64,000 nucleotides of DNA, from positions 2,046,001 through 2,110,000 of the forward strand of contig NZ_JARRAH010000001.1 in the NCBI RefSeq assembly GCF_030553305.1, read 5' to 3'. Positions within the stretch are counted from its first letter, which is position 1; every line of letters begins with the position of its first letter. Both the position numbers and the translations under genes were made by a program. A model generated the notes under the pieces. That model was not told the origin of the DNA and searched no databases. It saw only the letters and a program-made list of their open reading frames with translations. Of this stretch, positions 1 through 64,000 are shown one piece after another. The stretch is from Halomarina ordinaria (GTDB taxonomy: Archaea; Halobacteriota; Halobacteria; Halobacteriales; Haloarculaceae).

Positions 1-1139
1 TGAAGGAGGGCAAGGAGATAGAGTCGCGCCTCGCCGCCGACCTCGACGCCCACCTCAACGCCGAAATCGCGCTGGGCACCATCGACGACCTCGACGACGT
101 GATGGACTGGCTCGACACCACCTTCTACGCCACCCGCGCGCGCAGCGCCCCCGACGCCTACGACTTCGGCGGCCGTCTCCGGGAGCGAGTGAGGGAGACG
201 CTCTCGCGGCTGGTCGAGGGCGGGTTCGTCGAGACGGACAGCGAACTGCGCGTCGAGGGGACCGCCCTCGGCCAGCTCACCTCGCGGTTCTACCTCCGAC
301 TGGACACCGCCGAGCGCTTCGCCCGCCTCGCGCGGAGCGACGACATCGGCGAGATGGACGTGCTCGCGGCCGTCGCGGGCGCGGCGGAGTTCGACAGCGT
401 GAGTTGCCGACAGTCGGAGCGCGACGCCGTCGACGCCGTCCTCACCGGCCGGGCGGCGGACGTCGACGACGCGGGCCACCGGAAGGTCCTCGCCATCCTC
501 CGCGCGAGCATGGCGGGGACGACGCCCGGCGAACTCCAGAGCGACGCCTGGGTCATCAGGCAGAACGCCCTCCGCCTGCTCGCCGCCCTGCGGGCGTTCC
601 TCGAACGCTTCGAGTCGCCCGTCGCCGCGAACCTCACCCGTCGGGTCGAGGCCCGCGTCGAGAACGCCATCAGCGCCGACGCCGTCGGCCTGACGGCCAT
701 CGACGGCGTGGGGTCGGGCCGGGCGAAGAAGCTCGCGAGCGAGGGGCTCACCACGCCCGCCGACGTGGTCGACGCCGGCGTCGACGCCCTCGTCGCGGCG
801 GGTCTCTCCGAAGGCGTCGCCGAGCGCGTCGTCGAGAGCGCCCGCGGTCTCCCCGCCGTCGAGGTGGCGTGGGGCGACTTCCCCGACTCGGTCGCCCGCG
901 GCCGCAACGACATGCGCGAGGTGCGCGTGCGCTCCGCGGCGGGCGGGGCGCGCGCCGCCGTCGCCGTCACCGTCAACGGCGTCGAGATGACCGACTCGAC
1001 CACCTACCTCGGCGAGACGACGGTCCCCGTCGGCGTCTTCGGCGGGAGCGCCGACGAGATGGAGTACGTCGTCACCGTCACCTTCCCCGACCTGCCGCTC
1101 GTGCCCGTCACCCGCTCGCGGACCGTGCGCGTGGAGTGA
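1..1139 (+). CDS. Ski2-type DEAD/DEAH helicase, C-terminal part (5' end outside window)
   Basis: The frame is open from base 3, so the N-terminal RecA domains lie before the window; 378 residues are visible. The first residues contain HLNAEIALGTI followed by a winged-helix-like stretch, as in Ski2/Hel308/Brr2-family superfamily 2 helicases. A helical ratchet-like region follows, then a helix-hairpin-helix (AIDGVGSGRAKKL, about residue 235 of the visible part) and a C-terminal beta-rich domain ending in VTRSRTVRVE that resembles the Sec63/C2-like tail of Brr2-type enzymes. Predicted role: ATP-dependent nucleic-acid unwinding in repair or RNA metabolism. It is not the Hel308 of this window, which is intact at 35627-37879. 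It is convergent with the lipoprotein gene, 16 bases away. Confidence 0.75.
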   Translation, partial: KEGKEIESRLAADLDAHLNAEIALGTIDDLDDVMDWLDTTFYATRARSAPDAYDFGGRLRERVRETLSRLVEGGFVETDSELRVEGTALGQLTSRFYLRLDTAERFARLARSDDIGEMDVLAAVAGAAEFDSVSCRQSERDAVDAVLTGRAADVDDAGHRKVLAILRASMAGTTPGELQSDAWVIRQNALRLLAALRAFLERFESPVAANLTRRVEARVENAISADAVGLTAIDGVGSGRAKKLASEGLTTPADVVDAGVDALVAAGLSEGVAERVVESARGLPAVEVAWGDFPDSVARGRNDMREVRVRSAAGGARAAVAVTVNGVEMTDSTTYLGETTVPVGVFGGSADEMEYVVTVTFPDLPLVPVTRSRTVRVE

Positions 1140-1155
1140 ACGAGGGAGCGACTGG

Positions 1156-1584
1156 CTACCCGTCCCCACAACCGGCCGCGCCGTCCTCCATCGGAACGTC
1201 GAGCCACCCGCCCTCCCGAGCGCGGACGACGACGCCGTAACAGTTCCCGCCCCGGTTCTCGCTCGGTACGCGCCGTTCCTCGGGCGTCTCCGCGTCGTCG
1301 AGCCAGGCGCGGACCACGTACCGCCCGGGGTCGTCCATCCACGCCTCCTCGACGAGCACGCCGTCGTCGCCCTCGCCCTCGCCGACCGGGGCCACCGAGA
1401 ACGACTCGCGGTACAGTCGCTCGTCCCCGCGACCAACCGCCACCGTGATGCGGTGCGTCCGGTCGTCGAGGTTCAGGAGCGTGAGGTCCGCGATGCGCGC
1501 CGTCTCACCCCCGACGCCGGCGAGACAGCCGCTCCCCGCGGTACCGACGCCGAGGACGGCGGCGAGGTACGAACGTCGGTTCAT
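1156..1584 (-). CDS. Small haloarchaeal lipoprotein, function unknown
   Basis: 142 residues. The start chosen (MNRRSYLAAVLG) puts a short signal sequence directly before the lipobox GSGC, so the mature protein should be lipid-anchored at cysteine about 18; a longer upstream reading would bury the signal. The rest is a compact beta-rich domain with two further cysteines (GGNCYG and AAGCGDG), possibly one disulfide. It resembles small secreted haloarchaeal beta-sandwich lipoproteins, but no specific family is recognised. The gene is divergent from the zinc-finger protein at 1662, with about 77 bases between them. Confidence 0.65.
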   Translation of the reverse strand: MNRRSYLAAVLGVGTAGSGCLAGVGGETARIADLTLLNLDDRTHRITVAVGRGDERLYRESFSVAPVGEGEGDDGVLVEEAWMDDPGRYVVRAWLDDAETPEERRVPSENRGGNCYGVVVRAREGGWLDVPMEDGAAGCGDG

Positions 1585-1661
1585 ACCGTCACGAGACTGT
1601 CCCTGTAATTGAACTTTCGTGTCGGAATCGGTCGCCCGGTTCCGTTCGTCCCGCCGCCTCG

Positions 1662-2459
1662 GTGCGAGCCTTCTTGTACGAGAACGGGACCAGCGACCCC
1701 GTGTCACCGTCCGACCCCGCCTCGACCGTCCGTATCGTCGCCGGCGACTGCACCACCGAGTTCGAGGGCACCCGCGAGCAGGTCCAGCGCGGCTGCGTCG
1801 TCTGCCTGCTCAAACCCGACGACACCGTCCTCGTCCACGACGCCGACGGCTACCAGCCGGTGGCGTGGCTCACACGCCCCGAGTCCCGCTCCGTGACGCA
1901 CGACCCGCTGGTCGTCGAGGCGCGCGACGGCGACCAGTTCCTCCGCGTGACGGTCCACGAGTCCTTCGCCGATTACACCGTCCCCGCCGGGCCGGCCGGC
2001 GCCCCCGTCGGGACCGCCCCCGACGGCGGGGCGCTCGTCCGCACCCGTGGCGCGGTCGTGAACCTCGACTCGGGGGCGCGCTACGGCCTCCCCGCGGACG
2101 CCGTCGTCCTCGACGCGCGCTGCGACTGCGGCCTCCCGCGGATGCGCGTCGAGCGTGGAGCGGTCTTCGAGGTGTGTGTCGACCGCGCCTGCGAGTCGCT
2201 CGACGACGCGGTCCGCGAGGCCTTCGACCGCGCGTGGGACTGTCCCGACTGCGGTACCGACCTCAGGGTCCTCCGGCGCGGCGGCCTGCTCGCCGGCTGT
2301 GACGCCTACCCCGACTGCGAGACGGCGTTCGTGATTCCCGAGGGGGTCGTGAGCGGGACGTGTCCCTGCGGACTCCCGGCGTTCGAGACGCCCTCCGGCG
2401 TGCGCTGTCTGGACGCGACGTGCGACCGGCCAGGGGGTAACACGTTCGCCGGCCCCTGA
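1662..2459 (+). CDS. NucS-N-like domain fused to three topoisomerase-type C4 zinc fingers
   Basis: 265 residues with a GTG start. Residues about 20-80 (VAGDCTTEFEG, then KPDDTVLVHDADGYQPVAW) resemble the N-terminal DNA-binding beta domain of endonuclease NucS (formerly DUF91). The C-terminal nuclease domain of NucS is absent. Instead there are three CxC/CxxC...C-x4/5-C modules at about 150-175, 190-222 and 230-255, in the style of the C4 zinc fingers at the end of type IA topoisomerases. A role in single-stranded or branched DNA binding is inferred; no catalytic motif is visible. It is convergent with the DUF2391 gene, with one base between stops. Confidence 0.7.
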   Translation: MRAFLYENGTSDPVSPSDPASTVRIVAGDCTTEFEGTREQVQRGCVVCLLKPDDTVLVHDADGYQPVAWLTRPESRSVTHDPLVVEARDGDQFLRVTVHESFADYTVPAGPAGAPVGTAPDGGALVRTRGAVVNLDSGARYGLPADAVVLDARCDCGLPRMRVERGAVFEVCVDRACESLDDAVREAFDRAWDCPDCGTDLRVLRRGGLLAGCDAYPDCETAFVIPEGVVSGTCPCGLPAFETPSGVRCLDATCDRPGGNTFAGP

Positions 2460-2460
2460 C

Positions 2461-2889
2461 TCAGAAGACGGAGTCGGCGGTGGCGGCCCCGACGACGCTG
2501 AACACCGACCCGACGCTCACGGCCTTCGCGGTGACGGCCAGCCAGCGGCCGCGCTCGACGTCCAGTCCCGAGAGGAACGTCGACGGCGCGTCGAACGCCA
2601 GCGCGAGGACGATGACCGACCCGAACGACACGGCCATCAGCGAGAGGAAGCGCGCCGGAATCCCCGCCACGTCAACCTCCCGGTCCGGGTCGCGCGTGTC
2701 GGCCTTGTACAGCGCACCGTAGCCGATGCCGAAGACGATGGCCGTCGTCAGCAACCCCTGGAGGGTGCTCATGCTCTCCGCCAGCACCCACACCTCCTCG
2801 GTGACGACGAACGGTCCCGCGAGGAGGAAGCCGCCGACCAGTTGCTGGGCGACGTCCGCGGTCTTGAAACGACGGGCGGGTCCGACCAT
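2461..2889 (-). CDS. DUF2391-like integral membrane protein
   Basis: 142 residues with about four hydrophobic segments (VGGFLLAGPFVV, GLLTTAIVFGIGYGALY, FLSLMAVSFGSVIVLAL and the C-terminal VSVGSVFSVVGAAT). Size and pattern fit the DUF2391 family of small prokaryotic membrane proteins of unknown function. A short charged loop (KADTRDPDREVD) separates the second and third helices. It is divergent from the methyltransferase at 3006. Confidence 0.6.
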   Translation of the reverse strand: MVGPARRFKTADVAQQLVGGFLLAGPFVVTEEVWVLAESMSTLQGLLTTAIVFGIGYGALYKADTRDPDREVDVAGIPARFLSLMAVSFGSVIVLALAFDAPSTFLSGLDVERGRWLAVTAKAVSVGSVFSVVGAATADSVF

Positions 2890-3005
2890 ACCGGGACGAG
2901 TCGGCTATCGGGCATAACGCTCCCGTTCCGGTTCCCGTGCTCGCTCTCCGCGCGCCCCCGCGCCGAACCGGTCGCCCTTTGCCCCTCGCGCGCGCCGTCC
3001 CGACC

Positions 3006-3719
3006 ATGAGTGTCAGACGCGAGTTCGACGCGTGGGCCGCCGACGGCCGGGACAGGGGGATGGAAGAGCGCCACTGGCACACCGCGAAGCACGCGCTGGC
3101 GCGGATGCCCGTCGAGGAGGGGGACCACCTCCTCGACCTGGGGACGGGCAGCGGCTACGCCGGACGCGCCCTCCGCGAGACGGCCGGCGCCGGCCGGGTC
3201 TACGGCCTCGACGGCGCGCCGGAGATGGCCCGCAACGCCCGCTCGTACACCGACGATTCGGCGGTGGGGTACGTCGTCGCCGACTTCGGCGTCCCCGAGT
3301 CACGACGCGAGGCCGGCGCGGTCGGCCTCCCGTTCGCCGACGACAGCCTCGACCACGCCTGGAGCATGGAGGCGTTCTACTACGCGGGCGACCCGGCGTT
3401 CACCCTCTCGGAACTGCGCCGCGTCCTCAGACCCGGCGGGACGTTCTTCTGTGCGGTGAACTACTACGAGGAGAACGTCCACTCCCACGACTGGCAGGAG
3501 GACATCGACGTGGAGATGACCCGCTGGTCGCGCGCGGAGTACCGCGAGGCGTTCCGCGAGGCGGGCTTTCACGTCGCCGAACAGGACACCATCCCCGACG
3601 AGGAGACGGAGATACCCCCCGAGTCGGCGTTCCCCCACGAGGGGTGGGAGACGCGCGAGGCGATGGTCGAACGCTACCGGGTGTACGGGACGCTCCTGAC
3701 GGTGGGCGTCGTCCCCTGA
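3006..3719 (+). CDS. Class I SAM-dependent methyltransferase
   Basis: 237 residues. The start MSVRREFDAWAADGR lies just after a divergent promoter gap; the longer reading adds only proline/arginine-rich translated spacer. Motif I (LLDLGTGSGYAGRAL, about residues 42-56) binds S-adenosylmethionine, LDGAPEM supplies the acidic ribose-binding loop, and LPFADDSLDHAWSMEAFYY and LRRVLRPGGTFF are the usual post-II/III motifs of the UbiE-like Methyltransf_11 fold. The substrate is unknown; small-molecule or lipid methylation is more likely than RNA. It is convergent with the DUF1684 gene, with one base between stops. Confidence 0.8.
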   Translation: MSVRREFDAWAADGRDRGMEERHWHTAKHALARMPVEEGDHLLDLGTGSGYAGRALRETAGAGRVYGLDGAPEMARNARSYTDDSAVGYVVADFGVPESRREAGAVGLPFADDSLDHAWSMEAFYYAGDPAFTLSELRRVLRPGGTFFCAVNYYEENVHSHDWQEDIDVEMTRWSRAEYREAFREAGFHVAEQDTIPDEETEIPPESAFPHEGWETREAMVERYRVYGTLLTVGVVP

Positions 3720-3720
3720 C

Positions 3721-4269
3721 TCAGAACTTGACGTCGCGCTCGCCCGCTTCGACGACGGTCCCGAGCCAGTTTCCCTCCGGCGGGAGCGGGCAGGCGAACG
3801 TCTCCGAGTAGGCGCAGAAGGGGTTGTACGCGAGGTTGAAGTCGAGCGGGACGCGCTCGGGCAGCTCGCCCTCGACGTCGAGTTCCATGTAGCGCCCCCG
3901 GTGGTAGCTCTCCTGGCCGGTGGTCTTGTCGCGGAAGGGGACGAACAGCTGGTCGTCCGGGTCCTGCCGGTAGGCACCGAGCGTCCGCTCCTCGCCCCCG
4001 AGGTCGAAGTGCAGGGTGGCGACGCGCTCGTAGCGCACCTCGGGGCCGTTCGTCGTCTCCATCGTCACCGGTTCGGGGTCGTCGTGGCGCTCGACGCGCG
4101 CGTCGACGCGGTACGATGGGTCGGGGTCGAAGTACGCGAGCCCCTCGAACCCCTCGCGGTGCTCGGGCGGAACCGGCGACTGCGGGTGGTCCGCGAAGAA
4201 CGCGTCCTTCTCCTCGCGCAGCGCGTCCAGTTGCTCGCGCCAGTCGTCCTCGTCGAAGTCGTCGGTCAT
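3721..4269 (-). CDS. DUF1684 family protein
   Basis: 182 residues. The pattern LHFDLGGEERTLGAYRQ, LFVPFRDKTTGQESYHRGRY and LDFNLAYNPFCAYSETFACPLPPEGN is characteristic of DUF1684, a soluble beta-rich family found across bacteria and haloarchaea with no established function. Length is normal for the family. The gene lies between the methyltransferase and a rhodanese gene on the same strand (about 40 bases away), so co-transcription with the latter is possible but not proven. Confidence 0.8.
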   Translation of the reverse strand: MTDDFDEDDWREQLDALREEKDAFFADHPQSPVPPEHREGFEGLAYFDPDPSYRVDARVERHDDPEPVTMETTNGPEVRYERVATLHFDLGGEERTLGAYRQDPDDQLFVPFRDKTTGQESYHRGRYMELDVEGELPERVPLDFNLAYNPFCAYSETFACPLPPEGNWLGTVVEAGERDVKF

Positions 4270-4308
4270 GCCCGGCGGTTCGGGGGCCGGGGCCTAAGAC
4301 CCCGCGGC

Positions 4309-5094
4309 TCACTCCGTGACGAGGTCGCGCCCCTCGCGCTCCCACTCGGTGAGACTCCCCTCGTAGAACGCGAGGTCCTCGTAGCCGAGGTGGCGCAGCG
4401 CGACGTAGGTGTGACTGATACGTCGGGCGGTGTTGCAGTAGAGGACGACCCGCTTCTCGGGGACGACGCCGCGCTCCTCGAGGAGCGCTCGTAGCTCGTC
4501 GTCGGACTTCAGCCCGCGGCTCGCCTCGTCGACGAGTTCCAGCCAGTCGAGGCGCACCGCGCTCGGGATGTGGCCCGCGTCGAACTCCCCTTCCTCGCGG
4601 GTGTCGACGATGACCGCGTCGGGGTCGTCGATGGCCGCCGCGACGACGTCGATACCCACCAGCGGGCCGTCCTCGACGAACGCGGCGTCGTAGTTCGCCT
4701 CGGCCACCTCGGGGGCCTCCCGGCTCACCTCCTGTTCGCGACTCCACGCGCTGTAGTCGCCGTTCAGCAGGTGGAGCTTCTCGCGCGGGTGGCCGTACAG
4801 CTCGCAGGTGACGAGCAGGCGCGCGGCGAAGACGCCGTGGGTGTCGTCGTAGGCCACGACGTGGTCCTCGCGGCGCACGCCCGCCTCCCCCATCAGGTCG
4901 GCGAACGCCGCCGCGCCGGGGAGCATTCCGGCTTCCCCCTCGTCGGCCGACCGGAAGGCGTCGAACGGGACGCTCACGGCGCCCGGCAGGTGACCGATGC
5001 CGTCGTACTCCCACGCCTCGCGCACGTCGACGACACGCACCCCCTCCTCGTCGAGTCGCTCCGCGACCCACTCCGGGTCTACGAGCATGTCCAT
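4309..5094 (-). CDS. Tandem-rhodanese sulfurtransferase
   Basis: 261 residues. Two rhodanese domains: an inactive N-terminal one (about 1-130) and a C-terminal one holding the catalytic cysteine C220 in VVLYCNTARR. Thiosulfate- or mercaptopyruvate-type sulfur transfer to an acceptor such as cyanide or a thiol is the family activity. Start MDMLVDPEWVAERL was taken (a second ATG lies two codons later); it is close to the divergent gap shared with a second rhodanese at 5347. The active-site loop CNTARR differs from the CRIGERSS loop of that neighbour, so the two paralogues probably use different donors or acceptors. Confidence 0.85.
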   Translation of the reverse strand: MDMLVDPEWVAERLDEEGVRVVDVREAWEYDGIGHLPGAVSVPFDAFRSADEGEAGMLPGAAAFADLMGEAGVRREDHVVAYDDTHGVFAARLLVTCELYGHPREKLHLLNGDYSAWSREQEVSREAPEVAEANYDAAFVEDGPLVGIDVVAAAIDDPDAVIVDTREEGEFDAGHIPSAVRLDWLELVDEASRGLKSDDELRALLEERGVVPEKRVVLYCNTARRISHTYVALRHLGYEDLAFYEGSLTEWEREGRDLVTE

Positions 5095-5311
5095 GTCGGG
5101 GCTATCGCGGAGCGGCACTTTAAGCCTGCAGACCCGGCCGCTCGGAGATAACGGCAACCGTTTCCCCTTGATTCTCCGGACTGCGACAGGTCACGCTCTC
5201 GATACGTCACCGCGTGTGGTTCGCTCGGCACGGCCGAGGCGTGCTTCGGGAGATACGAGAAAGTATTGCCGCGAGGGGCAACGTCCGGCGGAACCTACCG
5301 GCAGTAATACG

Positions 5312-5318
5312 GATATAC
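5312..5318 (+). promoter_or_regulatory. TATA box of the rhodanese at 5347
   Basis: The element GATATAC lies about 29-35 bases before ATG 5347. In haloarchaea transcription starts roughly 26 bases downstream of the TATA box, which puts the 5' end near 5342. That excludes the in-frame ATG at 5332 and supports a nearly leaderless mRNA starting translation at 5347. Confidence 0.45.
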
Positions 5319-5346
5319 GGCTGGTGGCGTTATGCACGCACGTATT

Positions 5347-6207
5347 ATGAGTGAATACGCCAAAGACGTGCTCGTCTCCTGCGACTGGGTAGAGGAGCAC
5401 CTGGACGAGTTCCAGAGCGACGACCCCGCGTATCGACTGGTCGAAGTCGACGTGGACACCGAGGCCTACGACGAGGGTCACGCCCCCGGGGCCATCGGGT
5501 TCAACTGGGAGACCCAGTTGCAGGACCAGACCCAGCGCGACGTCCTCTCGAAGGAGGACTTCGAGGACCTGCTCGGCAGTCACGGCATCTCGAACGACTC
5601 GACCGTGGTGCTGTACGGCGACAACTCCAACTGGTTCGCCGCCTACACCTACTGGCAGTTCAAGTACTTCGGTCACGAGGACGTCCGCCTCATGAACGGC
5701 GGCCGCGACTACTGGCTCGACAACGACTACCCGCTCACCGAGGAGGCCCCTGACTTCCCCGAGCAGGAGTACACCGCCGACGAACCCGACGAGTCCATCC
5801 GCGCCTACCGCGACGACGTCGAGGAGGCCATGGAACAGGGCGTCCCGATGGTCGACGTCCGCTCGCCCGAGGAGTTCAGCGGCGAGATCCTCGCCCCCCC
5901 GGGACTGCAGGAGACCGCCCAGCGCGGCGGCCACATCCCCGGCGCGTCGAACATCTCGTGGGCCGCCACGGTCAACGACGACGGCACGTTCAAGTCCGCC
6001 GACGAACTGCGCGAACTGTACGAGAGCGAGGGCGTCGACGGCGACGGCGAGGTCGTCGCCTACTGCCGCATCGGCGAGCGCTCTTCCATCGCCTGGTTCG
6101 CGCTGCACGAACTGCTCGGCTACGACGACGTGCGCAACTACGACGGCTCCTGGACGGAGTGGGGCAACCTCGTCAACGCACCCATCGAGACCGGCGACGG
6201 CAACTGA
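5347..6207 (+). CDS. Tandem-rhodanese sulfurtransferase (thiosulfate type)
   Basis: 286 residues. Two rhodanese domains, with the catalytic cysteine C240 in the loop YCRIGERSS typical of thiosulfate sulfurtransferases of the TssA group common in haloarchaea. The N-terminal half has the usual inactive loop (VVLYGDNSNW). Start MSEYAKDVLVSC was preferred over the upstream in-frame MHARI because of the TATA position. It is divergent from the paralogue at 4309-5094; the two genes share a 252-base intergenic region. Possible roles: sulfur supply for tRNA thiolation or thiosulfate detoxification; the sequence does not decide. Confidence 0.88.
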   Translation: MSEYAKDVLVSCDWVEEHLDEFQSDDPAYRLVEVDVDTEAYDEGHAPGAIGFNWETQLQDQTQRDVLSKEDFEDLLGSHGISNDSTVVLYGDNSNWFAAYTYWQFKYFGHEDVRLMNGGRDYWLDNDYPLTEEAPDFPEQEYTADEPDESIRAYRDDVEEAMEQGVPMVDVRSPEEFSGEILAPPGLQETAQRGGHIPGASNISWAATVNDDGTFKSADELRELYESEGVDGDGEVVAYCRIGERSSIAWFALHELLGYDDVRNYDGSWTEWGNLVNAPIETGDGN

Positions 6208-6329
6208 ACTGCGGTCTCTCACCCTCCCGTTTATCACCGCCCCCAGCGGCGGCGCTCGCCCGGCGGACGGTACTTGGCGGCCGCTCGCCCTCGCGGGTCG
6301 CACGGGTGAACGAGGGGAGAACCGAGGGG

Positions 6330-8186
6330 TCAGTCGTCGCGTCCGTCGCTCCCGCCGCCACCCTCGCCGCCGTCACCGACGTCACTACTGCCACCGCTAC
6401 CGCCGTCCTCGGCCACCGGCGTCCGCGGCGTGCTGCGTTCGAAGCCGCGGCGCTCCTGCAGTTGGCGCTCGAACCACTGCCACTCGCGGGTGAACTGGCC
6501 GCTCTCCTTCAGGTTCCAGACGTCGGCGTCCATCACCAGCGGGCCGGTCCGCGCCGACTGGACGAAGTTGACGATCCAGAGGAAGACGCTGAGCGCGATG
6601 ATGTACGCGCCCGCGGTGGCGACCTGGTGGAGCAGGGTGAACTCGGCGGGGTAGTAGGCGTAGCGCCGGGGCAGGCCGAGGTAGCCGATGACGAGCATCG
6701 CGGTGAACGAGACGGTGACGCCGACGATGAGCAACACCGCCTGCACCTGCGCGAGGCGCTGGTCGTACATCCGCCGGGTGAGGATGGGGAACCAGTAGTA
6801 GCTGGCGGCGACCATCGACATCGCGATGATGCCCATGATGATGAAGTGGAAGTGCCCGACGATGTAGTAGGTGTCGTGGAAGACGAGGTCGACGGGGATG
6901 GACGCGAGGAACACGCCCGTCACCCCGCCGATGATGAACGTCCCGATGCCGCCGATGATGAGTATCATGGGCGCAGTGAGCCGGATGTTCCCGCTCCACA
7001 TCGTCGTCATCCAGTTGAACGTCTTGACCGCGCTCGGGATGGCGATGGCGATGGAGACGGCCATGAACGACGCCTTCACGCGCGGGTCGACGCTCGTCGT
7101 GAACATGTGGTGGGCCCACACGCCGAAGCTCAGGACGCCGATGGCGAGCGTCGAGTAGACGATGAACTTGAACCCGAAGAGCTTCCGCCCCGAGAACTTC
7201 GGGAGGATGAGGCTCGTCAGCCCGAACGCCGGGAGGACGAGGATGTACACCTCGGGGTGGCCCCAGAACCAGAACAGGTGTTGCCAGAGGATGGCACCGC
7301 CGCCCTCCAGCGCGAAGAAGGTGGTCCCGAAGTTCCGGTCGAGAAAGAGCATGATGATGGCGCTGCCGAGCACCGGGAACGCGAACAGCGCGATGCCCGA
7401 GGTGGTCAGCATCGTCCAGCTGAAGATGTCGAGGTTCGCCCACTCGACGTCGTCCGCCCGTTCCGCGAAGATGGTGACGATGAAGTTGATGGCGCCCATC
7501 GTCGTGGCGATACCGCTCAGGTGGAGGCCGAGCAACGCGAGGTCTATCTGTGGGTTGGCCAGTGACGACGACATCGGCGTGTACATCGTCCAGCTCATGT
7601 CGATGGGCGTGAGCGCGAGCAGGGGGTAGGCGAGCGCCGAGAGGCCGACGGATTCCAGTAGCTTCCCGATGATTTCGGTGATGAGGCCGCCGCGAACCAG
7701 CACGAGCGACGGCGGCAGCAGCCAGAACGCGATGGCGTTGATACGCGGGAACGACATGTCGTCGGCGCCGATGAGCATCGGGAGGAAGTAGTTGGCGATG
7801 CCGAAGAACACCGGCAGCGCGAAGAAGAAGATCATCGTCACGCCGTGGGTGGTGAACAGCCCGTTGTAGGTCTCGGTCCCCCAGATGGTCTTCCCGGGCG
7901 TGATGAGTTCCGTGCGCAGCATCATCGCGTCGGTGCCGCCCCAGAGGGCGGCGACGACGCCGAAGACGATGTAGAGGATGCCGATGTCCTTGTGGTCGAC
8001 GGTGGTGAACCATCGCACGAGGCCGAACGGCTTCTCCGTCTCCAGTTCGGTCTCGCGCTCGCTCGGTGTGGGGTAGCCGCCGTCGGCCATCGTGCGTCGC
8101 CGCCGTCGGAGGTATCCGACCGCGACGAGCGCCGCGAGGAGGACACCGCCGAGTACCACGCCGGGTATAGAATCGATGGATACCAT
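6330..8186 (-). CDS. coxA: Heme-copper cytochrome oxidase subunit I
   Basis: 618 residues, about 12 membrane segments plus an extra N-terminal anchor. Heme ligand histidines are in TTHGVTMIFF and HDTYYIVGHFHFIIM, the Cu-B site in FWFWGHPEVYILVLPAFG (with the cross-linked tyrosine) and WAHHMFT. This is an A-type oxidase that reduces O2 to water and pumps protons. A glycine/aspartate-rich C-terminal tail of about 40 residues follows the last conserved region. Start MVSIDSIPG is preferred over the upstream MYGSPG reading. Subunits II and III are not adjacent; the only partner nearby is the DUF6789 protein upstream on the same strand. A TATA-like AACGTATTT (8236-8244, minus strand) lies about 50-58 bases upstream. 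Confidence 0.93.
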   Translation of the reverse strand: MVSIDSIPGVVLGGVLLAALVAVGYLRRRRRTMADGGYPTPSERETELETEKPFGLVRWFTTVDHKDIGILYIVFGVVAALWGGTDAMMLRTELITPGKTIWGTETYNGLFTTHGVTMIFFFALPVFFGIANYFLPMLIGADDMSFPRINAIAFWLLPPSLVLVRGGLITEIIGKLLESVGLSALAYPLLALTPIDMSWTMYTPMSSSLANPQIDLALLGLHLSGIATTMGAINFIVTIFAERADDVEWANLDIFSWTMLTTSGIALFAFPVLGSAIIMLFLDRNFGTTFFALEGGGAILWQHLFWFWGHPEVYILVLPAFGLTSLILPKFSGRKLFGFKFIVYSTLAIGVLSFGVWAHHMFTTSVDPRVKASFMAVSIAIAIPSAVKTFNWMTTMWSGNIRLTAPMILIIGGIGTFIIGGVTGVFLASIPVDLVFHDTYYIVGHFHFIIMGIIAMSMVAASYYWFPILTRRMYDQRLAQVQAVLLIVGVTVSFTAMLVIGYLGLPRRYAYYPAEFTLLHQVATAGAYIIALSVFLWIVNFVQSARTGPLVMDADVWNLKESGQFTREWQWFERQLQERRGFERSTPRTPVAEDGGSGGSSDVGDGGEGGGGSDGRDD

Positions 8187-8328
8187 GAGTGCGTCGAGTC
8201 CGGGGGACCCGTACACACCCTTCGAACCGTAGCGGGAAATACGTTAAGGCGGCGCCGTTTCGGAACGACAATCGCCGTGCGGGAGGCGTGTCGTGGCCAC
8301 CCGCCACCGCGTCGCCGTCCCGCCTCGC

Positions 8329-8781
8329 TCACTGCTGGGCGTACACTTCCCGGGACGTCTGCGACCCTCCGCGGAAGTGACCGTAGACGATGCCCATCGT
8401 GAAGCCGTACGCGAGGTGCGCGAAGAACGTGTACGCCGCGTAGAGGATGAGGATGGGGCCCGAGAGGTCGCCACGTCCGGCGACCGCGAACGCGACCCAC
8501 AGCACGATGGCGAAGATAGCCCCCTGCGCCGCGGGGTCGGGACCGCGCGGGATGTAGTCGCGTATCGCGACGAACACGAGGGGCCACGCGACCACGCCGG
8601 CGACGACGAACAGCGCGAACCCGACGGTGGTCTGGCCCGGCGTCCCGACGAAGCGAGCGATGACGTCGAACGCCTGTATCTGCTCTCGCGTCTGCACTTC
8701 GAGGAGTATCAGGAGGAGCGTCAGGACCGCCGTCCCCGCGACCCCGCCCGCGATGGCGCCGGTCACCCGATTCGTCTCCAT
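8329..8781 (-). CDS. DUF6789-type membrane protein linked to cytochrome oxidase
   Basis: 150 residues, four hydrophobic segments (GAIAGGVAGTAVLTLLLILL, TVGFALFVVAGVVAWPLVFV, GAIFAIVLWVAFAVAG and PILILYAAYTFFAHLAYGFTMGIVYG). Size, the N-terminal GAIAGGVAGT pattern and its position beside an oxidase subunit I match the haloarchaeal DUF6789 family; the family assignment is from memory. A role in oxidase assembly is inferred from neighbourhood only. Start METNRVTG was chosen because longer readings add translated spacer. Confidence 0.65.
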   Translation of the reverse strand: METNRVTGAIAGGVAGTAVLTLLLILLEVQTREQIQAFDVIARFVGTPGQTTVGFALFVVAGVVAWPLVFVAIRDYIPRGPDPAAQGAIFAIVLWVAFAVAGRGDLSGPILILYAAYTFFAHLAYGFTMGIVYGHFRGGSQTSREVYAQQ

Positions 8782-8870
8782 ATCGCTTGACCCAACGCCG
8801 CGGGGGGAGAAAGGTCTGCCCCCCGGCGGCGAGTACAAGCTACAAGCCCCCCCGACTCGTACGCCCGTCC

Positions 8871-9506
8871 ATGACTTCGACGTCGGAGGACTTCCTCGAC
8901 CGCGTCCGCTCGGAGAACCGCACCGCGCTCTCCCGTCTCGGCTCCTCGAAGGCGCTCTACGCCGACACCGGTGGCGACATCGACGTCGCTCCCGTCCTGC
9001 GGGCGGCCGCCACGGCCGAACACGCCGCCATGGAGACGTTCGAGACGTGGGCCGAGGAGGAAGACGGCGCGGCCGGCGAGGCGTTCGCCGCCACCGCGAG
9101 CGAGGAGCGCGACCACTACGAGCGGGTCGTCGCCCGCCTCGACGGGGACGACCCCTACCTCGACGAGACGCCCGCCATCCAGCGGTACCTCCGGGACCTC
9201 GACGACACCCTCGACCGCGCGGGCGGGTTCGTCGGCCGGACGGTCGCCGCCGAGAAGTCGAAGGACCAGCTGGTGGGCTTCTTCGTCGGACAGGCCGACC
9301 CGCAGTCGAGCCAGGCGTTCCGCGAGATGGGCGGTGACCTCGACGACCAGCTCGACCGGGGCGTCGACCTGCTCGCGGAACTCTGTGAGAGCGACGAGGA
9401 CTGGGGGAGCGCGCTGGAGGCCGCGAGCGGCGCGATTCAGGCCGCCTACGAGGAGTACACCGAGCGGCTGAACGACCTCGGCGTCAACCCCAAGCCGGTC
9501 TGCTGA
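8871..9506 (+). CDS. Rubrerythrin-like (ferritin-fold) haloarchaeal protein
   Basis: 211 residues, predicted all-helical and very acidic. The segment AAATAEHAAMETFETWAEEE followed by ATASEERDHYERVV gives the E-x-x-H spacing expected of a ferritin-like di-iron four-helix bundle, and a second helical pair follows (AAEKSKDQLVGFF, ESDEDWGSALEAAS). Haloarchaea carry such stand-alone rubrerythrin-family proteins without the rubredoxin domain, and no CxxC knuckle is visible here. A peroxide-scavenging role is inferred. Start MTSTSEDFLDRV was chosen over the arginine-rich upstream extension. Confidence 0.6.
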   Translation: MTSTSEDFLDRVRSENRTALSRLGSSKALYADTGGDIDVAPVLRAAATAEHAAMETFETWAEEEDGAAGEAFAATASEERDHYERVVARLDGDDPYLDETPAIQRYLRDLDDTLDRAGGFVGRTVAAEKSKDQLVGFFVGQADPQSSQAFREMGGDLDDQLDRGVDLLAELCESDEDWGSALEAASGAIQAAYEEYTERLNDLGVNPKPVC

Positions 9507-9571
9507 GGGACCGCTCCCCTCGCGTCGCCCTCGGCCGGCGCTCGAGCGAGCGCGAGCCGGCGGGGCCCGCG
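9507..9571. other. Convergent 3' spacer with GC hairpin
   Basis: The spacer between the rubrerythrin-like gene and the GNAT-like gene contains CCGGCGCTCG followed closely by CGAGCCGG (about 9531-9562), able to fold into a stable stem-loop readable from both strands. It may serve both convergent genes as a 3'-end structure; there is no T-run. Confidence 0.3.
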
Positions 9572-9964
9572 CTACGACGGCGACCAGCGGTAGCGGACCG
9601 TCTCGGTGCCCTCGAAGCGGGGGCCGGTGCCGGTCTCCTCGAACGCCGCGTCGCGCGCGGCGTCGCGCGTCGAGCGGTCGTCCGCGGCGACGAGCAACTC
9701 GACCGCCATCGACTCGTTCTCGGCGAAGCGCAGCGGTTCCTCGAGGAGGCAGCTACAGGCCGCCGGCGGCCCCTCTAGCTGGGTGACGTAGACCGTCCCG
9801 GCCTGCGCGTCGAAGCTCACGAACCCGACGATGCCGTCGCCGTCGTCCTCGACACTCACCCGAACGGTCCGGTCGTGGACGAGGTTGCGCATCACGTCCT
9901 CCGGCGACTCGGTGAGTTCGGCGAGGCGAGCGGCGTCCGCCTCGACTGCGTCCCGCACGTCCAT
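9572..9964 (-). CDS. GNAT-like acetyltransferase-related protein
   Basis: 130 residues. N-terminal VRDAVEADAARLAELT and the central VRVSVEDDGDGIVGFVSFDAQAGTVYVTQLEG follow the GNAT fold up to strand beta-4/5, but the pyrophosphate-binding R/Q-x-x-G-x-G/A loop is not clear, so cofactor binding is uncertain. A CSC pair at about 78-80 may be structural. Start MDVRDAVEADAA was taken. The gene may be a divergent or degenerate GNAT. Confidence 0.5.
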   Translation of the reverse strand: MDVRDAVEADAARLAELTESPEDVMRNLVHDRTVRVSVEDDGDGIVGFVSFDAQAGTVYVTQLEGPPAACSCLLEEPLRFAENESMAVELLVAADDRSTRDAARDAAFEETGTGPRFEGTETVRYRWSPS

Positions 9965-10155
9965 ACTCGTGGTACCACACTGCACGAGGATAAACCCCCG
10001 GTCCGTCGCCGTCGCGCCGTCGCTTCCGCCCTGCCGCCGTCGGTGACTATCGGGACCGGCAAGGCTTCGGTGAATACCCGCAGTTTATGCCCGGGCCAGC
10101 CTAGAGCCACGCCAATGAGTCACACGAACGCTCGGCGGGCACGAGGGGGGGTACC

Positions 10156-11340
10156 GTGCGCGTCGTAGCCAAGTTCGGCGGGACCAGTCTCGGCAACGGC
10201 GACCGAATCAACCGCGCGGCGGACTCCATCGCGGCCGCCGTCGACACGGGCCACGAGGTGGCCGTCGTCGCCAGCGCCATGGGGAGTACGACCGACGACC
10301 TCCTCGACTCCATCACGTTCGACATCGAGGAGGCCGACCGCGCCGAGATCGTCAGCATGGGCGAGCGTACCTCCGTCCGGATGCTGAAGGCGGCGCTCGG
10401 CGCCCGCGGCGTGAACGCGATGTTCGTCGAACCGGGTAGCGAGCACTGGCCGGTCGTCACCAACGCCCGGGGGGAGGTGGACGTCGAGGAGACCAAGCGC
10501 CGCGCGAAGGCGCTCGCCGACCGCCTCGGCGACGTCGTCCCCGTCGTCACGGGGTTCCTCGCACAGGACCACGCGGGCAACACGACGACGCTCGGACGCG
10601 GCGGCTCCGACACCACCGCGGTCATGCTCGGCAACTACATGGAGGCCGACGAGGTGGTCATCGTCACCGACGTCGAGGGCGTCATGACCGGCGACCCCTC
10701 GGTGGTCGAGGGGGCGCGCAACGTGGGCCAGATCACCGTCGACGAACTCCGGAACCTCTCGTTCCGGGGGGCGGAGGTGGTCGCGCCGAGCGCGCTCAGC
10801 TACAAGACCGAGCACCTCGGAGTCCGGGTCGTCCACTACCAGCACGGCGACCTCCTCGGCGGCGGGACGAGCATCGAGGGACAGTTCGAGAACCTCATCG
10901 ACCTGAAGGACGAACCGCTCGCCTGTCTCACCATCGCGGGACGAGCGATGCGCAACAAACCGGGCGTGCTCGCGCGCCTCTCGACGGCGCTGTTCGAGGC
11001 GGGCATCAACATCGACGCCGTCGCCAGCGGGATGGACTCCATCACCTACTACGTCGAGCGCGACGTCGCCGAACAGGCCGAGACGGTGCTCCACGAGGAG
11101 GTCGTCGCCGACGAGACGCTCTCCAGCGTCACCGTCGACGACGGCGTCGCCGTCATCCGGGTCACGGGCGGGGAACTCCCCAACCGCCCCGGTATCGTCC
11201 GTCACATCGTCGACCCCGTCTCCGACGCCCGCATCAACATCCACGACGTCATCACGAGCGCCACCAGCGTCGCGCTGTTCGTCCGCTGGGAGGACCGCGA
11301 GGACGCGCTGCGTATCATCCAGGAGGAGTTCGTCGCGTAG
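10156..11340 (+). CDS. lysC: Aspartate kinase
   Basis: 394 residues with a GTG start preceded by a G-rich stretch. The amino-acid-kinase domain starts with KFGGTS (residues 6-11); GRGGSDTTAVML and the DVEGVMTGDPSVVEGARNV stretch match the aspartate and nucleotide sites of aspartokinases. The C-terminal part from about residue 265 holds two ACT domains (VLARLSTALFEAGINIDAVAS and RPGIVRHIVDPVSDARINIHDVITS), which bind lysine or threonine for feedback control in the family. Enzyme of the first step to lysine, threonine and methionine; stand-alone here, with no asd or dapA neighbour. Confidence 0.92.
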   Translation: MRVVAKFGGTSLGNGDRINRAADSIAAAVDTGHEVAVVASAMGSTTDDLLDSITFDIEEADRAEIVSMGERTSVRMLKAALGARGVNAMFVEPGSEHWPVVTNARGEVDVEETKRRAKALADRLGDVVPVVTGFLAQDHAGNTTTLGRGGSDTTAVMLGNYMEADEVVIVTDVEGVMTGDPSVVEGARNVGQITVDELRNLSFRGAEVVAPSALSYKTEHLGVRVVHYQHGDLLGGGTSIEGQFENLIDLKDEPLACLTIAGRAMRNKPGVLARLSTALFEAGINIDAVASGMDSITYYVERDVAEQAETVLHEEVVADETLSSVTVDDGVAVIRVTGGELPNRPGIVRHIVDPVSDARINIHDVITSATSVALFVRWEDREDALRIIQEEFVA

Positions 11341-11679
11341 GACAGGGAAGGGGGGGAGGCGCGCCGACCCGAGTTGTGAGGGAACGACAGTGTGGACGGA
11401 CCGTCGGGGACGCACGCGCCATCCTAGCGTCCTCCCGTCGAGGATAAATACCTCGCTAAGACCTCTCTATGGAGCTACTGTGTGCTCGGTAGTCGGTGGC
11501 CGAGTCCTTCGAGCATCGCTCACCTCTCCCGACTTGAACGTTCTCTCACCGCGAGCGACCGGAGGGAGCGAGCGGGCCGAGGACCCCCCGAAGGAGCGAA
11601 GCGACCGAGGGGGTGACGACGTGCTTTTCGTCCAGGTCCGTCAGGGAGCGGCGGCGCCGTCCGCACCGCGAAAGGTAGG
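11341..11679. other. 339-base intergenic region, possible RNA
   Basis: No credible protein gene. A TATA-like AGGATAAATA (11440-11449) is followed by a stretch containing an inverted repeat TGCTCG (11483-11488) and CGAGCA (11510-11515). Beyond it comes a GAGCGA-rich purine tract (11562-11614) whose ACCCCC (11583-11588) can pair with GGGGGT (11609-11614). A short non-coding transcript from about 11470 is possible but unsupported beyond these signals. Confidence 0.3.
11562..11614. repeat. GAGCGA-rich convergent-gap element
   Basis: Clusters of GAGCGA/GCGACCG hexamers in the 3' spacer between the convergent aspartate kinase and phoU genes, closing with a C6/G5 stem. A similar cluster on the opposite strand occurs at about 63535-63575 between convergent carS and orc1. 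Such low-complexity spacers may act as 3'-end or nucleoid elements. Confidence 0.35.
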
Positions 11680-12363
11680 TCAGTAGATGAGTTCGTCGCT
11701 GTTCGTCGTCATGTAGAGGGTGCGGGCGGCGATGTTGACGGCGTGGTCGCCGACGCGTTCGAGGTCCCGCACGGTGAGCAACAGGACCGAGACGTCGTGC
11801 ATGAGCGCCTCGGCCTCGTCGCGGCCTCCCCCGTCGGTCGCCTCGTGGTCGATGAGTGCGCGGACGACGACGGTGCTCGCGTGCGAGCAGAGCGCGTCGA
11901 GTTCGTTGTCGCGGTCGGCCACCTCGTGACAGAGCCAGCCGTCGTCGCGGCGGGCGTAGGCGGCGACGGCGTCCTCGACCATGCTGACCGCGAGGTCGCC
12001 GATGTCCGCAAGGTTCACCTCTGGGAGGAGTTCGCGGTCGGCGTCCAGCGCGTAGCCGGCGAGGTTGGTGGCGAGGTCGCCGATGCGCTCGAGGTCGGTG
12101 ATGATCTTGAACGAGGCGGCGACGAAGCGCAGGTCGCCCGCGACGGGTTGCTGGAGGGCGACGAGGTCGATACACTGGCGTTCGAGGTCGAGGTACCGCT
12201 CGTTGACCACGCCGTCGCCGTCGATGACCGCCCGCGCGCCTGCGGGGTCGTCCTCGACGAGGGCGTCGAGCGCGAGTCGGAGGCGGTCGCAGACCAGGTC
12301 GGCCATCTCGGCCACCTCGTCGTCGAGGGCGTCGAGGCGGCGCTGCAGGTCTTCGCGTGCCAT
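11680..12363 (-). CDS. phoU: Phosphate signalling/transport regulator PhoU
   Basis: 227 residues, two tandem three-helix PhoU bundles. The metal-binding motifs are recognisable as DLRFVAASFKIITDLERIGDLATN in the first repeat and LLLTVRDLERVGDHAVNIAART in the second, each giving the conserved E-R-x-G-D-x-x-x-N. PhoU damps Pst transport and Pho signalling in bacteria. Here it is the last gene of pstS-pstC-pstA-pstB-phoU, 13 bases after pstB, so coexpression is very likely. No PhoR/PhoB pair is present, as is usual in haloarchaea. Confidence 0.92.
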   Translation of the reverse strand: MAREDLQRRLDALDDEVAEMADLVCDRLRLALDALVEDDPAGARAVIDGDGVVNERYLDLERQCIDLVALQQPVAGDLRFVAASFKIITDLERIGDLATNLAGYALDADRELLPEVNLADIGDLAVSMVEDAVAAYARRDDGWLCHEVADRDNELDALCSHASTVVVRALIDHEATDGGGRDEAEALMHDVSVLLLTVRDLERVGDHAVNIAARTLYMTTNSDELIY

Positions 12364-12376
12364 CGCGGCCGTCGAG

Positions 12377-13261
12377 TCACCCGAACTTGCCGGTGATGTA
12401 GTCCTCGACCCGGTCGCTCTCGGGGTTCTCGAATATCTTCTGGGTGTCGTCGAACTCGACGAGTTCGCCGCCGGTGAGGAAGACGGCCGTCTTGTCGGAG
12501 ATGCGTGCGGCCTGCTGCATGTTGTGCGTGACGATGACGACGGTGTAGTCCTCGGCGAGTTCCTCGATGAGGTCCTCTATCTGGGAGGTGGCGACGGGGT
12601 CGAGCGCGCTCGCCGGTTCGTCCATCAGGATGACCTCCGGGTCGACGGCGATGGCGCGCGCGATACAGAGGCGCTGCTGCTGGCCGCCCGAGAGGTCGAG
12701 TCCGGACTTGTCGAGCTGGTCCTTCACCTCGTCCCACAGCGCGGCGTCGCGAAGCGCCTGCTCGACGCGTTCGTCCATGTCGTCGGTCTTCCCCTGGACG
12801 CGCAGTCCGTAGGCGACGTTGTCGTAGATGCTCTTGGGGAAGGGGTTGGGCGACTGGAACACCATGCCGATGCGCCGTCGGAGCGCGACGGGGTCGACGG
12901 TCTCGTCGTAGACGTTCTGTCCGTCGAACAGGAGTTCACCCTCCACGCGGGCGGTGTCGACGAGGTCGTTCATCCGGTTGATACACCGGAGGAACGTCGA
13001 CTTCCCACACCCCGAAGGCCCGATCATCGCGGTGACGCGATTGGTCGGGATGGACATCGAGACGCCCCGGAGCGCCTGCAGGTCGCCGTAGTACGCGTCG
13101 ATGTCGCGGGCCTCGATGATCTCCTCCTCGACCGTCCCGGTGGTCGTCGTCTCGCCGGTCGAAATCGACGTCTCGATGAGCTTCTCCTCGTCGCTCGACT
13201 CGGCGGTCTCGATTCGGTCGTCCAGTGCGGTCCGTTCTTCCTCTGACATGTTCTCTGACAT
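12377..13261 (-). CDS. pstB: Phosphate ABC transporter ATP-binding protein PstB
   Basis: 294 residues. Walker A GPSGCGKS (81-88), Q-loop [22 protein letters not shown], signature LSGGQQQR, Walker B VILMDEP and switch histidine in VTHNMQQA. The [18 protein letters not shown] and PNPFP patterns are diagnostic of PstB. A haloarchaeal-type acidic, Ser/Thr-rich N-terminal extension of about 45 residues precedes the ATPase. Four bases separate it from pstA upstream. Energises phosphate import at the inner face of the membrane. Confidence 0.96.
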
Positions 13262-13265
13262 TGTG

Positions 13266-14981
13266 TTAGCTCCCTCGCTGGTACTTGTTCCGAATCACGA
13301 TCGCCGTCCCGTTCATCAGCAGTAACACGACCAGCAACGTAACCACTCCGGCGGCGAGGACGCCGTATCGGAACTCGGGCTGCAGTTCGGAGGACCACGA
13401 GAAGATCTGACGAGGCATCGCGCTGAACCGGGAGAAGAACCCGTTGGGGGTCGTCCGGACGCTCGCCGCCGCACCGATCATCAGGAGCGGTGCGGTCTCG
13501 CCGATGGCCCGCCCGAGCGCCAGGATAGTCCCGGTGAGGACCCCCGGGAGCGCCTCGGGGAGGACCACGTTCCGGGTCGTCTGCCATCGCGTCGCGCCCA
13601 TCCCGTAGGACGCCTGCCGCATCGAGTCGGGGACCGCCCGAATCGACTCCTGGGCGGAGATGATGACGATGGGGAGGATGAGCAGCCCGACGGTGAACCC
13701 GCCGACGATGACCGTCCCGGACCCGAGACTCATCGCCCGGACGAATATCGCGAGGCCGAGGAGACCGTACACGACCGACGGGACGCCGGCGAGGTTGCCG
13801 ATGTTTATCTCGATGAGCGTCACCAGTTTCCCGACGAGGCCGGTGTCGGGGGCGTACTCCTCGAGGTAGATAGCCGCGCCGACGCCGACCGGGAACGCGG
13901 AGGCGATGATGACGACGAGCATCAGCACCGACCCGACGAGCGCCGGGTAGATGCCGGCGTCCTCCGGGGTCGTCGACGTCGCGCTCGTGAGGAAGCCCCA
14001 GTCTATCCACGGGTCCGGGCCGGCGAAGCCGAACGTCTCGGCGAGGACGGCGCCCAGCAGCGCCCCTCCAACGACCACGACGGGGAACAGCAGTCCGCTC
14101 AGTCCCTCGCGCCGTCGGACGACGCCCTCGAGGTAGAACCCGAGCGGGAGCAGGACGACGGTGGCGAGCAGGACCCAGTGTTCCGAACTCAGGCCGACCA
14201 GCGGGGTGACGTACGCGCCCGCGGAGACGACGACGAGCGTCGCCACGACCGTCTCGACGAGGCCGCGTTCGTCGTTGCGGCGGGCGGCGATGGCTCGACC
14301 GGCCACGAGCGCGGCCGGGAGCGTCACCGAGACGAGGAGCATCATCCAGTCGAGCGGGAGGACCGGGAGCGCGAGGAACAGGTCCGGCACCCCCGGCAGG
14401 AGTTGCGGCGTCGAGAAGGCGATGCCGAACAGTTCGGTCCGGGTCACCGGCGTCACGAAGGTGAAGTCGACCGACAGTGCCGGGATACCGACCACCGCCA
14501 GCAGCGGCGCGGCCAGCAGGACGAACAGTCGTTCGAGGGCCGCTTCGGGCCTGAAGCGCCGGTGAGCGTAGACGAGCGTGGCACCGACGAGCAGACCGAG
14601 CGCCAGCCCCAACCACTCCGCTGCCGATATTATCTCGATGAACAGGACGACGAGTCCGCCGCCGACGAGCAGTCCGACGACGGGGATGCCCAGGCTGGCG
14701 TAGGCGACGTCGACGGCCTTGCCGTCACGCGTGTAGAAGTACGTGACGAGCGCGAGCGACGGCACGACGAGCGTGAGGAAGAACACGAGGTGCCAGCCGG
14801 GGTCGGCGCTCAGCGGCCGAATCGCGTCGTTCGCGACGTACAGTAGCAACCCGGCGACGGTGAGGATGCCGAACATCGTCGCGCCGAGGGTCACTCCCTC
14901 GAAGAGGGTTCCCCGGAGCCGGCTTATCTGCTCGGTGCCGGCGTCACTGGTGGTCGTCTCGGAGACGGTTTCGCTCGCCAT
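13266..14981 (-). CDS. pstA: Phosphate ABC transporter permease PstA with long N-terminal membrane extension
   Basis: 571 residues, about twice the bacterial length. The C-terminal 290 residues form the typical binding-protein-dependent permease, with the EAA-like loop [32 protein letters not shown] and [15 protein letters not shown] helix ([16 protein letters not shown]). The N-terminal half adds about six to seven extra hydrophobic segments ([11 protein letters not shown] through [14 protein letters not shown]) of unknown role. Such extended PstA proteins appear to be a haloarchaeal habit. Overlaps nothing; 19 bases follow pstC. Confidence 0.93.
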
Positions 14982-15000
14982 CAGTCTCCCCCCCCGGTAC

Positions 15001-15948
15001 TCATTGGTACTCCTCCCGATACCGTGCGGCGATTCGGTTGCTGATGAGGTTCATGGCGAAGGTGATAGCGAACAGCGTCAGACCGAGCGCGAACATGCTC
15101 TTGTACGTCGGCGACGCGGCACCGACGTCGCTCGTGACCGCCTGTACCATCGCGGAGGTCATCGTCTGACCGGACTGCGAGAGGCTCCCGATGGGGTCGG
15201 TGAAGTCGAACAGGCGTGGCCGGAGCCCCATCGCCATCGCGACGATCATCGTCTCGCCGATAGCGCGCGAGAGCGCGAGGATGAACGACGAGAAGATGCC
15301 GGAGAGTGCTGCGGGAACGACGATACCGGTCGAGACCTCGTACTTCGTCGCACCGAGGCCGTAGCCGGCCTGCCGGAGCGAGTCCGGCACCGCGCTCATG
15401 GCGTCCTCGCTGAGGCTCGACACCATCGGTATTATCATGATGCCGACCAGAATCGACGCGCTCAGGACGTTGAACGTCCCGAGGTCGAACCCGACGGCGC
15501 GCAACAGGTCGGTCATGTACACGAGCGCCAGGTAGCCGTAGACCACCGTCGGGATGCCGGCGAGGATCTCCAGGCCGGGTTTCAGAACCGAGCGCGCGCG
15601 CGGACTCGCGTACTCGCTGAGGTAGATCGCGGACGCCACCCCGATGGGGATGGCGACGAGCGCCGACACGGCGGTCACGAGGAGCGTCCCCGAGACGAGC
15701 GGCAGGACGCCGTACTGCTCTCTGGCGGTTATCCACTCCGTCCCGGTGAAGAACTCGACCGGACTCACCATCCGGAAGAACGAGACGGCGTCGACGGCGA
15801 GCGATACGATGATGGTCCCCGTCACCACGACGGAGAGCGCGGCGCAGAGGAACAGCACCAGTCGGTAGACGCGCTCGCGAGCGACGCGACTCCGTTCGCC
15901 GCCGGTCAACTGCAGGCGCGTCGATTCGTTACTCATCTGGTCGTCCAT
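15001..15948 (-). CDS. pstC: Phosphate ABC transporter permease PstC
   Basis: 315 residues, six membrane segments. YGVLPLVSGTLLVTAVSALVAIPIG, the EAA-type loop PDSLRQAGYGLGATKYEVSTGIVVPAALSGI, and SRAIGETMIVAMAMG are diagnostic of PstC. Start MDDQMSNEST was taken (MSNEST, four codons later, is also possible); the open frame continues upstream but would overlap pstS. The gene lies 53 bases after pstS. Confidence 0.94.
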   Translation of the reverse strand: MDDQMSNESTRLQLTGGERSRVARERVYRLVLFLCAALSVVVTGTIIVSLAVDAVSFFRMVSPVEFFTGTEWITAREQYGVLPLVSGTLLVTAVSALVAIPIGVASAIYLSEYASPRARSVLKPGLEILAGIPTVVYGYLALVYMTDLLRAVGFDLGTFNVLSASILVGIMIIPMVSSLSEDAMSAVPDSLRQAGYGLGATKYEVSTGIVVPAALSGIFSSFILALSRAIGETMIVAMAMGLRPRLFDFTDPIGSLSQSGQTMTSAMVQAVTSDVGAASPTYKSMFALGLTLFAITFAMNLISNRIAARYREEYQ

Positions 15949-16001
15949 GACGTAGGGAAATATGTAATTGGCTCGATTCTGACCGCCGAGACGGTCGTAG
16001 G

Positions 16002-17009
16002 CTATCCGGAGATCTCCTCGAGCGTCTCCATGTTCTCCTCGATGACGTCGTCGCCGGCCGGGACGTACCCGATCTCGGCGACGGTGTCGTTCCCGGAGTT
16101 CTCGATGTAGAACTCGAGGAACGCGGCGACCTCCTCGCGCTCCGCCGCCGCCTCGCTCGCGTAGATGAACAGCGGGCGGGCCAGCGGGTAGGTCCCCTCG
16201 CTGGCGGCGTCGAGGCTCGGCGCGACGGGGTCGTCGCCCTCCTCCTCGCGGATCTCGACGGCCTTCACCGAGTCTTCGTTCTCGCTGTAGTAGGCGTAGC
16301 CGAAGTAGCCCATCGCGTACTGGGAGTCCTGGATACCCTGGACGATGAGGTTGTCCTCCTCGGTCGGTTCGTGCTCGGCGGTGTGTTGGTAGTCCTCGCC
16401 GATGACGTTCTCGTTGAACCAGTCGTAGGTCCCGGAGGTGGACGCCGGTCCGAACAGTTCGAGTTCCTCGTCGGGCCAGTCGTCGCGGACGTCCGACCAC
16501 ATCTGGGCGCCGTCGTCGCGCCAGATCTGGGAGAGTTCGTCGAAGGTCATGCTGTCGACCCAGTCGGCCTCGTTGTTGACCGCGACCGTCAGCGCGTCGC
16601 TGGCCACCTGGAACTCGACGGGGGTGACGTCGTTCGACTCACAGTTCTCGACCTCCTCGTCCGTGATGGGACGCGACGCCCCGTTGATGTCCGAGTCGCC
16701 GGGACAGAAGTTGTTCTCGAAGCCGCCACCGCTCCCCGTCGAGTCGACGGTCACGTTCACGTCGGGGTGCTCGTCCATGAACAGTTCCGCGAACTCGTTG
16801 GACACCGGGAAGACCGTCGAACTCCCCGTGATGATGACCTCGCCCGACAGCGACCCGCCGCCACTGCCGTTACCGCTACCGTTGTCATCCCCACCGCCGC
16901 CACCACCGGTGTTCTGCTGGGTACAGCCGGCGAGTGCCAGTGCGCCTGCGGTGCCCGACGCCGCGATGAACTTCCGCCGTGAGATGCCGCGAATGGAGTC
17001 GTCTGCCAT
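16002..17009 (-). CDS. pstS: Phosphate-binding lipoprotein PstS
   Basis: 335 residues. A twin-arginine signal (SRRKFIAASG) leads to the lipobox ALAGC, so the protein is exported folded and lipid-anchored outside. A glycine/asparagine linker (residues about 35-55) follows. Phosphate-site motifs: ITGSSTVFPVSNEFAELF, the DSTGSGGGFENNFCPGDSDINGASRPI loop and ASTSGTYDWFNENV. ATG at 17009 was chosen; a GTG directly before it (17012) is in frame. First gene of the pst operon, with an AT-rich promoter upstream. Confidence 0.95.
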   Translation of the reverse strand: MADDSIRGISRRKFIAASGTAGALALAGCTQQNTGGGGGGDDNGSGNGSGGGSLSGEVIITGSSTVFPVSNEFAELFMDEHPDVNVTVDSTGSGGGFENNFCPGDSDINGASRPITDEEVENCESNDVTPVEFQVASDALTVAVNNEADWVDSMTFDELSQIWRDDGAQMWSDVRDDWPDEELELFGPASTSGTYDWFNENVIGEDYQHTAEHEPTEEDNLIVQGIQDSQYAMGYFGYAYYSENEDSVKAVEIREEEGDDPVAPSLDAASEGTYPLARPLFIYASEAAAEREEVAAFLEFYIENSGNDTVAEIGYVPAGDDVIEENMETLEEISG

Positions 17010-17052
17010 CACGTGGGTATCCCACCGTTCACGATATGAAGCTTCCGAATTC

Positions 17053-17078
17053 AGTATATATTTTATTCGTATTTACTG
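17053..17078 (-). promoter_or_regulatory. pst operon promoter with candidate Pho-type motif
   Basis: Read toward pstS, the TATA-like AAAATATATA (17055-17064) lies about 46-55 bases before the ATG, giving a short leader. Directly upstream sits CAGTAAATACGAAT (plus-strand ATTCGTATTTACTG, 17065-17078). The phoX promoter carries ATTCATACTG in the same place relative to its TATA box, so a shared phosphate-responsive activator site is inferred. Confidence 0.45.
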
Positions 17079-17268
17079 CTTTCTTGCGGTAGCAATATAG
17101 TGAGCTACGTACCGCTATTGAGGGGTCGTTATGGGAGTGTGCCGCAGGCCGGGTGCGAGAAGGAGTACGCGAGAGGAGGGAGGGGGCGCCGGTCGGCGCG
17201 GGTTCGGGGACGCTTCGGCGTCGGCGTCGACCGCGAGTCGGTTCCGGGAGCGGGGCTACCGCTCGGAC

Positions 17269-17694
17269 TCACTCCATGCCGCGGTCCCTCGCGCCCGCTC
17301 GAATCTTCCTCGCGCGCTTGCGGACGCGCGAGACGTACCGTTCTATCTTCTCGGGTTTCTCGCCGTAGAACGAGGCGATCCAGTAGACGTCCGTGTTCGG
17401 CTGGGTGAGGAAGTACGCGACCAGCGTGTCCCGTCCGGCCTGGATGACGGTCGGGGGGACGCCCCGGTCGCCCGTACCGGCCTCCTCGAAGCCGTTGACG
17501 TCGAAGTAGACGTCGGCGTACAGCTCCGCGAGGTCGGAGCTCTCGAAGGTGCGTCCCTCGTGGTGCGGCGCCTCGAACCGGTAGGTGGTCTCGCCGGCGG
17601 GGGACGCCGTCTCGACGATGCGCACGCCGAGGATGTACTCGCGGTGGGTCGACTCGTCTCGCCCGTCGGCGCTCGGGTTCTCTGACTGTGACAT
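17269..17694 (-). CDS. Conserved-looking haloarchaeal protein, function unknown
   Basis: 141 residues, soluble, with an acidic disordered N-terminus (first 17 residues), a beta-rich middle (REYILGVRIVETASPAGETTYRFEAP, then DTLVAYFLTQPNTDVYWIASFYG) and a very basic C-terminal helix (YVSRVRKRARKIRAGARDRG). No motif recognised. It follows phoX by 30 bases on the same strand, so it may be co-transcribed with it and be phosphate-regulated; the basic tail suggests nucleic-acid or phosphate-polymer contact, which is speculation. Confidence 0.6.
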   Translation of the reverse strand: MSQSENPSADGRDESTHREYILGVRIVETASPAGETTYRFEAPHHEGRTFESSDLAELYADVYFDVNGFEEAGTGDRGVPPTVIQAGRDTLVAYFLTQPNTDVYWIASFYGEKPEKIERYVSRVRKRARKIRAGARDRGME

Positions 17695-17724
17695 GTGGGT
17701 GGTGTGGTGGGGTCGTGGTCGACC

Positions 17725-20415
17725 TCAGTCGCTCTCCTCCGCGAGGCTGACGACGTCGTCGTAGTCGACGTCGCCGTTCTCGTTGAAGTCGAACGCGTCG
17801 TCGCTCTCGGTGACGCCCTCCGCGTCGACGTTCTCGAACAGCGCCTGCACGTCGTCGTCGTCGACGTCACCGTCGCCGTCGACGTCCTCGTAGTGGCCGT
17901 CGCCGTCGGGGTCGGTCGGCGCGTGGTCGCCGACGACCGCGGGCGGGCCGGTGGCGACGACGCCCGTCCGCGCCTCGGCGTCGATGGCGTCGCCGTCCTC
18001 GTCGTCCATCGCGTGTATCTCGACCTCGAGTTCGGTCGTCCCGGCGCCCCGGGCGTGCACGTCGAGCGACGCGAGCGTGACCCGGCGGCCGCCCGGCTGG
18101 ACGTGCTCGCCGACGTCGGCGACGCGGAACGTCGCCGAGGAACCGCTCTTCGCCACCTCGGCCTCCGCGAGACCGAGTTCCTCGGGGAAGGAGACGTCGC
18201 CGATGGCCGCCACGTTGGGGTCGGCGACGCTGACGGTGAGGCGCGCGCCGGAGAACCCGGCCGGCAGCGACGACGCCCGCACGTCGGCGGTGGCGGACCC
18301 GCCGCGCGCGACGGTCACCGACTCGACGTCGACCAGCACGTTCGGCTGGTAGACGTACAGCCCGTCGTTGGGGTACGAGCGGGCGGGACCGCCGAAGCCG
18401 TCCTCGCAGCAGAGGACGCGGCCGTCGTCCATCACGTAGACGTTGTCGATGTTCCGGAGCGCGTCGTCGGCGTCCTCGGGCGGGTCGGTGAAGTCGGGGC
18501 CGACGATGACCGGTTCGAGCGTCGAGACGTTGTAGTCGGCTTCCAGTTCGCCCCGGTAGACGACGCCGCCGTCGACGCGGTCCATCTGGATGTCGCCCGT
18601 GTCGTCGGCCAGGTCGTCGTTGAACTCGGAGATACCGAAGTAGACGAAGTCGCCGGGCTGGGCCCCGTCGACGCTGTCGACGCCCTCGGCCTTGTTGAAC
18701 TCGATGGAGGCACCCATCTCCTTGGCGGCCGCGCGGGTCTCGAGGAACGGCACCTTCCGGAGGTCCTCGTCGACGCCGCGTGGACCGTGCTCCTCGACCT
18801 GTGCGGCCCACTCGACGATTTCGTCGTTCGAGATGTAGCTCCGGTTGCCACCCTCGACGACCGCCCGGTCGGCCTCCTCCAGGGCGGTTTCGAGGTCCTC
18901 GCGCCAGTCGGTCTCGGCGTGCGCTTCGAGGTAGTGGACCTGGGTGACGTCGTCGTAGGTCGAAATCCACTGCTCTATCTCGGCGTTGCTCGCGTGGCCC
19001 ATCTCGAGCCACTCGACTTCGAGGTTCACGTCGGCCGGGGAGTGCCGCTCCCCGGAGTCGGCCACCGAGGCCGCGTCGTTGGTTATCTTCGGCGCGTAGA
19101 GGGACCCCTCGACGTCCATCGGGTCGTCGTAGCTCGGAATCGGCTCGTCGGCGATGAACTTGTAGATGCCCTTGCTGTCGCCGTCCGAGCAGCCGTAGGC
19201 GGTCCGCTCGTCGGTCAGGATGTCCGGCGACTCCCAGGAGGCGCGGCCCATCACGTAGTACTTGACGGGCTGCGGTTCGTCGGCAGCCGGGTCGCGGAAG
19301 TCGACGTGGTAGCCGTAGCGATACGGGTTCGGGTAGACGTCGCCGATGGGCGTCTGGGTGTTCTCGTCGTCCTCGCCCTGGTCGACGGGTTCGGCACCGA
19401 GGTAGTACGCGAGGAACTCGACGCCCGTCAGCGCCCAGTAGCCCTGGACGGACCAGGCGTCGTCGCCGTAGTACCCGTCGACGGCCTCCTGAATCTCCGA
19501 GGGGTTCGGGCGGTTCCAGAACTGACTGGCGGCGACGAGGCCCTCGCCGCTCCCGGCCTCCACGATGTCGCCGACCGTGTGGGTGAGCGAGACGCGCGGG
19601 TGGGCGTAGTTCTCCTCGGAGGAGATCATCGTCCCCCACGGCGAGAGGTCGCCGTAGCAGTTGATTCGCGTGCCGCCGAGGGCGCGGAACGCGTCGGTGT
19701 TCGCGAGGTTGATCGCGTCGTCGAGGTCGGCCTCCCACTCGCCGTCGTCGTCCTGGCTGAGCGGGATTCGGGAGACGTTCCCGGGGCTGTTCTCCCAGTT
19801 CGTGAAGAGGTAGCCCTCGGTGCCCTCGTCGTTCGTCGCGACGAACTGGTTGCAGTCGGGGTTGCTCGCGGCCAGCCCGTACTGCGTGCCCCGGAAGAAC
19901 GGCTGTTCGTCCCGCTGGGGGTCGAGGGCGTCCTCCCGGATGATGTCGGTGCCGTCGGGCGTCTGGGTCACGCCGAGGCGCTCCTCGCCGCCGTTGATGG
20001 GCTCTCGGCCCTGCGCGAGCAGGACGTACTCGCCGTTGCCCGCCCGGACGACGCCCTGTTCGTCTCTCGTCTGCGGGGTCGAGAGTTCGGCGAAGTCGTC
20101 GTTGTCGCCGTCGAGTTCGAACTGGAAGCCGCTGAAGTAGCCGATGCCGGCCCGGTCGAACGGCTCCGGGTTCTCCTCGCTCGGGTGCTGCAGGCTGTAC
20201 AGCAGGCCGCCGTCCTCGAAGACGAACGGTCCCGTCACCTCGGCGCCGTACGCCGTCGTCGAGAACCGCTTGAGGTGTCCCTTCACGCTCGGCGCCCCCG
20301 GCGTGTCCGACTCCTCGACCTCCGTCGAGTGTTCACCGCTCGCAACGCCCACCACGCTGGCCCCGAGCGCGGCGGCTACCGAGGAAGCCATCAACTTCCG
20401 CCTGGTAAGTTCCAT
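17725..20415 (-). CDS. phoX: PhoX-type secreted phosphatase (DUF839) with cohesin-like and dockerin modules
   Basis: 896 residues. A twin-arginine signal (TRRKLMASS, residues 4-12) is followed by a PhoX/DUF839 catalytic region (about 45-690); NCYGDLSPWGTMISSEENY (252-270) matches the family's NC..G..PWGT...EE core that builds the Fe/Ca site. Residues about 693-820 form a beta-sandwich resembling a cohesin, and residues 835-896 contain two calcium-binding dockerin repeats (DVDGDGDVDDDDVQALF and DFNENGDVDYDDVVSLA). Role: hydrolysis of organic phosphate esters outside the cell, feeding the Pst system next door. The catalytic assignment is firm; the function of the modules is inferred. Confidence 0.88.
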   Translation of the reverse strand: MELTRRKLMASSVAAALGASVVGVASGEHSTEVEESDTPGAPSVKGHLKRFSTTAYGAEVTGPFVFEDGGLLYSLQHPSEENPEPFDRAGIGYFSGFQFELDGDNDDFAELSTPQTRDEQGVVRAGNGEYVLLAQGREPINGGEERLGVTQTPDGTDIIREDALDPQRDEQPFFRGTQYGLAASNPDCNQFVATNDEGTEGYLFTNWENSPGNVSRIPLSQDDDGEWEADLDDAINLANTDAFRALGGTRINCYGDLSPWGTMISSEENYAHPRVSLTHTVGDIVEAGSGEGLVAASQFWNRPNPSEIQEAVDGYYGDDAWSVQGYWALTGVEFLAYYLGAEPVDQGEDDENTQTPIGDVYPNPYRYGYHVDFRDPAADEPQPVKYYVMGRASWESPDILTDERTAYGCSDGDSKGIYKFIADEPIPSYDDPMDVEGSLYAPKITNDAASVADSGERHSPADVNLEVEWLEMGHASNAEIEQWISTYDDVTQVHYLEAHAETDWREDLETALEEADRAVVEGGNRSYISNDEIVEWAAQVEEHGPRGVDEDLRKVPFLETRAAAKEMGASIEFNKAEGVDSVDGAQPGDFVYFGISEFNDDLADDTGDIQMDRVDGGVVYRGELEADYNVSTLEPVIVGPDFTDPPEDADDALRNIDNVYVMDDGRVLCCEDGFGGPARSYPNDGLYVYQPNVLVDVESVTVARGGSATADVRASSLPAGFSGARLTVSVADPNVAAIGDVSFPEELGLAEAEVAKSGSSATFRVADVGEHVQPGGRRVTLASLDVHARGAGTTELEVEIHAMDDEDGDAIDAEARTGVVATGPPAVVGDHAPTDPDGDGHYEDVDGDGDVDDDDVQALFENVDAEGVTESDDAFDFNENGDVDYDDVVSLAEESD

Positions 20416-20442
20416 GATGCGTGTTAGGCACTTCCGTTGCGG

Positions 20443-20470
20443 TTAAAAGGTTTTTCTAATATTCATACTG
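20443..20470 (-). promoter_or_regulatory. phoX promoter with candidate Pho-type motif
   Basis: Read toward phoX, TTTTAA (20444-20449) lies 29-34 bases before the ATG at 20415, indicating a leaderless or nearly leaderless mRNA. Just upstream is CAGTATGAAT (plus-strand ATTCATACTG, 20461-20470), which parallels the ATTCGTA...ACTG element before pstS. Confidence 0.45.
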
Positions 20471-20793
20471 ACTTGAAAATAGAACTCGGTGACAGTCAAA
20501 AAATACGTACGACACCGGAGCTAGCAGAGCGTTATTGAGTGAACCCTACCGCTCCCGGTCAACACTCTGACGGTTCTTTCATTCTTCGTCCGGACACTAT
20601 CTTTAAAAAATAAACTTTTGCGCCTCGGTCGTCGGCTCCGACGGCCCCGGAGGAGGAACGCGCTGGCGGCCGGTAGAGCGGGTTCCGACGAACGACGGGT
20701 GTGGTGACGCCGCGTCGCGCCGCGGGAACCGACCTCCGACCCCGACCGTCAGGGCGTTCGGACGGCCGTTCGTACTCGATTCCTGTCAGTTAT

Positions 20794-20819
20794 CCCCGTA
20801 CCCTTCACTCGGTACGGGG
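20794..20819. terminator. Perfect 9-bp hairpin downstream of the phosphoesterase
   Basis: CCCCGTACC (20794-20802), an 8-base loop and GGTACGGGG (20811-20819) form a perfect stem about 35 bases past the stop codon of the purO-phosphoesterase pair on the minus strand. Probably an RNA 3'-end or stability structure; it lacks a T-run, so intrinsic termination is not assured. Confidence 0.4.
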
Positions 20820-20853
20820 GTCGACTGCGGGGCCGACGGACGTCGCTCCGCGC

Positions 20854-21360
20854 TCACCGACCGCGCTCCAGTCGGCCGGCGACCGACTCGGGGAGACCCG
20901 CCCGGCGGACGTCCCTCCTCACTCGGTCGACGTCGTAGGTCACCCGCCGGAGGTCCACCCGCTCGCGGTCGAGGTCGAGGACGGCGTAGGCGGCCCGGGG
21001 GTCGCCGTCACGGGGCTGGCCGACGCTCCCCGGGTTGACCACGACGCCCTCGGGGAAGCGACGTACCCCCTGGACGTGGGTGTGGCCGGTCACCAGCACG
21101 CGCTCCTCGCCCAGCAGGGCCGCGGAGAAGAGGTCGGGGTAGACGTACCGGTCGGGGTCGTCGGGGTGGCCGTGGACGACGCGGACCCGGCCGTCGAACG
21201 CCCGCAGGGTCGCCGGGAGCGCGCCCAGCCACTCGACGTGCGAGCGGTTGAGGACGGCCCGCGCGTGGTCGAGACCGGCGCCCGCCGCCGCGCTCTCGAA
21301 CGTCGCGCCGGCGGCGAGTACCCGGTCGTGGTGGACGTCCGCGAGGAGGCCGACGCGCAC
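20854..21360 (-). CDS. Calcineurin-like phosphoesterase with internal deletion of metal motifs
   Basis: 168 residues, GTG start three bases after purO. The C-terminal two thirds are typical of haloarchaeal YfcE/MJ0936-type phosphoesterases: VRVVHGHPDDPDRYVYPDLF, VLVTGHTHVQ and VVNPGSVGQPRDGDPRAAYAVLD. The N-terminus begins normally (MRVGLLADVH) but jumps directly to HDRVLAAG, which aligns with the second half of the family's GNHDR motif. Roughly 55-65 residues holding the GD motif and the G-N of GNHD are missing in frame, so two metal ligands are lost. The reading frame is otherwise intact and codon use is normal. Likely inactive, or altered in metal use; possibly a recent deletion. Confidence 0.7.
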   Translation of the reverse strand: MRVGLLADVHHDRVLAAGATFESAAAGAGLDHARAVLNRSHVEWLGALPATLRAFDGRVRVVHGHPDDPDRYVYPDLFSAALLGEERVLVTGHTHVQGVRRFPEGVVVNPGSVGQPRDGDPRAAYAVLDLDRERVDLRRVTYDVDRVRRDVRRAGLPESVAGRLERGR

Positions 21361-21362
21361 CG

Positions 21363-21932
21363 TCAGTCGTTGACCACGGCCGTCTCGACACCCTCCCCGA
21401 CGGTCACGCCCACGGCGCAGACCGCGTGTTCGAACTCGTGGTCGTAGACGGCCCGCGCCGCACCGGCGGCGTCGGTCGCGTCGAGGTCGAACGCCGTCGG
21501 GCCGTCCTCCTCGTAGGTCGCCACGAGCGTCGGTTCGGTGACGCGCTCGACGACGAGCGCGTCGCGGCGGACCGTCGCCACGTACGCCTCGTCCTCGGCG
21601 ACGATACCCGCGATGCGCGGCGTGTCGTAGTCGTCCTTCTCGAAGTCGAGCGCGAGCAACGAGAGCGCCAGCGCGTCGCGCGCCGGATAGCCCATGGCGC
21701 GCTTCTCCGCGACGGGGTCGACGTGCGAGCCGTTGCCGACGACGGCCTCCTCCCCGACCGTCCGCAGGCAGTTGTAGGCGATGTAGGGGTTGTCCGTCTC
21801 CGGTGCGTCCGGCGTCGGCGCGACGGTCAGCGCCCCCTCGCGCTCGACGACCCGACGGTTGGGGAACGACCGCGAGGAGACACGGTAGGCGCCGATACCC
21901 GGTCCGACGACGACGAATCGACCGACGTACAT
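21363..21932 (-). CDS. purO: IMP cyclohydrolase, archaeal PurO type
   Basis: 189 residues. [26 protein letters not shown] at the start, [23 protein letters not shown] and [29 protein letters not shown] match archaeal PurO, which closes the ring of FAICAR to IMP in the last step of purine synthesis. Length is normal for the family. The start at 21932 removes a long untranslated upstream frame. Translationally close to the truncated phosphoesterase (three bases apart). Confidence 0.92.
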
Positions 21933-22022
21933 ACGCGGGAGGCGGGCCGGAAGCCCCCTACCTCTTTCTACTCCGGTGTCCCCGACGCGCCCCTGTTCGA
22001 GCGACTGCGTGGAATCACGAGG

Positions 22023-22030
22023 TTTTAGTA
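22023..22030 (+). promoter_or_regulatory. TATA box of tRNA-Gln
   Basis: TTTTAGTA sits 32-39 bases before the mature 5' end of the tRNA, consistent with a transcript carrying a short leader removed by RNase P. Confidence 0.5.
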
Positions 22031-22061
22031 CCCCCACGATGTACGCACGCAGTGCAGCCAC

Positions 22062-22134
22062 AGTTCCATGGGGTAGCGGCCAATCCTGTCGGCTTCTGGG
22101 GCCGACGACCCAGGTTCGAATCCTGGTGGAACTA
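22062..22134 (+). tRNA. tRNA-Gln (CUG anticodon)
   Basis: A 73-base cloverleaf. The acceptor stem AGTTCCA (22062-22068) pairs with TGGAACT (22127-22133), with discriminator A at 22134. The anticodon stem TCGGC/GCCGA encloses the loop TTCTGGG with anticodon CTG, and the T arm has GGTTCGAATCC. It closely resembles the haloarchaeal tRNA-Gln(CUG). CCA is not encoded and no intron is present. Confidence 0.95.
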
Positions 22135-22150
22135 CTCTTCGCGGTTCGTC

Positions 22151-22201
22151 TCCACCCGAGTACAGCCGTAGCCCGGCGGTTTCCACCCGAAACGAAGGGG
22201 T
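22151..22201 (+). repeat. ORB-like dyad and degenerate direct repeat
   Basis: At 22179-22201 the dyad GTTTCCACCCGAAAC is followed by GAAGGGG, the layout of archaeal origin recognition boxes (dyad plus G-string). A shorter copy of its core, TCCACCCGA, occurs 31 bases upstream (22151-22159). Only one full box is present and no Orc gene is adjacent, so a functional origin is doubtful; a stray Orc1-binding site is possible. Confidence 0.35.
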
Positions 22202-22340
22202 CGTTCGGTGTCGCCGGTCGACGCCCTCACGTCATATACGATACCTGATACGGTGCCCTCGACACGACCGCATCGCGGTGGGTCCGCCGCGGCCCGACGC
22301 GACCGAACGACTCATCGTCGCGGCCGTCCTGTCTGTACCG

Positions 22341-22826
22341 ATGGAGCGCCGTCGCACCGAGTCGAGGCCGTCCGACGAACGCGCCGGTCGACCCCCGCCG
22401 CCGGACGACGACGTCCACGTCACCCCCGCCGGGCGTCCCCCGCCGATTCCCGACGTCATCGAGTGGCGCTGCCCTCACTGTTCGATGCACCACCCACGTA
22501 ACTCCGTGCCGTGTAGCCGCTGCGGCGCGCCGACGCTCGAACGCGTCGCCGTCGTCCTCGACCCGCCCGAGACGACCGTCGGCCTCCGGGGACGTCTGCT
22601 CTCGACCGGCCGGGCGGCGCTCCCCATCGCGGGCCTCCTCCTGGCGGTCGTCGGCGGCGCCGTCGTCCTCTACGGCGGCCTCATCGGGACGCGGACGGCC
22701 GCCGCCGTCGCCTCCGGCCGCCTCCCGCCGAACGCTCGCCTGCTCGTCCTCGCCGGCGTCGTCGTCCTCGCGGTGGGGGCGGCGCTCATGTTTGCCGGGA
22801 CGCGCGGGCGCGTCGACCGCTTCTGA
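22341..22826 (+). CDS. Zinc-ribbon membrane protein, function unknown
   Basis: 161 residues. A proline/arginine-rich N-terminus is followed by a zinc ribbon (CPHCSMHH and CSRCGAP, about residues 48-65) and two membrane segments (ALPIAGLLLAVVGGAVVLYGGLIG and LLVLAGVVVLAVGAALMFAG), leaving the ribbon on the cytoplasmic side by the positive-inside rule. Start MERRRTES was chosen after a divergent-looking spacer. No family recognised. Confidence 0.6.
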   Translation: MERRRTESRPSDERAGRPPPPDDDVHVTPAGRPPPIPDVIEWRCPHCSMHHPRNSVPCSRCGAPTLERVAVVLDPPETTVGLRGRLLSTGRAALPIAGLLLAVVGGAVVLYGGLIGTRTAAAVASGRLPPNARLLVLAGVVVLAVGAALMFAGTRGRVDRF

Positions 22827-22882
22827 CCGCGGCTTCGGTCCGAACCCCGAGGTTGAAATCCCTCCGCGGCGTGGGGGTAGCT

Positions 22883-24385
22883 ATGTCAGGGGCTGACCTC
22901 GCCGACCGCGTGACAGCGATGCTCTCGGCCGACCCGGAGGCGTTCGAAGCGCGCGTCGACGACGAGGTCGACGCGCTCAAGGCGGCCGTCAAGGAGGGGA
23001 CGTTCGACAACCCGCAGGGTATCCTCGGGCTGGAGTACGAGTTCTACGGCGTCGACACGGAGACGGACGCGCTGAAGCGCGTCCCCCGCCCGCTGCTCGA
23101 GTACATCGGCTTCGAGAAGGAACTCGGCCTGCACAACGCGGAGATGCAGACCACTCCCCAGCCGTTCTCGACGTACGGCCTGCGCTCGCAGGCCGCGGAG
23201 GTGCAGGCGCGCCTCGACGCCGCCCTCCGCGAGACGCGCGCACACGGCATCCACCTCGTCAGCGACGGCATCTGGACGGTGCCGCCGGTCGGCGAGACGG
23301 CCACCTCCTACCTCGCCGACAGCGTCGAGGACGACGGCGTCCGCATCGCCACCAACATGAGCGACGCCGTCCGCTACCACGCGATGGCGAACGTCGAGGA
23401 GCGCATCGAGATGAGCCTCGACGTGCCCCACGTCGCCCTCGACGCCAAGACGGTGATGCCCGAGAGCCTCATCACGTCCATCCAGCCCCACTACCAGGTG
23501 TCCCACGCCGCCGACCTCCCGGAGTACCTCCGGTACGCGGTCCGCATCGCCGGCCCGCTGCTCGCCCTCGGCGTCAACTCGCCGTTCTTCCCGCCGGACC
23601 TCTACGACGAGTCCCCCGAGGTCGTCCTGGAGGAGTGCTGGATGGAGAACCGCATCCCCGTCTTCGAGTCCATCTTCAACGCCGAGGGCCGCGAGAAGGT
23701 GTGTCTCCCACCGGACGTCGACAGCGTCGAGGACGCCATCGACGACATCGCCGCCGACACGACGGTCATCCCCATGCACGTCGAGGACTCGGGGCGCTAC
23801 GACGACCGCTTCGCGCACTTCCGGCACAAACACGGCTCCTACTGGCGGTGGGTGCGACCGGTGTTCGACGGGGCGACCCGGTCCGCGGCCAACGCCCGCA
23901 TCGAGTTCCGCCCCCTTCCCGGCCAGCCGACCGTCCACGACACCATCTCGCTGCTCGCGGTGTACGCCGGCCTGCTCGAGAGCCTCCCGAAGCGCGAACA
24001 CCCGGTCGCCGCGCTCCCCTGGGAGACGGCCGAGGAGAACTTCTACGCCGCCGCACGCGACGGCATCGACGCCGAACTCACCTGGTACACCGGCGCGGGC
24101 GACGAGACGTCCGACCCGGCCGTCGTCTACGACGACCTGCTCGCCCACGCCCGCGACGGCCTCTCGCTGCGCGGCCTCTCCGACGCCGAGGTGGACCGCT
24201 ACGTCGGCCCGCTGGCCGACCGCGTCGACGAGAAGATGACGCCCGCCCGCTGGAAGCACGACCACGTCAGCGCGGCCGTCGACGCGGGCGTCCCCTTCGC
24301 CGAGGCCATCTGGGGGATGCAGGCCGCCTACATCCGCAAGCAGCGCGACACCCTCATCGAGGGGTCGTTCGGCGACTGGCTCTAG
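22883..24385 (+). CDS. GCS2-type glutamate-cysteine-ligase-like protein
   Basis: 500 residues. GLEYEFYGVD (about residues 48-57) is the entry motif of the carboxylate-amine ligases of the glutamate-cysteine ligase 2 superfamily; YVRIAGPLLALGVNSPFFP-like (LRYAVRIAGPLLALGVNSPFF) and NARIEFRPLPGQPTVHDTISLLAVY match its later blocks. The family joins glutamate to an amine acceptor with ATP. Haloarchaea use gamma-glutamylcysteine as a thiol buffer, but the better-known enzyme is about 360 residues, so this longer member may have another amine substrate. Ends directly against the SDR gene on the other strand (TAG then CTA). Confidence 0.65.
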   Translation: MSGADLADRVTAMLSADPEAFEARVDDEVDALKAAVKEGTFDNPQGILGLEYEFYGVDTETDALKRVPRPLLEYIGFEKELGLHNAEMQTTPQPFSTYGLRSQAAEVQARLDAALRETRAHGIHLVSDGIWTVPPVGETATSYLADSVEDDGVRIATNMSDAVRYHAMANVEERIEMSLDVPHVALDAKTVMPESLITSIQPHYQVSHAADLPEYLRYAVRIAGPLLALGVNSPFFPPDLYDESPEVVLEECWMENRIPVFESIFNAEGREKVCLPPDVDSVEDAIDDIAADTTVIPMHVEDSGRYDDRFAHFRHKHGSYWRWVRPVFDGATRSAANARIEFRPLPGQPTVHDTISLLAVYAGLLESLPKREHPVAALPWETAEENFYAAARDGIDAELTWYTGAGDETSDPAVVYDDLLAHARDGLSLRGLSDAEVDRYVGPLADRVDEKMTPARWKHDHVSAAVDAGVPFAEAIWGMQAAYIRKQRDTLIEGSFGDWL

Positions 24386-25264
24386 CTACTCGTAGGTGAG
24401 CGTCATCCCCCCGTCGTGGAGGACGTCCCCGCCGTCGAGGAAGCGCGCGTGCTCCGAGAACCCCATCACGAACAGGTTCGCCACCTCGTAGGGTTCCATC
24501 ATCTCCTTGACGCGCGCCTGCCCGAGCAGGACGTCCTCGACCGCTTCCGCCACCGTGATGCCGCGGCTGTCGGCCGTGTCCGGCAACTGCTTCGCGACGA
24601 GTTCGGTCTTCACGTAGCCCGTCGAGACGGAGAACCCCCGCACCGTCCCCTCGCCCTCGGCCGCGATGGACTGGGTGAGTCCCCGGAGGCCGAACTTCAG
24701 CGTGTTGTACGCCACCTTGTCCTGCGTGACGTAGTGGCCGTGGACCGAGCACATGTTCCCGACCGCGCCGACGCCGTCGGCGTTGTCGCGGAAGTGGGGG
24801 AAACAGCGCTTCGAGAGGTACAGCGGCGCCCGGAGCATGATGCGGTGCATCAGGTCGTACCGGTCCATCGGGAACGCCTCCAGCGAGGCGATGTGCTGGA
24901 TGCCGGCGATGTTGGCGAGGTAGCGAAGCGACCCCTCCTCGGCCGCCCGCTCGACCACCGACGCCATCTCCTCGTCGTCGGTCAGGTCGCCTGGCGCGGT
25001 GCGGAGTCGGCCGGGCGAGTCGAGCGACTCGTGTTTCGACGCCACCTCCTCCAGTCCCTCCTCGTCGACGTCCGTCGCCACGACGGTGAGACCGTTGTGC
25101 GCCAGCGCGAGCGCCGTCGCCCGGCCGATGCCGTTGCCGGCCCCCGTCACGAGCGCCACGTTCTCCGCCGTGAACGCCTCGTCGGGGACGGTGAGCAGGT
25201 CGTCGGCCGTTATCTCGCTCGGCCCGTACTCCGCGAGCGCCTCCTCCGCGGTCATGTCTGCCAT
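24386..25264 (-). CDS. SDR oxidoreductase resembling 3-hydroxybutyrate dehydrogenase
   Basis: 292 residues. Rossmann motif LVTGAGNGIGRATAL (about residues 37-51), NIAGIQH and the catalytic Ser-Tyr-Lys in MCSVHGHYVTQDKVAYNTLK. The N-A-G-I-Q-H and S-x-H-G patterns and the final FLDGGDVLHDGGMTLTYE resemble NAD-dependent D-3-hydroxybutyrate dehydrogenases, which would link PHA breakdown to acetoacetate. An N-terminal extension of about 35 residues precedes the fold. Start MADMTAEEALAEYG was preferred. Dehydrogenase class is firm; substrate is inferred. Confidence 0.7.
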   Translation of the reverse strand: MADMTAEEALAEYGPSEITADDLLTVPDEAFTAENVALVTGAGNGIGRATALALAHNGLTVVATDVDEEGLEEVASKHESLDSPGRLRTAPGDLTDDEEMASVVERAAEEGSLRYLANIAGIQHIASLEAFPMDRYDLMHRIMLRAPLYLSKRCFPHFRDNADGVGAVGNMCSVHGHYVTQDKVAYNTLKFGLRGLTQSIAAEGEGTVRGFSVSTGYVKTELVAKQLPDTADSRGITVAEAVEDVLLGQARVKEMMEPYEVANLFVMGFSEHARFLDGGDVLHDGGMTLTYE

Positions 25265-25421
25265 GCACCCGAGTACAGTGGGGGGTTCCATATAGCCCGC
25301 CCCGCTCCACCTCGCTCTACACGCTGCGGTCCGCCCACTGCGACCCGCACGCCCCGCTCTCGCCCCGCCCACGCGACGACGCCAGCGGAGTCGTGCGGGC
25401 CACTCACACGATTTCGGCCGA

Positions 25422-25464
25422 CCTAAAAACCGGTGCCTTTTTGCTGTTTTAGGGTGGCCAAAAT
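25422..25464 (+). promoter_or_regulatory. Promoter and candidate iron-repressor operator
   Basis: A TATA-like CTAAAAAC (25423-25430) is followed by the imperfect palindrome TTTTAGGGTGGCCAAAAT (25447-25464), ending three bases before the ATG at 25468. CCTAAAA (25422-25428) and TTTTAGG (25447-25453) also form an inverted repeat. The TTTTAGG...CCAAAA layout resembles DtxR-family (Idr/SirR) operators of haloarchaea. Repression by iron is inferred. Confidence 0.45.
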
Positions 25465-25467
25465 CCT

Positions 25468-26661
25468 ATGGACGGCGACACCAACCGGACGCGCAGAACG
25501 TTCTTGACTGGTACGGGTACCCTCGCGGTCGGTGCGCTCGCGGGCTGTCTCGGGGGGCAGGGCGGCCCCGCCGGCGGCAACGGGTCGGGCGAGACGAACG
25601 GGACCGGAAACGAGTCGGGCGAGGGCGAGAACGAAACGGCCGGCGGGTCGGAGACCCCCTACACCGTCTCGATGGCCCCTGTCGGCGAGGTCGAGTTCGA
25701 GGCGGTCCCCGAGACGTTCGCCGCCTACGAACCGGGCTACGCCGACATGGCGGTCGCGCTCGGGCGGGGCGACGGGTTGCTCTCGGTCGGCCTCAAGGAA
25801 CGGTACTACACCGACGTCTACGACGAACTCGACGGCGTGAGCGTCGACACGGACTCGCTCACGGCGCTCGTCGACAACGGCATCGACCGCGAGGTGTTCT
25901 ACGAACTCGGGGCCGACCTCCACCTGATGGACCCGCAGTGGCTGGTGAACAACGGCTCGTTCGGCCTCGAGCAGTCCGATATCGACGCCGTCGCGGACCA
26001 GGTCGCGCCGTTCTTCGGCAACACCATCTTCCGGCGCACGGACGAGTGGCACGACTACGAGTACTACACCCTCTACGAGGCGTTCGGGAAGGTCGCCGAG
26101 GTGTTTCAGGAAGGGGAGCGCTACGAGGCGTTCGCCGCGGTCCACGACGCGATGCTGGAGGAGGTCGAGGCGAACCTCCCGGGGGAGGACGAGCGGCCGA
26201 ACGCCCTGCTCACCTACGCGGCCGCCGACGAACCCGAGGAGTTCTCGCCGTACCGCGTCTCGGGCGAGGGGACCAACAAGAAGCAGTTCCACGACCTCGG
26301 CATCGACGACGCGCTGGAGGGAACGGGCATCAGCGGCCTCTCGACGACCGAACGCGGCACCATCGACTACGAGACGATGCTGGAGGTCGACCCCGACTCC
26401 ATCCTCGTGCGCGGTCACGAGACGAAGACCGAGGAGGAGTTCCGCGAGACGGTCCTCGCGTACATGCAACAGGACAGCGTCGCGAGCGAACTCACCGCCG
26501 TCCAGGAGGAGCGCGTGTTCCGCGGCGGACCCATCTACGCGGGCCCCATCCACAACCTGTTCCTCACCGAACGCTTCGCGGGCCTCTACTACCCGGACGC
26601 CTTCTCCGGCGAGCTGTTCGACCGGAGCGAGGTGAGCGACGTCGTCACCGGGACGTTCTGA
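25468..26661 (+). CDS. ABC transporter substrate-binding lipoprotein, iron/siderophore type
   Basis: 397 residues. A twin-arginine signal (TRRTFLTGTG) ends in the lipobox ALAGC, followed by a Gly/Asn/Glu-rich linker (residues about 28-65). The mature part follows the class III (FepB/BtuF) pattern: VEFEAVPETFAAYEPGYADMAVALG, YYTDVYDELDGV and the long connecting helix. Ligand is probably a ferric chelate; the operator-like site and the FecCD permease downstream support this. One base separates its stop from the permease start. Confidence 0.82.
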   Translation: MDGDTNRTRRTFLTGTGTLAVGALAGCLGGQGGPAGGNGSGETNGTGNESGEGENETAGGSETPYTVSMAPVGEVEFEAVPETFAAYEPGYADMAVALGRGDGLLSVGLKERYYTDVYDELDGVSVDTDSLTALVDNGIDREVFYELGADLHLMDPQWLVNNGSFGLEQSDIDAVADQVAPFFGNTIFRRTDEWHDYEYYTLYEAFGKVAEVFQEGERYEAFAAVHDAMLEEVEANLPGEDERPNALLTYAAADEPEEFSPYRVSGEGTNKKQFHDLGIDDALEGTGISGLSTTERGTIDYETMLEVDPDSILVRGHETKTEEEFRETVLAYMQQDSVASELTAVQEERVFRGGPIYAGPIHNLFLTERFAGLYYPDAFSGELFDRSEVSDVVTGTF

Positions 26662-26662
26662 G

Positions 26663-27829
26663 ATGGCCGGGGACGCCGCGACGGACGGTCGGACGCGCCC
26701 GGGCGCGACCGGGCGGGTCACCGACCCGCTGTTCGGGCTCGCCGTCGGGAGTCTCCTCATCACGCTCGCGAGCGCGCTCCTCCAGGTCAGCTTCGGGACG
26801 TACACGATGTCGCTCGGTCAGGCGTGGGGCGCGCTGTTCGACCCGGCGGTCCTCACCGACCCGCGCCGACTGCTCTACTTCCTCCTCGGGGAGTGGTGGA
26901 TGCGGCTGGCGACGGGGTACGCCGGCACCATCGACGTCCTGCTCGACCCGCTGTCGGTCGAGACGACCGTCGTCTGGACGCTCCGCCTGCCGCGCGTACT
27001 GGTCGGCGTCCTCGTCGGCCTCGGCCTCGCCGTCTCGGGAGCCATCTTCCAGGCCGTGACGCGCAACGAACTCGCCAGCCCCTACATCCTCGGGGTGAGC
27101 GCCGGGGCGGGCCTCGGCGCGCTGGTGGCGCTCGTGCTCTTCTCCAGCCTCGCGTCGGTGCTGCCGCTGGTCGCGGCCGGCGGGGGCGCGTTCGCGTTCG
27201 CGCTCGTCTACGCCATCGCCTGGAAGAACGGCACCAACCCGGTCCGCCTCGTGCTCGCGGGCGTCATCGTGAGCACCGTCTTCAACTCCATCCAGACGGG
27301 GCTGTTCTTCCTCGCGGGTGACATCGGGGTCGTCCAGCAGGCGCTCTCGTGGACGACGGGGTCGCTCACCGGCGTCGGCTGGGGCGAGTTCCACACGGCG
27401 CTCCCGTGGACGCTGCTCGCGTTCGCGCTCGCGCTCGTCGGGTCGCGCCAGCTGAACGTCCTCCTGCTCGGTGAACAGACCGCCGCCGCGCTCGGCATGT
27501 CCGTCGAGCGCACTCGCTTCGCGCTGGCGTCGGTGGCCGTCCTCGCGGCGAGCGCCGCCGTCGCCGTCGCGGGCATCGTCAGTTTCGTCGGCCTCATCGT
27601 TCCCCACGTGGTCCGGACCATCGTCGGGAGCGACTACCGGCGGCTGGTCGTCGGCTGTGCGTTCGCCGGACCGGCGCTGCTGACCGCCGCCGACATGGGC
27701 GCGCGCCTCGCCTTCGAGGTGCTGTTCAACTCGCCGGCGCAGATACCCGTCGGCATCGTCACCGGCCTCGTCGGGGGACCGTACTTCCTCTACCTGATGC
27801 GCACCCGAGAGCAACTGGGTGAGCTGTGA
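26663..27829 (+). CDS. FecCD-type iron/siderophore ABC permease
   Basis: 388 residues with about ten membrane helices. TLRLPRVLVGVLVGLGLAVSGAIFQAVTRNELASPYILGVSAGAGLGA and ALGMSVERTRFALASVAVLAAS... blocks and the terminal GGPYFLYLMRTR are hallmarks of the FecCD family (the long motif spans about residues 106-155). An unusual extracellular insertion of about 50 residues (GALFDPAVLTDPRRL onward) follows the first helix. No FecE-type ATPase lies in this operon, so the energising subunit must be encoded elsewhere. Confidence 0.88.
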   Translation: MAGDAATDGRTRPGATGRVTDPLFGLAVGSLLITLASALLQVSFGTYTMSLGQAWGALFDPAVLTDPRRLLYFLLGEWWMRLATGYAGTIDVLLDPLSVETTVVWTLRLPRVLVGVLVGLGLAVSGAIFQAVTRNELASPYILGVSAGAGLGALVALVLFSSLASVLPLVAAGGGAFAFALVYAIAWKNGTNPVRLVLAGVIVSTVFNSIQTGLFFLAGDIGVVQQALSWTTGSLTGVGWGEFHTALPWTLLAFALALVGSRQLNVLLLGEQTAAALGMSVERTRFALASVAVLAASAAVAVAGIVSFVGLIVPHVVRTIVGSDYRRLVVGCAFAGPALLTAADMGARLAFEVLFNSPAQIPVGIVTGLVGGPYFLYLMRTREQLGEL

Positions 27830-27880
27830 CCGCCCGACGGGTCGGCGGATTGATGCGCCCGCCACCGCTCTCCACGGACG

Positions 27881-29821
27881 ATGCGTGCTGACGAGAGCGT
27901 CTTCGACCGCTACCGGGCCGACGTCGAGCGCCCGCTCCTCCGCCTGTTCCGGGTGTACGGCCTCCCCCGCCGGGCGTGGCTCGCCGTCGGCGTCCTCGCC
28001 AACCTCGTCGCGCAGTCGGCCTCGCTCCTCCCGCCGGTCGTCCTCGGCGCGGCCATCGACGCGCTGTTCGCCGATGACCCGGGCCCCTACACCCTGCCGC
28101 TCGTCCCCGACGCGTGGCTGCCGACGGGGGCCACCGAGCAGTTCTGGCTGTCGGCGGCGCTCATCGTCGGCTCGTTCGCCGTGACGGCGGCGTTCACCTG
28201 GGTGTACGGCGTCGCGGCCAACCGCTTCGCCCACGACGTGATGCACGCCGTCCGGACGGACTCCTTCGCCACCATGCAGCGCCTCGACATGTCCTTCTTC
28301 GACGACAAGCAGACCGGCGAGGTGATGGCCGTCCTGAACAACGACGCCGGCAACCTCGAGGTGTTCCTCGACAACGCGCTGATGAACTCGACGCGACTGG
28401 TCATCATGGTCGGCGGCATCGCCGTCGTGCTGTTCACGCTCAACTGGCAGCTCGCGCTGGTGACGCTCGTCGCCGTCCCCCTCATCGTGCTGTTTACCGC
28501 GTGGTTCATGCGCGCCATCGCGCCGCGCTACCGCGCCCGGCAGTCGGCCGTCGCGGCGTTCAACACCCGCATCGAGAACGCCATCAGCGGGGTCGAACTC
28601 ACCAAGACGACCGGTAGCGAGGACTACGAGACCGAACGGGTGTTCGACGCCTCCCACCGCGTCTTCGACGACACGATGGCCGTCCTCCGCCTGAGCTACT
28701 TCTACCGCCCGGGGATGGAACTGCTCGCGGGCCTCTCGTTCGCCGCGACGTTCGTCGTCGGCGGCTACTGGCTGTTCTCCGGGACCGCACCCGGTCCCTT
28801 CTCCGGCGCGCTCACCGCCGGGACGTTCGTCACGTTCCTGTTCATGACCCAGCGCTTCGTCGCGCCGCTCGCGGAGGTGTCGAACATCGTCGACCAGGTG
28901 CAGAACGCCCGCGCGAGCGCCGAGCGCGTCTTCGGCCTCTACGACGTCCCCACCCACGTCGAGGACAGCCCCGACGCCGTCGCGCTGACCGACCCCGAGG
29001 GCCGCGTCGAGTACGACGACGTCACCTTCGGCTACGCCGACACCCCCGGGTCCGACGCGGCGACGGCGGGCACCGTCCTCGAGGACGTGCACTTCACGGT
29101 CGAGGGCGGCGAGACGCTCGCGCTGGTCGGCCCGACGGGCGCCGGGAAGTCGACGGTGCTCAAACTGCTCATGCGCCTCTACGACGTGGATAGCGGGGCG
29201 GTCCGCGTCGACGGCCACGACGTGCGCGACGTCACCCTCGACAGCCTCCGCTCGGCGGTGGGGTACGTCAGCCAGGACACGTTCCTCTTCGACGGCACCG
29301 TCGCCGAGAACGTCGCCTACGGGTCGTTCGACGCCACCCACGAGGCGGTCGTCGAGGCCGCGAAAGCGGCCGAGGCTCACGAGTTCATCGAGGCCCTCCC
29401 CGAGGGGTACGACACCCGTGTCGGCGAACGCGGGGTGAAGCTCTCGGGCGGTCAGCGCCAGCGCATCGCCATCGCGCGCGTCGTCCTGCAGGACCCGGCG
29501 GTCCTGGTGCTGGACGAGGCGACGAGCGCCGTCGACACCGAGACGGAACTGCTCATCCAGCGCTCGCTCGACCGCCTCGCCGCCGACCGCACGACGTTCG
29601 TCATCGCCCACCGCCTCTCGACGGTGAAGGAGGCCGACACGATTCTCGTCCTCGACGAGGGGCGCGTGGTCGAACGCGGTACGCACGAGGGCCTCCTCGC
29701 CGCGGACGGGCTCTACGCGACGCTCTGGGGCGTCCAGGCCGGCGACCTCGAGACCCTCCCCGAGACGTTCCTCGCGCGGACGACCCGCAGGTCGGGGGGT
29801 GACGGCGACGCGGACGACTAG
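27881..29821 (+). CDS. ABC exporter, fused membrane and ATPase domains
   Basis: 646 residues: six membrane helices (about 30-345) followed by an ATP-binding domain with Walker A GPTGAGKS (417-424), signature LSGGQRQR, Walker B VLVLDEA and switch histidine in VIAHRLST. This is the MsbA/LmrA-type half transporter that works as a dimer. Cargo unknown; location after iron-uptake genes hints at a siderophore or metal-chelate substrate, but there is a 51-base gap. Its TAG stop lies in a CTAG shared with the convergent LOG-family gene. Confidence 0.88.
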   Translation: MRADESVFDRYRADVERPLLRLFRVYGLPRRAWLAVGVLANLVAQSASLLPPVVLGAAIDALFADDPGPYTLPLVPDAWLPTGATEQFWLSAALIVGSFAVTAAFTWVYGVAANRFAHDVMHAVRTDSFATMQRLDMSFFDDKQTGEVMAVLNNDAGNLEVFLDNALMNSTRLVIMVGGIAVVLFTLNWQLALVTLVAVPLIVLFTAWFMRAIAPRYRARQSAVAAFNTRIENAISGVELTKTTGSEDYETERVFDASHRVFDDTMAVLRLSYFYRPGMELLAGLSFAATFVVGGYWLFSGTAPGPFSGALTAGTFVTFLFMTQRFVAPLAEVSNIVDQVQNARASAERVFGLYDVPTHVEDSPDAVALTDPEGRVEYDDVTFGYADTPGSDAATAGTVLEDVHFTVEGGETLALVGPTGAGKSTVLKLLMRLYDVDSGAVRVDGHDVRDVTLDSLRSAVGYVSQDTFLFDGTVAENVAYGSFDATHEAVVEAAKAAEAHEFIEALPEGYDTRVGERGVKLSGGQRQRIAIARVVLQDPAVLVLDEATSAVDTETELLIQRSLDRLAADRTTFVIAHRLSTVKEADTILVLDEGRVVERGTHEGLLAADGLYATLWGVQAGDLETLPETFLARTTRRSGGDGDADD

Positions 29822-30276
29822 TCGCGTCCGGCGACGCGCCGTTCGACGGACTCGACGGCCGCGGCGGGCGTCTCGACCGCCTCGAACCCCGACAGCGACA
29901 CCTCGTGCGTCCCGAGTCCGGCGACCGGCCGACCGATATCGAGGGCGTGCCCCAGTTCGGAGAGCGTCCCCGCCGCGCCGTCGACGGCGACGACGCCCTC
30001 GCCGTTCAGCACCACGAGGACGTTCCGCGCGTTGCCGAGACCGGTCGCGACGGCCGTCCCGACGTACTCGTTCGCGTGCCGCGGGTCCGTCCCCGGGAGG
30101 ATGCCGACGGTCTCACCGCCCGCTTCGCGGGCCCCGCGACACGTCGCCTCCATCACGCCACCGAGGCCGCCGCAGACGACCGTGTGCCCCTGCTCGCCGA
30201 GCAGGCGGCCCACCTCGCGGGCCGCCTCGTAGGTCGCCCCGTCGACTCGGCTCCCGCCGATGACGCTGACGCGCAC
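29818..30276 (-). CDS. TIGR00725/LOG-family protein
   Basis: 152 residues. MRVSVIGGSR, VVCGGLGGVMEATCRGAREAGGETVGILPG and VVAVDGAAGTLSELGHAL follow the LOG-like Rossmann fold; the canonical PGGxGTxxE motif of cytokinin-activating lysine decarboxylase-like enzymes appears here as DGAAGTLSE, so phosphoribohydrolase activity is uncertain. This is the short TIGR00725 branch. Six bases follow phaB on the same strand, so it may be co-transcribed with it. Confidence 0.75.
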   Translation of the reverse strand: MRVSVIGGSRVDGATYEAAREVGRLLGEQGHTVVCGGLGGVMEATCRGAREAGGETVGILPGTDPRHANEYVGTAVATGLGNARNVLVVLNGEGVVAVDGAAGTLSELGHALDIGRPVAGLGTHEVSLSGFEAVETPAAAVESVERRVAGRD

Positions 30277-30282
30277 CTCGCC

Positions 30283-31023
30283 TCACCACTCCATGCCGCC
30301 GTTGACGGCGAGGATTTGCCCGGTCATGTAGCTCGACTCGGGGCTGGCGAGGAAGCGGACGATGCCGCTGACGTCCTCGACCTCCGCGAAGCGGTTGAGG
30401 GGGATGCGCTCGATGATCTTCTCCTGGACGCGCTCGGGGACCTGCTCCAGCATGTCGGTGCGGACGAAGCCGGGGGCGACGCAGTTGGCCGTCGACCCCG
30501 AGCGCGCCATCTCCAGGGCGATGGTCCGCGTGAAGCCGAACATCCCCGACTTCGTGGTGGCGTAGTTGGCCTGGCCGTAGTTGCCCTGCTGGCCCACCAC
30601 GCTCGAGATGTTGATGAGTCGACCCTCGTCGGAGTCGAGCAGGTCGTCGAACAGACAGTGTGTACAGTTGAACATCCCCCCGAGGTTCACGTCCATCACG
30701 CGGTCCCAGTCCTCGCGGGTCATGTTCGTGAACGTCTTGTCGACCGTGATGCCGGCGTTGTTGACGAGGACGTCGACCGTCCCGAAGGCGTCGTGAACGG
30801 ACTCGCACATCGACGCGACGGCGTCGAGGTCGGCGACGTCGGCCTGCGCCGCCATGGCCGTCCCGCCGCTGGCCTCTATCTCGTCGACCACCTCGGCCGC
30901 CTCCGCCTCCGAGGTGCGGTAGTTGACGACGACGTTCGCGCCGCGCTCGCCCAGTTCGCAGGCGATTCCCTTCCCGATACCGCGCGAGCCACCGGTCACC
31001 ACGCAGGTCTGTTCGTTCAGCAT
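30283..31023 (-). CDS. phaB: Acetoacetyl-CoA/3-oxoacyl reductase PhaB-like
   Basis: 246 residues. SDR with cofactor motif VTGGSRGIGKGIA (about 9-21), NNAGI and catalytic Ser-Tyr-Lys in INISSVVGQQGNYGQANYATTKSGM; the C-terminal GQILAVNGGMEW is typical of PhaB/FabG. It should reduce 3-ketoacyl-CoA with NADPH to the (R)-3-hydroxyacyl-CoA monomers used by PhaEC directly upstream. The 137-base gap to phaC includes a TATA-like element, so it may have its own promoter. Confidence 0.85.
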   Translation of the reverse strand: MLNEQTCVVTGGSRGIGKGIACELGERGANVVVNYRTSEAEAAEVVDEIEASGGTAMAAQADVADLDAVASMCESVHDAFGTVDVLVNNAGITVDKTFTNMTREDWDRVMDVNLGGMFNCTHCLFDDLLDSDEGRLINISSVVGQQGNYGQANYATTKSGMFGFTRTIALEMARSGSTANCVAPGFVRTDMLEQVPERVQEKIIERIPLNRFAEVEDVSGIVRFLASPESSYMTGQILAVNGGMEW

Positions 31024-31160
31024 GTTAGCACACTACGCCCCTGGGGAGAAAGCGTTATGCCCCGAAACCGGGGGTCGGGGGAGCGGTCGAGCGTCCGAGC
31101 TGGTCGCGACTGGTCGACGGAACGTGAGAGAATCGCGGGGGAGTGGACGGTTCGTCTCGC

Positions 31161-32744
31161 CTACTCCTCGTCCTCGTCGAGCGCGTCGAACCAGCGCTCG
31201 GCGCGCGAGACGCCGACGCCAGCCGTCTCCGCGACGGTCTCGACGTCCGTCTCGCGGAGGTCGGCGACGGTCTCGACGCCGATTTCGCGCAGGCGCTCGG
31301 CGTACGTCGGGCCGATGCCCTCGACGGACTCGACGTCCGCCTCCTCGCCCGCGGCGCTCACGGGCTGGTCGGCGGTCTCGGCGGTGTCCTCGGCGGTCGC
31401 GGCGTCCTCGTCGCTGTCGACGGCCGCCGCTGCGGGTTCACCGTCACCGTCACCGTCGCTCGCCTCCTCGACGGCCTCCGCGACCGCCTCCTCGTCGCGC
31501 TCGACGAGTTCGGTCTGGACGCCGTCGTCCTCGGTCTCGACCTCGACGGCGACCTCCTCGAGGTCGCCCTCGGTCGGGTCGACGCGGACCTCCGTGGCGT
31601 CCTCGGCGGCCTCCTCGGTCGCCTCCAGCACGTCCGCGGTCCCCTCGGCGGAGCGGTCGTGGTACCACTCGGCGACCTGCGGCCACACCTCGCGGTGGGA
31701 ACTGCCGGAGACCGACAGGCCGATGTGGCCGGTCGGGTACTCGATGGTCGTCACGTCGTCGCTCCCGACGACCTCGTTGAACGGCTTGCTCGCTCCCGGC
31801 GGGATGAGGTGGTCGTACTCGCCGAGGATCTGGATGATGGGCATGTCGATGTTCCCGATGTCGACGGGTTCGCCGCCCAGCTCCAGTTCGTTCTTGTAGA
31901 GCTTGTTGTCCTGGTAGATGTCCTCCAGGAACTCGACGTACGCCGCGCCGGCGACGTCGATGCCCTCGCTCAGCCAGCGCTCCATCCGGGCGAAGTTCTC
32001 GACGAAGTCCTCGTTCTCGATGTTGTCGTACAGTCTGACGTACTTCGAGACGTAGTTCGAGACGGGGTCCATCAGCGCGAAGCCGACGTCGAGGAACTCC
32101 GAGGGCATGTTGCCGTACGTCTCGGTGACGTTCTCGGGGTCGTAGTACTCGTCGTCGCCCCACAGTTCGAGGACGCCGCCCGAGCGCTCGAAGCAGAGGC
32201 CGGCGGCCATCAGCCCGAGGGCGTTGACCTTCTCGGGGTGCTGGGCCGCGTACATCACCGACAGCGTCCCGCCCATGCAGTAGCCGAGGACGTTGATGGC
32301 GTCCTGCCCCGAGCGCTCGCGGACGACGTCGACGCAGTTCTCGATGTAGCGGTTGACGTAGTCGTCGAGCGTGAGGTACTGGTCGAGCCGGGAGGGCTCG
32401 TTCCAGTCGATGAGGTAGACGTCGTGGCCCGCCTCCAGCAGTCGGCGCACGACCGACCGGTCGGGCTGGAGGTCGAGGATGAACGGCTTGTTGATGAGCG
32501 CGTAGATGACGAGGATGGGGACCTCGTTCTGCTCGTCGGTCTGGGACTCGTAGTGGAGCAGTTCGAGCTTGTTCTCGGTGTAGACGACCTCGCTCGGCGT
32601 CTGGCCGACCTCGACCGAGTCCATCTCCTCGAGGCGCTCGTCGGCGACGTCCGCCTTCTCGAAGGCGCCGGTCGTCGCGTCCAGTAGCTCGCGCTGGGTG
32701 TTCATCGCGAGCGCGAAGGGGTTGAAGGTTGATTCGCCTGCCAT
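31161..32744 (-). CDS. phaC: Class III PHA synthase subunit PhaC with C-terminal helix-hairpin-helix domain
   Basis: 527 residues. Alpha/beta-hydrolase core (about 45-365) with lipase-like box GYCMGG and nucleophile C156, D311 in GEYDHLIPP and H340 in [11 protein letters not shown]. After about residue 370 come an acidic linker of about 100 residues and a domain at 471-527 ([20 protein letters not shown]...) that matches the HhH_5 helix-hairpin-helix of DNA-binding proteins. It polymerises (R)-3-hydroxyacyl-CoA on granules together with PhaE. The tail is outside the catalytic requirement. Start [10 protein letters not shown] lies five bases after the phaE stop. Confidence 0.93.
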
Positions 32745-32749
32745 CGGGA

Positions 32750-33307
32750 TTACTCCTCCAGGTGGTCGAGGACCTGGTCGAGCTTGTCCTCGACGCGCTG
32801 CTGACGGCGCTCGAGTTCGACGAGTCGCTCGCCGACCTCGTCCATGTCGCCGCGGGTGGGCAGGCCCATGCGCGTGAGCGTCTCCTGGCTCACGTCCTCG
32901 GTCTCCTGCTGGAGTTCCATCATGGCCTCGACGACGTTCCCCTGGGCGGCGGCGAACGCCGTCGTACCCATGACCTCCTTGAACGCCTCGTTGGCGCTGC
33001 GGAGCCAGATGTCGCGGAACTCCGTGAACGAGACGTCCTCGCCGCCGGCGGCGTCGCCGACGCGCTCGTACATGGTCTCTGCGGCGTCCATCCACACCTC
33101 GTAGGCGCGGCCGTAGGACTCGAAGCTCTCGGCCATCGTGTCCTCGTCGGGCATCGAGCCGTCGATGGCGTCGGCCCACGTCTCCATGAACGTCGCCTGC
33201 GCCTCGAGGTTCTGCTCGACCGAACGCGCCATCGCGTCGTTCATCTGTTCGACCATCCGCGTCCAACGCTCCTGCATCTCCTGGGGGTCCGTGTCGCTCA
33301 TACTCAT
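32750..33307 (-). CDS. phaE: PHA synthase subunit PhaE
   Basis: 185 residues, mostly helical. [23 protein letters not shown] and the preceding [19 protein letters not shown] resemble haloarchaeal PhaE, and it ends in a coiled coil ([20 protein letters not shown]). Required partner that activates PhaC in class III synthases. MSMSDTD offers two starts two codons apart. Order phaP-phaE-phaC on the minus strand supports the call. Confidence 0.88.
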
Positions 33308-33340
33308 GGGTAGTGGGGTGTGGTAATCCGTGTTACTGTC

Positions 33341-33985
33341 TTACTGCTGGTCGGCGGCGCTCTGCTGGAGCGTCTCGACTTGCTGCTGCATCTGCTCGAC
33401 CTGGTCCTGGAACTGTTCGAGCTGCGTCTCGAAGCGCTCCTGGAACTGCTCGGCCTGCTCCTCGAACTGCTGCTGGGCCTCCTCGGCCTGGTCTTCCATC
33501 TGCTCCTGCAGGCGCTCGTACTGGGTCATCGTCTGCTCGAAGGCGTCGACGGTCTGGCCCTCGATCTCCTCGTGGGCGTCGAGGAGGACGTCGAGCTGCT
33601 CGTTGAGCGCCTCGAGGTACTCCTCGCTGAACTCGTCGTAGCTCTCGGTGCCCTTCTCGAAGCCCTCCTCGGCCGTGTCGAACGCCTCGGCGTGGGCGTC
33701 GAGGAGCGCGCGGAACTGCTCGTCGACCGCACGGCGCACCTCGCTGACGTTGCTGCCCGCGCCGGGCATCGCCGTCTCGACGGCGTCGAGGTACGTGTGG
33801 ATGGCGCGCTGGGACAGCTCGACGCTGTTGCGCTGGGCCTCCTCCTGCCCCTCGAAGCTGTCGAGGACCGCCTCGTTGACGTTGCGCTGGAACTCCAGCG
33901 AACGCTGGAACGCCTGCTGGCTCTGTTTGATGGTCGTCCGCTGCAGTTCGAAGGCCGTGTTGATGGGTGTCGTGTAATCAGTCAT
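33341..33985 (-). CDS. phaP: PHA granule phasin PhaP
   Basis: 214 residues, entirely helical. The N-terminal FELQRTTIKQSQQAFQRSLEFQRNVNEAVLD is amphipathic, and the C-terminal 60 residues are a glutamine-rich coiled coil with repeating EQFQ/EQMQ heptads. Fits haloarchaeal phasins, which coat PHA granules. Its start overlaps the phaR-like gene by eight bases, as in the known phaR-phaP arrangement. Confidence 0.8.
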   Translation of the reverse strand: MTDYTTPINTAFELQRTTIKQSQQAFQRSLEFQRNVNEAVLDSFEGQEEAQRNSVELSQRAIHTYLDAVETAMPGAGSNVSEVRRAVDEQFRALLDAHAEAFDTAEEGFEKGTESYDEFSEEYLEALNEQLDVLLDAHEEIEGQTVDAFEQTMTQYERLQEQMEDQAEEAQQQFEEQAEQFQERFETQLEQFQDQVEQMQQQVETLQQSAADQQ

Positions 33986-34286
33986 CTGAATCTCCTCGGG
34001 ACCGCTTTATCGGGACGATGACCGTCTGGACGATGTCGCCCTCCTCGATGTCGAGGGCTTCGCGTTCGGCGTCGGGAATGCTGATGCGCCCGCCGCTCTG
34101 GACCCGCGTCTTGAACATCGCCGTCTGACTCATCGCTCCGAGTTGCGAGGGGAACCCACCGACGTCCCCGCCGAGCAGCTGTCGAAAGAACTCCTGCTGG
34201 CGGTCGAACGCCTGTTCGCTCGCTTCCTGCATCCCCCGGGTAAACATCGACGGGGGCCACATGGGTCCATCGCGCTCGTCGGTCAT
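33978..34286 (-). CDS. phaR: AbrB-type PHA regulator PhaR
   Basis: 102 residues. The C-terminal part (TAMFKTRVQSGGRISIPDAEREALDIEEGDIVQTVIVP) is an AbrB/MazE swapped-hairpin DNA-binding domain; the N-terminal part is helical and may sense the granule or monomers. In related haloarchaea PhaR represses its own phaRP operon. Start MTDERDG is favoured over ATG 34295 because the TATA box (34313-34319) lies 27-33 bases upstream of it. Palindromes around the promoter are described separately. Confidence 0.8.
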   Translation of the reverse strand: MTDERDGPMWPPSMFTRGMQEASEQAFDRQQEFFRQLLGGDVGGFPSQLGAMSQTAMFKTRVQSGGRISIPDAEREALDIEEGDIVQTVIVPIKRSRGDSDD

Positions 34287-34291
34287 CACTA

Positions 34292-34363
34292 CCATTCAAT
34301 GGCCTGACGGGCTTAAATCTTGCCCTGAATACCGTCTGTTACCATCAGATGGTTTCAGATGGT
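34292..34363. promoter_or_regulatory. phaR/phaJ promoter region with paired palindromes
   Basis: CCATTCAATGG (34292-34302) and ACCATCAGATGGT (34341-34353) are perfect dyads sharing CCATY-n-RATGG, with centres 50 bases apart and the phaR TATA box ATTTAAG between them (34313-34319). TCAGATGGT is repeated ten bases on (34345-34353 and 34355-34363). Likely operator for an AbrB-type repressor such as PhaR. Confidence 0.5.
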
Positions 34364-34433
34364 ACGCGCCGATTCGGCCGACCGTCAGCGTCGCGTGTCT
34401 GTCCGTCGTGCTCGTTGACTCGTGTGTGTACGT

Positions 34434-34441
34434 TTTTTATA
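34434..34441 (+). promoter_or_regulatory. TATA box of phaJ
   Basis: TTTTTATA is 29-36 bases before ATG 34470, implying a leaderless phaJ mRNA and supporting that start over the upstream GTG/ATG candidates. Confidence 0.5.
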
Positions 34442-34469
34442 CCCCGTGGGTGTTACTACCACTGTCACG

Positions 34470-35087
34470 ATGAGCACGACCTCGAACCCGTTCCTCACCA
34501 CCTGGACGCGCACCTCCGAACAGCTCCTCAACAGCGTACTGGCCGCGAACCGGGCCACGGCGGCCGCCTTCGGAGTGCCGGTCGCCGACGCCGAGGGCAC
34601 CGCCGTCGAGGGCACCACCGCCGAGGGGCGACTGCGTCCCGGGGAGGACCTCGCGGAGTGGGACTCCGAGGTCAGCGCCGACTCCCGCGAGGCCCTCTCG
34701 GTCGGCGACGTCGTCCGGTTCTCCAAGACGCTCACCGAGCGCGACATCGAGCGCTTCGCCGCCGCCAGCGGCGACACCAACCGCATCCACCTCGACGCCG
34801 ACTACGCCGCGAAGACCCGCTTCGACGGCCGCATCGCCCACGGGACCCTCGTCTCCGGACTCATCTCGGCGGCGCTCGCCCGGCTCCCGGGCAACGTCAT
34901 CTACCTCTCGCAGGACGTCCAGTTCCTCAAACCGGTCCGCATCGGGGACCGCGTCACCGCCGACGTCGAGGTCGCGGAGGACTTCGACGACGGCCGCTAC
35001 CGCCTCACCACCCGCGTCCTCGACGAGGACGAGGAGGCGGTCATCGACGGCGAGGCGGTCGTCCTCATCGACGCGGCCCCCGAGTAA
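34470..35087 (+). CDS. phaJ: MaoC-type (R)-enoyl-CoA hydratase PhaJ
   Basis: 205 residues. The hot-dog hydratase domain (about 75-200) has FAAASGDTNRIHLDADYAAKTRFDGRIAHGTLVSGL, where D and H of the D-x-N-x-x-H motif are catalytic. A helical N-terminal extension of about 60 residues (TTWTRTSEQLLNSVLAANRATAAAFG) resembles granule-binding or phasin-like segments. It supplies (R)-3-hydroxyacyl-CoA from beta-oxidation intermediates. Divergent from phaR, matching known haloarchaeal pha clusters. Confidence 0.85.
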   Translation: MSTTSNPFLTTWTRTSEQLLNSVLAANRATAAAFGVPVADAEGTAVEGTTAEGRLRPGEDLAEWDSEVSADSREALSVGDVVRFSKTLTERDIERFAAASGDTNRIHLDADYAAKTRFDGRIAHGTLVSGLISAALARLPGNVIYLSQDVQFLKPVRIGDRVTADVEVAEDFDDGRYRLTTRVLDEDEEAVIDGEAVVLIDAAPE

Positions 35088-35135
35088 CCGACGCCGGCGC
35101 GACCCAGTGGTACGGTCACGCTCGTTCTCGCCCGG

Positions 35136-35627
35136 TCACTTCTCGACGGCCAGCAGCGCGACCCGCTCGCAGACGAGCGCCTCCAGGTCCGCGTCGGTCG
35201 CCTCGCGCTCCGCCGCCGTGATACCGTAGTACGACGCGACGCGCTCCTCGTCGTACCCGCCGAGGGTCGACGCGCTCGCGAGACGGTCGGCGACGGCCGC
35301 CGCCGCGTCCGCCTCACCCTCCCCGTCGACGACGACGACCACCGGTCGGTCCTCGCCCTCGCTCACACCGAGGGCGAGCGCCTGGTCTATCTGGCGGCGT
35401 CCGGCGGCGTACAGCAGTATCTCGACGGCCCGGTCGCGTGCGATGGCCTCGCCGCGCTCGCGGGCGCGCGCCGCCAGTTCGACCGCCCGGCGGAGGTGGC
35501 GCTCGCCGACGACCATCCGGGCGTCGAACGCCTGTACCGCACAGCCGTGGGCCTCGCCGACCGCCGCGAGGTCGGCGACGAACGCGTCGACGTCCTCGAC
35601 GGTGACGGTCCCCTCGACCAGTCGCAT
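35136..35627 (-). CDS. cgi121: KEOPS complex subunit Cgi121
   Basis: 163 residues. RAVEILLYAAGRRQIDQALALGVSEG and the AASTLGGYDEERVASYYGIT-like end (ASASTLGGYDEERVASYYGIT) match archaeal Cgi121/TPRKB. It joins Bud32-Kae1 in the KEOPS complex that makes threonylcarbamoyl-A37 on tRNAs. It overlaps the hel308 stop by one base, giving translational coupling. Confidence 0.88.
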   Translation of the reverse strand: MRLVEGTVTVEDVDAFVADLAAVGEAHGCAVQAFDARMVVGERHLRRAVELAARARERGEAIARDRAVEILLYAAGRRQIDQALALGVSEGEDRPVVVVVDGEGEADAAAAVADRLASASTLGGYDEERVASYYGITAAEREATDADLEALVCERVALLAVEK

Positions 35628-37879
35628 CAGAAGTCACCCAGGCTCGACTGGTCCTCCCCCGTCCCCTCGCGCTCCGCGGGCGCCGGCGACGACTCCGCCG
35701 GCGCTGCGTCCGGGTCGGGAGTGACGCCCTCCATCGAGACGTCCTCGCGTCCCGCGTTCTCGAGGACGGTCTCGGCGGTCCGCCGCCGGCCGCGCAGCGC
35801 CGCGAGGACCACCGGTTTCTCCGCCGCCCGGAGGTCGGCGCGCGTCTCCACGCCCGCGTCGAACAGCCGCCGGGCACGCTTTCGACCGACGCCGCGTACG
35901 CCCGCGAGGTCCATCAGCTCCTCCTTCACGCCGTGCTGGACGCGGACGCGTGCCTCGCGGACGGCGGGCGCGACGCCCATGTCGAGTTCGCCCGCGAGGC
36001 GCTCGGCCGCCCCGAGCAACCACTCCGCGGTGTCGACCTTCCCGCGCACGTCGCCGGGGCCGACGCCGTAGCGCTCGGCGATGCGTTCCTCGTCCACCTC
36101 GCTCGCCCAGTCCTCCAGCATCCGGGCGGTCTTGAGCGCCGAGAGCCACTCCTCGAAGCGGCCGTCCTCGAACTCCGAGGGCATCGCGCCGAGGAACTCG
36201 CTCTCGCGTTCGTAAGCGAGCATCGTGTACTCCTCGCGGTCGCCCGACCGCAGGTAGAGTTCGTACATGTCGGGGGTCCGGCAGACGAGGTGATAGAGCC
36301 CCATCGCGGTGGGGGCGCTCGCGCCGCGGAGGCCGTCGACGATCTCGGCGGCGCTCATCGGGTCGAGGTAGAGCCGCGAGACGGTGTGGCCGAGGCTGGT
36401 CGCCGTCAGGTCGTCGCCCGTGCGTTCGAGGAAGTCGTTGACGACGAGGTAGTCGATGACGTTGTCCGTGACGTGTTCGAGTCGCCCCGGTTCGGTCGTC
36501 TGGGCGGCGTACAGCGTCCGGTCGAGGAACTCGAGGACGCCCTCGCGCGACCCGGCGAACCCCGAGGCGACGGTGGCGAGGACGTGCGTCCGGAGGGCGG
36601 GTTCGGCGGCGAGTTTCGAGCGCACCGCCTCGGGGTCCGCCCAGACGTACCGCTCGAACAGTTCGTCGAGTTCGTCGTGGCTGTTGGCGAGCAACAGCGC
36701 CTCGCCGTAGGGGTCGAGGCCCGGTCGTCCCGCCCGGCCGAACATCTGGTGGACCTCGAGCACCGAGAGCGGCGCCATCCCGCCGACGGTCCCGTCGTAG
36801 CGCCGCCAGTCGCGGACGACCACCCGTCGCGACGGGGTGTTGACGCCCGCCGCGAGCGTCGGCGTCGCCGAGACGAGTTTGATGAGGCGGTCGCGGAAGG
36901 CCCCCTCGACCAGCGAGCGGTGGTCGCGCGCGAGGCCGGCGTGGTGGAACGCCGCGCCCCGCTCGACGCAGGCGGCCAGGTCGTCGCTCGTCTCCGTGTC
37001 GCTCACCTCGCGTATCTCCTCGGCGACCGTCTCCAGACGTTCCTCCTCGTCGGGCGTGAGCGCCTCGCCGGTCACGCCCGCGAGACGTTTGGCGGCGGCC
37101 TCCGCGTTCCGCCGGGAGTTGACGAACACGAGCGTCGACCCGCCCTCGTCGAGGGTCTCGCGGGCGATGGCGGCCGTCGGTCGCTCGGAACTGCGCACGG
37201 CGAGTTCGCGGGTGTCGCCGTCGTCGAAGTGCAGCGCCTGGCCGTAGTGGACGCCCGTCCGGAGGTCGATGGGCCGCCAGTCGGAGTCGACGAGTTCGGC
37301 GTCGAGCCAGTCGGCTATCTCGGCGGCGTTCCCGATGGTCGCCGACAGCGCGACGGTCTGGAGCGAGGGGTTCAACTGCCGGAGTTTCGCGAGCGTCACC
37401 TCGAGGGTTGGCCCCCGGTGGGCGTCGTCGACGAGGTGGACCTCGTCGGCGACGACGCACGCCAGGTCGTCGAGCCAGCCCGCACCGTTGCGCACGAGCG
37501 AGTCGACCTTCTCGCTGGTCGCGACGACGATGTCACACGTCGCCAGCCAGTCGCCGTCGGACTCGTAGTTACCCGTCGAGACGCCGACGGTGAGGCCGTA
37601 CGCCTCGAACTGCTCGAACTCGCGCTGTTTCTCGCTCGCGAGCGCCCGCAGGGGGACGATGTACAGCGCCGTCCCGCCCCGGGCGACGCTCGCGAGCATC
37701 GCCAGTTCCGCGATGAGCGTCTTCCCGCTCGCCGTCGGGATGGAGGCGACGAGGCTCTCGCCCTCGGTGACGCCCCGCTCGACCGCCGCCGCCTGCGGCG
37801 GGTAGAGCTCCTCGATGCCGTCCTCGCGGAGGTGTCCCGCCAGCCACTCCGGCACCGCCGGGACGTCTCCTACCTTCAT
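35627..37879 (-). CDS. hel308: DNA repair helicase Hel308
   Basis: 750 residues. Motif I TASGKT (about 49-54), motif II DEVH, motif [14 protein letters not shown], then winged helix, ratchet domain and C-terminal helix-hairpin-helix ([19 protein letters not shown]). 3'-5' helicase acting on stalled forks. The last seven residues, QSSLGDF (744-750), form a PIP-box-like PCNA contact after an acidic proline-rich linker. Start [13 protein letters not shown] was chosen; the longer reading lacks conserved sequence. Confidence 0.94.
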
Positions 37880-38007
37880 TGCGAGGTGGTTGTGCGCCAC
37901 CCGATTTAAAGGGTCGGAGAGGGCGCGTCGGAAGTGAACGCGCGAGCGCACGAGCGCACGGACGCGCCCACCGTCACCGCTATCCCCTCGTTCCTCGAAC
38001 TCCCTCT

Positions 38008-38259
38008 ATGAGAGTCGAGTTCGACCGCGACACCTGCATCGGGATGTACCAGTGCGTCGCCGAGTGGGACGCCTTCGAGCGTAACAAGAGCGAGGGGAAG
38101 GCCGACCTCGCGGACAGCGAGGAGCGCGAAGATGGGCTGTTCGTCCGCGAGGTCCCCGAGGACGCGGCGTTCGACGCGAAGTTCGCCGCTCGGGTCTGCC
38201 CTGTCGACGCCATCACCGTCTACGACGACGACGGCGAACAGCTCGTCCCGTCACCGTAA
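38008..38259 (+). CDS. Small ferredoxin with three cluster cysteines
   Basis: 83 residues. Cysteines lie in DTCIGMYQC and RVCPVDAI. The usual second cysteine of C-x2-C-x2-C is replaced by methionine (C-I-G-M-Y-Q-C), which predicts a [3Fe-4S] cluster, as in the P450-type and similar small ferredoxins. The protein is very acidic. Redox partner unknown; divergent from hel308. Confidence 0.8.
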   Translation: MRVEFDRDTCIGMYQCVAEWDAFERNKSEGKADLADSEEREDGLFVREVPEDAAFDAKFAARVCPVDAITVYDDDGEQLVPSP

Positions 38260-38294
38260 CGTTCGAAAGAAGAGCCGCGAGTGTCGGACCGCGG

Positions 38295-39119
38295 TCAGTC
38301 GTCGGCCGGGGACCCCCTCGGGGGGGTCCGCTCGCCGATGGCCTGGTCGAGGACGCTCCGACTCCGGAGCAGGATGACCCCGAACCCGACCTTCGCCGAC
38401 AGGTCGAGGACCATGAACACGGCCGTCTCGACGCCGAGGCCGACCAGTCCGACCCCCTCGGTCCCGAGAATCCAGACGACGGGGTAGGCCGCCCAGAGGA
38501 CGATGATGACGTTCTTGAGCGTGCTGAACAGTTCCTCGACCTCACTGGGTCGGTCGCTCGCGCTGCGCGAGAGCGTGCCGAGCAGGACGTAGAGCAACAC
38601 GAGGAAGAAGCCCGTGCTGACCCCCCACCAGACGAGGCGGACCGCGTCGGCGCTCAGCCCCAGCGCCCCCTGCGTCGTCAACGTGGCGACGAGGCCCGTC
38701 AGTATCATCCCGACGTCGAGGCCGACGAGCGTCGCGATGGTGTTCCGGTTCGCCCCCGCGAGCAGCGCGAGGTCGAGCAGGAGCAACGGCGTCGTGAACA
38801 GCCAGTCGGCGTAGCGCGCCCAGTAGATGGGCGTCGTCTCGCCGCCTACCTGGATGGTCGTGACGCCGAAGCCGAGCGCCATCGCGAGGTACGCCACCGA
38901 GGCGATGGCGGTGATGAACACCGTGATGATGTAGAACTCCTGTTTGCGTGGATTCTGTTCTCCCCGCCCCTGCTGGACGAAGTAGAGCGTCCCGATGGTC
39001 ATCCCGATGGTCCCGAGCAGCAACCAGAGGCGCTCTCCCCCCGGTTGGTACGCCCCACCCCCCTGCTGGAGCAGTGGTGCCGTCGCTCCGAGTGCAATCT
39101 CTGCAAGTGTAGGTCCCAT
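38295..39119 (-). CDS. bop: Bacteriorhodopsin, light-driven proton pump
   Basis: 274 residues, seven helices. Helix C reads [21 protein letters not shown], giving counterion/acceptor D105 (D85 of Halobacterium), R102 (R82) and donor D116 (D96); the retinal lysine is K243 in DLSAKVGFG, and the release-group glutamates are kept in [14 protein letters not shown]. This set marks an outward proton pump rather than a chloride pump or sensor. Leaderless promoter upstream. Divergent from lycopene cyclase and carotene cleavage genes that make retinal. Confidence 0.95.
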
Positions 39120-39145
39120 ACTACACGTCAGATACGCGCCGGACG

Positions 39146-39174
39146 CTATTTATTAATTTCTACATATGTTTGGT
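39146..39174 (-). promoter_or_regulatory. bop promoter with UAS-like half-site
   Basis: Toward bop, TATA-like TTAATAAAT lies at 39147-39155, 28-36 bases before the ATG. Further out, ACCAAAC (39168-39174, minus strand) matches the first half (ACCNNAC) of the upstream activating sequence bound by Bat in Halobacterium and lies at similar distance. A second ACCAAAC occurs at 39199-39205. Confidence 0.4.
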
Positions 39175-39304
39175 GCAGCTCGAACACTACTTACAGACGT
39201 TTGGTTTCTACTCGAAATATGGGATATCACGTACGCTCAACACCCTTTTACTGTCGAATCGCTAGTACCGTACGTGGTCGAACGGCCGTCGTCCACTCGC
39301 CCCG

Positions 39305-40066
39305 ATGTCGCTCACCTACCTCGAGTTCCACCTGCTGTTCGTCCTGCCTCCCATCGCACTCCTCGCCGCGACGAGCGAACGCCTCTCGCGCACGGAACTG
39401 TCCGGTCTGGCGCTCATGGCGGCCGTCGCCGTCGTCTACACCGCGCCGTGGGACGACTACCTCGTCTCGCTCGGCGTCTGGCGCTACGGCCCGGGCGTCG
39501 TGAGCGCGCGCCTCGGCGCCGTCCCCGTCGAGGAGTACCTCTTCTTCGTCCTCCAGCCGCTGCTGACGGGGCTGTGGTTCCACCGGGTCGCGCCGCCGCT
39601 CTCGGGGTCGCCGAGTCGCCGCGGTCGGACCCGACTCGTCGGCGTCGCCTGCTGGATCGGCGTCACCCTCGCGGGCGCGGCCCTGCTCACGGTCCCCCGG
39701 GGGTTCTACCTGGGCGCCATCCTCGTGTGGGCCGCCCCGGTCGTCGCCTTCCAGTGGGCCGTCGGCGGGCCGGCGCTGTGGGCGCACCGCCGGACCGTCG
39801 CGCTGGCCGTCGGTGGCCCGACGCTCTACCTCTGCACCGTCGACGCCGTCGCCATCTCGCTCGGCCTCTGGACCATCTCGCCGGCCTCCTCCACGGGGCT
39901 GTCGATACTCGGGTTGCCCGTCGAGGAGGCCGTCTTCTTCCTGCTGACCAACGTCCTGCTCGTCAACGGACTCCTGCTCTTTCACTGGGTGCTCGCCCGA
40001 CTGGCGACCGGCGAGCGCTCTCGTCGGCGACTCGCGCTCGCCGGTCGGGGGGTGCGATGGCGGTGA
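39305..40066 (+). CDS. crtY: Lycopene cyclase, archaeal CrtYcd-fusion type
   Basis: 253 residues, about seven helices in two homologous halves. Paired motifs PWDDYLVSLGVWRYG/PVEEYLFFVLQPLLTGLW and the later ISLGLWTISPASS/GLPVEEAVFFLLTN are the E/D-rich signatures of this membrane cyclase family. Converts lycopene to beta-carotene, substrate for the next enzyme. Its last ten bases overlap the blh start, so translation is coupled. Confidence 0.9.
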   Translation: MSLTYLEFHLLFVLPPIALLAATSERLSRTELSGLALMAAVAVVYTAPWDDYLVSLGVWRYGPGVVSARLGAVPVEEYLFFVLQPLLTGLWFHRVAPPLSGSPSRRGRTRLVGVACWIGVTLAGAALLTVPRGFYLGAILVWAAPVVAFQWAVGGPALWAHRRTVALAVGGPTLYLCTVDAVAISLGLWTISPASSTGLSILGLPVEEAVFFLLTNVLLVNGLLLFHWVLARLATGERSRRRLALAGRGVRWR

Positions 40067-41124
40067 GCTCCCGGACCGCGAGACGGACCGTCCGGCGGAC
40101 GACGACGCGACCCGTCTGGGTCGCCCTCGCCGCGGTCACCGCCCTGGTGGCGCTCGGCCCGCCCGTGCCGACGCTCCTGCTCTACCTCCCGTTCGCCCTC
40201 AGCCTCCTCGTCCTCGGCCTCCCCCACGGCGCCGTCGACCACCTCACGCTCCTCCGCGCTCGCGGCGCGACGGCCGAGGGAGGGCTGTGGCACCTCCTCC
40301 ACGGCGAGACGCGCGACGCGCTCGCGGCCGTCGGTGTCCTCTACTTCGTCCTCGGCGGCGTCTACCTCGTCGGGTGGCTACTCGCGCCCGCCGCCTCGTT
40401 CTGCCTGTTCGTCGCGCTGACCTGGTTCCACTGGGGACAGGGCGACCTCTACGTCCTCGTGTCGCTCGTCGAGGAGACGCACCTCCGGACGCGCGCCCAG
40501 CGGGCGCTCGCGCTCTCGGTGCGCGGCGGCCTCCCGATGGTCGTCCCGCTGGTCGCCGCCCCCGAGCAGTACCGCCGGGTCGCCGCGAGCGCCGTCGCCA
40601 CCGTCGACCCCGGTGCGGCGGCGGCGCTCGACCCCCTCTTCACCCCGACGACCCGGCTCGTCGCGGGGACGGGCCTCCTCGCGCTCTCGGTGGTCGCGCT
40701 CGCCGTCGGCTCCCGGCGCGCCCCCCGCACACGCCCCGCCTGGCGTCTCGACGCGCTGGAGACGGGGCTGCTCTGGGCGTACTTCCTCCTCGTCCCGCCG
40801 ATACTCGCCGTCGGACTCTACTTCTGTCTGTGGCACTCCCTGCGCCACGTCGTCCGCCTCGAACTCCTCGACGCGCGGGCGCGCGACGCGCTCGCCGCCA
40901 GTCGGTCGCTCCCGGCGTTCGGCCGGTTCTCGCGCGACGCCGTCCCGCTCACCGCCGTCGCGCTCTGTCTGTTCGTCGCGCTCGCCGCGTTCCGTCCGAC
41001 GGGGTCGGCGTCGACACTCCTCGGCGTCTACCTCGTCTTCCTCTCGCTGTTGACACTGCCGCACGTCGTCGTCGTGACGCTCCTCGACCGCACGCAGGGC
41101 GTCTGGCGGCCGGGGTCCGCCTGA
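40057..41124 (+). CDS. blh: Brp/Blh-type beta-carotene 15,15'-dioxygenase
   Basis: 355 residues, multi-helix membrane enzyme. Iron-ligand histidines are expected in LGLPHGAVDHL, TWFHWGQGDLY, CLWHSLRHVVRLELLD and LTLPHVVVVTLLD, the four conserved histidine motifs of the Brp/Blh family. Cleaves beta-carotene into two retinals for bacteriorhodopsin. ATG 40057 overlaps crtY; a longer upstream frame is an artefact. Whether it is the brp or blh paralogue cannot be told here. Confidence 0.9.
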   Translation: MAVSSRTARRTVRRTTTRPVWVALAAVTALVALGPPVPTLLLYLPFALSLLVLGLPHGAVDHLTLLRARGATAEGGLWHLLHGETRDALAAVGVLYFVLGGVYLVGWLLAPAASFCLFVALTWFHWGQGDLYVLVSLVEETHLRTRAQRALALSVRGGLPMVVPLVAAPEQYRRVAASAVATVDPGAAAALDPLFTPTTRLVAGTGLLALSVVALAVGSRRAPRTRPAWRLDALETGLLWAYFLLVPPILAVGLYFCLWHSLRHVVRLELLDARARDALAASRSLPAFGRFSRDAVPLTAVALCLFVALAAFRPTGSASTLLGVYLVFLSLLTLPHVVVVTLLDRTQGVWRPGSA

Positions 41125-41149
41125 CGGGGCAGCGACGAGAACAGTCCGG

Positions 41150-42064
41150 TTACGCTATCTTCGAGTACTGCTCGGAGAGTTTCTCCGCCGCGTCGTCGAG
41201 CTGGTCGCGCTCGGTCCCCGAGAGGTCCCACTCGACGACCTCCTCGACGCCGTTCGCGCCGAGTTCGACCGGGACGCCGAGGCCGACGTCGTCCAGTCCG
41301 TACTCGCCGTCGAGGACGAGCGACCCGGGCAGCACCCGGCCCGTGTCGCGGAGGACGGCCTCGACCATGTCGCCGACGCCCGTCGCCGGCCCCCACTCGG
41401 TCGCTCCCTTGCGTTCGATGACCTCCATCGCCGACTCCTGGAGGTCCGAGAGGATGCGGTCGCGTTCCTCCCCGGAGAACTCGGGGTCGCGGCCGTTGAC
41501 GCGGACCTTCGAGAAGACCGGCACCTGCGCGTCGCCGTGTTCCCCGAGGATGGTCGCCTCGACGTTCCGGACGGGCGCGTCGAACTCCCGGGCGAGGACG
41601 TACCGGAAGCGCGCGGAGTCCAGTCGACCGCCGAAGCCGATGACCTGCTGGCGGGCGCGGTCGCCGGCCTCGTAGAGGTGGCGGTTGAGGAGGTCGACCG
41701 GGTTCGACGTGGTGATGGAGACGAAGTCGTCGTTGTACTCCGCGAGCGACGAGCCGATGTTCTCCATGATGGGCGCGTTGTCGCCCGCGAGGTCGATGCG
41801 GGTCTGGCCCGGCTTGCGCGGGATGCCCGCCGTGATGACGACGACGTCGGACCCGGCCGTCGCCTCGTACCCCCCCTGTCGGACGACCGTGTTCGAGTCG
41901 TAGGCGACGCCGTGGTTGACGTCCGCCGCCTGGCCGACCGTCTCGTCTTCCTTGTCCGGGATGTCCACGAAGACGACCTCGTCCGCGACGTCGCGGAGTG
42001 CGATGTTGTACCCGGCGGCGGCTCCGACCGTCCCGGCGGCCCCCACTACGCTAACTTTCGTCAT
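41150..42064 (-). CDS. mdh: Malate dehydrogenase
   Basis: 304 residues. NAD motif [18 protein letters not shown] (about 5-22), active-site loop [16 protein letters not shown] with substrate arginines, NPVDLL, and catalytic histidine in [11 protein letters not shown]. This is the LDH-like (tetrameric) malate dehydrogenase used in the haloarchaeal citric-acid cycle, close to the Haloarcula enzyme type. MTKVSVVG at 42064 is the start, upstream reading lacks conservation. Convergent with blh. Confidence 0.93.
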
Positions 42065-42222
42065 ACCACGTACCTCTGCTCCTGCGCGACCGTTAAAGGC
42101 GTCGAATCCCGGTGTTAGTGCGTCTTGCGCCGACATTGGGTTCGACTATCGTCGTACCGCCGGCACCGCCCGGCGCTCCGGAGAGGGCCACGTTTTTCGG
42201 CCTCGCTACCCTCCCATCTCCC

Positions 42223-42828
42223 ATGAGCGACTTCGACAAGGAAGCGGAGCGCGAGAAGCTCCGGGAGCAGTTCGCGGAGGACGAGCGCCGCCGCGCCGGC
42301 ACCCAGCGCATGAGCGAACTCCTGCTCAAGGGGGCGACGATGACGAACAAGCACTGCGACACCTGCGGCGACCCGGTCTTCCGCTGGCAGGGCGAGGCGT
42401 TCTGTCCGACCTGTTCGTCGGCACAGGAGGCCCAGCAGCGCGCGACCGCCGAACAGGGGGCCGAGGCGACCGCCCCCGACGAAGGACCCACGCCCGACGA
42501 AGCCACCGCCAACGAAGTCCCCGTCGAGACGCCGGACCCGTCCGACGACGCGACGGGGACGCCCGACGCGCCCCGTCCACGGACCGAGCGCGTCGACGGG
42601 GCCGCTGCGCCGGCCCGGCCGTCCGCCGAGCCAGCGTCCGACGCCCCCGACCGTCCGGCCGGCCAGTACGCCGACCTCGCCGCGGCCCGCGAGTCGCTCG
42701 CCCGGACCGTCACCCGGTTCGCGCGCGAGGCCGAGGACGCGGACGACCTCGCACGCGCCCGGGAGTTCCTCGGGGCGGTCGGCGACGCGGCCGACGCCCT
42801 CGCGGCCGTCCGACGCGCCGAGCGCTGA
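42223..42828 (+). CDS. Sjogren/scleroderma autoantigen (p27) family zinc protein
   Basis: 201 residues. N-terminal helix KEAEREKLREQFAEDERRR and zinc ribbon HCDTCGDPVFRWQGEAFCPTC (about 45-65) match archaeal Auto_anti-p27 proteins, known as possible RNA- or centromere-associated zinc proteins in eukaryotes. Then a Pro/Glu/Asp-rich disordered linker of about 90 residues and a helical C-terminal module (SLARTVTRFAREAEDADDLARAREFL). Function in archaea unknown. Convergent with hef. Confidence 0.75.
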   Translation: MSDFDKEAEREKLREQFAEDERRRAGTQRMSELLLKGATMTNKHCDTCGDPVFRWQGEAFCPTCSSAQEAQQRATAEQGAEATAPDEGPTPDEATANEVPVETPDPSDDATGTPDAPRPRTERVDGAAAPARPSAEPASDAPDRPAGQYADLAAARESLARTVTRFAREAEDADDLARAREFLGAVGDAADALAAVRRAER

Positions 42829-42837
42829 CGTCCCGAC

Positions 42838-45261
42838 TCACTCGTAGTCGCTGCCGACGACCTCGCGGATGCGCTCGGCGGTGACGCTGCCGACGCCCGC
42901 CACCTCCAGGAGGTCGTCCTCGCGGGCGGTCATCACGGCCTCGACGGTACCGAACTCCTCTAAGAGCGCGCGGGCGGTGACCGGGCCGATGTCCGCGATG
43001 GCGCTCACGACGTACTCCTGTTGCTCGGCGAGCGTCTTCGCCGCCTTCTCGCCGTGGACGCTCACCTCACGGCCGCGGGTCTCCTGCTCGCGCCGGGCGA
43101 CGACTTCGAGCAGGTCGGCGGTGTCCTTCTCGTCCTCCGTTCGGAGGACGCTCGCGCCGAAGTCGACCGCGAGGGAGGCGAGCGCGCCCCGAATCGCGTT
43201 CGGGTGGACGTTGCGCGCGCCGTAGAGGTCCTCGCCCTCGATGACGACGACCGGCCGCGAGTAGTGACGCGCGGCGTCCTTCACCTGCTCGAACAGCGAG
43301 CGGTCGCCGCCGACGAGCGTGTCGAGGAAGTCCGAGACGGACTTGCGCTCGACCACGACGCGGTCCGAGAGGACGTAGTCGCCGACGGCGAGCGTCTCCA
43401 GGCGGGTGGTGACGCCGTCGCGCGTCGAGAGGTCGCGGGCGATGGTCGCGTCCAGTTCGCGCTGGTCGGCGACGATCTCGACCGCCTCCTCGTCGCCCTC
43501 GGCGGTGGCGACGACGCCCTCCGGGTCCGCGTCGTGGCCCGTCTCGTCCTCGCCGTCCGGGTCGGGCGCGAAGGCGTCGAGGCCGGACTGGCCGGCGCCT
43601 TCGCGTCCGTCGTCACCCTCGGTATCGCCCCCGTCACGCTCGGGCGCCTCCCCGTGCTCGGCTCCAGCGTCGGCGAACTCGTCGAGGTTCCCCTGTCCGA
43701 GTTCCTCGTTCACCTCGTTCGCGACGCCCTTCAGCGAGCGCAACTCCTCGCGCATGCGCTTCTGCTCGCGCCGGGATATCCAGAAGTACGCCTCGTCGCG
43801 GGTGTCCTCCGCCAGCAGGACGTGGACCTTCCCCTCGCTCTGCCTGCCCGTCCGCCCCTTGCGCTGGATGGCCCGGATGCCCTTCGGGACGGGTTCGTAG
43901 AACAGCACCAGGTCCACTTCGGGGACGTCCAGCCCCTCCTCGGCGACGCTCGTCGAGACCAGCACCTGGAACTCGCCGGCGCGAAAGGCGTCGAGCGTCT
44001 CCTGTTGCTGTTTCTGGGTCATGCCGTCCGACCCCTCCTTGTCGCCCTGTCCGACGAACTTGTGCGTCTCGAAGTGGTTCGAGAAGAACTCCGTGAGGGT
44101 CTCCGCGGTGTCCCTCGACTCGGTGAAGACGATGACGCGCTGGCCCCCCTCGATGCCGAGGGTCTGGGCGAGGAGGATGCGCGCCCGGCGGAACTTCGGG
44201 TGGAGGTCGTCGTAGGCCTCGGCGCGGCGCATCGCCTCCTGGACGCGGGGGTCGCTCACGAAGCGCTGGGCGGCCTTCGAGGCGCCCGAGGAGCGCGCGG
44301 CGTTGCGCTGGCGCTCGAAGTAGCGGCGCAGCGACTCCACGGACTGCGTCTCGACCAGTTCGACGGCCCGCCGGAGCTTCATTATCTCCGCGTGCGCGGA
44401 CATGCCCTTGTAGCCGTCCCCCTGGTCGTTGTTTATCATCCGCTGGAGCTTCCCGCGTATCTCGTTGAGGTCGCGCTGGGAGAGCTCCGGGTTCGTCGAG
44501 TTCGTCACCCCGAGGCGCTTCAGGCGCTCCAGTCGGTCGGTGATGACCTCGTTCAGCGCGTCGCGTATCTCGACGACCGCCTCGGGCAACTCGACGCGCT
44601 CCCACTCGATGTCCGTCTTGTGGGTGAACTCGCTCACGTCGGAGTCGGCCTCCGTCATCACCTCCACCTCCCGCAGGCCGAGGTTCTCACAGACGGTGAG
44701 TATCTCCTCCTCGTCGCCGCCGGGCGAGGCGCTCATGCCGGTGACGAGCGGGTCGGCGGCGTCCTCGTGGTAGCGCTCGGCGATGTAGCAGTAGGCGTAG
44801 TCGCCGGTCGCGCGGTGGCACTCGTCGAAGGTGAGGTGGGTCACGTCCCGGAGGGAGATTCGGTTGCCGACGAGGTCGTTCTCGACGACCTGCGGGGTGG
44901 CGACGACGACCCGCGCGTCCGCCCACAGGTCGGCCCGGTCGGCCGGGCGCACCTCGCCGGTGAACACCACCACCTCGTCGTCCGGTACCGTCAGCGCCTC
45001 GCGGTAGAAGTCGGCGTGCTGCTGGACGAGCGGTTTCGTCGGCGCGAGCAGGAGCGACTTCCCCCCCGCCTCGTGGAGCCGTCGGGCGGTCACGAGCAGG
45101 CTCACCGCCGTCTTCCCCAGTCCGGTGGGGAGGCAGACGAGCGTCTGGCCGCGGAGCGCGGCCTCGGCGAGTTCGACCTGGTACTCCCGGCGCTGGAGCA
45201 CCCCCGGCGTGAGCAGGGGGCCGTCGATGGTCTCGGCGTCGGACTCGCTGGTGGCCGCCAT
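42838..45261 (-). CDS. hef: Hef helicase-nuclease for fork repair
   Basis: 807 residues. SF2 helicase part with motif I LPTGLGKT (44-51), DECH box and QRKGRTGR, homologous to FANCM; then a disordered linker; then an XPF/ERCC4 nuclease with VERKSVSDFLD (metal site E638-R639-K640 and D644) and tandem helix-hairpin-helix (DIGPVTARALLEEFG, VAGVGSVTAERI). Processes stalled forks. The linker has two PIP-like segments, QGNLDEF (523-529) and QSGLDAF (558-564). Both active halves look intact. Confidence 0.95.
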   Translation of the reverse strand: MAATSESDAETIDGPLLTPGVLQRREYQVELAEAALRGQTLVCLPTGLGKTAVSLLVTARRLHEAGGKSLLLAPTKPLVQQHADFYREALTVPDDEVVVFTGEVRPADRADLWADARVVVATPQVVENDLVGNRISLRDVTHLTFDECHRATGDYAYCYIAERYHEDAADPLVTGMSASPGGDEEEILTVCENLGLREVEVMTEADSDVSEFTHKTDIEWERVELPEAVVEIRDALNEVITDRLERLKRLGVTNSTNPELSQRDLNEIRGKLQRMINNDQGDGYKGMSAHAEIMKLRRAVELVETQSVESLRRYFERQRNAARSSGASKAAQRFVSDPRVQEAMRRAEAYDDLHPKFRRARILLAQTLGIEGGQRVIVFTESRDTAETLTEFFSNHFETHKFVGQGDKEGSDGMTQKQQQETLDAFRAGEFQVLVSTSVAEEGLDVPEVDLVLFYEPVPKGIRAIQRKGRTGRQSEGKVHVLLAEDTRDEAYFWISRREQKRMREELRSLKGVANEVNEELGQGNLDEFADAGAEHGEAPERDGGDTEGDDGREGAGQSGLDAFAPDPDGEDETGHDADPEGVVATAEGDEEAVEIVADQRELDATIARDLSTRDGVTTRLETLAVGDYVLSDRVVVERKSVSDFLDTLVGGDRSLFEQVKDAARHYSRPVVVIEGEDLYGARNVHPNAIRGALASLAVDFGASVLRTEDEKDTADLLEVVARREQETRGREVSVHGEKAAKTLAEQQEYVVSAIADIGPVTARALLEEFGTVEAVMTAREDDLLEVAGVGSVTAERIREVVGSDYE

Positions 45262-45327
45262 TGAGCACCCGTTCCGCGCCTTCTCGAATAAGGGTTCGCG
45301 TATCGGGGTGAAAGTGAACGGTCCGGC

Positions 45328-46236
45328 TCAGCCGACGAACCGGAGGACGAGCAGGACCGTCCCGACGGACGCGACGGTGGTCGCGAAGACGTTGGCGGAG
45401 GCGAGGTCCGGGTCGCCGCCGAGTTCGGTCGCGTAGACGAACGTCGAGACGGCCGTCGGCATCGCGAGCATCAACACCCCCGCCCGCGTCGTCGAGAGGT
45501 CCGCCGAGAGCGCCCAGAAGGTGGCGAGCGCGACGACGGGCATCACGAGCATCTTGAGCGCGAGGACCGACCCGACCGTCCCGGGGTCGACCGTCCCCCG
45601 GTCGAACGACAGCGACGCGCCGACGGCGAGGAGCGCGAGCGGGAGCGCGAGGTCGGCGACGCGGCCGAGGCCGTCCGAGACGACGGCGGGGACGGTCACG
45701 CCCACCGCGGCGGCGGCGAGGCCGGCGACGAGCGCCAGCAGGACCGGGTTGGTGAGGATATCACGAAGCGCCCCGTGGATGTCGGCCTCGGCCTCGGTGA
45801 CGAACGCGAACACCGCGACGGTCAGGGGCACCTGCGTCAGCACGCCGACGCCGAGGACGAGGCTCGCCTTCGCGGTCACGACGCCGCCGAACGTCGCGGC
45901 GACGATGGGGAGGCCGAGGAAGCCGAGGTTGCAGTGGTACGACTGGACGACGGCGACGCTCCGCACCGCGGGCGAGGACTCCCCCCGGTGGACGACCCAG
46001 CCGAGGCCGGCGACGACGAACAGCACCGTCCAGAACCCGACGACGAGACGCGGTTCGAGCACCTCATCCAGCCGCTGGGTCGAGGTCGAGGTGAACACCA
46101 GCGCCGGGAGCGCGACGTAGAACGCGCCGGCCGTCAGCAGGCGCGTCCGGGCGTCGTCGAGGAGGCCGACGGACCGCCCGGCGACGCCGAGCGCGAGGAC
46201 GACGAGCAGGTAGAGGAGGTTCGAGACGACGCTCAC
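45328..46236 (-). CDS. AEC-family (auxin efflux carrier-like) transporter
   Basis: 302 residues, about ten helices in two inverted halves. FYVALPALVFTSTSTQRL, NLGFLGLPIVAATFG and the second-half LALPLALLAVGASLSF and MPTAVSTFVYATELGGD match the AEC/MdcF family. Substrate likely an organic anion; the direction and substrate are unknown. Located 48 bases after the KhtU-like gene on the same strand. Confidence 0.82.
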   Translation of the reverse strand: MSVVSNLLYLLVVLALGVAGRSVGLLDDARTRLLTAGAFYVALPALVFTSTSTQRLDEVLEPRLVVGFWTVLFVVAGLGWVVHRGESSPAVRSVAVVQSYHCNLGFLGLPIVAATFGGVVTAKASLVLGVGVLTQVPLTVAVFAFVTEAEADIHGALRDILTNPVLLALVAGLAAAAVGVTVPAVVSDGLGRVADLALPLALLAVGASLSFDRGTVDPGTVGSVLALKMLVMPVVALATFWALSADLSTTRAGVLMLAMPTAVSTFVYATELGGDPDLASANVFATTVASVGTVLLVLRFVG

Positions 46237-46284
46237 TGGCCGTCCGTTCGTTGGAAGCGAGTTCGGTGTTGCGGTCCGCGTCGG

Positions 46285-47469
46285 CTAGGACCCGGGCGCG
46301 AACCGCGCCAGCGCGTCCGCCGACTGCATCAGGAGCGTCCCGAGGATGCTCATGACGAGGACGTAGCCGACGGCGAAGGCGGGGATGGTCTCCGAGAGGA
46401 CGGGGCTCGCCGCGCCGCCGACGAGCGCCGCGATGATGAGCGAGAACTCCCCGCGGGTGACCATCCCGCAGGCGACGCGCGTCGACCGCCGCGCGTCGAG
46501 CCCGTAGATGCGCGCCCCGGTCAGGTACCCCGTGAGGAGTTTGGTGGGCGTCGTCGCCACGACGGCGACCGCGAGCAACCCGACCGTGCCGGCGACCAGT
46601 CGCGGGTCGGTCGTCAGGCCGATCCAGAAGAAGAAGACGGCGGCGAAGGTGTCGCGCAGCGGGACCAGCAGGCGTTCGAGTTTCTCGACGTGGTCGGTGC
46701 TGCTGAAGCCCATCCCGATGAAGAAGGCGGCGACGGCCTCGCTCACGCCGAGGGCGAGCGCCGCCCCCGCGACGAGGGTGGTGACGGCCACCGCGCGGAT
46801 GACGAACAGTTCGTTCGAGTCCACGCGCAGGTAGCGTTCGAACAGCACCTCGCCCTTCGCCACGCCCGCGACGAGGACGAGCAGGAACCCCATGGCCACG
46901 CCGACGTTCGTCGCCGCCGAGGCGAGGTCGCCGCCGCCGAGGACCACCGCCGACAGCACCGCGAGGTAGAGGGCGATGGCGAGGTCCTCGAAGACGAGCG
47001 TCCCGAGCATCGGCTCGCTCTCGGCGTTGGCGATCCAGCCGAGGTCGATGAGCGACTTCGTGATGACCGCGCTGGAGGAGATGTAGACGACGCCGCCGAG
47101 GACGAACGCCTCGATGGGCGACCAGCCCACGAGGAAGCCGATGGCGACGCCGACCGGGAAGTTCACGCCGAGGTCGAGCAGCCCCGCCCGCGTCATCCGG
47201 TCGCGGCCCTCCAGCAGACGGTCGATGCTGAACTCGAGGCCGAGGAAGAACAGCAGGAAGACGATACCCAGTTCGGCGACGACGGTGACGAACTCGCCGT
47301 CCCGAATCGCGGGCAGCCCCGCCGCTCCCGCGACGTACTCGTTTCCGAGGATGCCGGCGACGACGTAGAGGGGGATGACCGAGACGCCGAGGCGTCGCGC
47401 GCCCGCCCCCGCGAGCGCGAGCGCGGCGAACATCGCTCCGGCCTCAAGCAGGGCCGTCCCCTCAGCCAT
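46285..47469 (-). CDS. khtU: Cation/proton antiporter, KhtU-like
   Basis: 394 residues, about twelve helices of the CPA2 type (KefB-like): IVFLLFFLGLEFSIDRLL, GGVVYISSSAVITKSLIDLGW and LVFEDLAIALYL with the conserved ED pair. It lacks the cytoplasmic RCK/TrkA-N domain of KefB/KefC; control is supplied by the KhtT-like protein encoded upstream and overlapping by eight bases. Likely K+ (or NH4+)/H+ exchange for ionic and pH balance in a high-potassium cytoplasm. Confidence 0.8.
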   Translation of the reverse strand: MAEGTALLEAGAMFAALALAGAGARRLGVSVIPLYVVAGILGNEYVAGAAGLPAIRDGEFVTVVAELGIVFLLFFLGLEFSIDRLLEGRDRMTRAGLLDLGVNFPVGVAIGFLVGWSPIEAFVLGGVVYISSSAVITKSLIDLGWIANAESEPMLGTLVFEDLAIALYLAVLSAVVLGGGDLASAATNVGVAMGFLLVLVAGVAKGEVLFERYLRVDSNELFVIRAVAVTTLVAGAALALGVSEAVAAFFIGMGFSSTDHVEKLERLLVPLRDTFAAVFFFWIGLTTDPRLVAGTVGLLAVAVVATTPTKLLTGYLTGARIYGLDARRSTRVACGMVTRGEFSLIIAALVGGAASPVLSETIPAFAVGYVLVMSILGTLLMQSADALARFAPGS

Positions 47470-47962
47470 CGATACCTGCGTCCTCTCCGACCACCGAATC
47501 GAGTTCCCGACACGCCGCCTGCGAGCCGAGGACGACGAGCGTGTCGCCGGCGTGAATCTCCGTCTCCGCGCCGGGGTTCGTCAGCGTCTCCTCGCCGCGC
47601 TGGATGGCGATGACCGAGACGCCGAGCTCCTGGCGAAGGCGCGCCTCCGCGAGCGTCTTGCCCGCCAGCGACGACCCCGACTGTACCTTCGCCCACTCGA
47701 TGAGCGTGTCGTCGGCCAGCACCGTGTCGATGGTCTCGGTGCGAATCGGCTGGAAGTACGCCCCCTCCATGATGGTGCCGACCTGTCGCGCCAGCCGGTC
47801 GGACAGTTCGAACAGCTTCTCCGAGTCCGCGCCCTCCTCCGGCCGGATGAACAGCTCTCGCTTCCCCGTGTTGTGGATGACGATGACGAGCCGTGACTCG
47901 CCCTCGAGTTCCACCTCGAACTTCTTGCCGACCCCTGGCAAGTCCGCCTCGTAGACAGTCAT
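47462..47962 (-). CDS. khtT: KhtT-like TrkA-C regulatory subunit
   Basis: 166 residues. N-terminal module TVYEADLPGVGKKFEVELEGESRLVIVIHNTGKRELF resembles Bacillus KhtT, and the C-terminal 80 residues form a TrkA-C/RCK_C domain (LAGKTLAEARLRQELGVSVIAIQRGEETLTNP...GDTLVVLGS) that binds nucleotides. Starts at 47962; the open frame upstream is not conserved. Overlap with khtU supports a gated antiporter pair. Confidence 0.82.
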   Translation of the reverse strand: MTVYEADLPGVGKKFEVELEGESRLVIVIHNTGKRELFIRPEEGADSEKLFELSDRLARQVGTIMEGAYFQPIRTETIDTVLADDTLIEWAKVQSGSSLAGKTLAEARLRQELGVSVIAIQRGEETLTNPGAETEIHAGDTLVVLGSQAACRELDSVVGEDAGIDG

Positions 47963-48092
47963 ACCGGAGAAAGCGTGGCCGGCGGCAAAGTCGCTTCGCT
48001 GCCTGCCACTCGACCGCGACGTCTCGTCCTCGAACACGGTCACGCCGCCCGACCAAACAGTTACGCTCGGTGACACGAAATCCCGAACCGCC

Positions 48093-48872
48093 ATGCCAGA
48101 ACTTCTCACGGGGAAGACGGCGGTCGTCACGGGCGCGTCGAGCGGGAACGGGCGGGCCATCGCGCGACGCTTCGCGGAGGAGGGGTGCAACGTGGTCGTC
48201 GCCGACGTCCAGTCGGACCCCCGCGAGGGGGGCGAACCGACCCACGAACTCGTACCCACGGAGACGGACGCGAGCGCCACCTACGTCGAGTGCGACGTCA
48301 CCAGCAGGGACGACCTCGAACGGGCCGTGGAGGCCGCAGACGAGTTCGGCGGTCTCGACGTGATGGTGAACAACGCGGGCATCGTCGGCCCCGTCGCCGA
48401 GGTGACCGACGTCGACCCCGACGACTACCGGGGACTGATGGCCGTGAACCTCGACGGCGTCTACTTCGGCGCGCAGGTCGCCGCCCGGCGGCTGAAAGAG
48501 CGCGACGAGGGTGGCAGTATCGTCAACATGTCGAGCGTCGCCGGCATCGACGGATACGGCGACATCACGCCCTACTCCGCGGCGAAGGGCGCCGTCCGAC
48601 TCCTGACGTACGCGCTCGCGGCCGACCTCGGCCAGTACGGGATACGGGTCAACGCCATCCACCCCGGCGTCATCGAGACGGCGATGACCACCGACGACAT
48701 GCCGATGATCGGCACCCAGGAGGGCGAGGCGATACGCGAGACGCTCCCCCTCCAGCGATACGGCCAGCCGGAGGACGTCGCCAACGCGGCGGTCTTCCTC
48801 GCCAGCGACCTCGCGAGCTACGTCACGGCGGAGTCGCTCGTCGTCGACGGCGGGATGGTCAACACCGCCTGA
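48093..48872 (+). CDS. SDR family oxidoreductase
   Basis: 259 residues. Cofactor motif VVTGASSGNGRAIARRF (about 11-27) with N replacing the more usual I in G-x-x-x-G-I-G, NNAGIVG, and Ser-Tyr-Lys in NMSSVAGIDGYGDITPYSAAKGAV. The C-terminal SYVTAESLVVDGGMVNTA is of the glucose-1-dehydrogenase/FabG group. Substrate unknown. A 130-base divergent gap from khtT holds its promoter. Confidence 0.85.
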   Translation: MPELLTGKTAVVTGASSGNGRAIARRFAEEGCNVVVADVQSDPREGGEPTHELVPTETDASATYVECDVTSRDDLERAVEAADEFGGLDVMVNNAGIVGPVAEVTDVDPDDYRGLMAVNLDGVYFGAQVAARRLKERDEGGSIVNMSSVAGIDGYGDITPYSAAKGAVRLLTYALAADLGQYGIRVNAIHPGVIETAMTTDDMPMIGTQEGEAIRETLPLQRYGQPEDVANAAVFLASDLASYVTAESLVVDGGMVNTA

Positions 48873-48881
48873 GCGCGGCGC

Positions 48882-49454
48882 TCAGAGCGCGAGCGCGAGG
48901 GCGGCGGTCATCGCCGCGCCCGCCGCCAGCGGGATGGTGAGGTTGTCGTCGATGACGTACCCCCGGAAGACGGGTTTGACGCCGTCGGCGAGCGTCGCCG
49001 CCAGCGCTCCGAGGACGATGGCGACGGGCGAGGAGACGAACGGCCAGGCGATGAGCGCGCAGACCGCGAACATCACGAACAGGACGGACGCGCTCTTGAC
49101 CGCCCGGAGTTCGCCGGAGCCGAGCAGGCCGCTGACGGGGTCCGCGAGCGCGAGCATCAGCATCGAGGGGACGGCTACCTGCGGGTCGAACAGCAGCGTC
49201 GCCGCACCCATGCTCAGCATGTACAGCGCGTAGCCCGCGAGGTTGTCCTGTTCGTACTCGCGGGTGAGTTTCTCGAAGGCCCAGAGGTCGACGGTCCCCG
49301 TGAGGCGCAGCGCCTCGAAGCCGAGCGCGAGCAGTGCCCCGCCGACGAAGACGGCCTGCACCCACGTCCACGGGACGAGGCCGAACGTGTAGGCGATGGG
49401 GACGCTCGCGCCGCTGGCGTGGACCAGCCGCCGTTCGACCTCGGGGGCGACCAT
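48882..49454 (-). CDS. Dolichol/polyprenol-kinase-like membrane protein
   Basis: 190 residues, about six helices. EVERRLVHASGASVPIAYTFGL, ALRLTG, LALADPVSGLLGS and ATLADGVKP...VIDDNLTIPLAAG align with archaeal CTP-dependent lipid kinases (DGK1/SEC59/VTE5 group). Likely phosphorylates a polyprenol for glycan transfer or phytol-type lipids. Three bases after glyS on the same strand; part of the CBS-glyS operon. Confidence 0.8.
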   Translation of the reverse strand: MVAPEVERRLVHASGASVPIAYTFGLVPWTWVQAVFVGGALLALGFEALRLTGTVDLWAFEKLTREYEQDNLAGYALYMLSMGAATLLFDPQVAVPSMLMLALADPVSGLLGSGELRAVKSASVLFVMFAVCALIAWPFVSSPVAIVLGALAATLADGVKPVFRGYVIDDNLTIPLAAGAAMTAALALAL

Positions 49455-49457
49455 CGC

Positions 49458-51230
49458 TCAGCCCTGCGACTCCTCGGTCGCGGTCGCGTCGGGGTACTCC
49501 GCCGCGAGGGTGTCGAACGACGCGCCGACGCGCAGCGCCGCGATGCGCTCGGCCAGGGCGTCGGTCGGGATGCGCACCTGCTCGGTCGAGTCGCGGTCGC
49601 GGAGGGTGACGGTGTCGTCCGCCAGCGACTCGTAGTCGACGGTGACGCAGTAGGGCGTTCCGACCTCGTCCTGCCGGCGGTAGCGCCGCCCGATGGTGCC
49701 CGAGTCGTCGTAGGCGACGGTGATGCCCGCCGCCCGGAGGTCCTCGACGATGGCGCGCGCGCGGTCGTCGAGGCCGTCCTTGCTCATCAGGGGGAGGACG
49801 CCCACCGTCGTCGGCGCGAGCGCCGCCGGGAGGTCGAGGTAGCTTCGCGCCTCGCCGTCCACCTCGTCCTCGCGCAGCGCGTGGTCGAGGACGGTGTAGA
49901 ACAGGCGGTCGACGCCGAAGGAGGGTTCGACGACGTGCGGCGTGATGTGCTCGCCCGACTCCGTCACCTCCTCGACGCTGAAGCCCACCGCGTCGGTCGG
50001 GACGGTGTACTCCTCGCCGTCCACTTCGACGGTGACCGACTCGCCCTCGAAGGCCGACTCGTCGGCCGCCGCCAGCCGTTCGAGTTCGTCCGCGATGTCG
50101 GCGGCCGCGCTCCCGAACTCGGGACCGAGGACGCTCATGTCGGGGTCGACGGTGGCGCGCTCGACGGTGACGGGGTCGTCGTACGCTCGGAAGACGGTGA
50201 AGTCGTCGTCGGCGTACTCGCCGTGCTTCGAGAGGTCGTAGTCCCCCCGGTAGGCGAAGCCGGTTATCTCGACCCAGTTGCCGTCGAGTTCCGCCTCCGC
50301 GTCCCAGCAGTCGCTCGCGTAGTGCGCGCGCTCGCCCGCGAGGTGCTGGCGGTAGCGGAACCGGTCCATGTCCACGCCGATGCGCTCGTACCAGCCCGTC
50401 GCGACGCCGAGGTAGTAGGCGACCCACGGACTGCCGATGACGCCCGCCTCAACCGCGTCGCCGATGGTCGTCGTCTCGACGTCGCCGTCGCCCTCCTGGG
50501 CGGGCGCCGAGTAGAGCGGGACCTCCACGTCCGCGACCCGCTCCAGGGGTGGCTCGTCGCGCTCGGGGTCGACGAAGTGTTCCAGTTCGGCCTGCGTGAA
50601 CTCCCGGACGCGGATGAGCGACCGGCGGGGGCTGATCTCGTTGCGGTAGGCGGTCCCGATCTGCCCGACGCCGAAGGGGAGTTTGCCGCGGGCGTACTCC
50701 TTCAGCCGCGGGAACTCCACGAAGATGCCCTGTGCGGTCTCGGGGCGGAGGTAGCCGGGCGCGCCGCTGCCGGGGCCGATGTTCGTCGCGAACATGAGGT
50801 TGAACGCCGACACCTCGACGCCCGTGAGGGGTGCTCCGCAGGCCGGACAGGCGATGTCGTGTTCCGCGATGAGCGTCTCGACCTCCACGGTCGGGAGGCT
50901 CTCCGCGTCCTCGACGTCGGTGGCGTCCTCGACGAGGTGGTCGGCCCGGTGGCTCGTCCCGCACTCCGGGCACTCGACGATCATGTCGTCGAAGCCGTCG
51001 AGGTGGCCCGACGCCTCGAAGACGGCCTCCGGCATCACCGTCGGCGCCTCTATCTCGACGTGGCCCTCGCGGGTGAGGAAGCGGTCGCGCCACGCGTCCT
51101 CGAGGTTGCGCTTGAGCGCCGCCCCCTGCGGGCCGTAGACGTAGAAGCCGGCGACGCCGCCGTAGGCTTCGCTCCCCTGGAAGAAGTACCCCCGGCGCTT
51201 CGCCAGCTCGACGAGGTCGGTCCCGCTCAT
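49458..51230 (-). CDS. glyS: Glycyl-tRNA synthetase
   Basis: 590 residues. Class II core with AYGGVAGFYVYGPQGAALKRNL (N-terminal), motif 2 region AYRNEISPRRSLIRVREFTQAELEHF, ERIGVDMDRFRYRQHLAGERAHYASDCWDAE, and motif 3 SFGVDRLFY; C-terminal anticodon-binding domain (TTVGVLPLMSKDGLDDRARAIVEDLR). A zinc-binding insertion has CPECGTSH and CPACGAP. Archaeal/eukaryotic alpha2 type. Starts at 51230, overlapping the CBS gene by four bases (ATGA-type coupling). Confidence 0.95.
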   Translation of the reverse strand: MSGTDLVELAKRRGYFFQGSEAYGGVAGFYVYGPQGAALKRNLEDAWRDRFLTREGHVEIEAPTVMPEAVFEASGHLDGFDDMIVECPECGTSHRADHLVEDATDVEDAESLPTVEVETLIAEHDIACPACGAPLTGVEVSAFNLMFATNIGPGSGAPGYLRPETAQGIFVEFPRLKEYARGKLPFGVGQIGTAYRNEISPRRSLIRVREFTQAELEHFVDPERDEPPLERVADVEVPLYSAPAQEGDGDVETTTIGDAVEAGVIGSPWVAYYLGVATGWYERIGVDMDRFRYRQHLAGERAHYASDCWDAEAELDGNWVEITGFAYRGDYDLSKHGEYADDDFTVFRAYDDPVTVERATVDPDMSVLGPEFGSAAADIADELERLAAADESAFEGESVTVEVDGEEYTVPTDAVGFSVEEVTESGEHITPHVVEPSFGVDRLFYTVLDHALREDEVDGEARSYLDLPAALAPTTVGVLPLMSKDGLDDRARAIVEDLRAAGITVAYDDSGTIGRRYRRQDEVGTPYCVTVDYESLADDTVTLRDRDSTEQVRIPTDALAERIAALRVGASFDTLAAEYPDATATEESQG

Positions 51231-52075
51231 AGCGCCTTCAGGAGGTCCATGTCGCGGACGATGCCGACGAGGTCGCCGCCGCTGGCCATCGGGACCTGTT
51301 CGATGTCGTTCGAGAGCATCTGCCGGGCGACGTGCTGGGCGGACTTCGTCCGCGACACCGTCACGAGGTCCTCGGTCATGTACTCGCGGACGGTCCCCTC
51401 GGGGAAGACCACGTCGCGCGTGGGGACGTAGCGGTTCCCGACCGCCTTGATGCCCTCCCACATCCACTCGTCGTCCTGGTTGGCGATGGACTCGCCGGTC
51501 TCGCCCTCGCCCTCGACGATCTCGGCCACCTCGATGAGGTCGGCCTCCGTGAGGATGCCACAGACCTCGCCCTCGTCGTCGAGGACGATGCCGTAGGGGA
51601 CGTCGGCGTAGGAGAGTTCGCGCTCCGCGACGCGCAGGGGCGTCTCGGCGTAGAGGCAGTTCACCTCGACGGTGGCGAGGGGACCGACCTCGGCGTCGCC
51701 GTCGGCGTCCCCGCTCGCGATGGCGCGCACGACGTCGGTGATGGTGATGATACCCGTCAGCCGGTCACCGTCGACGACGGGGACGCGCCGGGCGCCCGTC
51801 TCGTGCATGCGCGCGGCGAGGTCTTCGAGCGTGGCGTCGGCCGCCGTCGTCAGGCCCTCCTCGACGAGCAGCGCGAGCTGGTCCTCGTCGGGCCGTTCGA
51901 TGAGCGCCTGGCGCGACACCAGGCCGCGAAAGACCTCCTCGTCGGCCTCGCCTTTCACCACCGCGACGGAGGAGAACTCCCCCGCTCGGAGGTATTCGAG
52001 GGCGTCGTCTCGGGTCCCGGGAAGCGACACCGTCACCACGTCCTCGCGCGGCGTCATGGCGTCTGCGACGTTCAT
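51227..52075 (-). CDS. CBS-domain protein upstream of glyS
   Basis: 282 residues, four CBS repeats (MTPREDVVTV...SSVAVV, LEDLAARMHETGARRVPVVDGDRLTGIITITDVVRA, YAETPLRVAERELSYADVPYGIVLD..GILTEADLIE and REYMTEDLVTVSRTKSAQHVARQML...GIVRDMDLL). Binds adenine nucleotides in the family and may sense energy charge. Overlap with glyS suggests coupled expression; a functional link is unproved. Confidence 0.85.
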   Translation of the reverse strand: MNVADAMTPREDVVTVSLPGTRDDALEYLRAGEFSSVAVVKGEADEEVFRGLVSRQALIERPDEDQLALLVEEGLTTAADATLEDLAARMHETGARRVPVVDGDRLTGIITITDVVRAIASGDADGDAEVGPLATVEVNCLYAETPLRVAERELSYADVPYGIVLDDEGEVCGILTEADLIEVAEIVEGEGETGESIANQDDEWMWEGIKAVGNRYVPTRDVVFPEGTVREYMTEDLVTVSRTKSAQHVARQMLSNDIEQVPMASGGDLVGIVRDMDLLKAL

Positions 52076-52142
52076 AACACATCGTCACCTCCCGCGTACT
52101 AAACCCCTTCACATCCGTGCCGGCGATTCCCACGCCGACGGG

Positions 52143-52736
52143 CTACTCGTCGGACCCGTCCGCGGCGCGCGCGCGTCCGTCCGGGAAGAACAGTTCCCAG
52201 TCCTCGTGCCGGAAGCTCCCGAGGTGGGTGCGGTCGAGCGTCTGGACGTGGGTGTACATCTCGTCGCGCTCGACGGCCGTCCGGACCAGCCCCCCCGCGA
52301 ACGCCCGCTCGTAGGACCCCGCGATGACGATGGCCACCCCTGCCTCCTCGGCGTACAGCACCGTCACCTGGAAGACGCTCCCGCCGGTCTCGTTGCGGAA
52401 CACCTCGTAGCGGTCGAACCCGTCGAGTTCGCGCACCTCGCCGTCCTCGGGTTCGTCCTCGGCACCGCCCGTTCCGCGCTCGAAGGCGGTCCGGAAGTCG
52501 TCGGCGTAGTTGTCCGGGATGACGTAGACGAACCCGAAGCGGTCGTCGTCGCCGATGTCGGGGTGTTTCGGCGCGGTGTGGCCCGCCGCGACGGCGGCGA
52601 CGTCCCAGCCGTCGGCCTCGAGTTCGGCCTCGATGGCGCGCATCTCCTCGATGGTCGCCTCCCACGCCCCCTTCAGCGCGTCCGCGTTCGCCGCGAGACG
52701 GTCGGCGTAGTCGGTGTCCTCTCCGATATCGGGCAT
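52143..52736 (-). CDS. Haloarchaeal protein of unknown function
   Basis: 197 residues, soluble and acidic. N-terminal helix (ADRLAANADALKGAWEATIEEMRAIEAELEADGWD) then an alpha/beta domain with HTAPKHPDIGDDDRFGFVYVIPDNY, FDRYEVFRNETGGSVFQVTVLYAEEAGVAIVIAGSYE and YTHVQTLDRTHLGSFRHEDWELFF. I do not recognise a family with certainty. Start MPDIGEDTDY was taken. Same strand as the peptide-transporter operon, about 53 bases after the small membrane protein. Confidence 0.65.
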   Translation of the reverse strand: MPDIGEDTDYADRLAANADALKGAWEATIEEMRAIEAELEADGWDVAAVAAGHTAPKHPDIGDDDRFGFVYVIPDNYADDFRTAFERGTGGAEDEPEDGEVRELDGFDRYEVFRNETGGSVFQVTVLYAEEAGVAIVIAGSYERAFAGGLVRTAVERDEMYTHVQTLDRTHLGSFRHEDWELFFPDGRARAADGSDE

Positions 52737-52789
52737 ACGCGCACCTCTGTCGGTGAGCCGGTAAAACCTGTTGTTCGATGAGGCACGTC

Positions 52790-53245
52790 TCAGACGGCGA
52801 CGCCGAACCCGAACTCCAGCGCCGCCGAGCACCCGAGCATGACGACGGCCGCGAGCAGCAGTTTGGCGGCGTCGGAGTAGCGCTCGTCCGGCCCGAGGCG
52901 GTACTCCTCGCCCAGGAGGCCGACGACGCGCTGGACGAGCGCCTGGAACCCCGTCTCCTCCTCGCTGTTCGGCGGGAGTATCCTCCGCTCTTTGTACGGC
53001 GGGTTCGGGCGCACCTTCACGCTCCCGACGCCGAACAGCAGGAACCCGACGACGAACAGGAGGTACTTCACCCCGAGGAGCGGCCGGGCGACGCCGAGGC
53101 CGAACGTGACGAGCACCGCGAGGGTGGCGACGAGGAGGGTCAGGACGAGCGCGTACGCCACCGCGTCGAGCACGCGGAGGCGCCGCGGCGGGACGAACTC
53201 CTCGCCGAACTCCCGGGCGTACCGCCCGCGCTCGCCGTCGGCCAT
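52790..53245 (-). CDS. Three-helix haloarchaeal membrane protein at the end of the opp operon
   Basis: 151 residues with three hydrophobic segments (AVAYALVLTLLVATLAVLVTFGLG, KYLLFVVGFLLFGVGSVKV and AKLLLAAVVMLGCSAALEFGFGVAV) and a cytoplasmic loop with KVRPNPPYKERRI. It may belong to a haloarchaea-only family (DUF7555-like, from memory, unverified). Its start codon abuts the oppF-like stop with no gap, so it is translationally linked to the peptide transporter. Confidence 0.6.
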   Translation of the reverse strand: MADGERGRYAREFGEEFVPPRRLRVLDAVAYALVLTLLVATLAVLVTFGLGVARPLLGVKYLLFVVGFLLFGVGSVKVRPNPPYKERRILPPNSEEETGFQALVQRVVGLLGEEYRLGPDERYSDAAKLLLAAVVMLGCSAALEFGFGVAV

Positions 53246-54823
53246 CTACCGGCTCCGCGACCGGTTCGCGAGGAGGTCGTCGAACACCGGTTCGGGCTCC
53301 TCGTACGCCGCGTCGTGGCGGTGACAGAAGCTCGTCCGTCCGCTCTCGCTCACCGGGTGGTGGGCGGGTCGCTCCTCGTCACAGACGCTGCCGAACTCCT
53401 CGGCCATGTACTCGCGCGCGCGCGCCTCGTCGCCGTCGCGGACGTACTCCACGGCCTGCTCGACGTGGCGGCGCACCTCGTCGGGGACGTCGTGGTCGCC
53501 GAACACCTCGTGGCGTATCTCGTCGATGTCGGAGAACCGCGTCTCCATCCCGAGCGCCGCCCGAGCGCGTTCGCCGAGGCTCCGGTCGGTCCGTTCGCGC
53601 TCGCGGAGGATCTCCCGGAGCAACTCGATACCCTCCCACACCCCGTCGTCGACGTCGCGGTACTCCTCGGGGCGTATCTTCACCGGACAGCGCGTGCTGA
53701 ACGGACAGCCGACCGGCGGGTCGCGGGGGCTCGGCGGCGTCCCCCGGAGCGTGACGCGCTGGCGCGTCACCGTCGGGTCCGCGTCCGGAATCGCCGACAG
53801 CAGCGAGTAGGTGTAGGGGTTCTTCGGGTTCTCGAACAGCTCCTCGGTGTCGCCGATCTCCATGACGTGCCCGAGGTACATCACGGCGACCCGGTCGCAG
53901 ATGTGGCGAACCACGGAGAGGTCGTGGGCGATGAAGAGGTAGGTGAGGCCGAACTCGTCCTGGAGGTCGTCGAGGAGGTTCAGTATCTTCGCCTGGACGC
54001 TCACGTCGAGCGCGCTCACCGGTTCGTCGAGGACGACGAACTCCGGTTCGAGCGCGAGCGCGCGGGCGATGCCGATGCGCTGGCGCTGGCCGCCGGAGAA
54101 CTGGTGGGGGTAGCGATAGAAGTGCTCCTCGCGCAGGCCGACGGTCTCCAGCAACTGCCGGACGTACGCGCGGCGCACGCGCAGCTTCGCGACGTGGACG
54201 GTCACGGTCACGTCGACGGTGTCGCCGGCGTCGTCGACCGAGACCGACACCTGCTCGTCCGGGAGCGGGATGGCGTCGCGCACCGACGCCTGCGCCGAGT
54301 CCCCGGTGAGCGTGACGACGATGTCCGCGGTCCCGTCCTCCTCGACGGGGGTACCGTCACCGGAGACGCGCACGGTCCGGTCGCCGGCCCCCTCGACGCG
54401 GACGGAGAACTCCGGCCAGTCGTGGACGTCGAGCGGTTCCTGGATTATCTCGCCGACCGTCATCCGGTCGTTGAGGCTGGACTCGGGGTCCTGAAAGACG
54501 ATCTGGGCGTCGCGCCGCCAGCGCTTGAGCGTCTTCCCCGAGAACGTCGTGATGTCCTCGCCGTCGAACAGCACCTCGCCGTCGGTGGCCTCCTCGAGGC
54601 GGACGAGCGTCCGCCCGAGGGTCGTCTTCCCGCAACCGGACTCGCCGACGAGTCCCAGCGTCTCGCCGTGCTGTATCTGGAAGTCGACGCCGTCGACGGC
54701 CTTGACGGGGGTCGAACTCAGCAGTCCGCCCCCCTCGTAGTAGGTCTTGAGGCCGTTCACTTCGACCAGCGCGTCGCGCCGGTCCGCGGTTCGCTGTCGT
54801 TCGGCGAGTAGCTCCTCACTCAT
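53246..54823 (-). CDS. oppF: Peptide ABC transporter ATPase (OppF/DppF type) with beta-rich insertion
   Basis: 525 residues. Walker A GESGCGKT (60-67), Q-loop [20 protein letters not shown], signature FSGGQRQR (242-249), Walker B FVVLDEP, and [19 protein letters not shown]. An insertion at about 137-213 ([17 protein letters not shown] ... [12 protein letters not shown]), predicted all beta, splits the helical subdomain before the signature. A C-terminal region of about 130 residues after the oligopeptide-type cysteine cluster ([12 protein letters not shown]) is also longer than usual. Last core gene of the operon. Confidence 0.88.
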
Positions 54824-56165
54824 CGTGGGTCACCTCCGTCTGCGCACCGTCGCCCTGCGCGCGGTGGTACGCCACCGCGTCCTCCCGCGTCAGCTCCTCG
54901 GGGTAGAGGAGACACGCCGCGGTGTGTTCTCGCTCGTCGCTCACGTCGACGTTCACCGGGTGGACGACGTCGCAGGCGTCGAACGCCTCGGGACAGCGTG
55001 GCGCGAAGCGACAGTACGTCGGCTGCTCGTTCGGCGTCGGCACGTCCCCCTCGATGGTTCGCAGGCGTTCCTCGCCCACGTTCCGGCCGGGGATGGACTC
55101 CAGTAACCCCCGCGTGTAGGGGTGTTTCGGCGACGCGAACAGCTCCTCGACCGGCGCGCTCTCGACGAGTTCGCCGGAGTACATCACGTTCACCCGGTCG
55201 GCCACCTCCGCGATGACGCCCATGTCGTGGGTGATGAACATGATGGCGAGGTCGCGTTCCGCCTGGATGTCATCGAGCAGTTCGAGGATCTGTGCCTGGA
55301 TGGTGACGTCGAGCGCCGTCGTCGGCTCGTCGCAGATGAGCAGCTTCGGCTTGCACGCGAGCGCCATCGCGATGACGGCGCGCTGGCGCATCCCCCCGGA
55401 GAACTGGTGGGGGTACTCGTCGATGCGACGTCGGGCGTCCGGGATGGAGACGGCTTCGAGCAGGCGGATGGCCTCGTCGGTCGCCGCCTGCCCCGTCTTG
55501 CCCTGGTGGAGGCGCACGGCCTCCTTGATCTGGTTGCCGACGGTGTAGACGGGGTTGAGCGACGTCAGCGGGTCCTGGAAGATCATCGCGATGCCCTTCC
55601 CGCGGAGCGCCCGCAGGGCGGGCTTCGAGGCGTTCGTCACCTCGACGTACCCGCCGGTGCCGTCCCGGACGACGAAGGCCTCCTCGTCGGTGACGCCGAG
55701 GCGGGTGGTGTACCCACGCTCGACGAGGCGACGCATGTCGACGTCGCCCTCCCTGACGAGCAGTTTCGCGTCGTGGACGTCGTACTCGCCGTCGGTGAGT
55801 TCCTCCGGCGTGACGCCGTCGTCGAACAGGCGCTCGACGAGCGTGACGACGTCGTGGTTCTGTCGCAGGTCGTCGACGTCGACCGTCCGCTTCGGGAAGC
55901 GGCCGGCGAGTCGCTCGACGGTCTCCGGGTCGCTGAAGCGGATGCTCCCGCCCATGATGCGCCCCGGCGAGTCGACCAGCCCCATGATGGAGCGAGCGGT
56001 GACGGACTTGCCCGACCCGCTCTCGCCGACGATGCCGACGGTCTCGCCCTCGCGGATGGTGTAGGAGATGTCGTCGACCGCGCGAATGGTCTCCTTGTCC
56101 GTGAAGAACGTCGTCTGCAGGTGCTCGACGGCCAGCACCGGCTCGCGGTTGAGCTGGATGCTCAT
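54816..56165 (-). CDS. oppD: Peptide ABC transporter ATPase (OppD/DppD type) with large insertion
   Basis: 449 residues. Walker A GESGSGKS (47-54), Q-loop [20 protein letters not shown], signature FSGGMRQR, Walker [27 protein letters not shown] and the C-terminal [18 protein letters not shown] cluster. About 100 extra residues (80-180) lie between the Walker A and Q-loop. Overlaps oppF by eight bases and oppC by four. Confidence 0.9.
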
Positions 56166-57664
56166 CCGCCACCTCCGGTCGCGGCGGCCTCAGACGCCGC
56201 CTCGCCGCCGGTGTCGCTCTGCGGGTCGATGGCGTCGCGGATGCCGTCGCCGAGGGCGTTGAACGCCGTCACCACGAGCACGATGAGGACCCCCGGGATG
56301 AGCGCGATGTGCCAGGAGGCGGTCGTGACGTACGACCGGCCGTTGGCGACGATCTGTCCCCACTCCGGCGTCGGCGGGTTGATGCCGATGCCGAGGTACG
56401 ACAGCGCCGACGTGGTGATGATGATGCCGCCGATGGTCATCGAGGCGTAGACGAGCAGGTAACCGACCACGTAGGGGAGCATGTGCTTGCGCATGGTGAC
56501 GGTCGAGCGCTGCCCGTAGCTCCGGGCGGCGTCGACCCACTCCTGCTCGGAGACCTGCATCGCGGGGCCGCGGATGGCGCGCCAGATGCCCGGCCAGTAG
56601 AGGAAGCCGAACACCAGCGCGATGAGCAACCCGCCGTTGTAGAAGTCCGCTATCCAGTGGTCGGAGAACACCACCGACATGAGGATGAGCAACAGGATGG
56701 CCGGGATGGCCTGAATCGAGTCGCTCACCACCACCGCCGTGAGGTCGGCCAGGCCCTTGTAGTAGGCCGTCAGCAGGCCGAGGAAGACGGCGATGAAGCC
56801 GCTGATGCCGATGGCGAGCAGGCCGACGAACAGCGAGACGCGCGCGCCGTAGGCGAGGGAGGTGAACAGGTCACCTCCCGGCGTCGGTAACGTCCCGAGC
56901 GGGTGGAACCGACCGTAGTCGTCGTACTCGCCGATGGAGACCGTGTTCTCGGGGTTGCTCCCGCCCGAGGAGGCCGACGCGAGGTTGGCCGTCCCGTGGT
57001 TGGTCTCGAGGACCTCGCCCGACCCCTCGTCGTAGTACTCGAAGGAGGCACCGTACGGCCTGATGGTGTCGTCCTGGTAGGTGATGGGCGCCAGCGTCGG
57101 CGCGAACATCGCGAGGCCGATGAACAGCAGGACGACGACGAAGCCGAACTGTCCCCAGCGGTGGTCGCGGAGGCGCTCGACGACGTCGTCGCGCGGCGTC
57201 CAGTCGGCGTAGCGGTAGTGTCTGACGAAGACGTCGTAGCCCTTCCAGAGCCAGTAGACGAAGAAGAACAGGTAGGCGTAGACGAGCACGAACCGGATGG
57301 ACCAGGAGACGCCCGGCGAGAGGCCGAGGAACGTCCCTTCCCACCCGCCGGCCGCCGTCCGGTGGCCCTGGTTCGGGACGACGTCGCGCGAGAGCAGCGT
57401 CGGTATCTGCCCGGCGGCGGTGCGGGCGCTGTCGATGGCGCTCTCCGCGGACGCGATGAGGCCGGTCAGGTCGACGATGCCGTTCAAGATGCCCCCGACG
57501 ACCTGGACGAAGAACTCGAGGGTCGCGAGTGCCATGCCGATGAGCGCGCCGAACTCCACGAGGAGCAACAGCGCGAACACCCCGCCCCAGACGAGCGCGG
57601 GGCGCGGGTTCTCCTGAATCCGCTTTCGAAGCGGGAGTTCCTGGGTGTACTGTGTCTGACTCAT
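56162..57664 (-). CDS. oppC: Peptide ABC transporter permease (OppC/DppC type), extended
   Basis: 500 residues versus about 300 in bacteria. The C-terminal permease has DLFTSLAYGARVSLFVGLLAIGIS (about 258-281), the EAA loop EQEWVDAARSYGQRSTVTMRKHMLPYVVGYLLVY and ITTSALSYLGIGINPPTPEWGQIV. The N-terminal part contains two extra helices (VWGGVFALLLLVEFGALIGMALATL and SIRFVLVYAYLFFFVYWLW) before the usual one. Cytoplasmic membrane; part of the dimeric channel with OppB. Confidence 0.9.
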   Translation of the reverse strand: MSQTQYTQELPLRKRIQENPRPALVWGGVFALLLLVEFGALIGMALATLEFFVQVVGGILNGIVDLTGLIASAESAIDSARTAAGQIPTLLSRDVVPNQGHRTAAGGWEGTFLGLSPGVSWSIRFVLVYAYLFFFVYWLWKGYDVFVRHYRYADWTPRDDVVERLRDHRWGQFGFVVVLLFIGLAMFAPTLAPITYQDDTIRPYGASFEYYDEGSGEVLETNHGTANLASASSGGSNPENTVSIGEYDDYGRFHPLGTLPTPGGDLFTSLAYGARVSLFVGLLAIGISGFIAVFLGLLTAYYKGLADLTAVVVSDSIQAIPAILLLILMSVVFSDHWIADFYNGGLLIALVFGFLYWPGIWRAIRGPAMQVSEQEWVDAARSYGQRSTVTMRKHMLPYVVGYLLVYASMTIGGIIITTSALSYLGIGINPPTPEWGQIVANGRSYVTTASWHIALIPGVLIVLVVTAFNALGDGIRDAIDPQSDTGGEAASEAAATGGGG

Positions 57665-57665
57665 G

Positions 57666-58736
57666 TTATTCGTACCCGATCCGTGGGTCGATGACGGTGT
57701 ACAGGAAGTCCTGAATGATGTTCACGCTGAGGGTGATGAGGACGAAGACGAACAGCAGCGACCCCGCGACCGGGAGGTCGCCCTGTATCGTCGCGTCGAA
57801 GAACAACTTCCCCAGCCCGTTGATGCCGAACACCGACTCGACGACGACGGACCCGCCGATGAGCAGGAACGCCTCGGCGGTGATGACCGGCACGAGTGGG
57901 ATGAGGGCGTTGCGGAAGACGTGCTTCCAGACGATGACGCGCTCGGAGAGGCCCTTCGCCCGGGCCGTCTCGACGTAGTTCGAGTTGATGGTCTCGAGCA
58001 CCGCGGTCCGCCCGATACGCATCTCGTTGCCCATCGACGCCGACCCGAGCACGAGCGCGGCCGGCATGATCTGCTTGATGGCGACGAGCAACGCGTTCCA
58101 CCCCTCGGCGTCGTACGTCGGGACGATGCCGTCGAACGCGACGGGACTCAGGTTCCCGAGCGGCGGGGCGGTGATGACGTCCGTACTGACGACGAAGTCG
58201 TTCCACGCGAACGCCCCGTTCGTCAGCGACCCGGAGTTGATGAGTATCTCGGCGAGGATGATGCCGAGCCAGAAGTTCGGCATGGCCCGCCAGACGATGC
58301 CGCCGAAGGAGGCGGAGTAGTCCGAGAACGTGTTGGGGTTCAGCCCGGCGTAGAAGCCGAGCGGGATGCCGATGAACAGCGCGATGAGCACCGACCAGAA
58401 CCCGAGCCAGATGGTGCGCGGCGCACGACTGGCGATGAGGTCGGTGACGCTCGTCCCGCGGCTGATGACCCACGACTGGCCCAGTTCGAACGTCAGCAGA
58501 CCAATCATGAAGTCGATGTACTGCTCCCACAGGGGAATCTGGTTCCCCTGGGCGTCGACGATACCGATACTCTTGGCGACGGCGAGCCGGTACGCCGGGT
58601 CGTTGTTCGTCCCGACGACGGCCGAGACGGGGTCGGTCGGTCCAACTCGCAGTATGAGGAAGGCGAGCGACATCGAGAACAACAGGATGGGTATCGCGAG
58701 TACCAGCCGCCGGAGGAAGTAACTCCACCGGCTCAT
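57666..58736 (-). CDS. oppB: Peptide ABC transporter permease (OppB/DppB type)
   Basis: 356 residues. RLVLAIPILLFSMSLAFLILRVGPTDP at the start, the periplasmic-type loop and the EAA motif YVETARAKGLSERVIVWKHVFRNALIPLVPVI are typical of OppB; GGSVVVESVFGINGLGKLFFDATIQGDLPV ends the domain. Start MSRWSYFLRR was preferred over the upstream MPASRQR reading. The upstream region holds an inverted repeat that could mask this start (58737-58789). One base separates it from oppC. Confidence 0.92.
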   Translation of the reverse strand: MSRWSYFLRRLVLAIPILLFSMSLAFLILRVGPTDPVSAVVGTNNDPAYRLAVAKSIGIVDAQGNQIPLWEQYIDFMIGLLTFELGQSWVISRGTSVTDLIASRAPRTIWLGFWSVLIALFIGIPLGFYAGLNPNTFSDYSASFGGIVWRAMPNFWLGIILAEILINSGSLTNGAFAWNDFVVSTDVITAPPLGNLSPVAFDGIVPTYDAEGWNALLVAIKQIMPAALVLGSASMGNEMRIGRTAVLETINSNYVETARAKGLSERVIVWKHVFRNALIPLVPVITAEAFLLIGGSVVVESVFGINGLGKLFFDATIQGDLPVAGSLLFVFVLITLSVNIIQDFLYTVIDPRIGYE

Positions 58737-58789
58737 GGTACCCCACCGCTGTCGACTCGCTGGCACGCGCGGCGGTGGTACGGGGTACC
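58737..58789 (-). promoter_or_regulatory. Possible mutually exclusive RNA hairpins before oppB
   Basis: GGTACCCC (58737-58744), directly before the oppB ATG, is complementary to GGGGTACC (58782-58789). The latter can instead pair locally: GGTAC (58777-58781) with GTACC (58785-58789). The two folds exclude each other. A T-run in the minus-strand transcript after the upstream stop (GATTTTTG, 58876-58883) could lower readthrough from the binding-protein gene. Whether the region switches is untested. Confidence 0.35.
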
Positions 58790-58901
58790 GCCGTCGCTGC
58801 AGGTGTGATTCATTGTAGCGTATGACCTGATTTTTCGTTGCGGCAATTATGTCTTTCTATCCCTTTGCTTACCGTCAAAAATCGAACCGCCGGAGACGGG
58901 G

Positions 58902-60794
58902 TTACTCGCCGCTCTCGTTGCCCGTCGTCTCGTTCGGGTCGGCGGCCTCGTCGGGGCGGTCCTCGACGTCCTGCTCGAGCCAGAAGGTGTTGTACTTCTG
59001 GCGCGAGGGACCCATCGCGCCGAACTTCGGCGCGTGGAAGTAGTCGTAGCTGAAGCGTTCGGTGGCGCCGTGGAAGACGTTCACGAGGACGACGTCCTCC
59101 CAGTTGGCCTCCTCCATCTGGATGTAGGCCTCGTTGCGGGCCTCCTCCGCCTCGTCGGTCGGTTCGAGGTTGTCGCTGATGGTCTGCCACGCCTCGGTGG
59201 CCGCCTGCGACGCCTCGGTCTCCTCCTCGCGGCCCCAGTTGGTGTACGTCAGGACACCGGTCTCGCCCGTGTAGGTGTCCTCGGGGTTGATGAGCTGGAG
59301 GAAGTTGTCCGGCTCCGGCCAGTCGGCGATCCACCCGAGGGTGTACGCCTGCAGGCTCCCCTGTTCACCCTGGTCGAGCAGCGTCGCGAACTCGGCGGAC
59401 TCGATGTCCATGTCGATGTACGCCTCGCGGAGCTGCCCCTGGAGGATCTGGGCGATCTGGCTCCACGTGTCGGAGACGTAGTGCGTGAAGGTGAACGAGA
59501 AGCGGTCGTCCTCACTGTAGCCCGCCTCCTCCATGACCTCCTTTGCGCTCGCGATGTCGGACTCCTGCCCGTAGGGGTAGGCGTCCTCGACGTGGCTGTT
59601 GTACGCCTCGCCCTCGCCGGGGTAGACGAGCGGCGGCGTGAGGTGGTAGCCGGGCGAGACGCGGCCCTTGTACACCTCGTTCGCCAGCTGGTTCTGGTTG
59701 GTCGCGTAGGCGACGGCCTGACGGACCGGCTTGGGGACCTCCCGGGTGTTGAACCCGAAGTAGTACGTCGACACCTCGGGGACCTTCAGGTAGTCGACGA
59801 CCTCGCCGTTGCTGACGCTGTCGTACTGACCGCTGGTCCGACCCTGTTCGTCGTCCTCGGCGTTGGTGATGTTCGACTGCTGGAACTCCGCGGTGGGGAC
59901 ACCGAACGTGTCGACGTTCTTCTCCATCGCGTAGTTGTACGCCGCCTGCGTGTCCTCGATGACCTGCCACTGGACGCCCTCGACGTAGGCCGTCTCGCCG
60001 TGGTAGTCGTCGAAGCGGGTGGCCGCGGCGGAGGTGCCCTTCTCCCAGCTGTCGAAGACGAACGGCCCCGCACCGATGGGTTCGCTCTCCGAGAAGGTCT
60101 GGTAGTCGTCGCTCGGGTCGTCCGGGGCGCCCTCGTCGTCGAGGCTTCCGACGATGCCGTCGGGAACGACCGCGAACGAGGAGTACGCGAGCATCTGGAG
60201 CGACGCGTGGAACGCGCGGTCGAGGGTGATGACGAGCGTCTGGTCGTCCTCGGCCTCGACGCCGAGCGAACCGTCGGAGTAGGTGTCCTCGTCGTCGGTT
60301 TCGTGGGTGACGCCGAGCGAGTCGAGGATGAAGTACGTCCGGACCGAGTGCGGGGAGCCCGCGAGGCGGTTGAACGAGTAGACGAAGTCCTGGGCGGTGA
60401 CGCTATCGCCGTTGTGGAACGTCGCCTCCTTGAGGGTGAACGTGTACTCGGTGAAGTCGTCGTTCGTCTCGTAGCCCTCGGCGAGTCCCTCCGTGACCTC
60501 CGTCTCGCCGTTCGGGTAGTTCATCAGGCCGTCGAAGACCTGCTGGACGACCTGCCCGGAGGCCGTGTCGTCGGCCGCGACGGGGTCGAACGTGGAGATG
60601 GTGGAGTTGATCTTCCGGTAGGTACCACCCTCCTGGGGCTCCATGTCGCTGTCGTCGTCGCCGGAACCGTTCCCGTTCCCGTCGCTGTCGTTGCCGCTCG
60701 GTTCCCCGGTACACCCTGCGAGCGCCGCGGCCGCCGCCGCACCACCGGTCGCCTGCAGGAATCGCCTCCTCGAAAGTCCGTTACTGTCTGTCAT
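58902..60794 (-). CDS. oppA: Peptide-binding lipoprotein of the ABC transporter
   Basis: 630 residues. Twin-arginine signal (LSRRRFLQATGG) and lipobox ALAGC, then an Asn/Gly/Asp linker and a class C (SBP_bac_5) domain with FDPVAADDTASGQVVQQVFDGLMNY, YTFTLKEATFHNGDSVTAQDFVYSFNRL and VRQAVAYATNQNQLANEVYKG. Binds oligopeptides or dipeptides outside the cell. First gene of the operon; a leaderless promoter lies at 60820. Confidence 0.9.
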   Translation of the reverse strand: MTDSNGLSRRRFLQATGGAAAAAALAGCTGEPSGNDSDGNGNGSGDDDSDMEPQEGGTYRKINSTISTFDPVAADDTASGQVVQQVFDGLMNYPNGETEVTEGLAEGYETNDDFTEYTFTLKEATFHNGDSVTAQDFVYSFNRLAGSPHSVRTYFILDSLGVTHETDDEDTYSDGSLGVEAEDDQTLVITLDRAFHASLQMLAYSSFAVVPDGIVGSLDDEGAPDDPSDDYQTFSESEPIGAGPFVFDSWEKGTSAAATRFDDYHGETAYVEGVQWQVIEDTQAAYNYAMEKNVDTFGVPTAEFQQSNITNAEDDEQGRTSGQYDSVSNGEVVDYLKVPEVSTYYFGFNTREVPKPVRQAVAYATNQNQLANEVYKGRVSPGYHLTPPLVYPGEGEAYNSHVEDAYPYGQESDIASAKEVMEEAGYSEDDRFSFTFTHYVSDTWSQIAQILQGQLREAYIDMDIESAEFATLLDQGEQGSLQAYTLGWIADWPEPDNFLQLINPEDTYTGETGVLTYTNWGREEETEASQAATEAWQTISDNLEPTDEAEEARNEAYIQMEEANWEDVVLVNVFHGATERFSYDYFHAPKFGAMGPSRQKYNTFWLEQDVEDRPDEAADPNETTGNESGE

Positions 60795-60819
60795 TCCAAA
60801 ACCTCGTATTTGTTAATGG

Positions 60820-60828
60820 TTTATAAGC
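60820..60828 (-). promoter_or_regulatory. TATA box of the peptide-binding protein gene
   Basis: On the minus strand GCTTATAAA sits 26-34 bases before the ATG at 60794, indicating leaderless transcription of the peptide-transporter operon. Confidence 0.5.
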
Positions 60829-61080
60829 TTGGCGTTGTCGCGCGGTTCAGCCGTTGAATCGGCCCGCCAGTTTCTTTCAGTTGTTCTCCCGGTTCCGTGT
60901 GACATGCGTCCACACAAGGAGGACATATCGGTCGTTCCCGCATATATACTCCGTATTGTGAAATGCGCGTTTTACCAACCCGTGTCGGTTCGGCGAATCG
61001 GCCGTAATACGCTGTCTAGCGCTCTCTCCCGGCCTATACCCGCGCTTCGACTCGTGACAACACGACGTTCGTTCCGACAC

Positions 61081-61088
61081 GTTTATTA
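61081..61088 (+). promoter_or_regulatory. TATA box of the 52-residue gene
   Basis: GTTTATTA lies 24-31 bases before ATG 61112, the spacing of leaderless haloarchaeal genes. This supports the short ORF being a real gene. Confidence 0.5.
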
Positions 61089-61111
61089 TGGGATGTTAGC
61101 TATTGCCAGTC

Positions 61112-61270
61112 ATGGAGCCCAACACGGCGACCACGTCCGGGTCGGACGCCGAGTACGAGGTGATGGCGGCTGTGGACGACGGAACGCTCGTCATCGCCGA
61201 CGTCAGCCGCGACGACGCGTGGGTCGCCCTTCCGCTCTCGCAGGCCCTCTCACTCGACGACTATCAGTGA
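61112..61270 (+). CDS. Small haloarchaeal protein (52 residues, DUF7556-like)
   Basis: 52 residues (MEPNTATTSGSDAEYEVM...). A conserved-looking core, VMAAVDDGTLVIADVSRDDAWVALPL, then an acidic end (SLDDYQ). It is preceded by a well placed TATA box and followed immediately by a hairpin (61272-61286), so it is probably expressed. It resembles small single-domain haloarchaeal proteins annotated as DUF7556; this name is from memory. Function unknown. Confidence 0.65.
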   Translation: MEPNTATTSGSDAEYEVMAAVDDGTLVIADVSRDDAWVALPLSQALSLDDYQ

Positions 61271-61271
61271 C

Positions 61272-61286
61272 TCCCTCTCAGAGGGA
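61272..61286 (+). terminator. Hairpin after the 52-residue gene
   Basis: TCCCTC/GAGGGA with loop TCA starts one base after the stop codon; a T5 tract follows 20 bases later (61307-61311). Possible terminator or 3'-end signal, weakly supported. Confidence 0.35.
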
Positions 61287-61320
61287 AGACTGATAACAGA
61301 CTGGTGTTTTTACGCTCCCA

Positions 61321-61968
61321 ATGGCCCTCTCCGGTTCGTGGAAGCGTGACTTCGCCAGCGGCGTCATCGTGCTCGCGCCACTGTTGGTCACCCTCTACAT
61401 CCTCCGGTGGCTGTTCGTCAGGGTCGCGGCGCTGGGTCTCATCGAAATCGACCCCACGCTGCTCCCGGCGGGCACCAGGGGGGCCGTCCCCTTCATCGAG
61501 GTCGCCCTCCTGCTCACCGTCTTCGTCCTGCTCACCTTCTCCATCGGGTACATGATGCGGACGACGTTCGGCGACGTCGTCGAGGGAGGCATCGACGCCA
61601 CGATGAACCAGTTGCCCGGGCTCCGGGTCGTCTACAACGCCTCGAAGATGGCCGTCGAGACGGCCGTCTCCGGCCCCGAAGACCTCCAGAGCCCGGTCAA
61701 ACTGGAGACGTGGAACGGCCTCCGGATGACCGCCTTCAAGACGGGCAAGGTCGCCGACGACGGGCGCGAACTCCTCTTCATCCCCACCTCGCCGAACATC
61801 ACCACCGGGTTCGTCGTCGAGTGCGAACCGGGGGAGTACGAGGAGACCGGCGAGACGGTCGAGGACGCCCTCACGCGCGTCCTCTCCGCCGGCTTCGGCG
61901 ACAACAAGCACGACGGCATCCCCATCGTGGTCAACGAGGAAGAGGCCGAACGCCGGACGCTGAACTGA
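61321..61968 (+). CDS. DUF502 membrane protein
   Basis: 215 residues. Two hydrophobic segments (GVIVLAPLLVTLYILRWLFVRVAAL and VALLLTVFVLLTFSIGYMM) then a soluble beta-rich domain. ASGVIVLAPLLVTLYIL, YNASKMAVETAV and LLFIPTSPNITTGFVVECE fit DUF502 (COG2928), an integral membrane family of unknown function. Length is normal. Confidence 0.85.
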   Translation: MALSGSWKRDFASGVIVLAPLLVTLYILRWLFVRVAALGLIEIDPTLLPAGTRGAVPFIEVALLLTVFVLLTFSIGYMMRTTFGDVVEGGIDATMNQLPGLRVVYNASKMAVETAVSGPEDLQSPVKLETWNGLRMTAFKTGKVADDGRELLFIPTSPNITTGFVVECEPGEYEETGETVEDALTRVLSAGFGDNKHDGIPIVVNEEEAERRTLN

Positions 61969-61971
61969 GGC

Positions 61972-62811
61972 TCAGACGCCGGCGGAGGCGACCGCCCGGA
62001 GCGCGAACACGAGGTTCTCCTTTCGCTCCATCACCCGCCGCGAGAAGTACGAGAGCCACCGGTCACCGTAGGGGACGTACTGGTACACCTCGTAGTCGCG
62101 CGCCAGTTCGACCTGCGCGTCCTCCCGCACCCCCATCAACATCTGTATCTCGAAGTCCGTCCCGTACGCGCCGTGGAGGTCGATAGCACGCTCGATCATC
62201 CGCGGGTCGTGACTCCCCACCGCGACGGTGCCCCCATCCTCCCGGAAGAGGTACTCCAGATGTTCCTCGTAGGCCTCGTTGACCGCCTGCCGTCCCTTCA
62301 GCGAGATGTCGGCCGGTTCGTCGTAGGCACCCTTGACGAGGCGGACCTTCCCCGGCAGGTCGACGAGGCGTTCCAGGTCGTCGCGGGTGCGCTTCAGGTT
62401 CGCCTGTACACACACCCCCATCCGCGGATACTCGGAGACGAGGCGCTCGAAGGCGTCGAGCGTCGCGTCGGTCGTCGTGTGGTCCTCCATGTCCACCCAG
62501 ACGAACACCCCCTCGTCGCGGGCCGTCGCGACGATGTCCCCGAGGTTCGCCTCGAACGTCTCGGCGTCGACGCCGAGTCCGACCTGTGAGGGCTTCACCG
62601 AGATACACCCGTCGACGTCGGCCTGCGCGATGTCGGCGACCAGCCGGCGGTAGGCGGCCGCGTCCTCGGCGGCCGGCTCGGGGTCGTGGTAGTGCTCGCC
62701 GAGCAGGTTGACGATGCTCTTGACGCCGTCGGCCCGCAACTGCCGGGCGTGTTCGAGCACCTCCGCGGGGGTCTCGCCGGCGACGAACCGGCGCGCGATG
62801 GGGGGGATCAT
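61972..62811 (-). CDS. putA: Proline dehydrogenase
   Basis: 279 residues. A single PRODH beta/alpha barrel: VKPSQVGLGVDAETF-type (SVKPSQVGLGVD), VWVDMEDHTTTDATLDAF, VCVQANLKRTRDDLE, VRLVKGAYDEPADIS, VAVGSHDPRMIERA and FEIQMLMGVREDAQ, ending YVPYGDRWLSYFSRRVME. Oxidises proline to pyrroline-5-carboxylate with FAD, giving electrons to the membrane quinone. Mono-functional, without a P5C dehydrogenase domain. Start MIPPIARRF taken; convergent with DUF502 (four bases apart). Confidence 0.92.
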   Translation of the reverse strand: MIPPIARRFVAGETPAEVLEHARQLRADGVKSIVNLLGEHYHDPEPAAEDAAAYRRLVADIAQADVDGCISVKPSQVGLGVDAETFEANLGDIVATARDEGVFVWVDMEDHTTTDATLDAFERLVSEYPRMGVCVQANLKRTRDDLERLVDLPGKVRLVKGAYDEPADISLKGRQAVNEAYEEHLEYLFREDGGTVAVGSHDPRMIERAIDLHGAYGTDFEIQMLMGVREDAQVELARDYEVYQYVPYGDRWLSYFSRRVMERKENLVFALRAVASAGV

Positions 62812-62908
62812 CGGTGGTAAATTTCGCCGGCGCTCACTTGAGAACTCCCTTTCACGAACGCCGGTCGTTCCACCCTGCTTTATACTCTCGCTCGGCGGAG
62901 TGTGGGCC

Positions 62909-63448
62909 ATGTTAGAGGCCGTGGCCCGCGCCGTCTGGGCGATGCTCCCCGCGTACGTTCCGAACAACGCCGCCGTCCTCTTCGGCGGCGGCCGCCCCAT
63001 CGACGGTGGCCGGGAGTGGGGGGGCCGTCGGCTCCTCGGCGACGGCAAGACCTGGCGCGGCACCCTCGCCGGCACCCTCGTCGGGACGGCCCTCTCGGTC
63101 CTCCTGAACCGCCTCGCGCCCGCCGCCGAGGCGCGGACCGACTGGTCGCTCCCCCGGTTCTCGCTCCGGTCGGGCGTCGCCCTCGCGTTCGGCGCGATGG
63201 CCGGCGACATCGCGGGCTCGTTCTTCAAGCGCCGGACCGGCCTCGCGCGCGGCGAGATGGCCCTCGGCCTCGACCAGCTCGACTTCGTGGCGGGCGCGCT
63301 CGCGCTCGCCCGCGCCTGCTCGCCGCGCTGGTTCGCCCGGACGTTCACCCGCCCCACCGTGGCCGTCGTCCTCCTGCTCACGCCGCTGCTCCACGTCCTC
63401 ACCAACGCCATCGCCTACGGACTGGGGCTGAAGGACGAGCCCTACTAG
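62909..63448 (+). CDS. carS: CDP-archaeol synthase
   Basis: 179 residues, about five helices. MLPAYVPNNAAVLFGGGRPIDGG, LLGDGKTWRGTLAGTLVG and the CTP-binding acidic stretch GDIAGSFFKRRTGLARGEMALGLDQLDFVAGAL match CarS. Transfers CMP from CTP to unsaturated archaetidic acid, making CDP-archaeol, the precursor of archaeal membrane phospholipids. Short start at 62909 is preferred; the upstream frame overlaps the proline dehydrogenase gene and is not conserved. Confidence 0.93.
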   Translation: MLEAVARAVWAMLPAYVPNNAAVLFGGGRPIDGGREWGGRRLLGDGKTWRGTLAGTLVGTALSVLLNRLAPAAEARTDWSLPRFSLRSGVALAFGAMAGDIAGSFFKRRTGLARGEMALGLDQLDFVAGALALARACSPRWFARTFTRPTVAVVLLLTPLLHVLTNAIAYGLGLKDEPY

Positions 63449-63720
63449 CCCCCACGTTTTGCCGCGCGGGCGGCCGCCCGCTGGCAAAACCTGGACTAAA
63501 ACCGCCCCTCACCTCCTTCGGAGGTTCGGGGCGTCCGCTCGCTCGGTCGCTACGCTCACTCGCTCGCGGCACGGTACAGGGGGAGACCGCCCTTCCTGCG
63601 TTCCCTGTCACGTACCGTGCCCTCCCGAGCCCTCCCGTGGTGTGTTTCCCGTGCACGCCGGTGTTCGGTTGCACGTGAATCGCTCTCACGTGGGGTGGTC
63701 TCCAGTCGAAGAGGTACCCT
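63449..63720. other. 272-base convergent spacer between carS and orc1
   Basis: No credible gene. It holds the large hairpin at 63456-63490, a second stem ACCTCC/GGAGGT (63511-63525) with loop TTC, and a CTCGCTCGG/CTCACTCGCTCG tract (about 63535-63575) like that between aspartate kinase and phoU on the other strand. Confidence 0.45.
63456..63490. terminator. Long perfect-arm hairpin after carS
   Basis: GTTTTGCC (63456-63463) and GGCAAAAC (63483-63490) flank the palindrome GCGGGCGGCCGCCCGC (63466-63481). It begins eight bases past the carS stop and could act as a bidirectional 3'-end structure for carS and the convergent orc1 gene. Confidence 0.5.
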
Positions 63721-64000
63721 TCAGTCGAGGCGGTCGAGGACGGCCTCGGCGTCGTAGGCCAGCGAGAGTTCCCGCGAGCGGCCGCGTCCCTCGACGCTGG
63801 TGTAGCGGGCCTCGATGATGCCGAGCTGGTCGAGCTTGTTGATGAGTTCGGAGTAGCGCGTGTAGCCGAGACCGGTCGCCGCCTCGAACGCCTCGTAGAC
63901 GTCGCCGGCGCGGGCCCCCTCGTGCTCGGCGACGACCCGGACCAGGTCGACCTCCGACTCCGCGAGCCCCTGGAGGTGCCGCGAGAGGTGGACGTACTTC
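63721..64000 (-). CDS. orc1: Orc1/Cdc6 replication initiator, C-terminal part (5' end outside window)
   Basis: About 92 residues are visible, reading from the window end to the stop at 63721. EVDLVRVVAEHEGARAGDVYEAFEAATGLGYTRYSELINKLDQLGIIEARYTSVEGRGRSRELSLAYD forms the C-terminal winged helix of archaeal Orc1/Cdc6, which binds origin recognition boxes; the beta-wing GRGRSREL is intact. The AAA+ domain lies beyond the window. An origin would normally lie upstream of this gene's start, hence outside this window. Confidence 0.78.
   Translation of the reverse strand, partial: KYVHLSRHLQGLAESEVDLVRVVAEHEGARAGDVYEAFEAATGLGYTRYSELINKLDQLGIIEARYTSVEGRGRSRELSLAYDAEAVLDRLD

Follow-up and report, generated by a model that had tools for sequence, protein, structure and literature searches.

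A tailed PhoX phosphatase of Halomarina ordinaria, probably one half of a two-gene cohesin-dockerin display

The phoX locus

The features of the phoX region are listed below by their positions in the window, the whole stretch of 64,000 nucleotides of the Halomarina ordinaria genome that was analysed.

17725..20415, minus strand: phoX-cohesin-dockerin gene, predicted secreted alkaline phosphatase, 896 aa, ATG start
20335..20415, minus strand: twin-arginine (Tat) signal peptide predicted from sequence, residues 1–27, without a lipobox cysteine
18346..20298, minus strand: PhoX catalytic region, residues 40–690, by Pfam and fold match
17947..18342, minus strand: predicted cohesin module, residues 692–823, by fold match to solved cohesins
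17728..17919, minus strand: dockerin module, residues 833–896, by profile matches to solved dockerins and conserved in homologues
17851..17886, minus strand: dockerin calcium loop 1, DVDGDGDVDDDD, residues 844–855, with D at recognition position 10
17755..17790, minus strand: dockerin calcium loop 2, DFNENGDVDYDD, residues 876–887
17695..17724, no strand: 30 bp separating phoX from the following gene, a site that holds the anchored-cohesin gene in relatives such as L047 and L049; empty here
17269..17694, minus strand: orf141, a conserved 141-aa gene and frequent phoX neighbour in haloarchaea, adjoining phoX in most loci
11680..17012, minus strand: pstS-pstC-pstA-pstB-phoU, phosphate uptake genes by NCBIfam, downstream on the phoX strand

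The phoX ORF is, by Pfam and fold, a predicted Tat-signalled PhoX phosphatase. Its twin-arginine signal reads TRRKLM, and the RR is invariant among the PhoX relatives in a 30-row alignment; bacterial PhoX is exported by Tat, as haloarchaeal PhoX is predicted to be. The catalytic region matches PF05787 (PhoX) at residues 233–676 (E 1.1e-19, 71.5 bits against a Pfam cut-off of 24), and in an AlphaFold2 model built with 30 homologues (pLDDT 80.7, pTM 0.81) it aligns with the PhoX structure of Pseudomonas fluorescens (3zwu) over 401 residues (Z 17.6, 3.2 Å). The bacterial enzyme thus shares the catalytic domain family and fold, but its structure has no cohesin-dockerin tail. PhoX itself carries no C-terminal hydrophobic helix of the anchor type described below. 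Downstream, orf141 (17269–17694) matches no Pfam or NCBIfam family, and the phosphate uptake genes match TIGR02136 (pstS), TIGR02138 (pstC), TIGR00974 (pstA), TIGR00972 (pstB) and TIGR02135 (phoU); with phoX, they form a phosphate-scavenging neighbourhood.

The cohesin and dockerin modules

The first-pass annotation of this DNA placed a cohesin-like sandwich at about residues 693–820 and a complete two-repeat dockerin at 835–896, and both calls hold, with their borders correctly drawn. Residues 691–825 of the AlphaFold2 model match solved cohesins at Z 15.5–16.7, the best being CaCohA2 (6kgc; Z 16.7 over 131 residues, 2.2 Å, covering the nine-strand cohesin sandwich). The Archaeoglobus fulgidus cohesin 2xdh follows at Z 15.9, the OlpA and OlpC cohesins also fit in fold, and the single-domain matches to this segment are cohesins without exception. 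At the sequence level the Pfam Cohesin model does not match the window protein; a relative encoded in the same genome reaches 20.2 bits against a cut-off of 24.1, and the anchor protein of a related genome E 0.09. Searches of PDB sequences with cohesin profiles gave no significant match (A4, E 0.013; A6, E 0.11), so the cohesin call for the window PhoX rests on the predicted structure.

The dockerin contains two calcium loops of the DxDxDGxxDxxD type (residues 844–855 and 876–887). Alone it is a weak match to Pfam Dockerin_1 (E 0.31, 11.7 bits against a cut-off of 22.9), although its homologue in L067 passes that cut-off at 24.7 bits, and the profile of the family matches the solved dockerin CelS (2mte, E 1.2e-4) among other EF-hand proteins. 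The calcium ligands (F-hand positions 1, 3, 5 and 12) of DVDGDGDVDDDD and DFNENGDVDYDD are kept in all seven rows of the no-anchor set defined below and in 78 anchored relatives. A frameshift or a chance acidic repeat was considered as an artefactual source of the tail and ruled out, because dozens of haloarchaeal genomes encode a PhoX with this tail and with the calcium-ligand positions conserved. Both modules of the window PhoX lie far below the Pfam cut-offs, and routine annotation therefore overlooks them; used by themselves, Pfam and NCBIfam lack the sensitivity to detect such modules.

Pairing of tailed PhoX with a downstream cohesin gene

Relatives of PhoX are present in 204 of the 392 genomes of the order and come in two architectures, one with the cohesin-dockerin tail (matching residues 2–894) and one without it (matching residues 2–692). 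Loci with organism names include those of Halegenticoccus, Halomarina, Halalkalicoccus, Halocatena and Halogranum, and further ones of Haloarcula, Halomicrobium, Halorientalis, Natribaculum and Halovivax. Profiles for cohesin and dockerin were built for a census, which revealed many genomes with exactly one dockerin, that of PhoX, and two cohesins; the short gene immediately downstream of phoX encodes the second. Among the loci fetched, such a gene, its cohesin beginning 107–478 bp past the phoX stop, follows 70 of the 80 tail-bearing phoX genes and none of the 32 tail-less ones (Fisher p 1.4e-19; 23 genera from 4 families). Corrected for relatedness, the pairing comprises 4–5 independent changes, all in one direction and none opposed (sign test p 0.06–0.13), the corrected p staying above 0.05 because the independent changes are few; the pairing could reflect co-inheritance. 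The ten exceptions are five first copies of tandem phoX pairs, the locus of genome G303, and four that represent the window and its near relatives.

In the tandem loci (L087, L088, L109, L112 and L115) the tail is present on both phoX copies and one anchor gene follows the second. The PhoX of L039 (1138–3984) has kept its cohesin and lost its dockerin, with no anchor gene downstream, and two close tail-less PhoX relatives (L037 and L041; 81–84% identical) carry at the C-terminus another extension, unrelated to the tail and about 110–130 aa long.

The downstream proteins have a common layout, in which a signal peptide is followed by a single cohesin, then by a flexible linker and finally by a membrane helix at the C-terminus, the end often being PGF-CTERM-like. 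In the structural model these appear as a signal helix (18–31), a cohesin (pLDDT 90–97 over the domain; Z 15.1–15.2 to solved cohesins, including those of anchoring proteins), a disordered linker, and, at 241–260, the C-terminal helix. The C-terminal hydrophobic helix is found in 75 of 77 downstream proteins, and 70 of the proteins end in basic residues. PGF-CTERM is a mark of archaeosortase-dependent lipid anchoring of surface proteins; the letters PGF occur within 33 of 71 distinct tails, one of which exceeds the cut-off of the PGF-CTERM model (TIGR04126, 40.8 bits), and apart from this sorting signal no Pfam or NCBIfam family scores above its cut-off in these proteins.

From sequence and models, PhoX and the anchored cohesin together look like a two-gene cohesin-dockerin surface display and not like a cellulosome; a multi-cohesin scaffoldin gathering dockerin enzymes is not found at phoX. 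The earlier proposal that the protein could join a surface scaffold is strongly supported for the family by the pairing of tail and downstream cohesin, but in its simple form it is not supported for the window genome, where the anchor gene is absent beside phoX. An archaeal enzyme assembly in the sense of many enzymes on one scaffoldin is not borne out for PhoX, there being a single-cohesin neighbour in the relatives and none beside the window phoX. Searches of the open-access literature, with subscription papers outside their scope, returned no description of the PhoX/anchored-cohesin pair.

The residues expected to govern recognition are strongly conserved where the anchor is present. Of the 78 dockerins outside the no-anchor set, 75 have Y at position 10 of the first loop, and every second loop has Y or F there; at position 17, all first repeats of these dockerins have F and 67 second repeats have Y. 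Clostridial type I dockerins have near-symmetric repeats and two binding modes, and the repeats of the anchored relatives resemble that near-symmetry; the titles of structures 2vn5 and 2vn6 refer to two dockerin binding modes. The anchored relatives have equivalent residues in the two repeats (Y10 and Y/F10), and the window PhoX does not (D10 and Y10). The cohesins of PhoX and of the anchor also differ systematically, for example at window column 764, which in anchored species is R in 86% of the former and E in 99% of the latter, and the PhoX dockerin of these species has R at loop position 7. A profile alignment with CipA, made to map column 764 on the cohesin interface, broke down over the latter half of the domain. 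Going by the order of strands (FRVAD against FLFAE), the column may match Leu83, which we offer as a lead only.

The window clade without the anchor gene

The eight-row clade that contains the window PhoX is supported (SH-aLRT 97), and none of its rows has the anchor gene. The gene order in L047 and L049 is phoX, anchor, orf141, whereas in the window phoX abuts orf141 across 30 bp; no anchored-cohesin gene is found downstream of the window phoX and no anchor-type protein elsewhere in its genome. Loss in the window lineage is the simplest reading, although the tree is unrooted and would allow gain elsewhere as well. Nine other anchorless genomes were searched, including the nearest relatives of the window and two from outside the clade (G303 and Halogranum); G057 and G396 gave identical matches and are probably one genome. 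In these nine, no cohesin or dockerin was found beyond those of PhoX itself, save a marginal cohesin-profile match (E 0.04). In the other clade genomes searched, where no protein but PhoX has a cohesin or a dockerin, any docking of PhoX would be to itself.

For the loop comparison the no-anchor set consisted of the clade plus Halogranum, seven rows in total. Six of the seven have D, G or R at position 10 of loop 1, and the calcium ligands are retained. Divergence relative to the catalytic part is 2.73 for the cohesin and 2.38 for the dockerin in the window clade, compared to 1.71 and 1.27 respectively in anchored relatives, the pairs not being independent. By sequence comparison, then, one putative recognition site of the dockerin is eroded in the window clade and the tail is diverging faster, with the calcium ligands persisting.

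We think it probable that the window PhoX belongs to a two-gene cohesin-dockerin phosphatase display and that this lineage has lost the other half. Architecture, folds, gene pairing, absence of the anchor and sequence relaxation are computed, and from them we infer binding, localisation and benefit to the cell. In the anchored species folded PhoX would be exported by Tat and the anchor by Sec, and the PhoX dockerin would plug, in a calcium-dependent manner, into the cohesin on the outer face of the membrane, such that the tethered enzyme and the phosphate it frees are held near the uptake system of the cell. The cohesin of PhoX itself could bind a second PhoX or fold back onto its own dockerin. 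In the window clade the tail most likely would dock to itself, within or between chains, or bind weakly, and the enzyme would otherwise be released.

Self-association, the other part of the earlier proposal, is possible for the window PhoX. That self-docking is the main job of the tail, with the PhoX cohesin and dockerin joining in a closed monomer, a dimer or chains whether or not an anchor is present, seems unlikely to us. It would account for the retention of both modules, with all calcium-ligand positions, in the nine other genomes without a further cohesin or dockerin, and it agrees with pairwise dN/dS values that in the clade are mostly below 1 (some pairs being saturated or noisy); however, outside the window clade the tail is almost never found without the anchor gene, and the recognition residues decay in the very clade in which self is the only partner. 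Further, R764 in the PhoX cohesin and R at dockerin loop position 7 may disfavour self-binding, if column 764 lies at the interface. We are equally doubtful that in this lineage the tail is a relic decaying after loss of the anchor and docking to nothing now. The loss of the aromatic residue at position 10 of loop 1 would be expected of a relic, as would the divergence of cohesin and dockerin, about 2.4–2.7 times that of the catalytic part here against 1.3–1.7 in anchored relatives, and the L039 PhoX has elsewhere kept a cohesin and lost its dockerin. Against this, Halegenticoccus, Halomarina, Halalkalicoccus and Halocatena have all kept the calcium ligands, the reading frame and both modules, and dockerin dN/dS is 0.06–0.3 in the better-resolved pairs.

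Relationship to known cohesin-dockerin systems

To our knowledge, almost all known cases of cohesin-dockerin docking come from complexes that degrade polysaccharides, and the archaeal examples are without a clear job. A close likeness to the two-gene display that we favour is the type I tethering by OlpA and OlpC of Clostridium thermocellum, where a secreted enzyme bearing a two-loop dockerin at its C-terminus is likewise combined with a separate surface-anchored single-cohesin protein, and both the PhoX cohesin and that of the downstream protein match the OlpA/OlpC cohesins in fold. There are also differences. First, the haloarchaeal enzyme is a phosphatase with a cohesin of its own. Secondly, the anchor is SLH in the clostridial proteins and a C-terminal helix or PGF-CTERM-like tail in haloarchaea. 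Thirdly, haloarchaea have one dedicated receptor gene adjoining the enzyme gene.

Among archaea, the non-cellulosomal proteins of A. fulgidus (Bayer 1999 and Haimovitz 2008, as cited in PMC9012536) are similar in having a cohesin and a dockerin with no link to cellulose, and in cohesin fold (2xdh, Z 15.9). An enzyme-receptor gene pair is not known to be described for them, whereas the haloarchaea show a catalytic partner, an anchor and a wide distribution. The same review of archaeal cohesins and dockerins (PMC9012536) covers scaffoldin-like proteins in ANME archaea, in which extracellular proteins including solute-binding proteins carry dockerins and are proposed to attach to the surface; those genomes encode multi-cohesin scaffoldin-like proteins and S-layer-dockerin proteins, in contrast to the single anchored cohesin per phosphatase in haloarchaea.

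We slightly favour a broader proposal: a dedicated haloarchaeal plug-and-socket for phosphate scavenging, with a membrane- or archaeosortase-anchored receptor that was lost in some lineages including that of the window, leaving self as the sole possible partner, and with the dockerins of haloarchaeal enzymes being docking parts in general, their cohesins missed by annotation. Haloarchaeal cohesins do fall under standard detection thresholds. Many haloarchaea encode an enzyme next to its likely receptor and natural losses provide controls, so the function of archaeal cohesins can be tested directly in species that grow in culture; a cohesin-dockerin pair that tolerates salt could also serve as a protein-engineering part.

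Other cohesin and dockerin genes

The first-pass annotation suggested looking through the genome for other cohesin or dockerin proteins, and three further cohesins and two further dockerins are indeed encoded, in a separate operon (L042 5674–14609, corresponding to C1 ~1,489.7–1,498.6 kb of the window's own genome). Of the proteins encoded by its three cohesin/dockerin genes, one of 1778 aa has malectin and PKD domains besides a dockerin, another of 733 aa has a dockerin alongside two cohesins, and the third combines a single cohesin with a stretch of repeats rich in Asp and Ser. These modules offer partners in trans, but that the window PhoX docks to them appears quite improbable: loop positions 10–11 are IV or LV in both repeats of the operon dockerins and DD and YD in PhoX, suggesting another specificity, the operon is missing from the neighbours of the window's clade, and the single-cohesin protein has no C-terminal membrane helix evident in its sequence. 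Still less probable is that the PhoX dockerin binds substrate or is a calcium-stabilising module and does no docking: dockerins on haloarchaeal polysaccharide enzymes are read as substrate-binding in PMC10963439 and PMC13260240, but cohesins are mentioned in neither and such a role leaves the cohesin gene next door and its strict pairing with the tail unexplained. The pairing offers an alternative reading of these dockerins.

We note that haloarchaea also encode scaffoldin-like proteins with 2–3 cohesins, some with a dockerin as well, adjoining large dockerin ORFs (L203, L204, L206 and L208), and that in L208 a neighbouring single-cohesin protein likewise has a PGF-type C-terminal tail.

Follow-up and report, generated by a model that had tools for sequence, protein, structure and literature searches.

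Introduction

In the metallophosphoesterase (MPE) superfamily the aspartate of the GD motif bridges two metals, and the same fold serves in Vps29 as a scaffold without evident catalysis. Several members with solved structures are related to the protein considered here: the phosphodiesterases YfcE (1SU1) and MJ0936 (1S3L) have in common with it the superfamily and the C-terminal motifs, the streptococcal asymmetric Ap4A hydrolase/phosphodiesterase SapH/Spr1479 (3QFM, 3QFN) is, among fold matches whose titles name an activity, the nearest to the intact orthologue of this protein, and an MPE from Sphaerobacter thermophilus (3RQZ), whose title states no function, is the best solved match by both sequence and fold. 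Literature searches on SapH, on Halomarina metallophosphoesterase and on purO or IMP cyclohydrolase with Haloferax found nothing. In PMC8366450 the signature of class III phosphodiesterases is given as D-[X]n-GD-[X]n-GNH[E/D]-[X]n-H-[X]n-GHXH. Here we describe an MPE gene of Halomarina ordinaria in which the centre of this signature is missing, located in a stretch of 64,000 nucleotides that we refer to as the window.

Results

The shortened gene lies between purO and a gene encoding a PhoX-family protein (Table 1), and its translation begins MRVGLLADVHHDRVLAAG. The product scores 53.9 bits against Pfam Metallophos_2 (cut-off 27, E=2.6e-14), with the match limited to residues 51-132, which correspond to positions 76-153 of the 154 in the profile and hence to its C-terminal half only. 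The motif residues Asp8, His10, His11-Asp12 (from GNHD), His63, and His93 and His95 (GHTH) are present, and ADVH is fused straight to HDRV, leaving the protein without the GD motif and without the Asn of GNHD. Set against the class III signature (PMC8366450), the D, the H element and GHTH are there, GD is missing and GNHD is reduced to HD. Both the short form (38.9 bits) and the intact orthologue (45.4 bits) fall below the cut-off of 56.25 bits for the NCBIfam YfcE subfamily (TIGR00040), which sets the orthologue apart from YfcE itself. By our delimitation the gene does belong to the purO-linked haloarchaeal MPE subgroup, since it immediately follows purO in the same orientation and falls within the clade.

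Table 1. Features at and around the shortened MPE gene in the window
Feature	Position	Strand	Basis or remark
PhoX-family protein, 896 aa, with C-terminal extension	17725..20415	-	PF05787; downstream neighbour of the short gene
Shortened metallophosphoesterase (MPE) gene, 168 aa	20854..21360	-	ORF, GTG start at 21360
Deletion junction DVH/HDR, 2-base overlap	21330..21333	-	DNA alignment with G004/G005 orthologues
purO, archaeal IMP cyclohydrolase	21363..21932	-	PF07826 / TIGR01922; upstream neighbour

Full-length orthologues occupy the same place after purO in two other Halomarina genomes, G005 (locus L004) and Halomarina halobia (G004, locus L005, whose coding sequence equals that of L033 in NZ_CP119992.1 of H. 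halobia PSR21, so that L033 was treated as a duplicate). They are 77-79% identical to the short gene over the retained 158 codons, and the start codon and the distance to the upstream gene are the same in all three, purO ending two bases from the GTG start in intact and shortened forms alike. DNA alignment with both orthologues revealed a single clean gap, the aligned region measuring 780 bases in them and 567 in the short gene; the difference is 213 bases, or 71 codons, that the orthologues hold and the short gene lacks. The junction reads GACGTCC/AC/CACGACC, with the overlap of 2 bases at 21331-21332. The DxH-GNHD spacing is 73 residues in the two orthologues and most commonly 52 in the family (61 of 103 scored loci); measured against the latter the loss is 50 codons, so that, judging from the sequences, the true loss would be 71 codons if the ancestor carried the extra loop and 50 if it did not, and both sizes are multiples of three. 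Loop insertions of 13-21 residues just before GNHD were observed in separate haloarchaeal groups (L004, L005, L019, L030, L044 and L049, with spacings of 65-73 against 52). The initial annotation of the window had described an in-frame fusion of ADVH to HDRV with loss of GD and of the Asn of GNHD, which is borne out by the orthologue alignment; its figure of about 60 absent residues falls between the two measured values. In the retained part 22 of 22 invariant residues are kept.

Two origins of the gap were considered and rejected. The pentanucleotide CCACG flanks both sides of the segment in the orthologues, but recombination between these repeats would yield DVHDR and not the observed DVHHDR. 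Relocation of the segment within the genome was also discounted, since the segment has just one strong match there, inside the intact paralogue (E=4.6e-16), and the next is at E=0.007.

The lost residues include Gly33-Asp34 and Gly80-Asn81 (orthologue numbering), which are invariant in 29/29 aligned full-length relatives. Among 109 related loci, a survey that leaves out L001, L003 and the duplicate L033, DxH, GD, GNH and GHxH are present in one frame in 103, with a DxH-GNH spacing of 51-73 residues. Six loci were missed by the motif pattern: in L073, L080 and L094 both motifs are present with 49 residues between them, L052 and L090 appear disrupted, and the sixth is L106. No short form was seen among the 109 loci, and from the sequences compared it appears to be private to the H. 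ordinaria lineage. The initial annotation had taken a short form shared by orthologues as evidence against its reading; both true orthologues proved to be full length and, together with the 103 loci complete in their motifs, rule out an ancestral short form. In a maximum-likelihood tree the short protein groups with the purO-linked copies of G004 and G005 with 100/100 support (the bootstrap being not fully settled), which places the deletion on the lineage of the window genome, later than its separation from G004 and G005. A DNA pattern for DVHHDR matched 175 of 392 genomes of the order and none of the 30 loci read was a phosphoesterase, but this pattern, which also admits Met for Val/Ile, is not discriminating, its matches lying far above chance expectation. 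A wider protein survey gave a match in 281 of 293 genomes, a figure that is unusable for coverage because the loop insertion of the query itself splits many matches.

AlphaFold models were obtained for the short form (pLDDT 90.8, pTM 0.85, with the lowest confidence, in blocks of 71 and 80, immediately beyond the junction) and for the orthologue (pLDDT 93.0, pTM 0.89); the former was built on an alignment of intact relatives and is thereby biased, so that it cannot show real folding. Helix 13-22, strand 28-32, helix 42-50 and strand 75-78 of the orthologue model have no counterpart in the short model, and a complete two-metal core fold is lacking from the predicted structure of the short form. 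At E<=0.001 Foldseek gives 181 matches with the intact orthologue but only 19 with the short form, and 3RQZ is found with both (TMq 0.75-0.79 for the short model). 3RQZ has the full MPE core, whereas the short form aligns with it by sequence over residues 37-167 and not over the N-terminal core. SapH is matched by sequence at E=3e-9 by the intact orthologue and only at E=2.7e-4 by the short form, and it is not among the best 50 fold matches of the latter. Vps29 is among the fold matches of the short model, with a TMq of only about 0.3-0.45, and unlike the short protein it keeps the complete fold.

We next consider the evolution of the remnant. Over the 158 retained codons, omega was 0.38 (bootstrap 0.23-0.66) on the branch of the window genome (G000) versus 0.17 (0.08-0.29) between the sisters, a difference with a bootstrap range of 0.03 to 0.51 in a test that applies the crude NG86 method to three sequences. 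The corresponding differences span zero for purO (0.26 versus 0.22; -0.14 to 0.25) and for the intact paralogue (0.35 versus 0.32; -0.18 to 0.22). At 22 sites G000 is unlike both agreeing sisters; 13 of these changes polarise to G000, 4 to the sister side and 5 to neither. The remnant thus looks to be under mildly relaxed constraint. At 62 well-conserved columns, G000 departs at 3 and the intact sisters at 3 and 4, and in the tree the short gene has a branch (0.25) no longer than that of the intact G000 paralogue (0.29), which makes the rate signal weak. With respect to the features expected of a pseudogene, the frame is intact, omega is raised yet under 1, and none of the invariant residues outside the gap has changed. 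A neutral calculation indicated that an unconstrained period covering more than about a fifth of the branch is unlikely (P about 0.04) at a dS of 0.355, and higher dS allows less (P 0.065 at a tenth for a dS of 0.6). Taken with the kept residues, this implies a young deletion or, failing that, continued selection on some part of the remnant.

The window genome encodes a second, intact phosphoesterase (at G000:C1:1740718, with the match to the missing segment at G000:C1:1740568) that is 56% identical. Whereas purO is found in 8/8 Halomarina genomes, an MPE follows it in 3/8 (shortened in G000, full in G004 and G005) and is absent beside it in 5/8, one of which (G003) is only 73% complete. In those five genomes the next long frame after purO encodes what we take to be a PstS-like phosphate-binding protein, and each has one phosphoesterase match, which groups in the tree with the paralogue and not with the purO-linked gene. 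Since an intact paralogue exists and five of the eight genomes of the genus are without the gene beside purO, the purO-linked MPE would appear to be dispensable. Outside the genus, the purO-linked MPE of Halolamina pelagica CDK2 (L052, about 2700-3480) is split over two frames just before GNHD, by either a frameshift or a draft-assembly error. At L090 of Halosegnis rubeus F17-44 (about 2420-3243) only the C-terminal part of the MPE is readable, adjoining a transposase-like frame (DUF772 22.0 bits, just below the cut-off of 23.1). The purO-linked MPE has probably been lost or damaged repeatedly.

Discussion

The reading that we consider likely is that a dispensable purO-linked MPE gene of Halomarina lost its function through a young deletion that preserved the frame. 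It draws on the full-length syntenic orthologues, on the loss of the invariant Asp34 and Asn81 and on the lack of a short form in the 109 loci, and further on the restriction of strong matches to the missing segment to the paralogue, the absence of the gene beside purO in five of eight genomes, the raised omega and the 13 versus 4 polarised changes; that other copies seem broken in unrelated lineages (L052 and L090) points the same way. Under this reading a recent in-frame deletion would have inactivated the gene by removing helix 1, strand 2, helix 2 and strand 3, and with them the expected metal-bridging Asp and the Asn of GNHD, so that a working bimetal site, and probably also a stable core, could not form in the short protein. 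Preservation of the frame may be down to chance alone, at a likelihood of one in three, or may reflect the lesser harm done by a readable frame, and the remnant is probably still translated from the unchanged GTG start, without phosphoesterase chemistry. Several points weigh against this reading: the kept invariant residues and the few departures at well-conserved columns would also be expected of a working protein, the AlphaFold model is confident, albeit biased by its alignment of intact relatives, the paralogue has a branch no shorter than the short gene's, and the omega test compares three sequences by a crude method.

The initial annotation had left the product as a dead regulator, a metal-altered enzyme or a fresh pseudogene; the last of these fits best, and nothing that we found favours a regulator or a new metal site. 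We regard it as rather unlikely that the short product has been kept as a non-catalytic protein, by analogy with Vps29 a scaffold, a regulator or a partner of the intact paralogue. The undamaged frame with its full set of invariant residues, the high model confidence, the Vps29 chains among the Foldseek matches and the unchanged start and purO spacing are all compatible with such a role, but the kept residues are largely those of the active site and motifs (GHTH, HGHP, NPGSVGQPRD), for which a dead scaffold has no need, the model of the short protein is without several of the core elements that Vps29 retains, no other examined lineage has the short form, and constraint is, if anything, relaxed. 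A more specific version, in which selection maintains a short non-catalytic MPE, for example as a modulating partner of the intact paralogue or of PurO, is in our view very unlikely; if true, it would represent a natural mini-MPE without two strands of the core. A metal-altered enzyme, in which Asp8, His10, His63, His93 and His95 would form a mononuclear site with changed chemistry, is highly improbable: five of the seven motif ligands do remain and the His-Asp of GNHD adjoins the DxH motif, but no aligned relative departs from the Asp and Asn that are lost here, the strands on which the placement of the other ligands depends are predicted to be gone, and model confidence is lowest precisely beyond the junction.

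An artefact of assembly, cloning or culture, with a full gene in the living species, would account for a short form confined to one genome and might be encouraged by the GC-rich sequence (69% in the window). Against it, the gap is in frame between unique flanks that overlap by 2 bases only, with no collapsed repeat; the assembly (3.61 Mb in 6 contigs, 99.93% complete, with the gene on a contig of 2.78 Mb) is not a fragmentary draft; and the gene is missing or broken in relatives too. We therefore judge an artefact to be distinctly unlikely.

If the deletion is a young loss of function, the finding is ordinary as biology; it provides a snapshot of gene loss, in which a single genus displays the gene in full, shortened in frame, and missing. 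It also carries a warning for annotation, since a frame-preserving deletion leaves a protein above the Pfam cut-off though its active site cannot be complete.

The conserved pairing of purO and MPE across haloarchaea may be a more interesting lead than the deletion itself. An upstream purO in the same orientation was found in 33/51 rows read of the purO type (a count with at least two duplicate rows among the 33, the window's own locus included and two further rows, L052 and L090, not scorable by the pattern) versus 0/11 rows of the other MPE subgroup, which makes the pair probably ancestral and suggests, from gene order, a role for the intact MPE near purine nucleotide metabolism. Rows with the pair include L006, L008, L010, L011, L015, L035 and L047; the flanks covered are mostly about 1.1-2.8 kb, and the gap between purO and the MPE ranges from 2 to 1393 bases.
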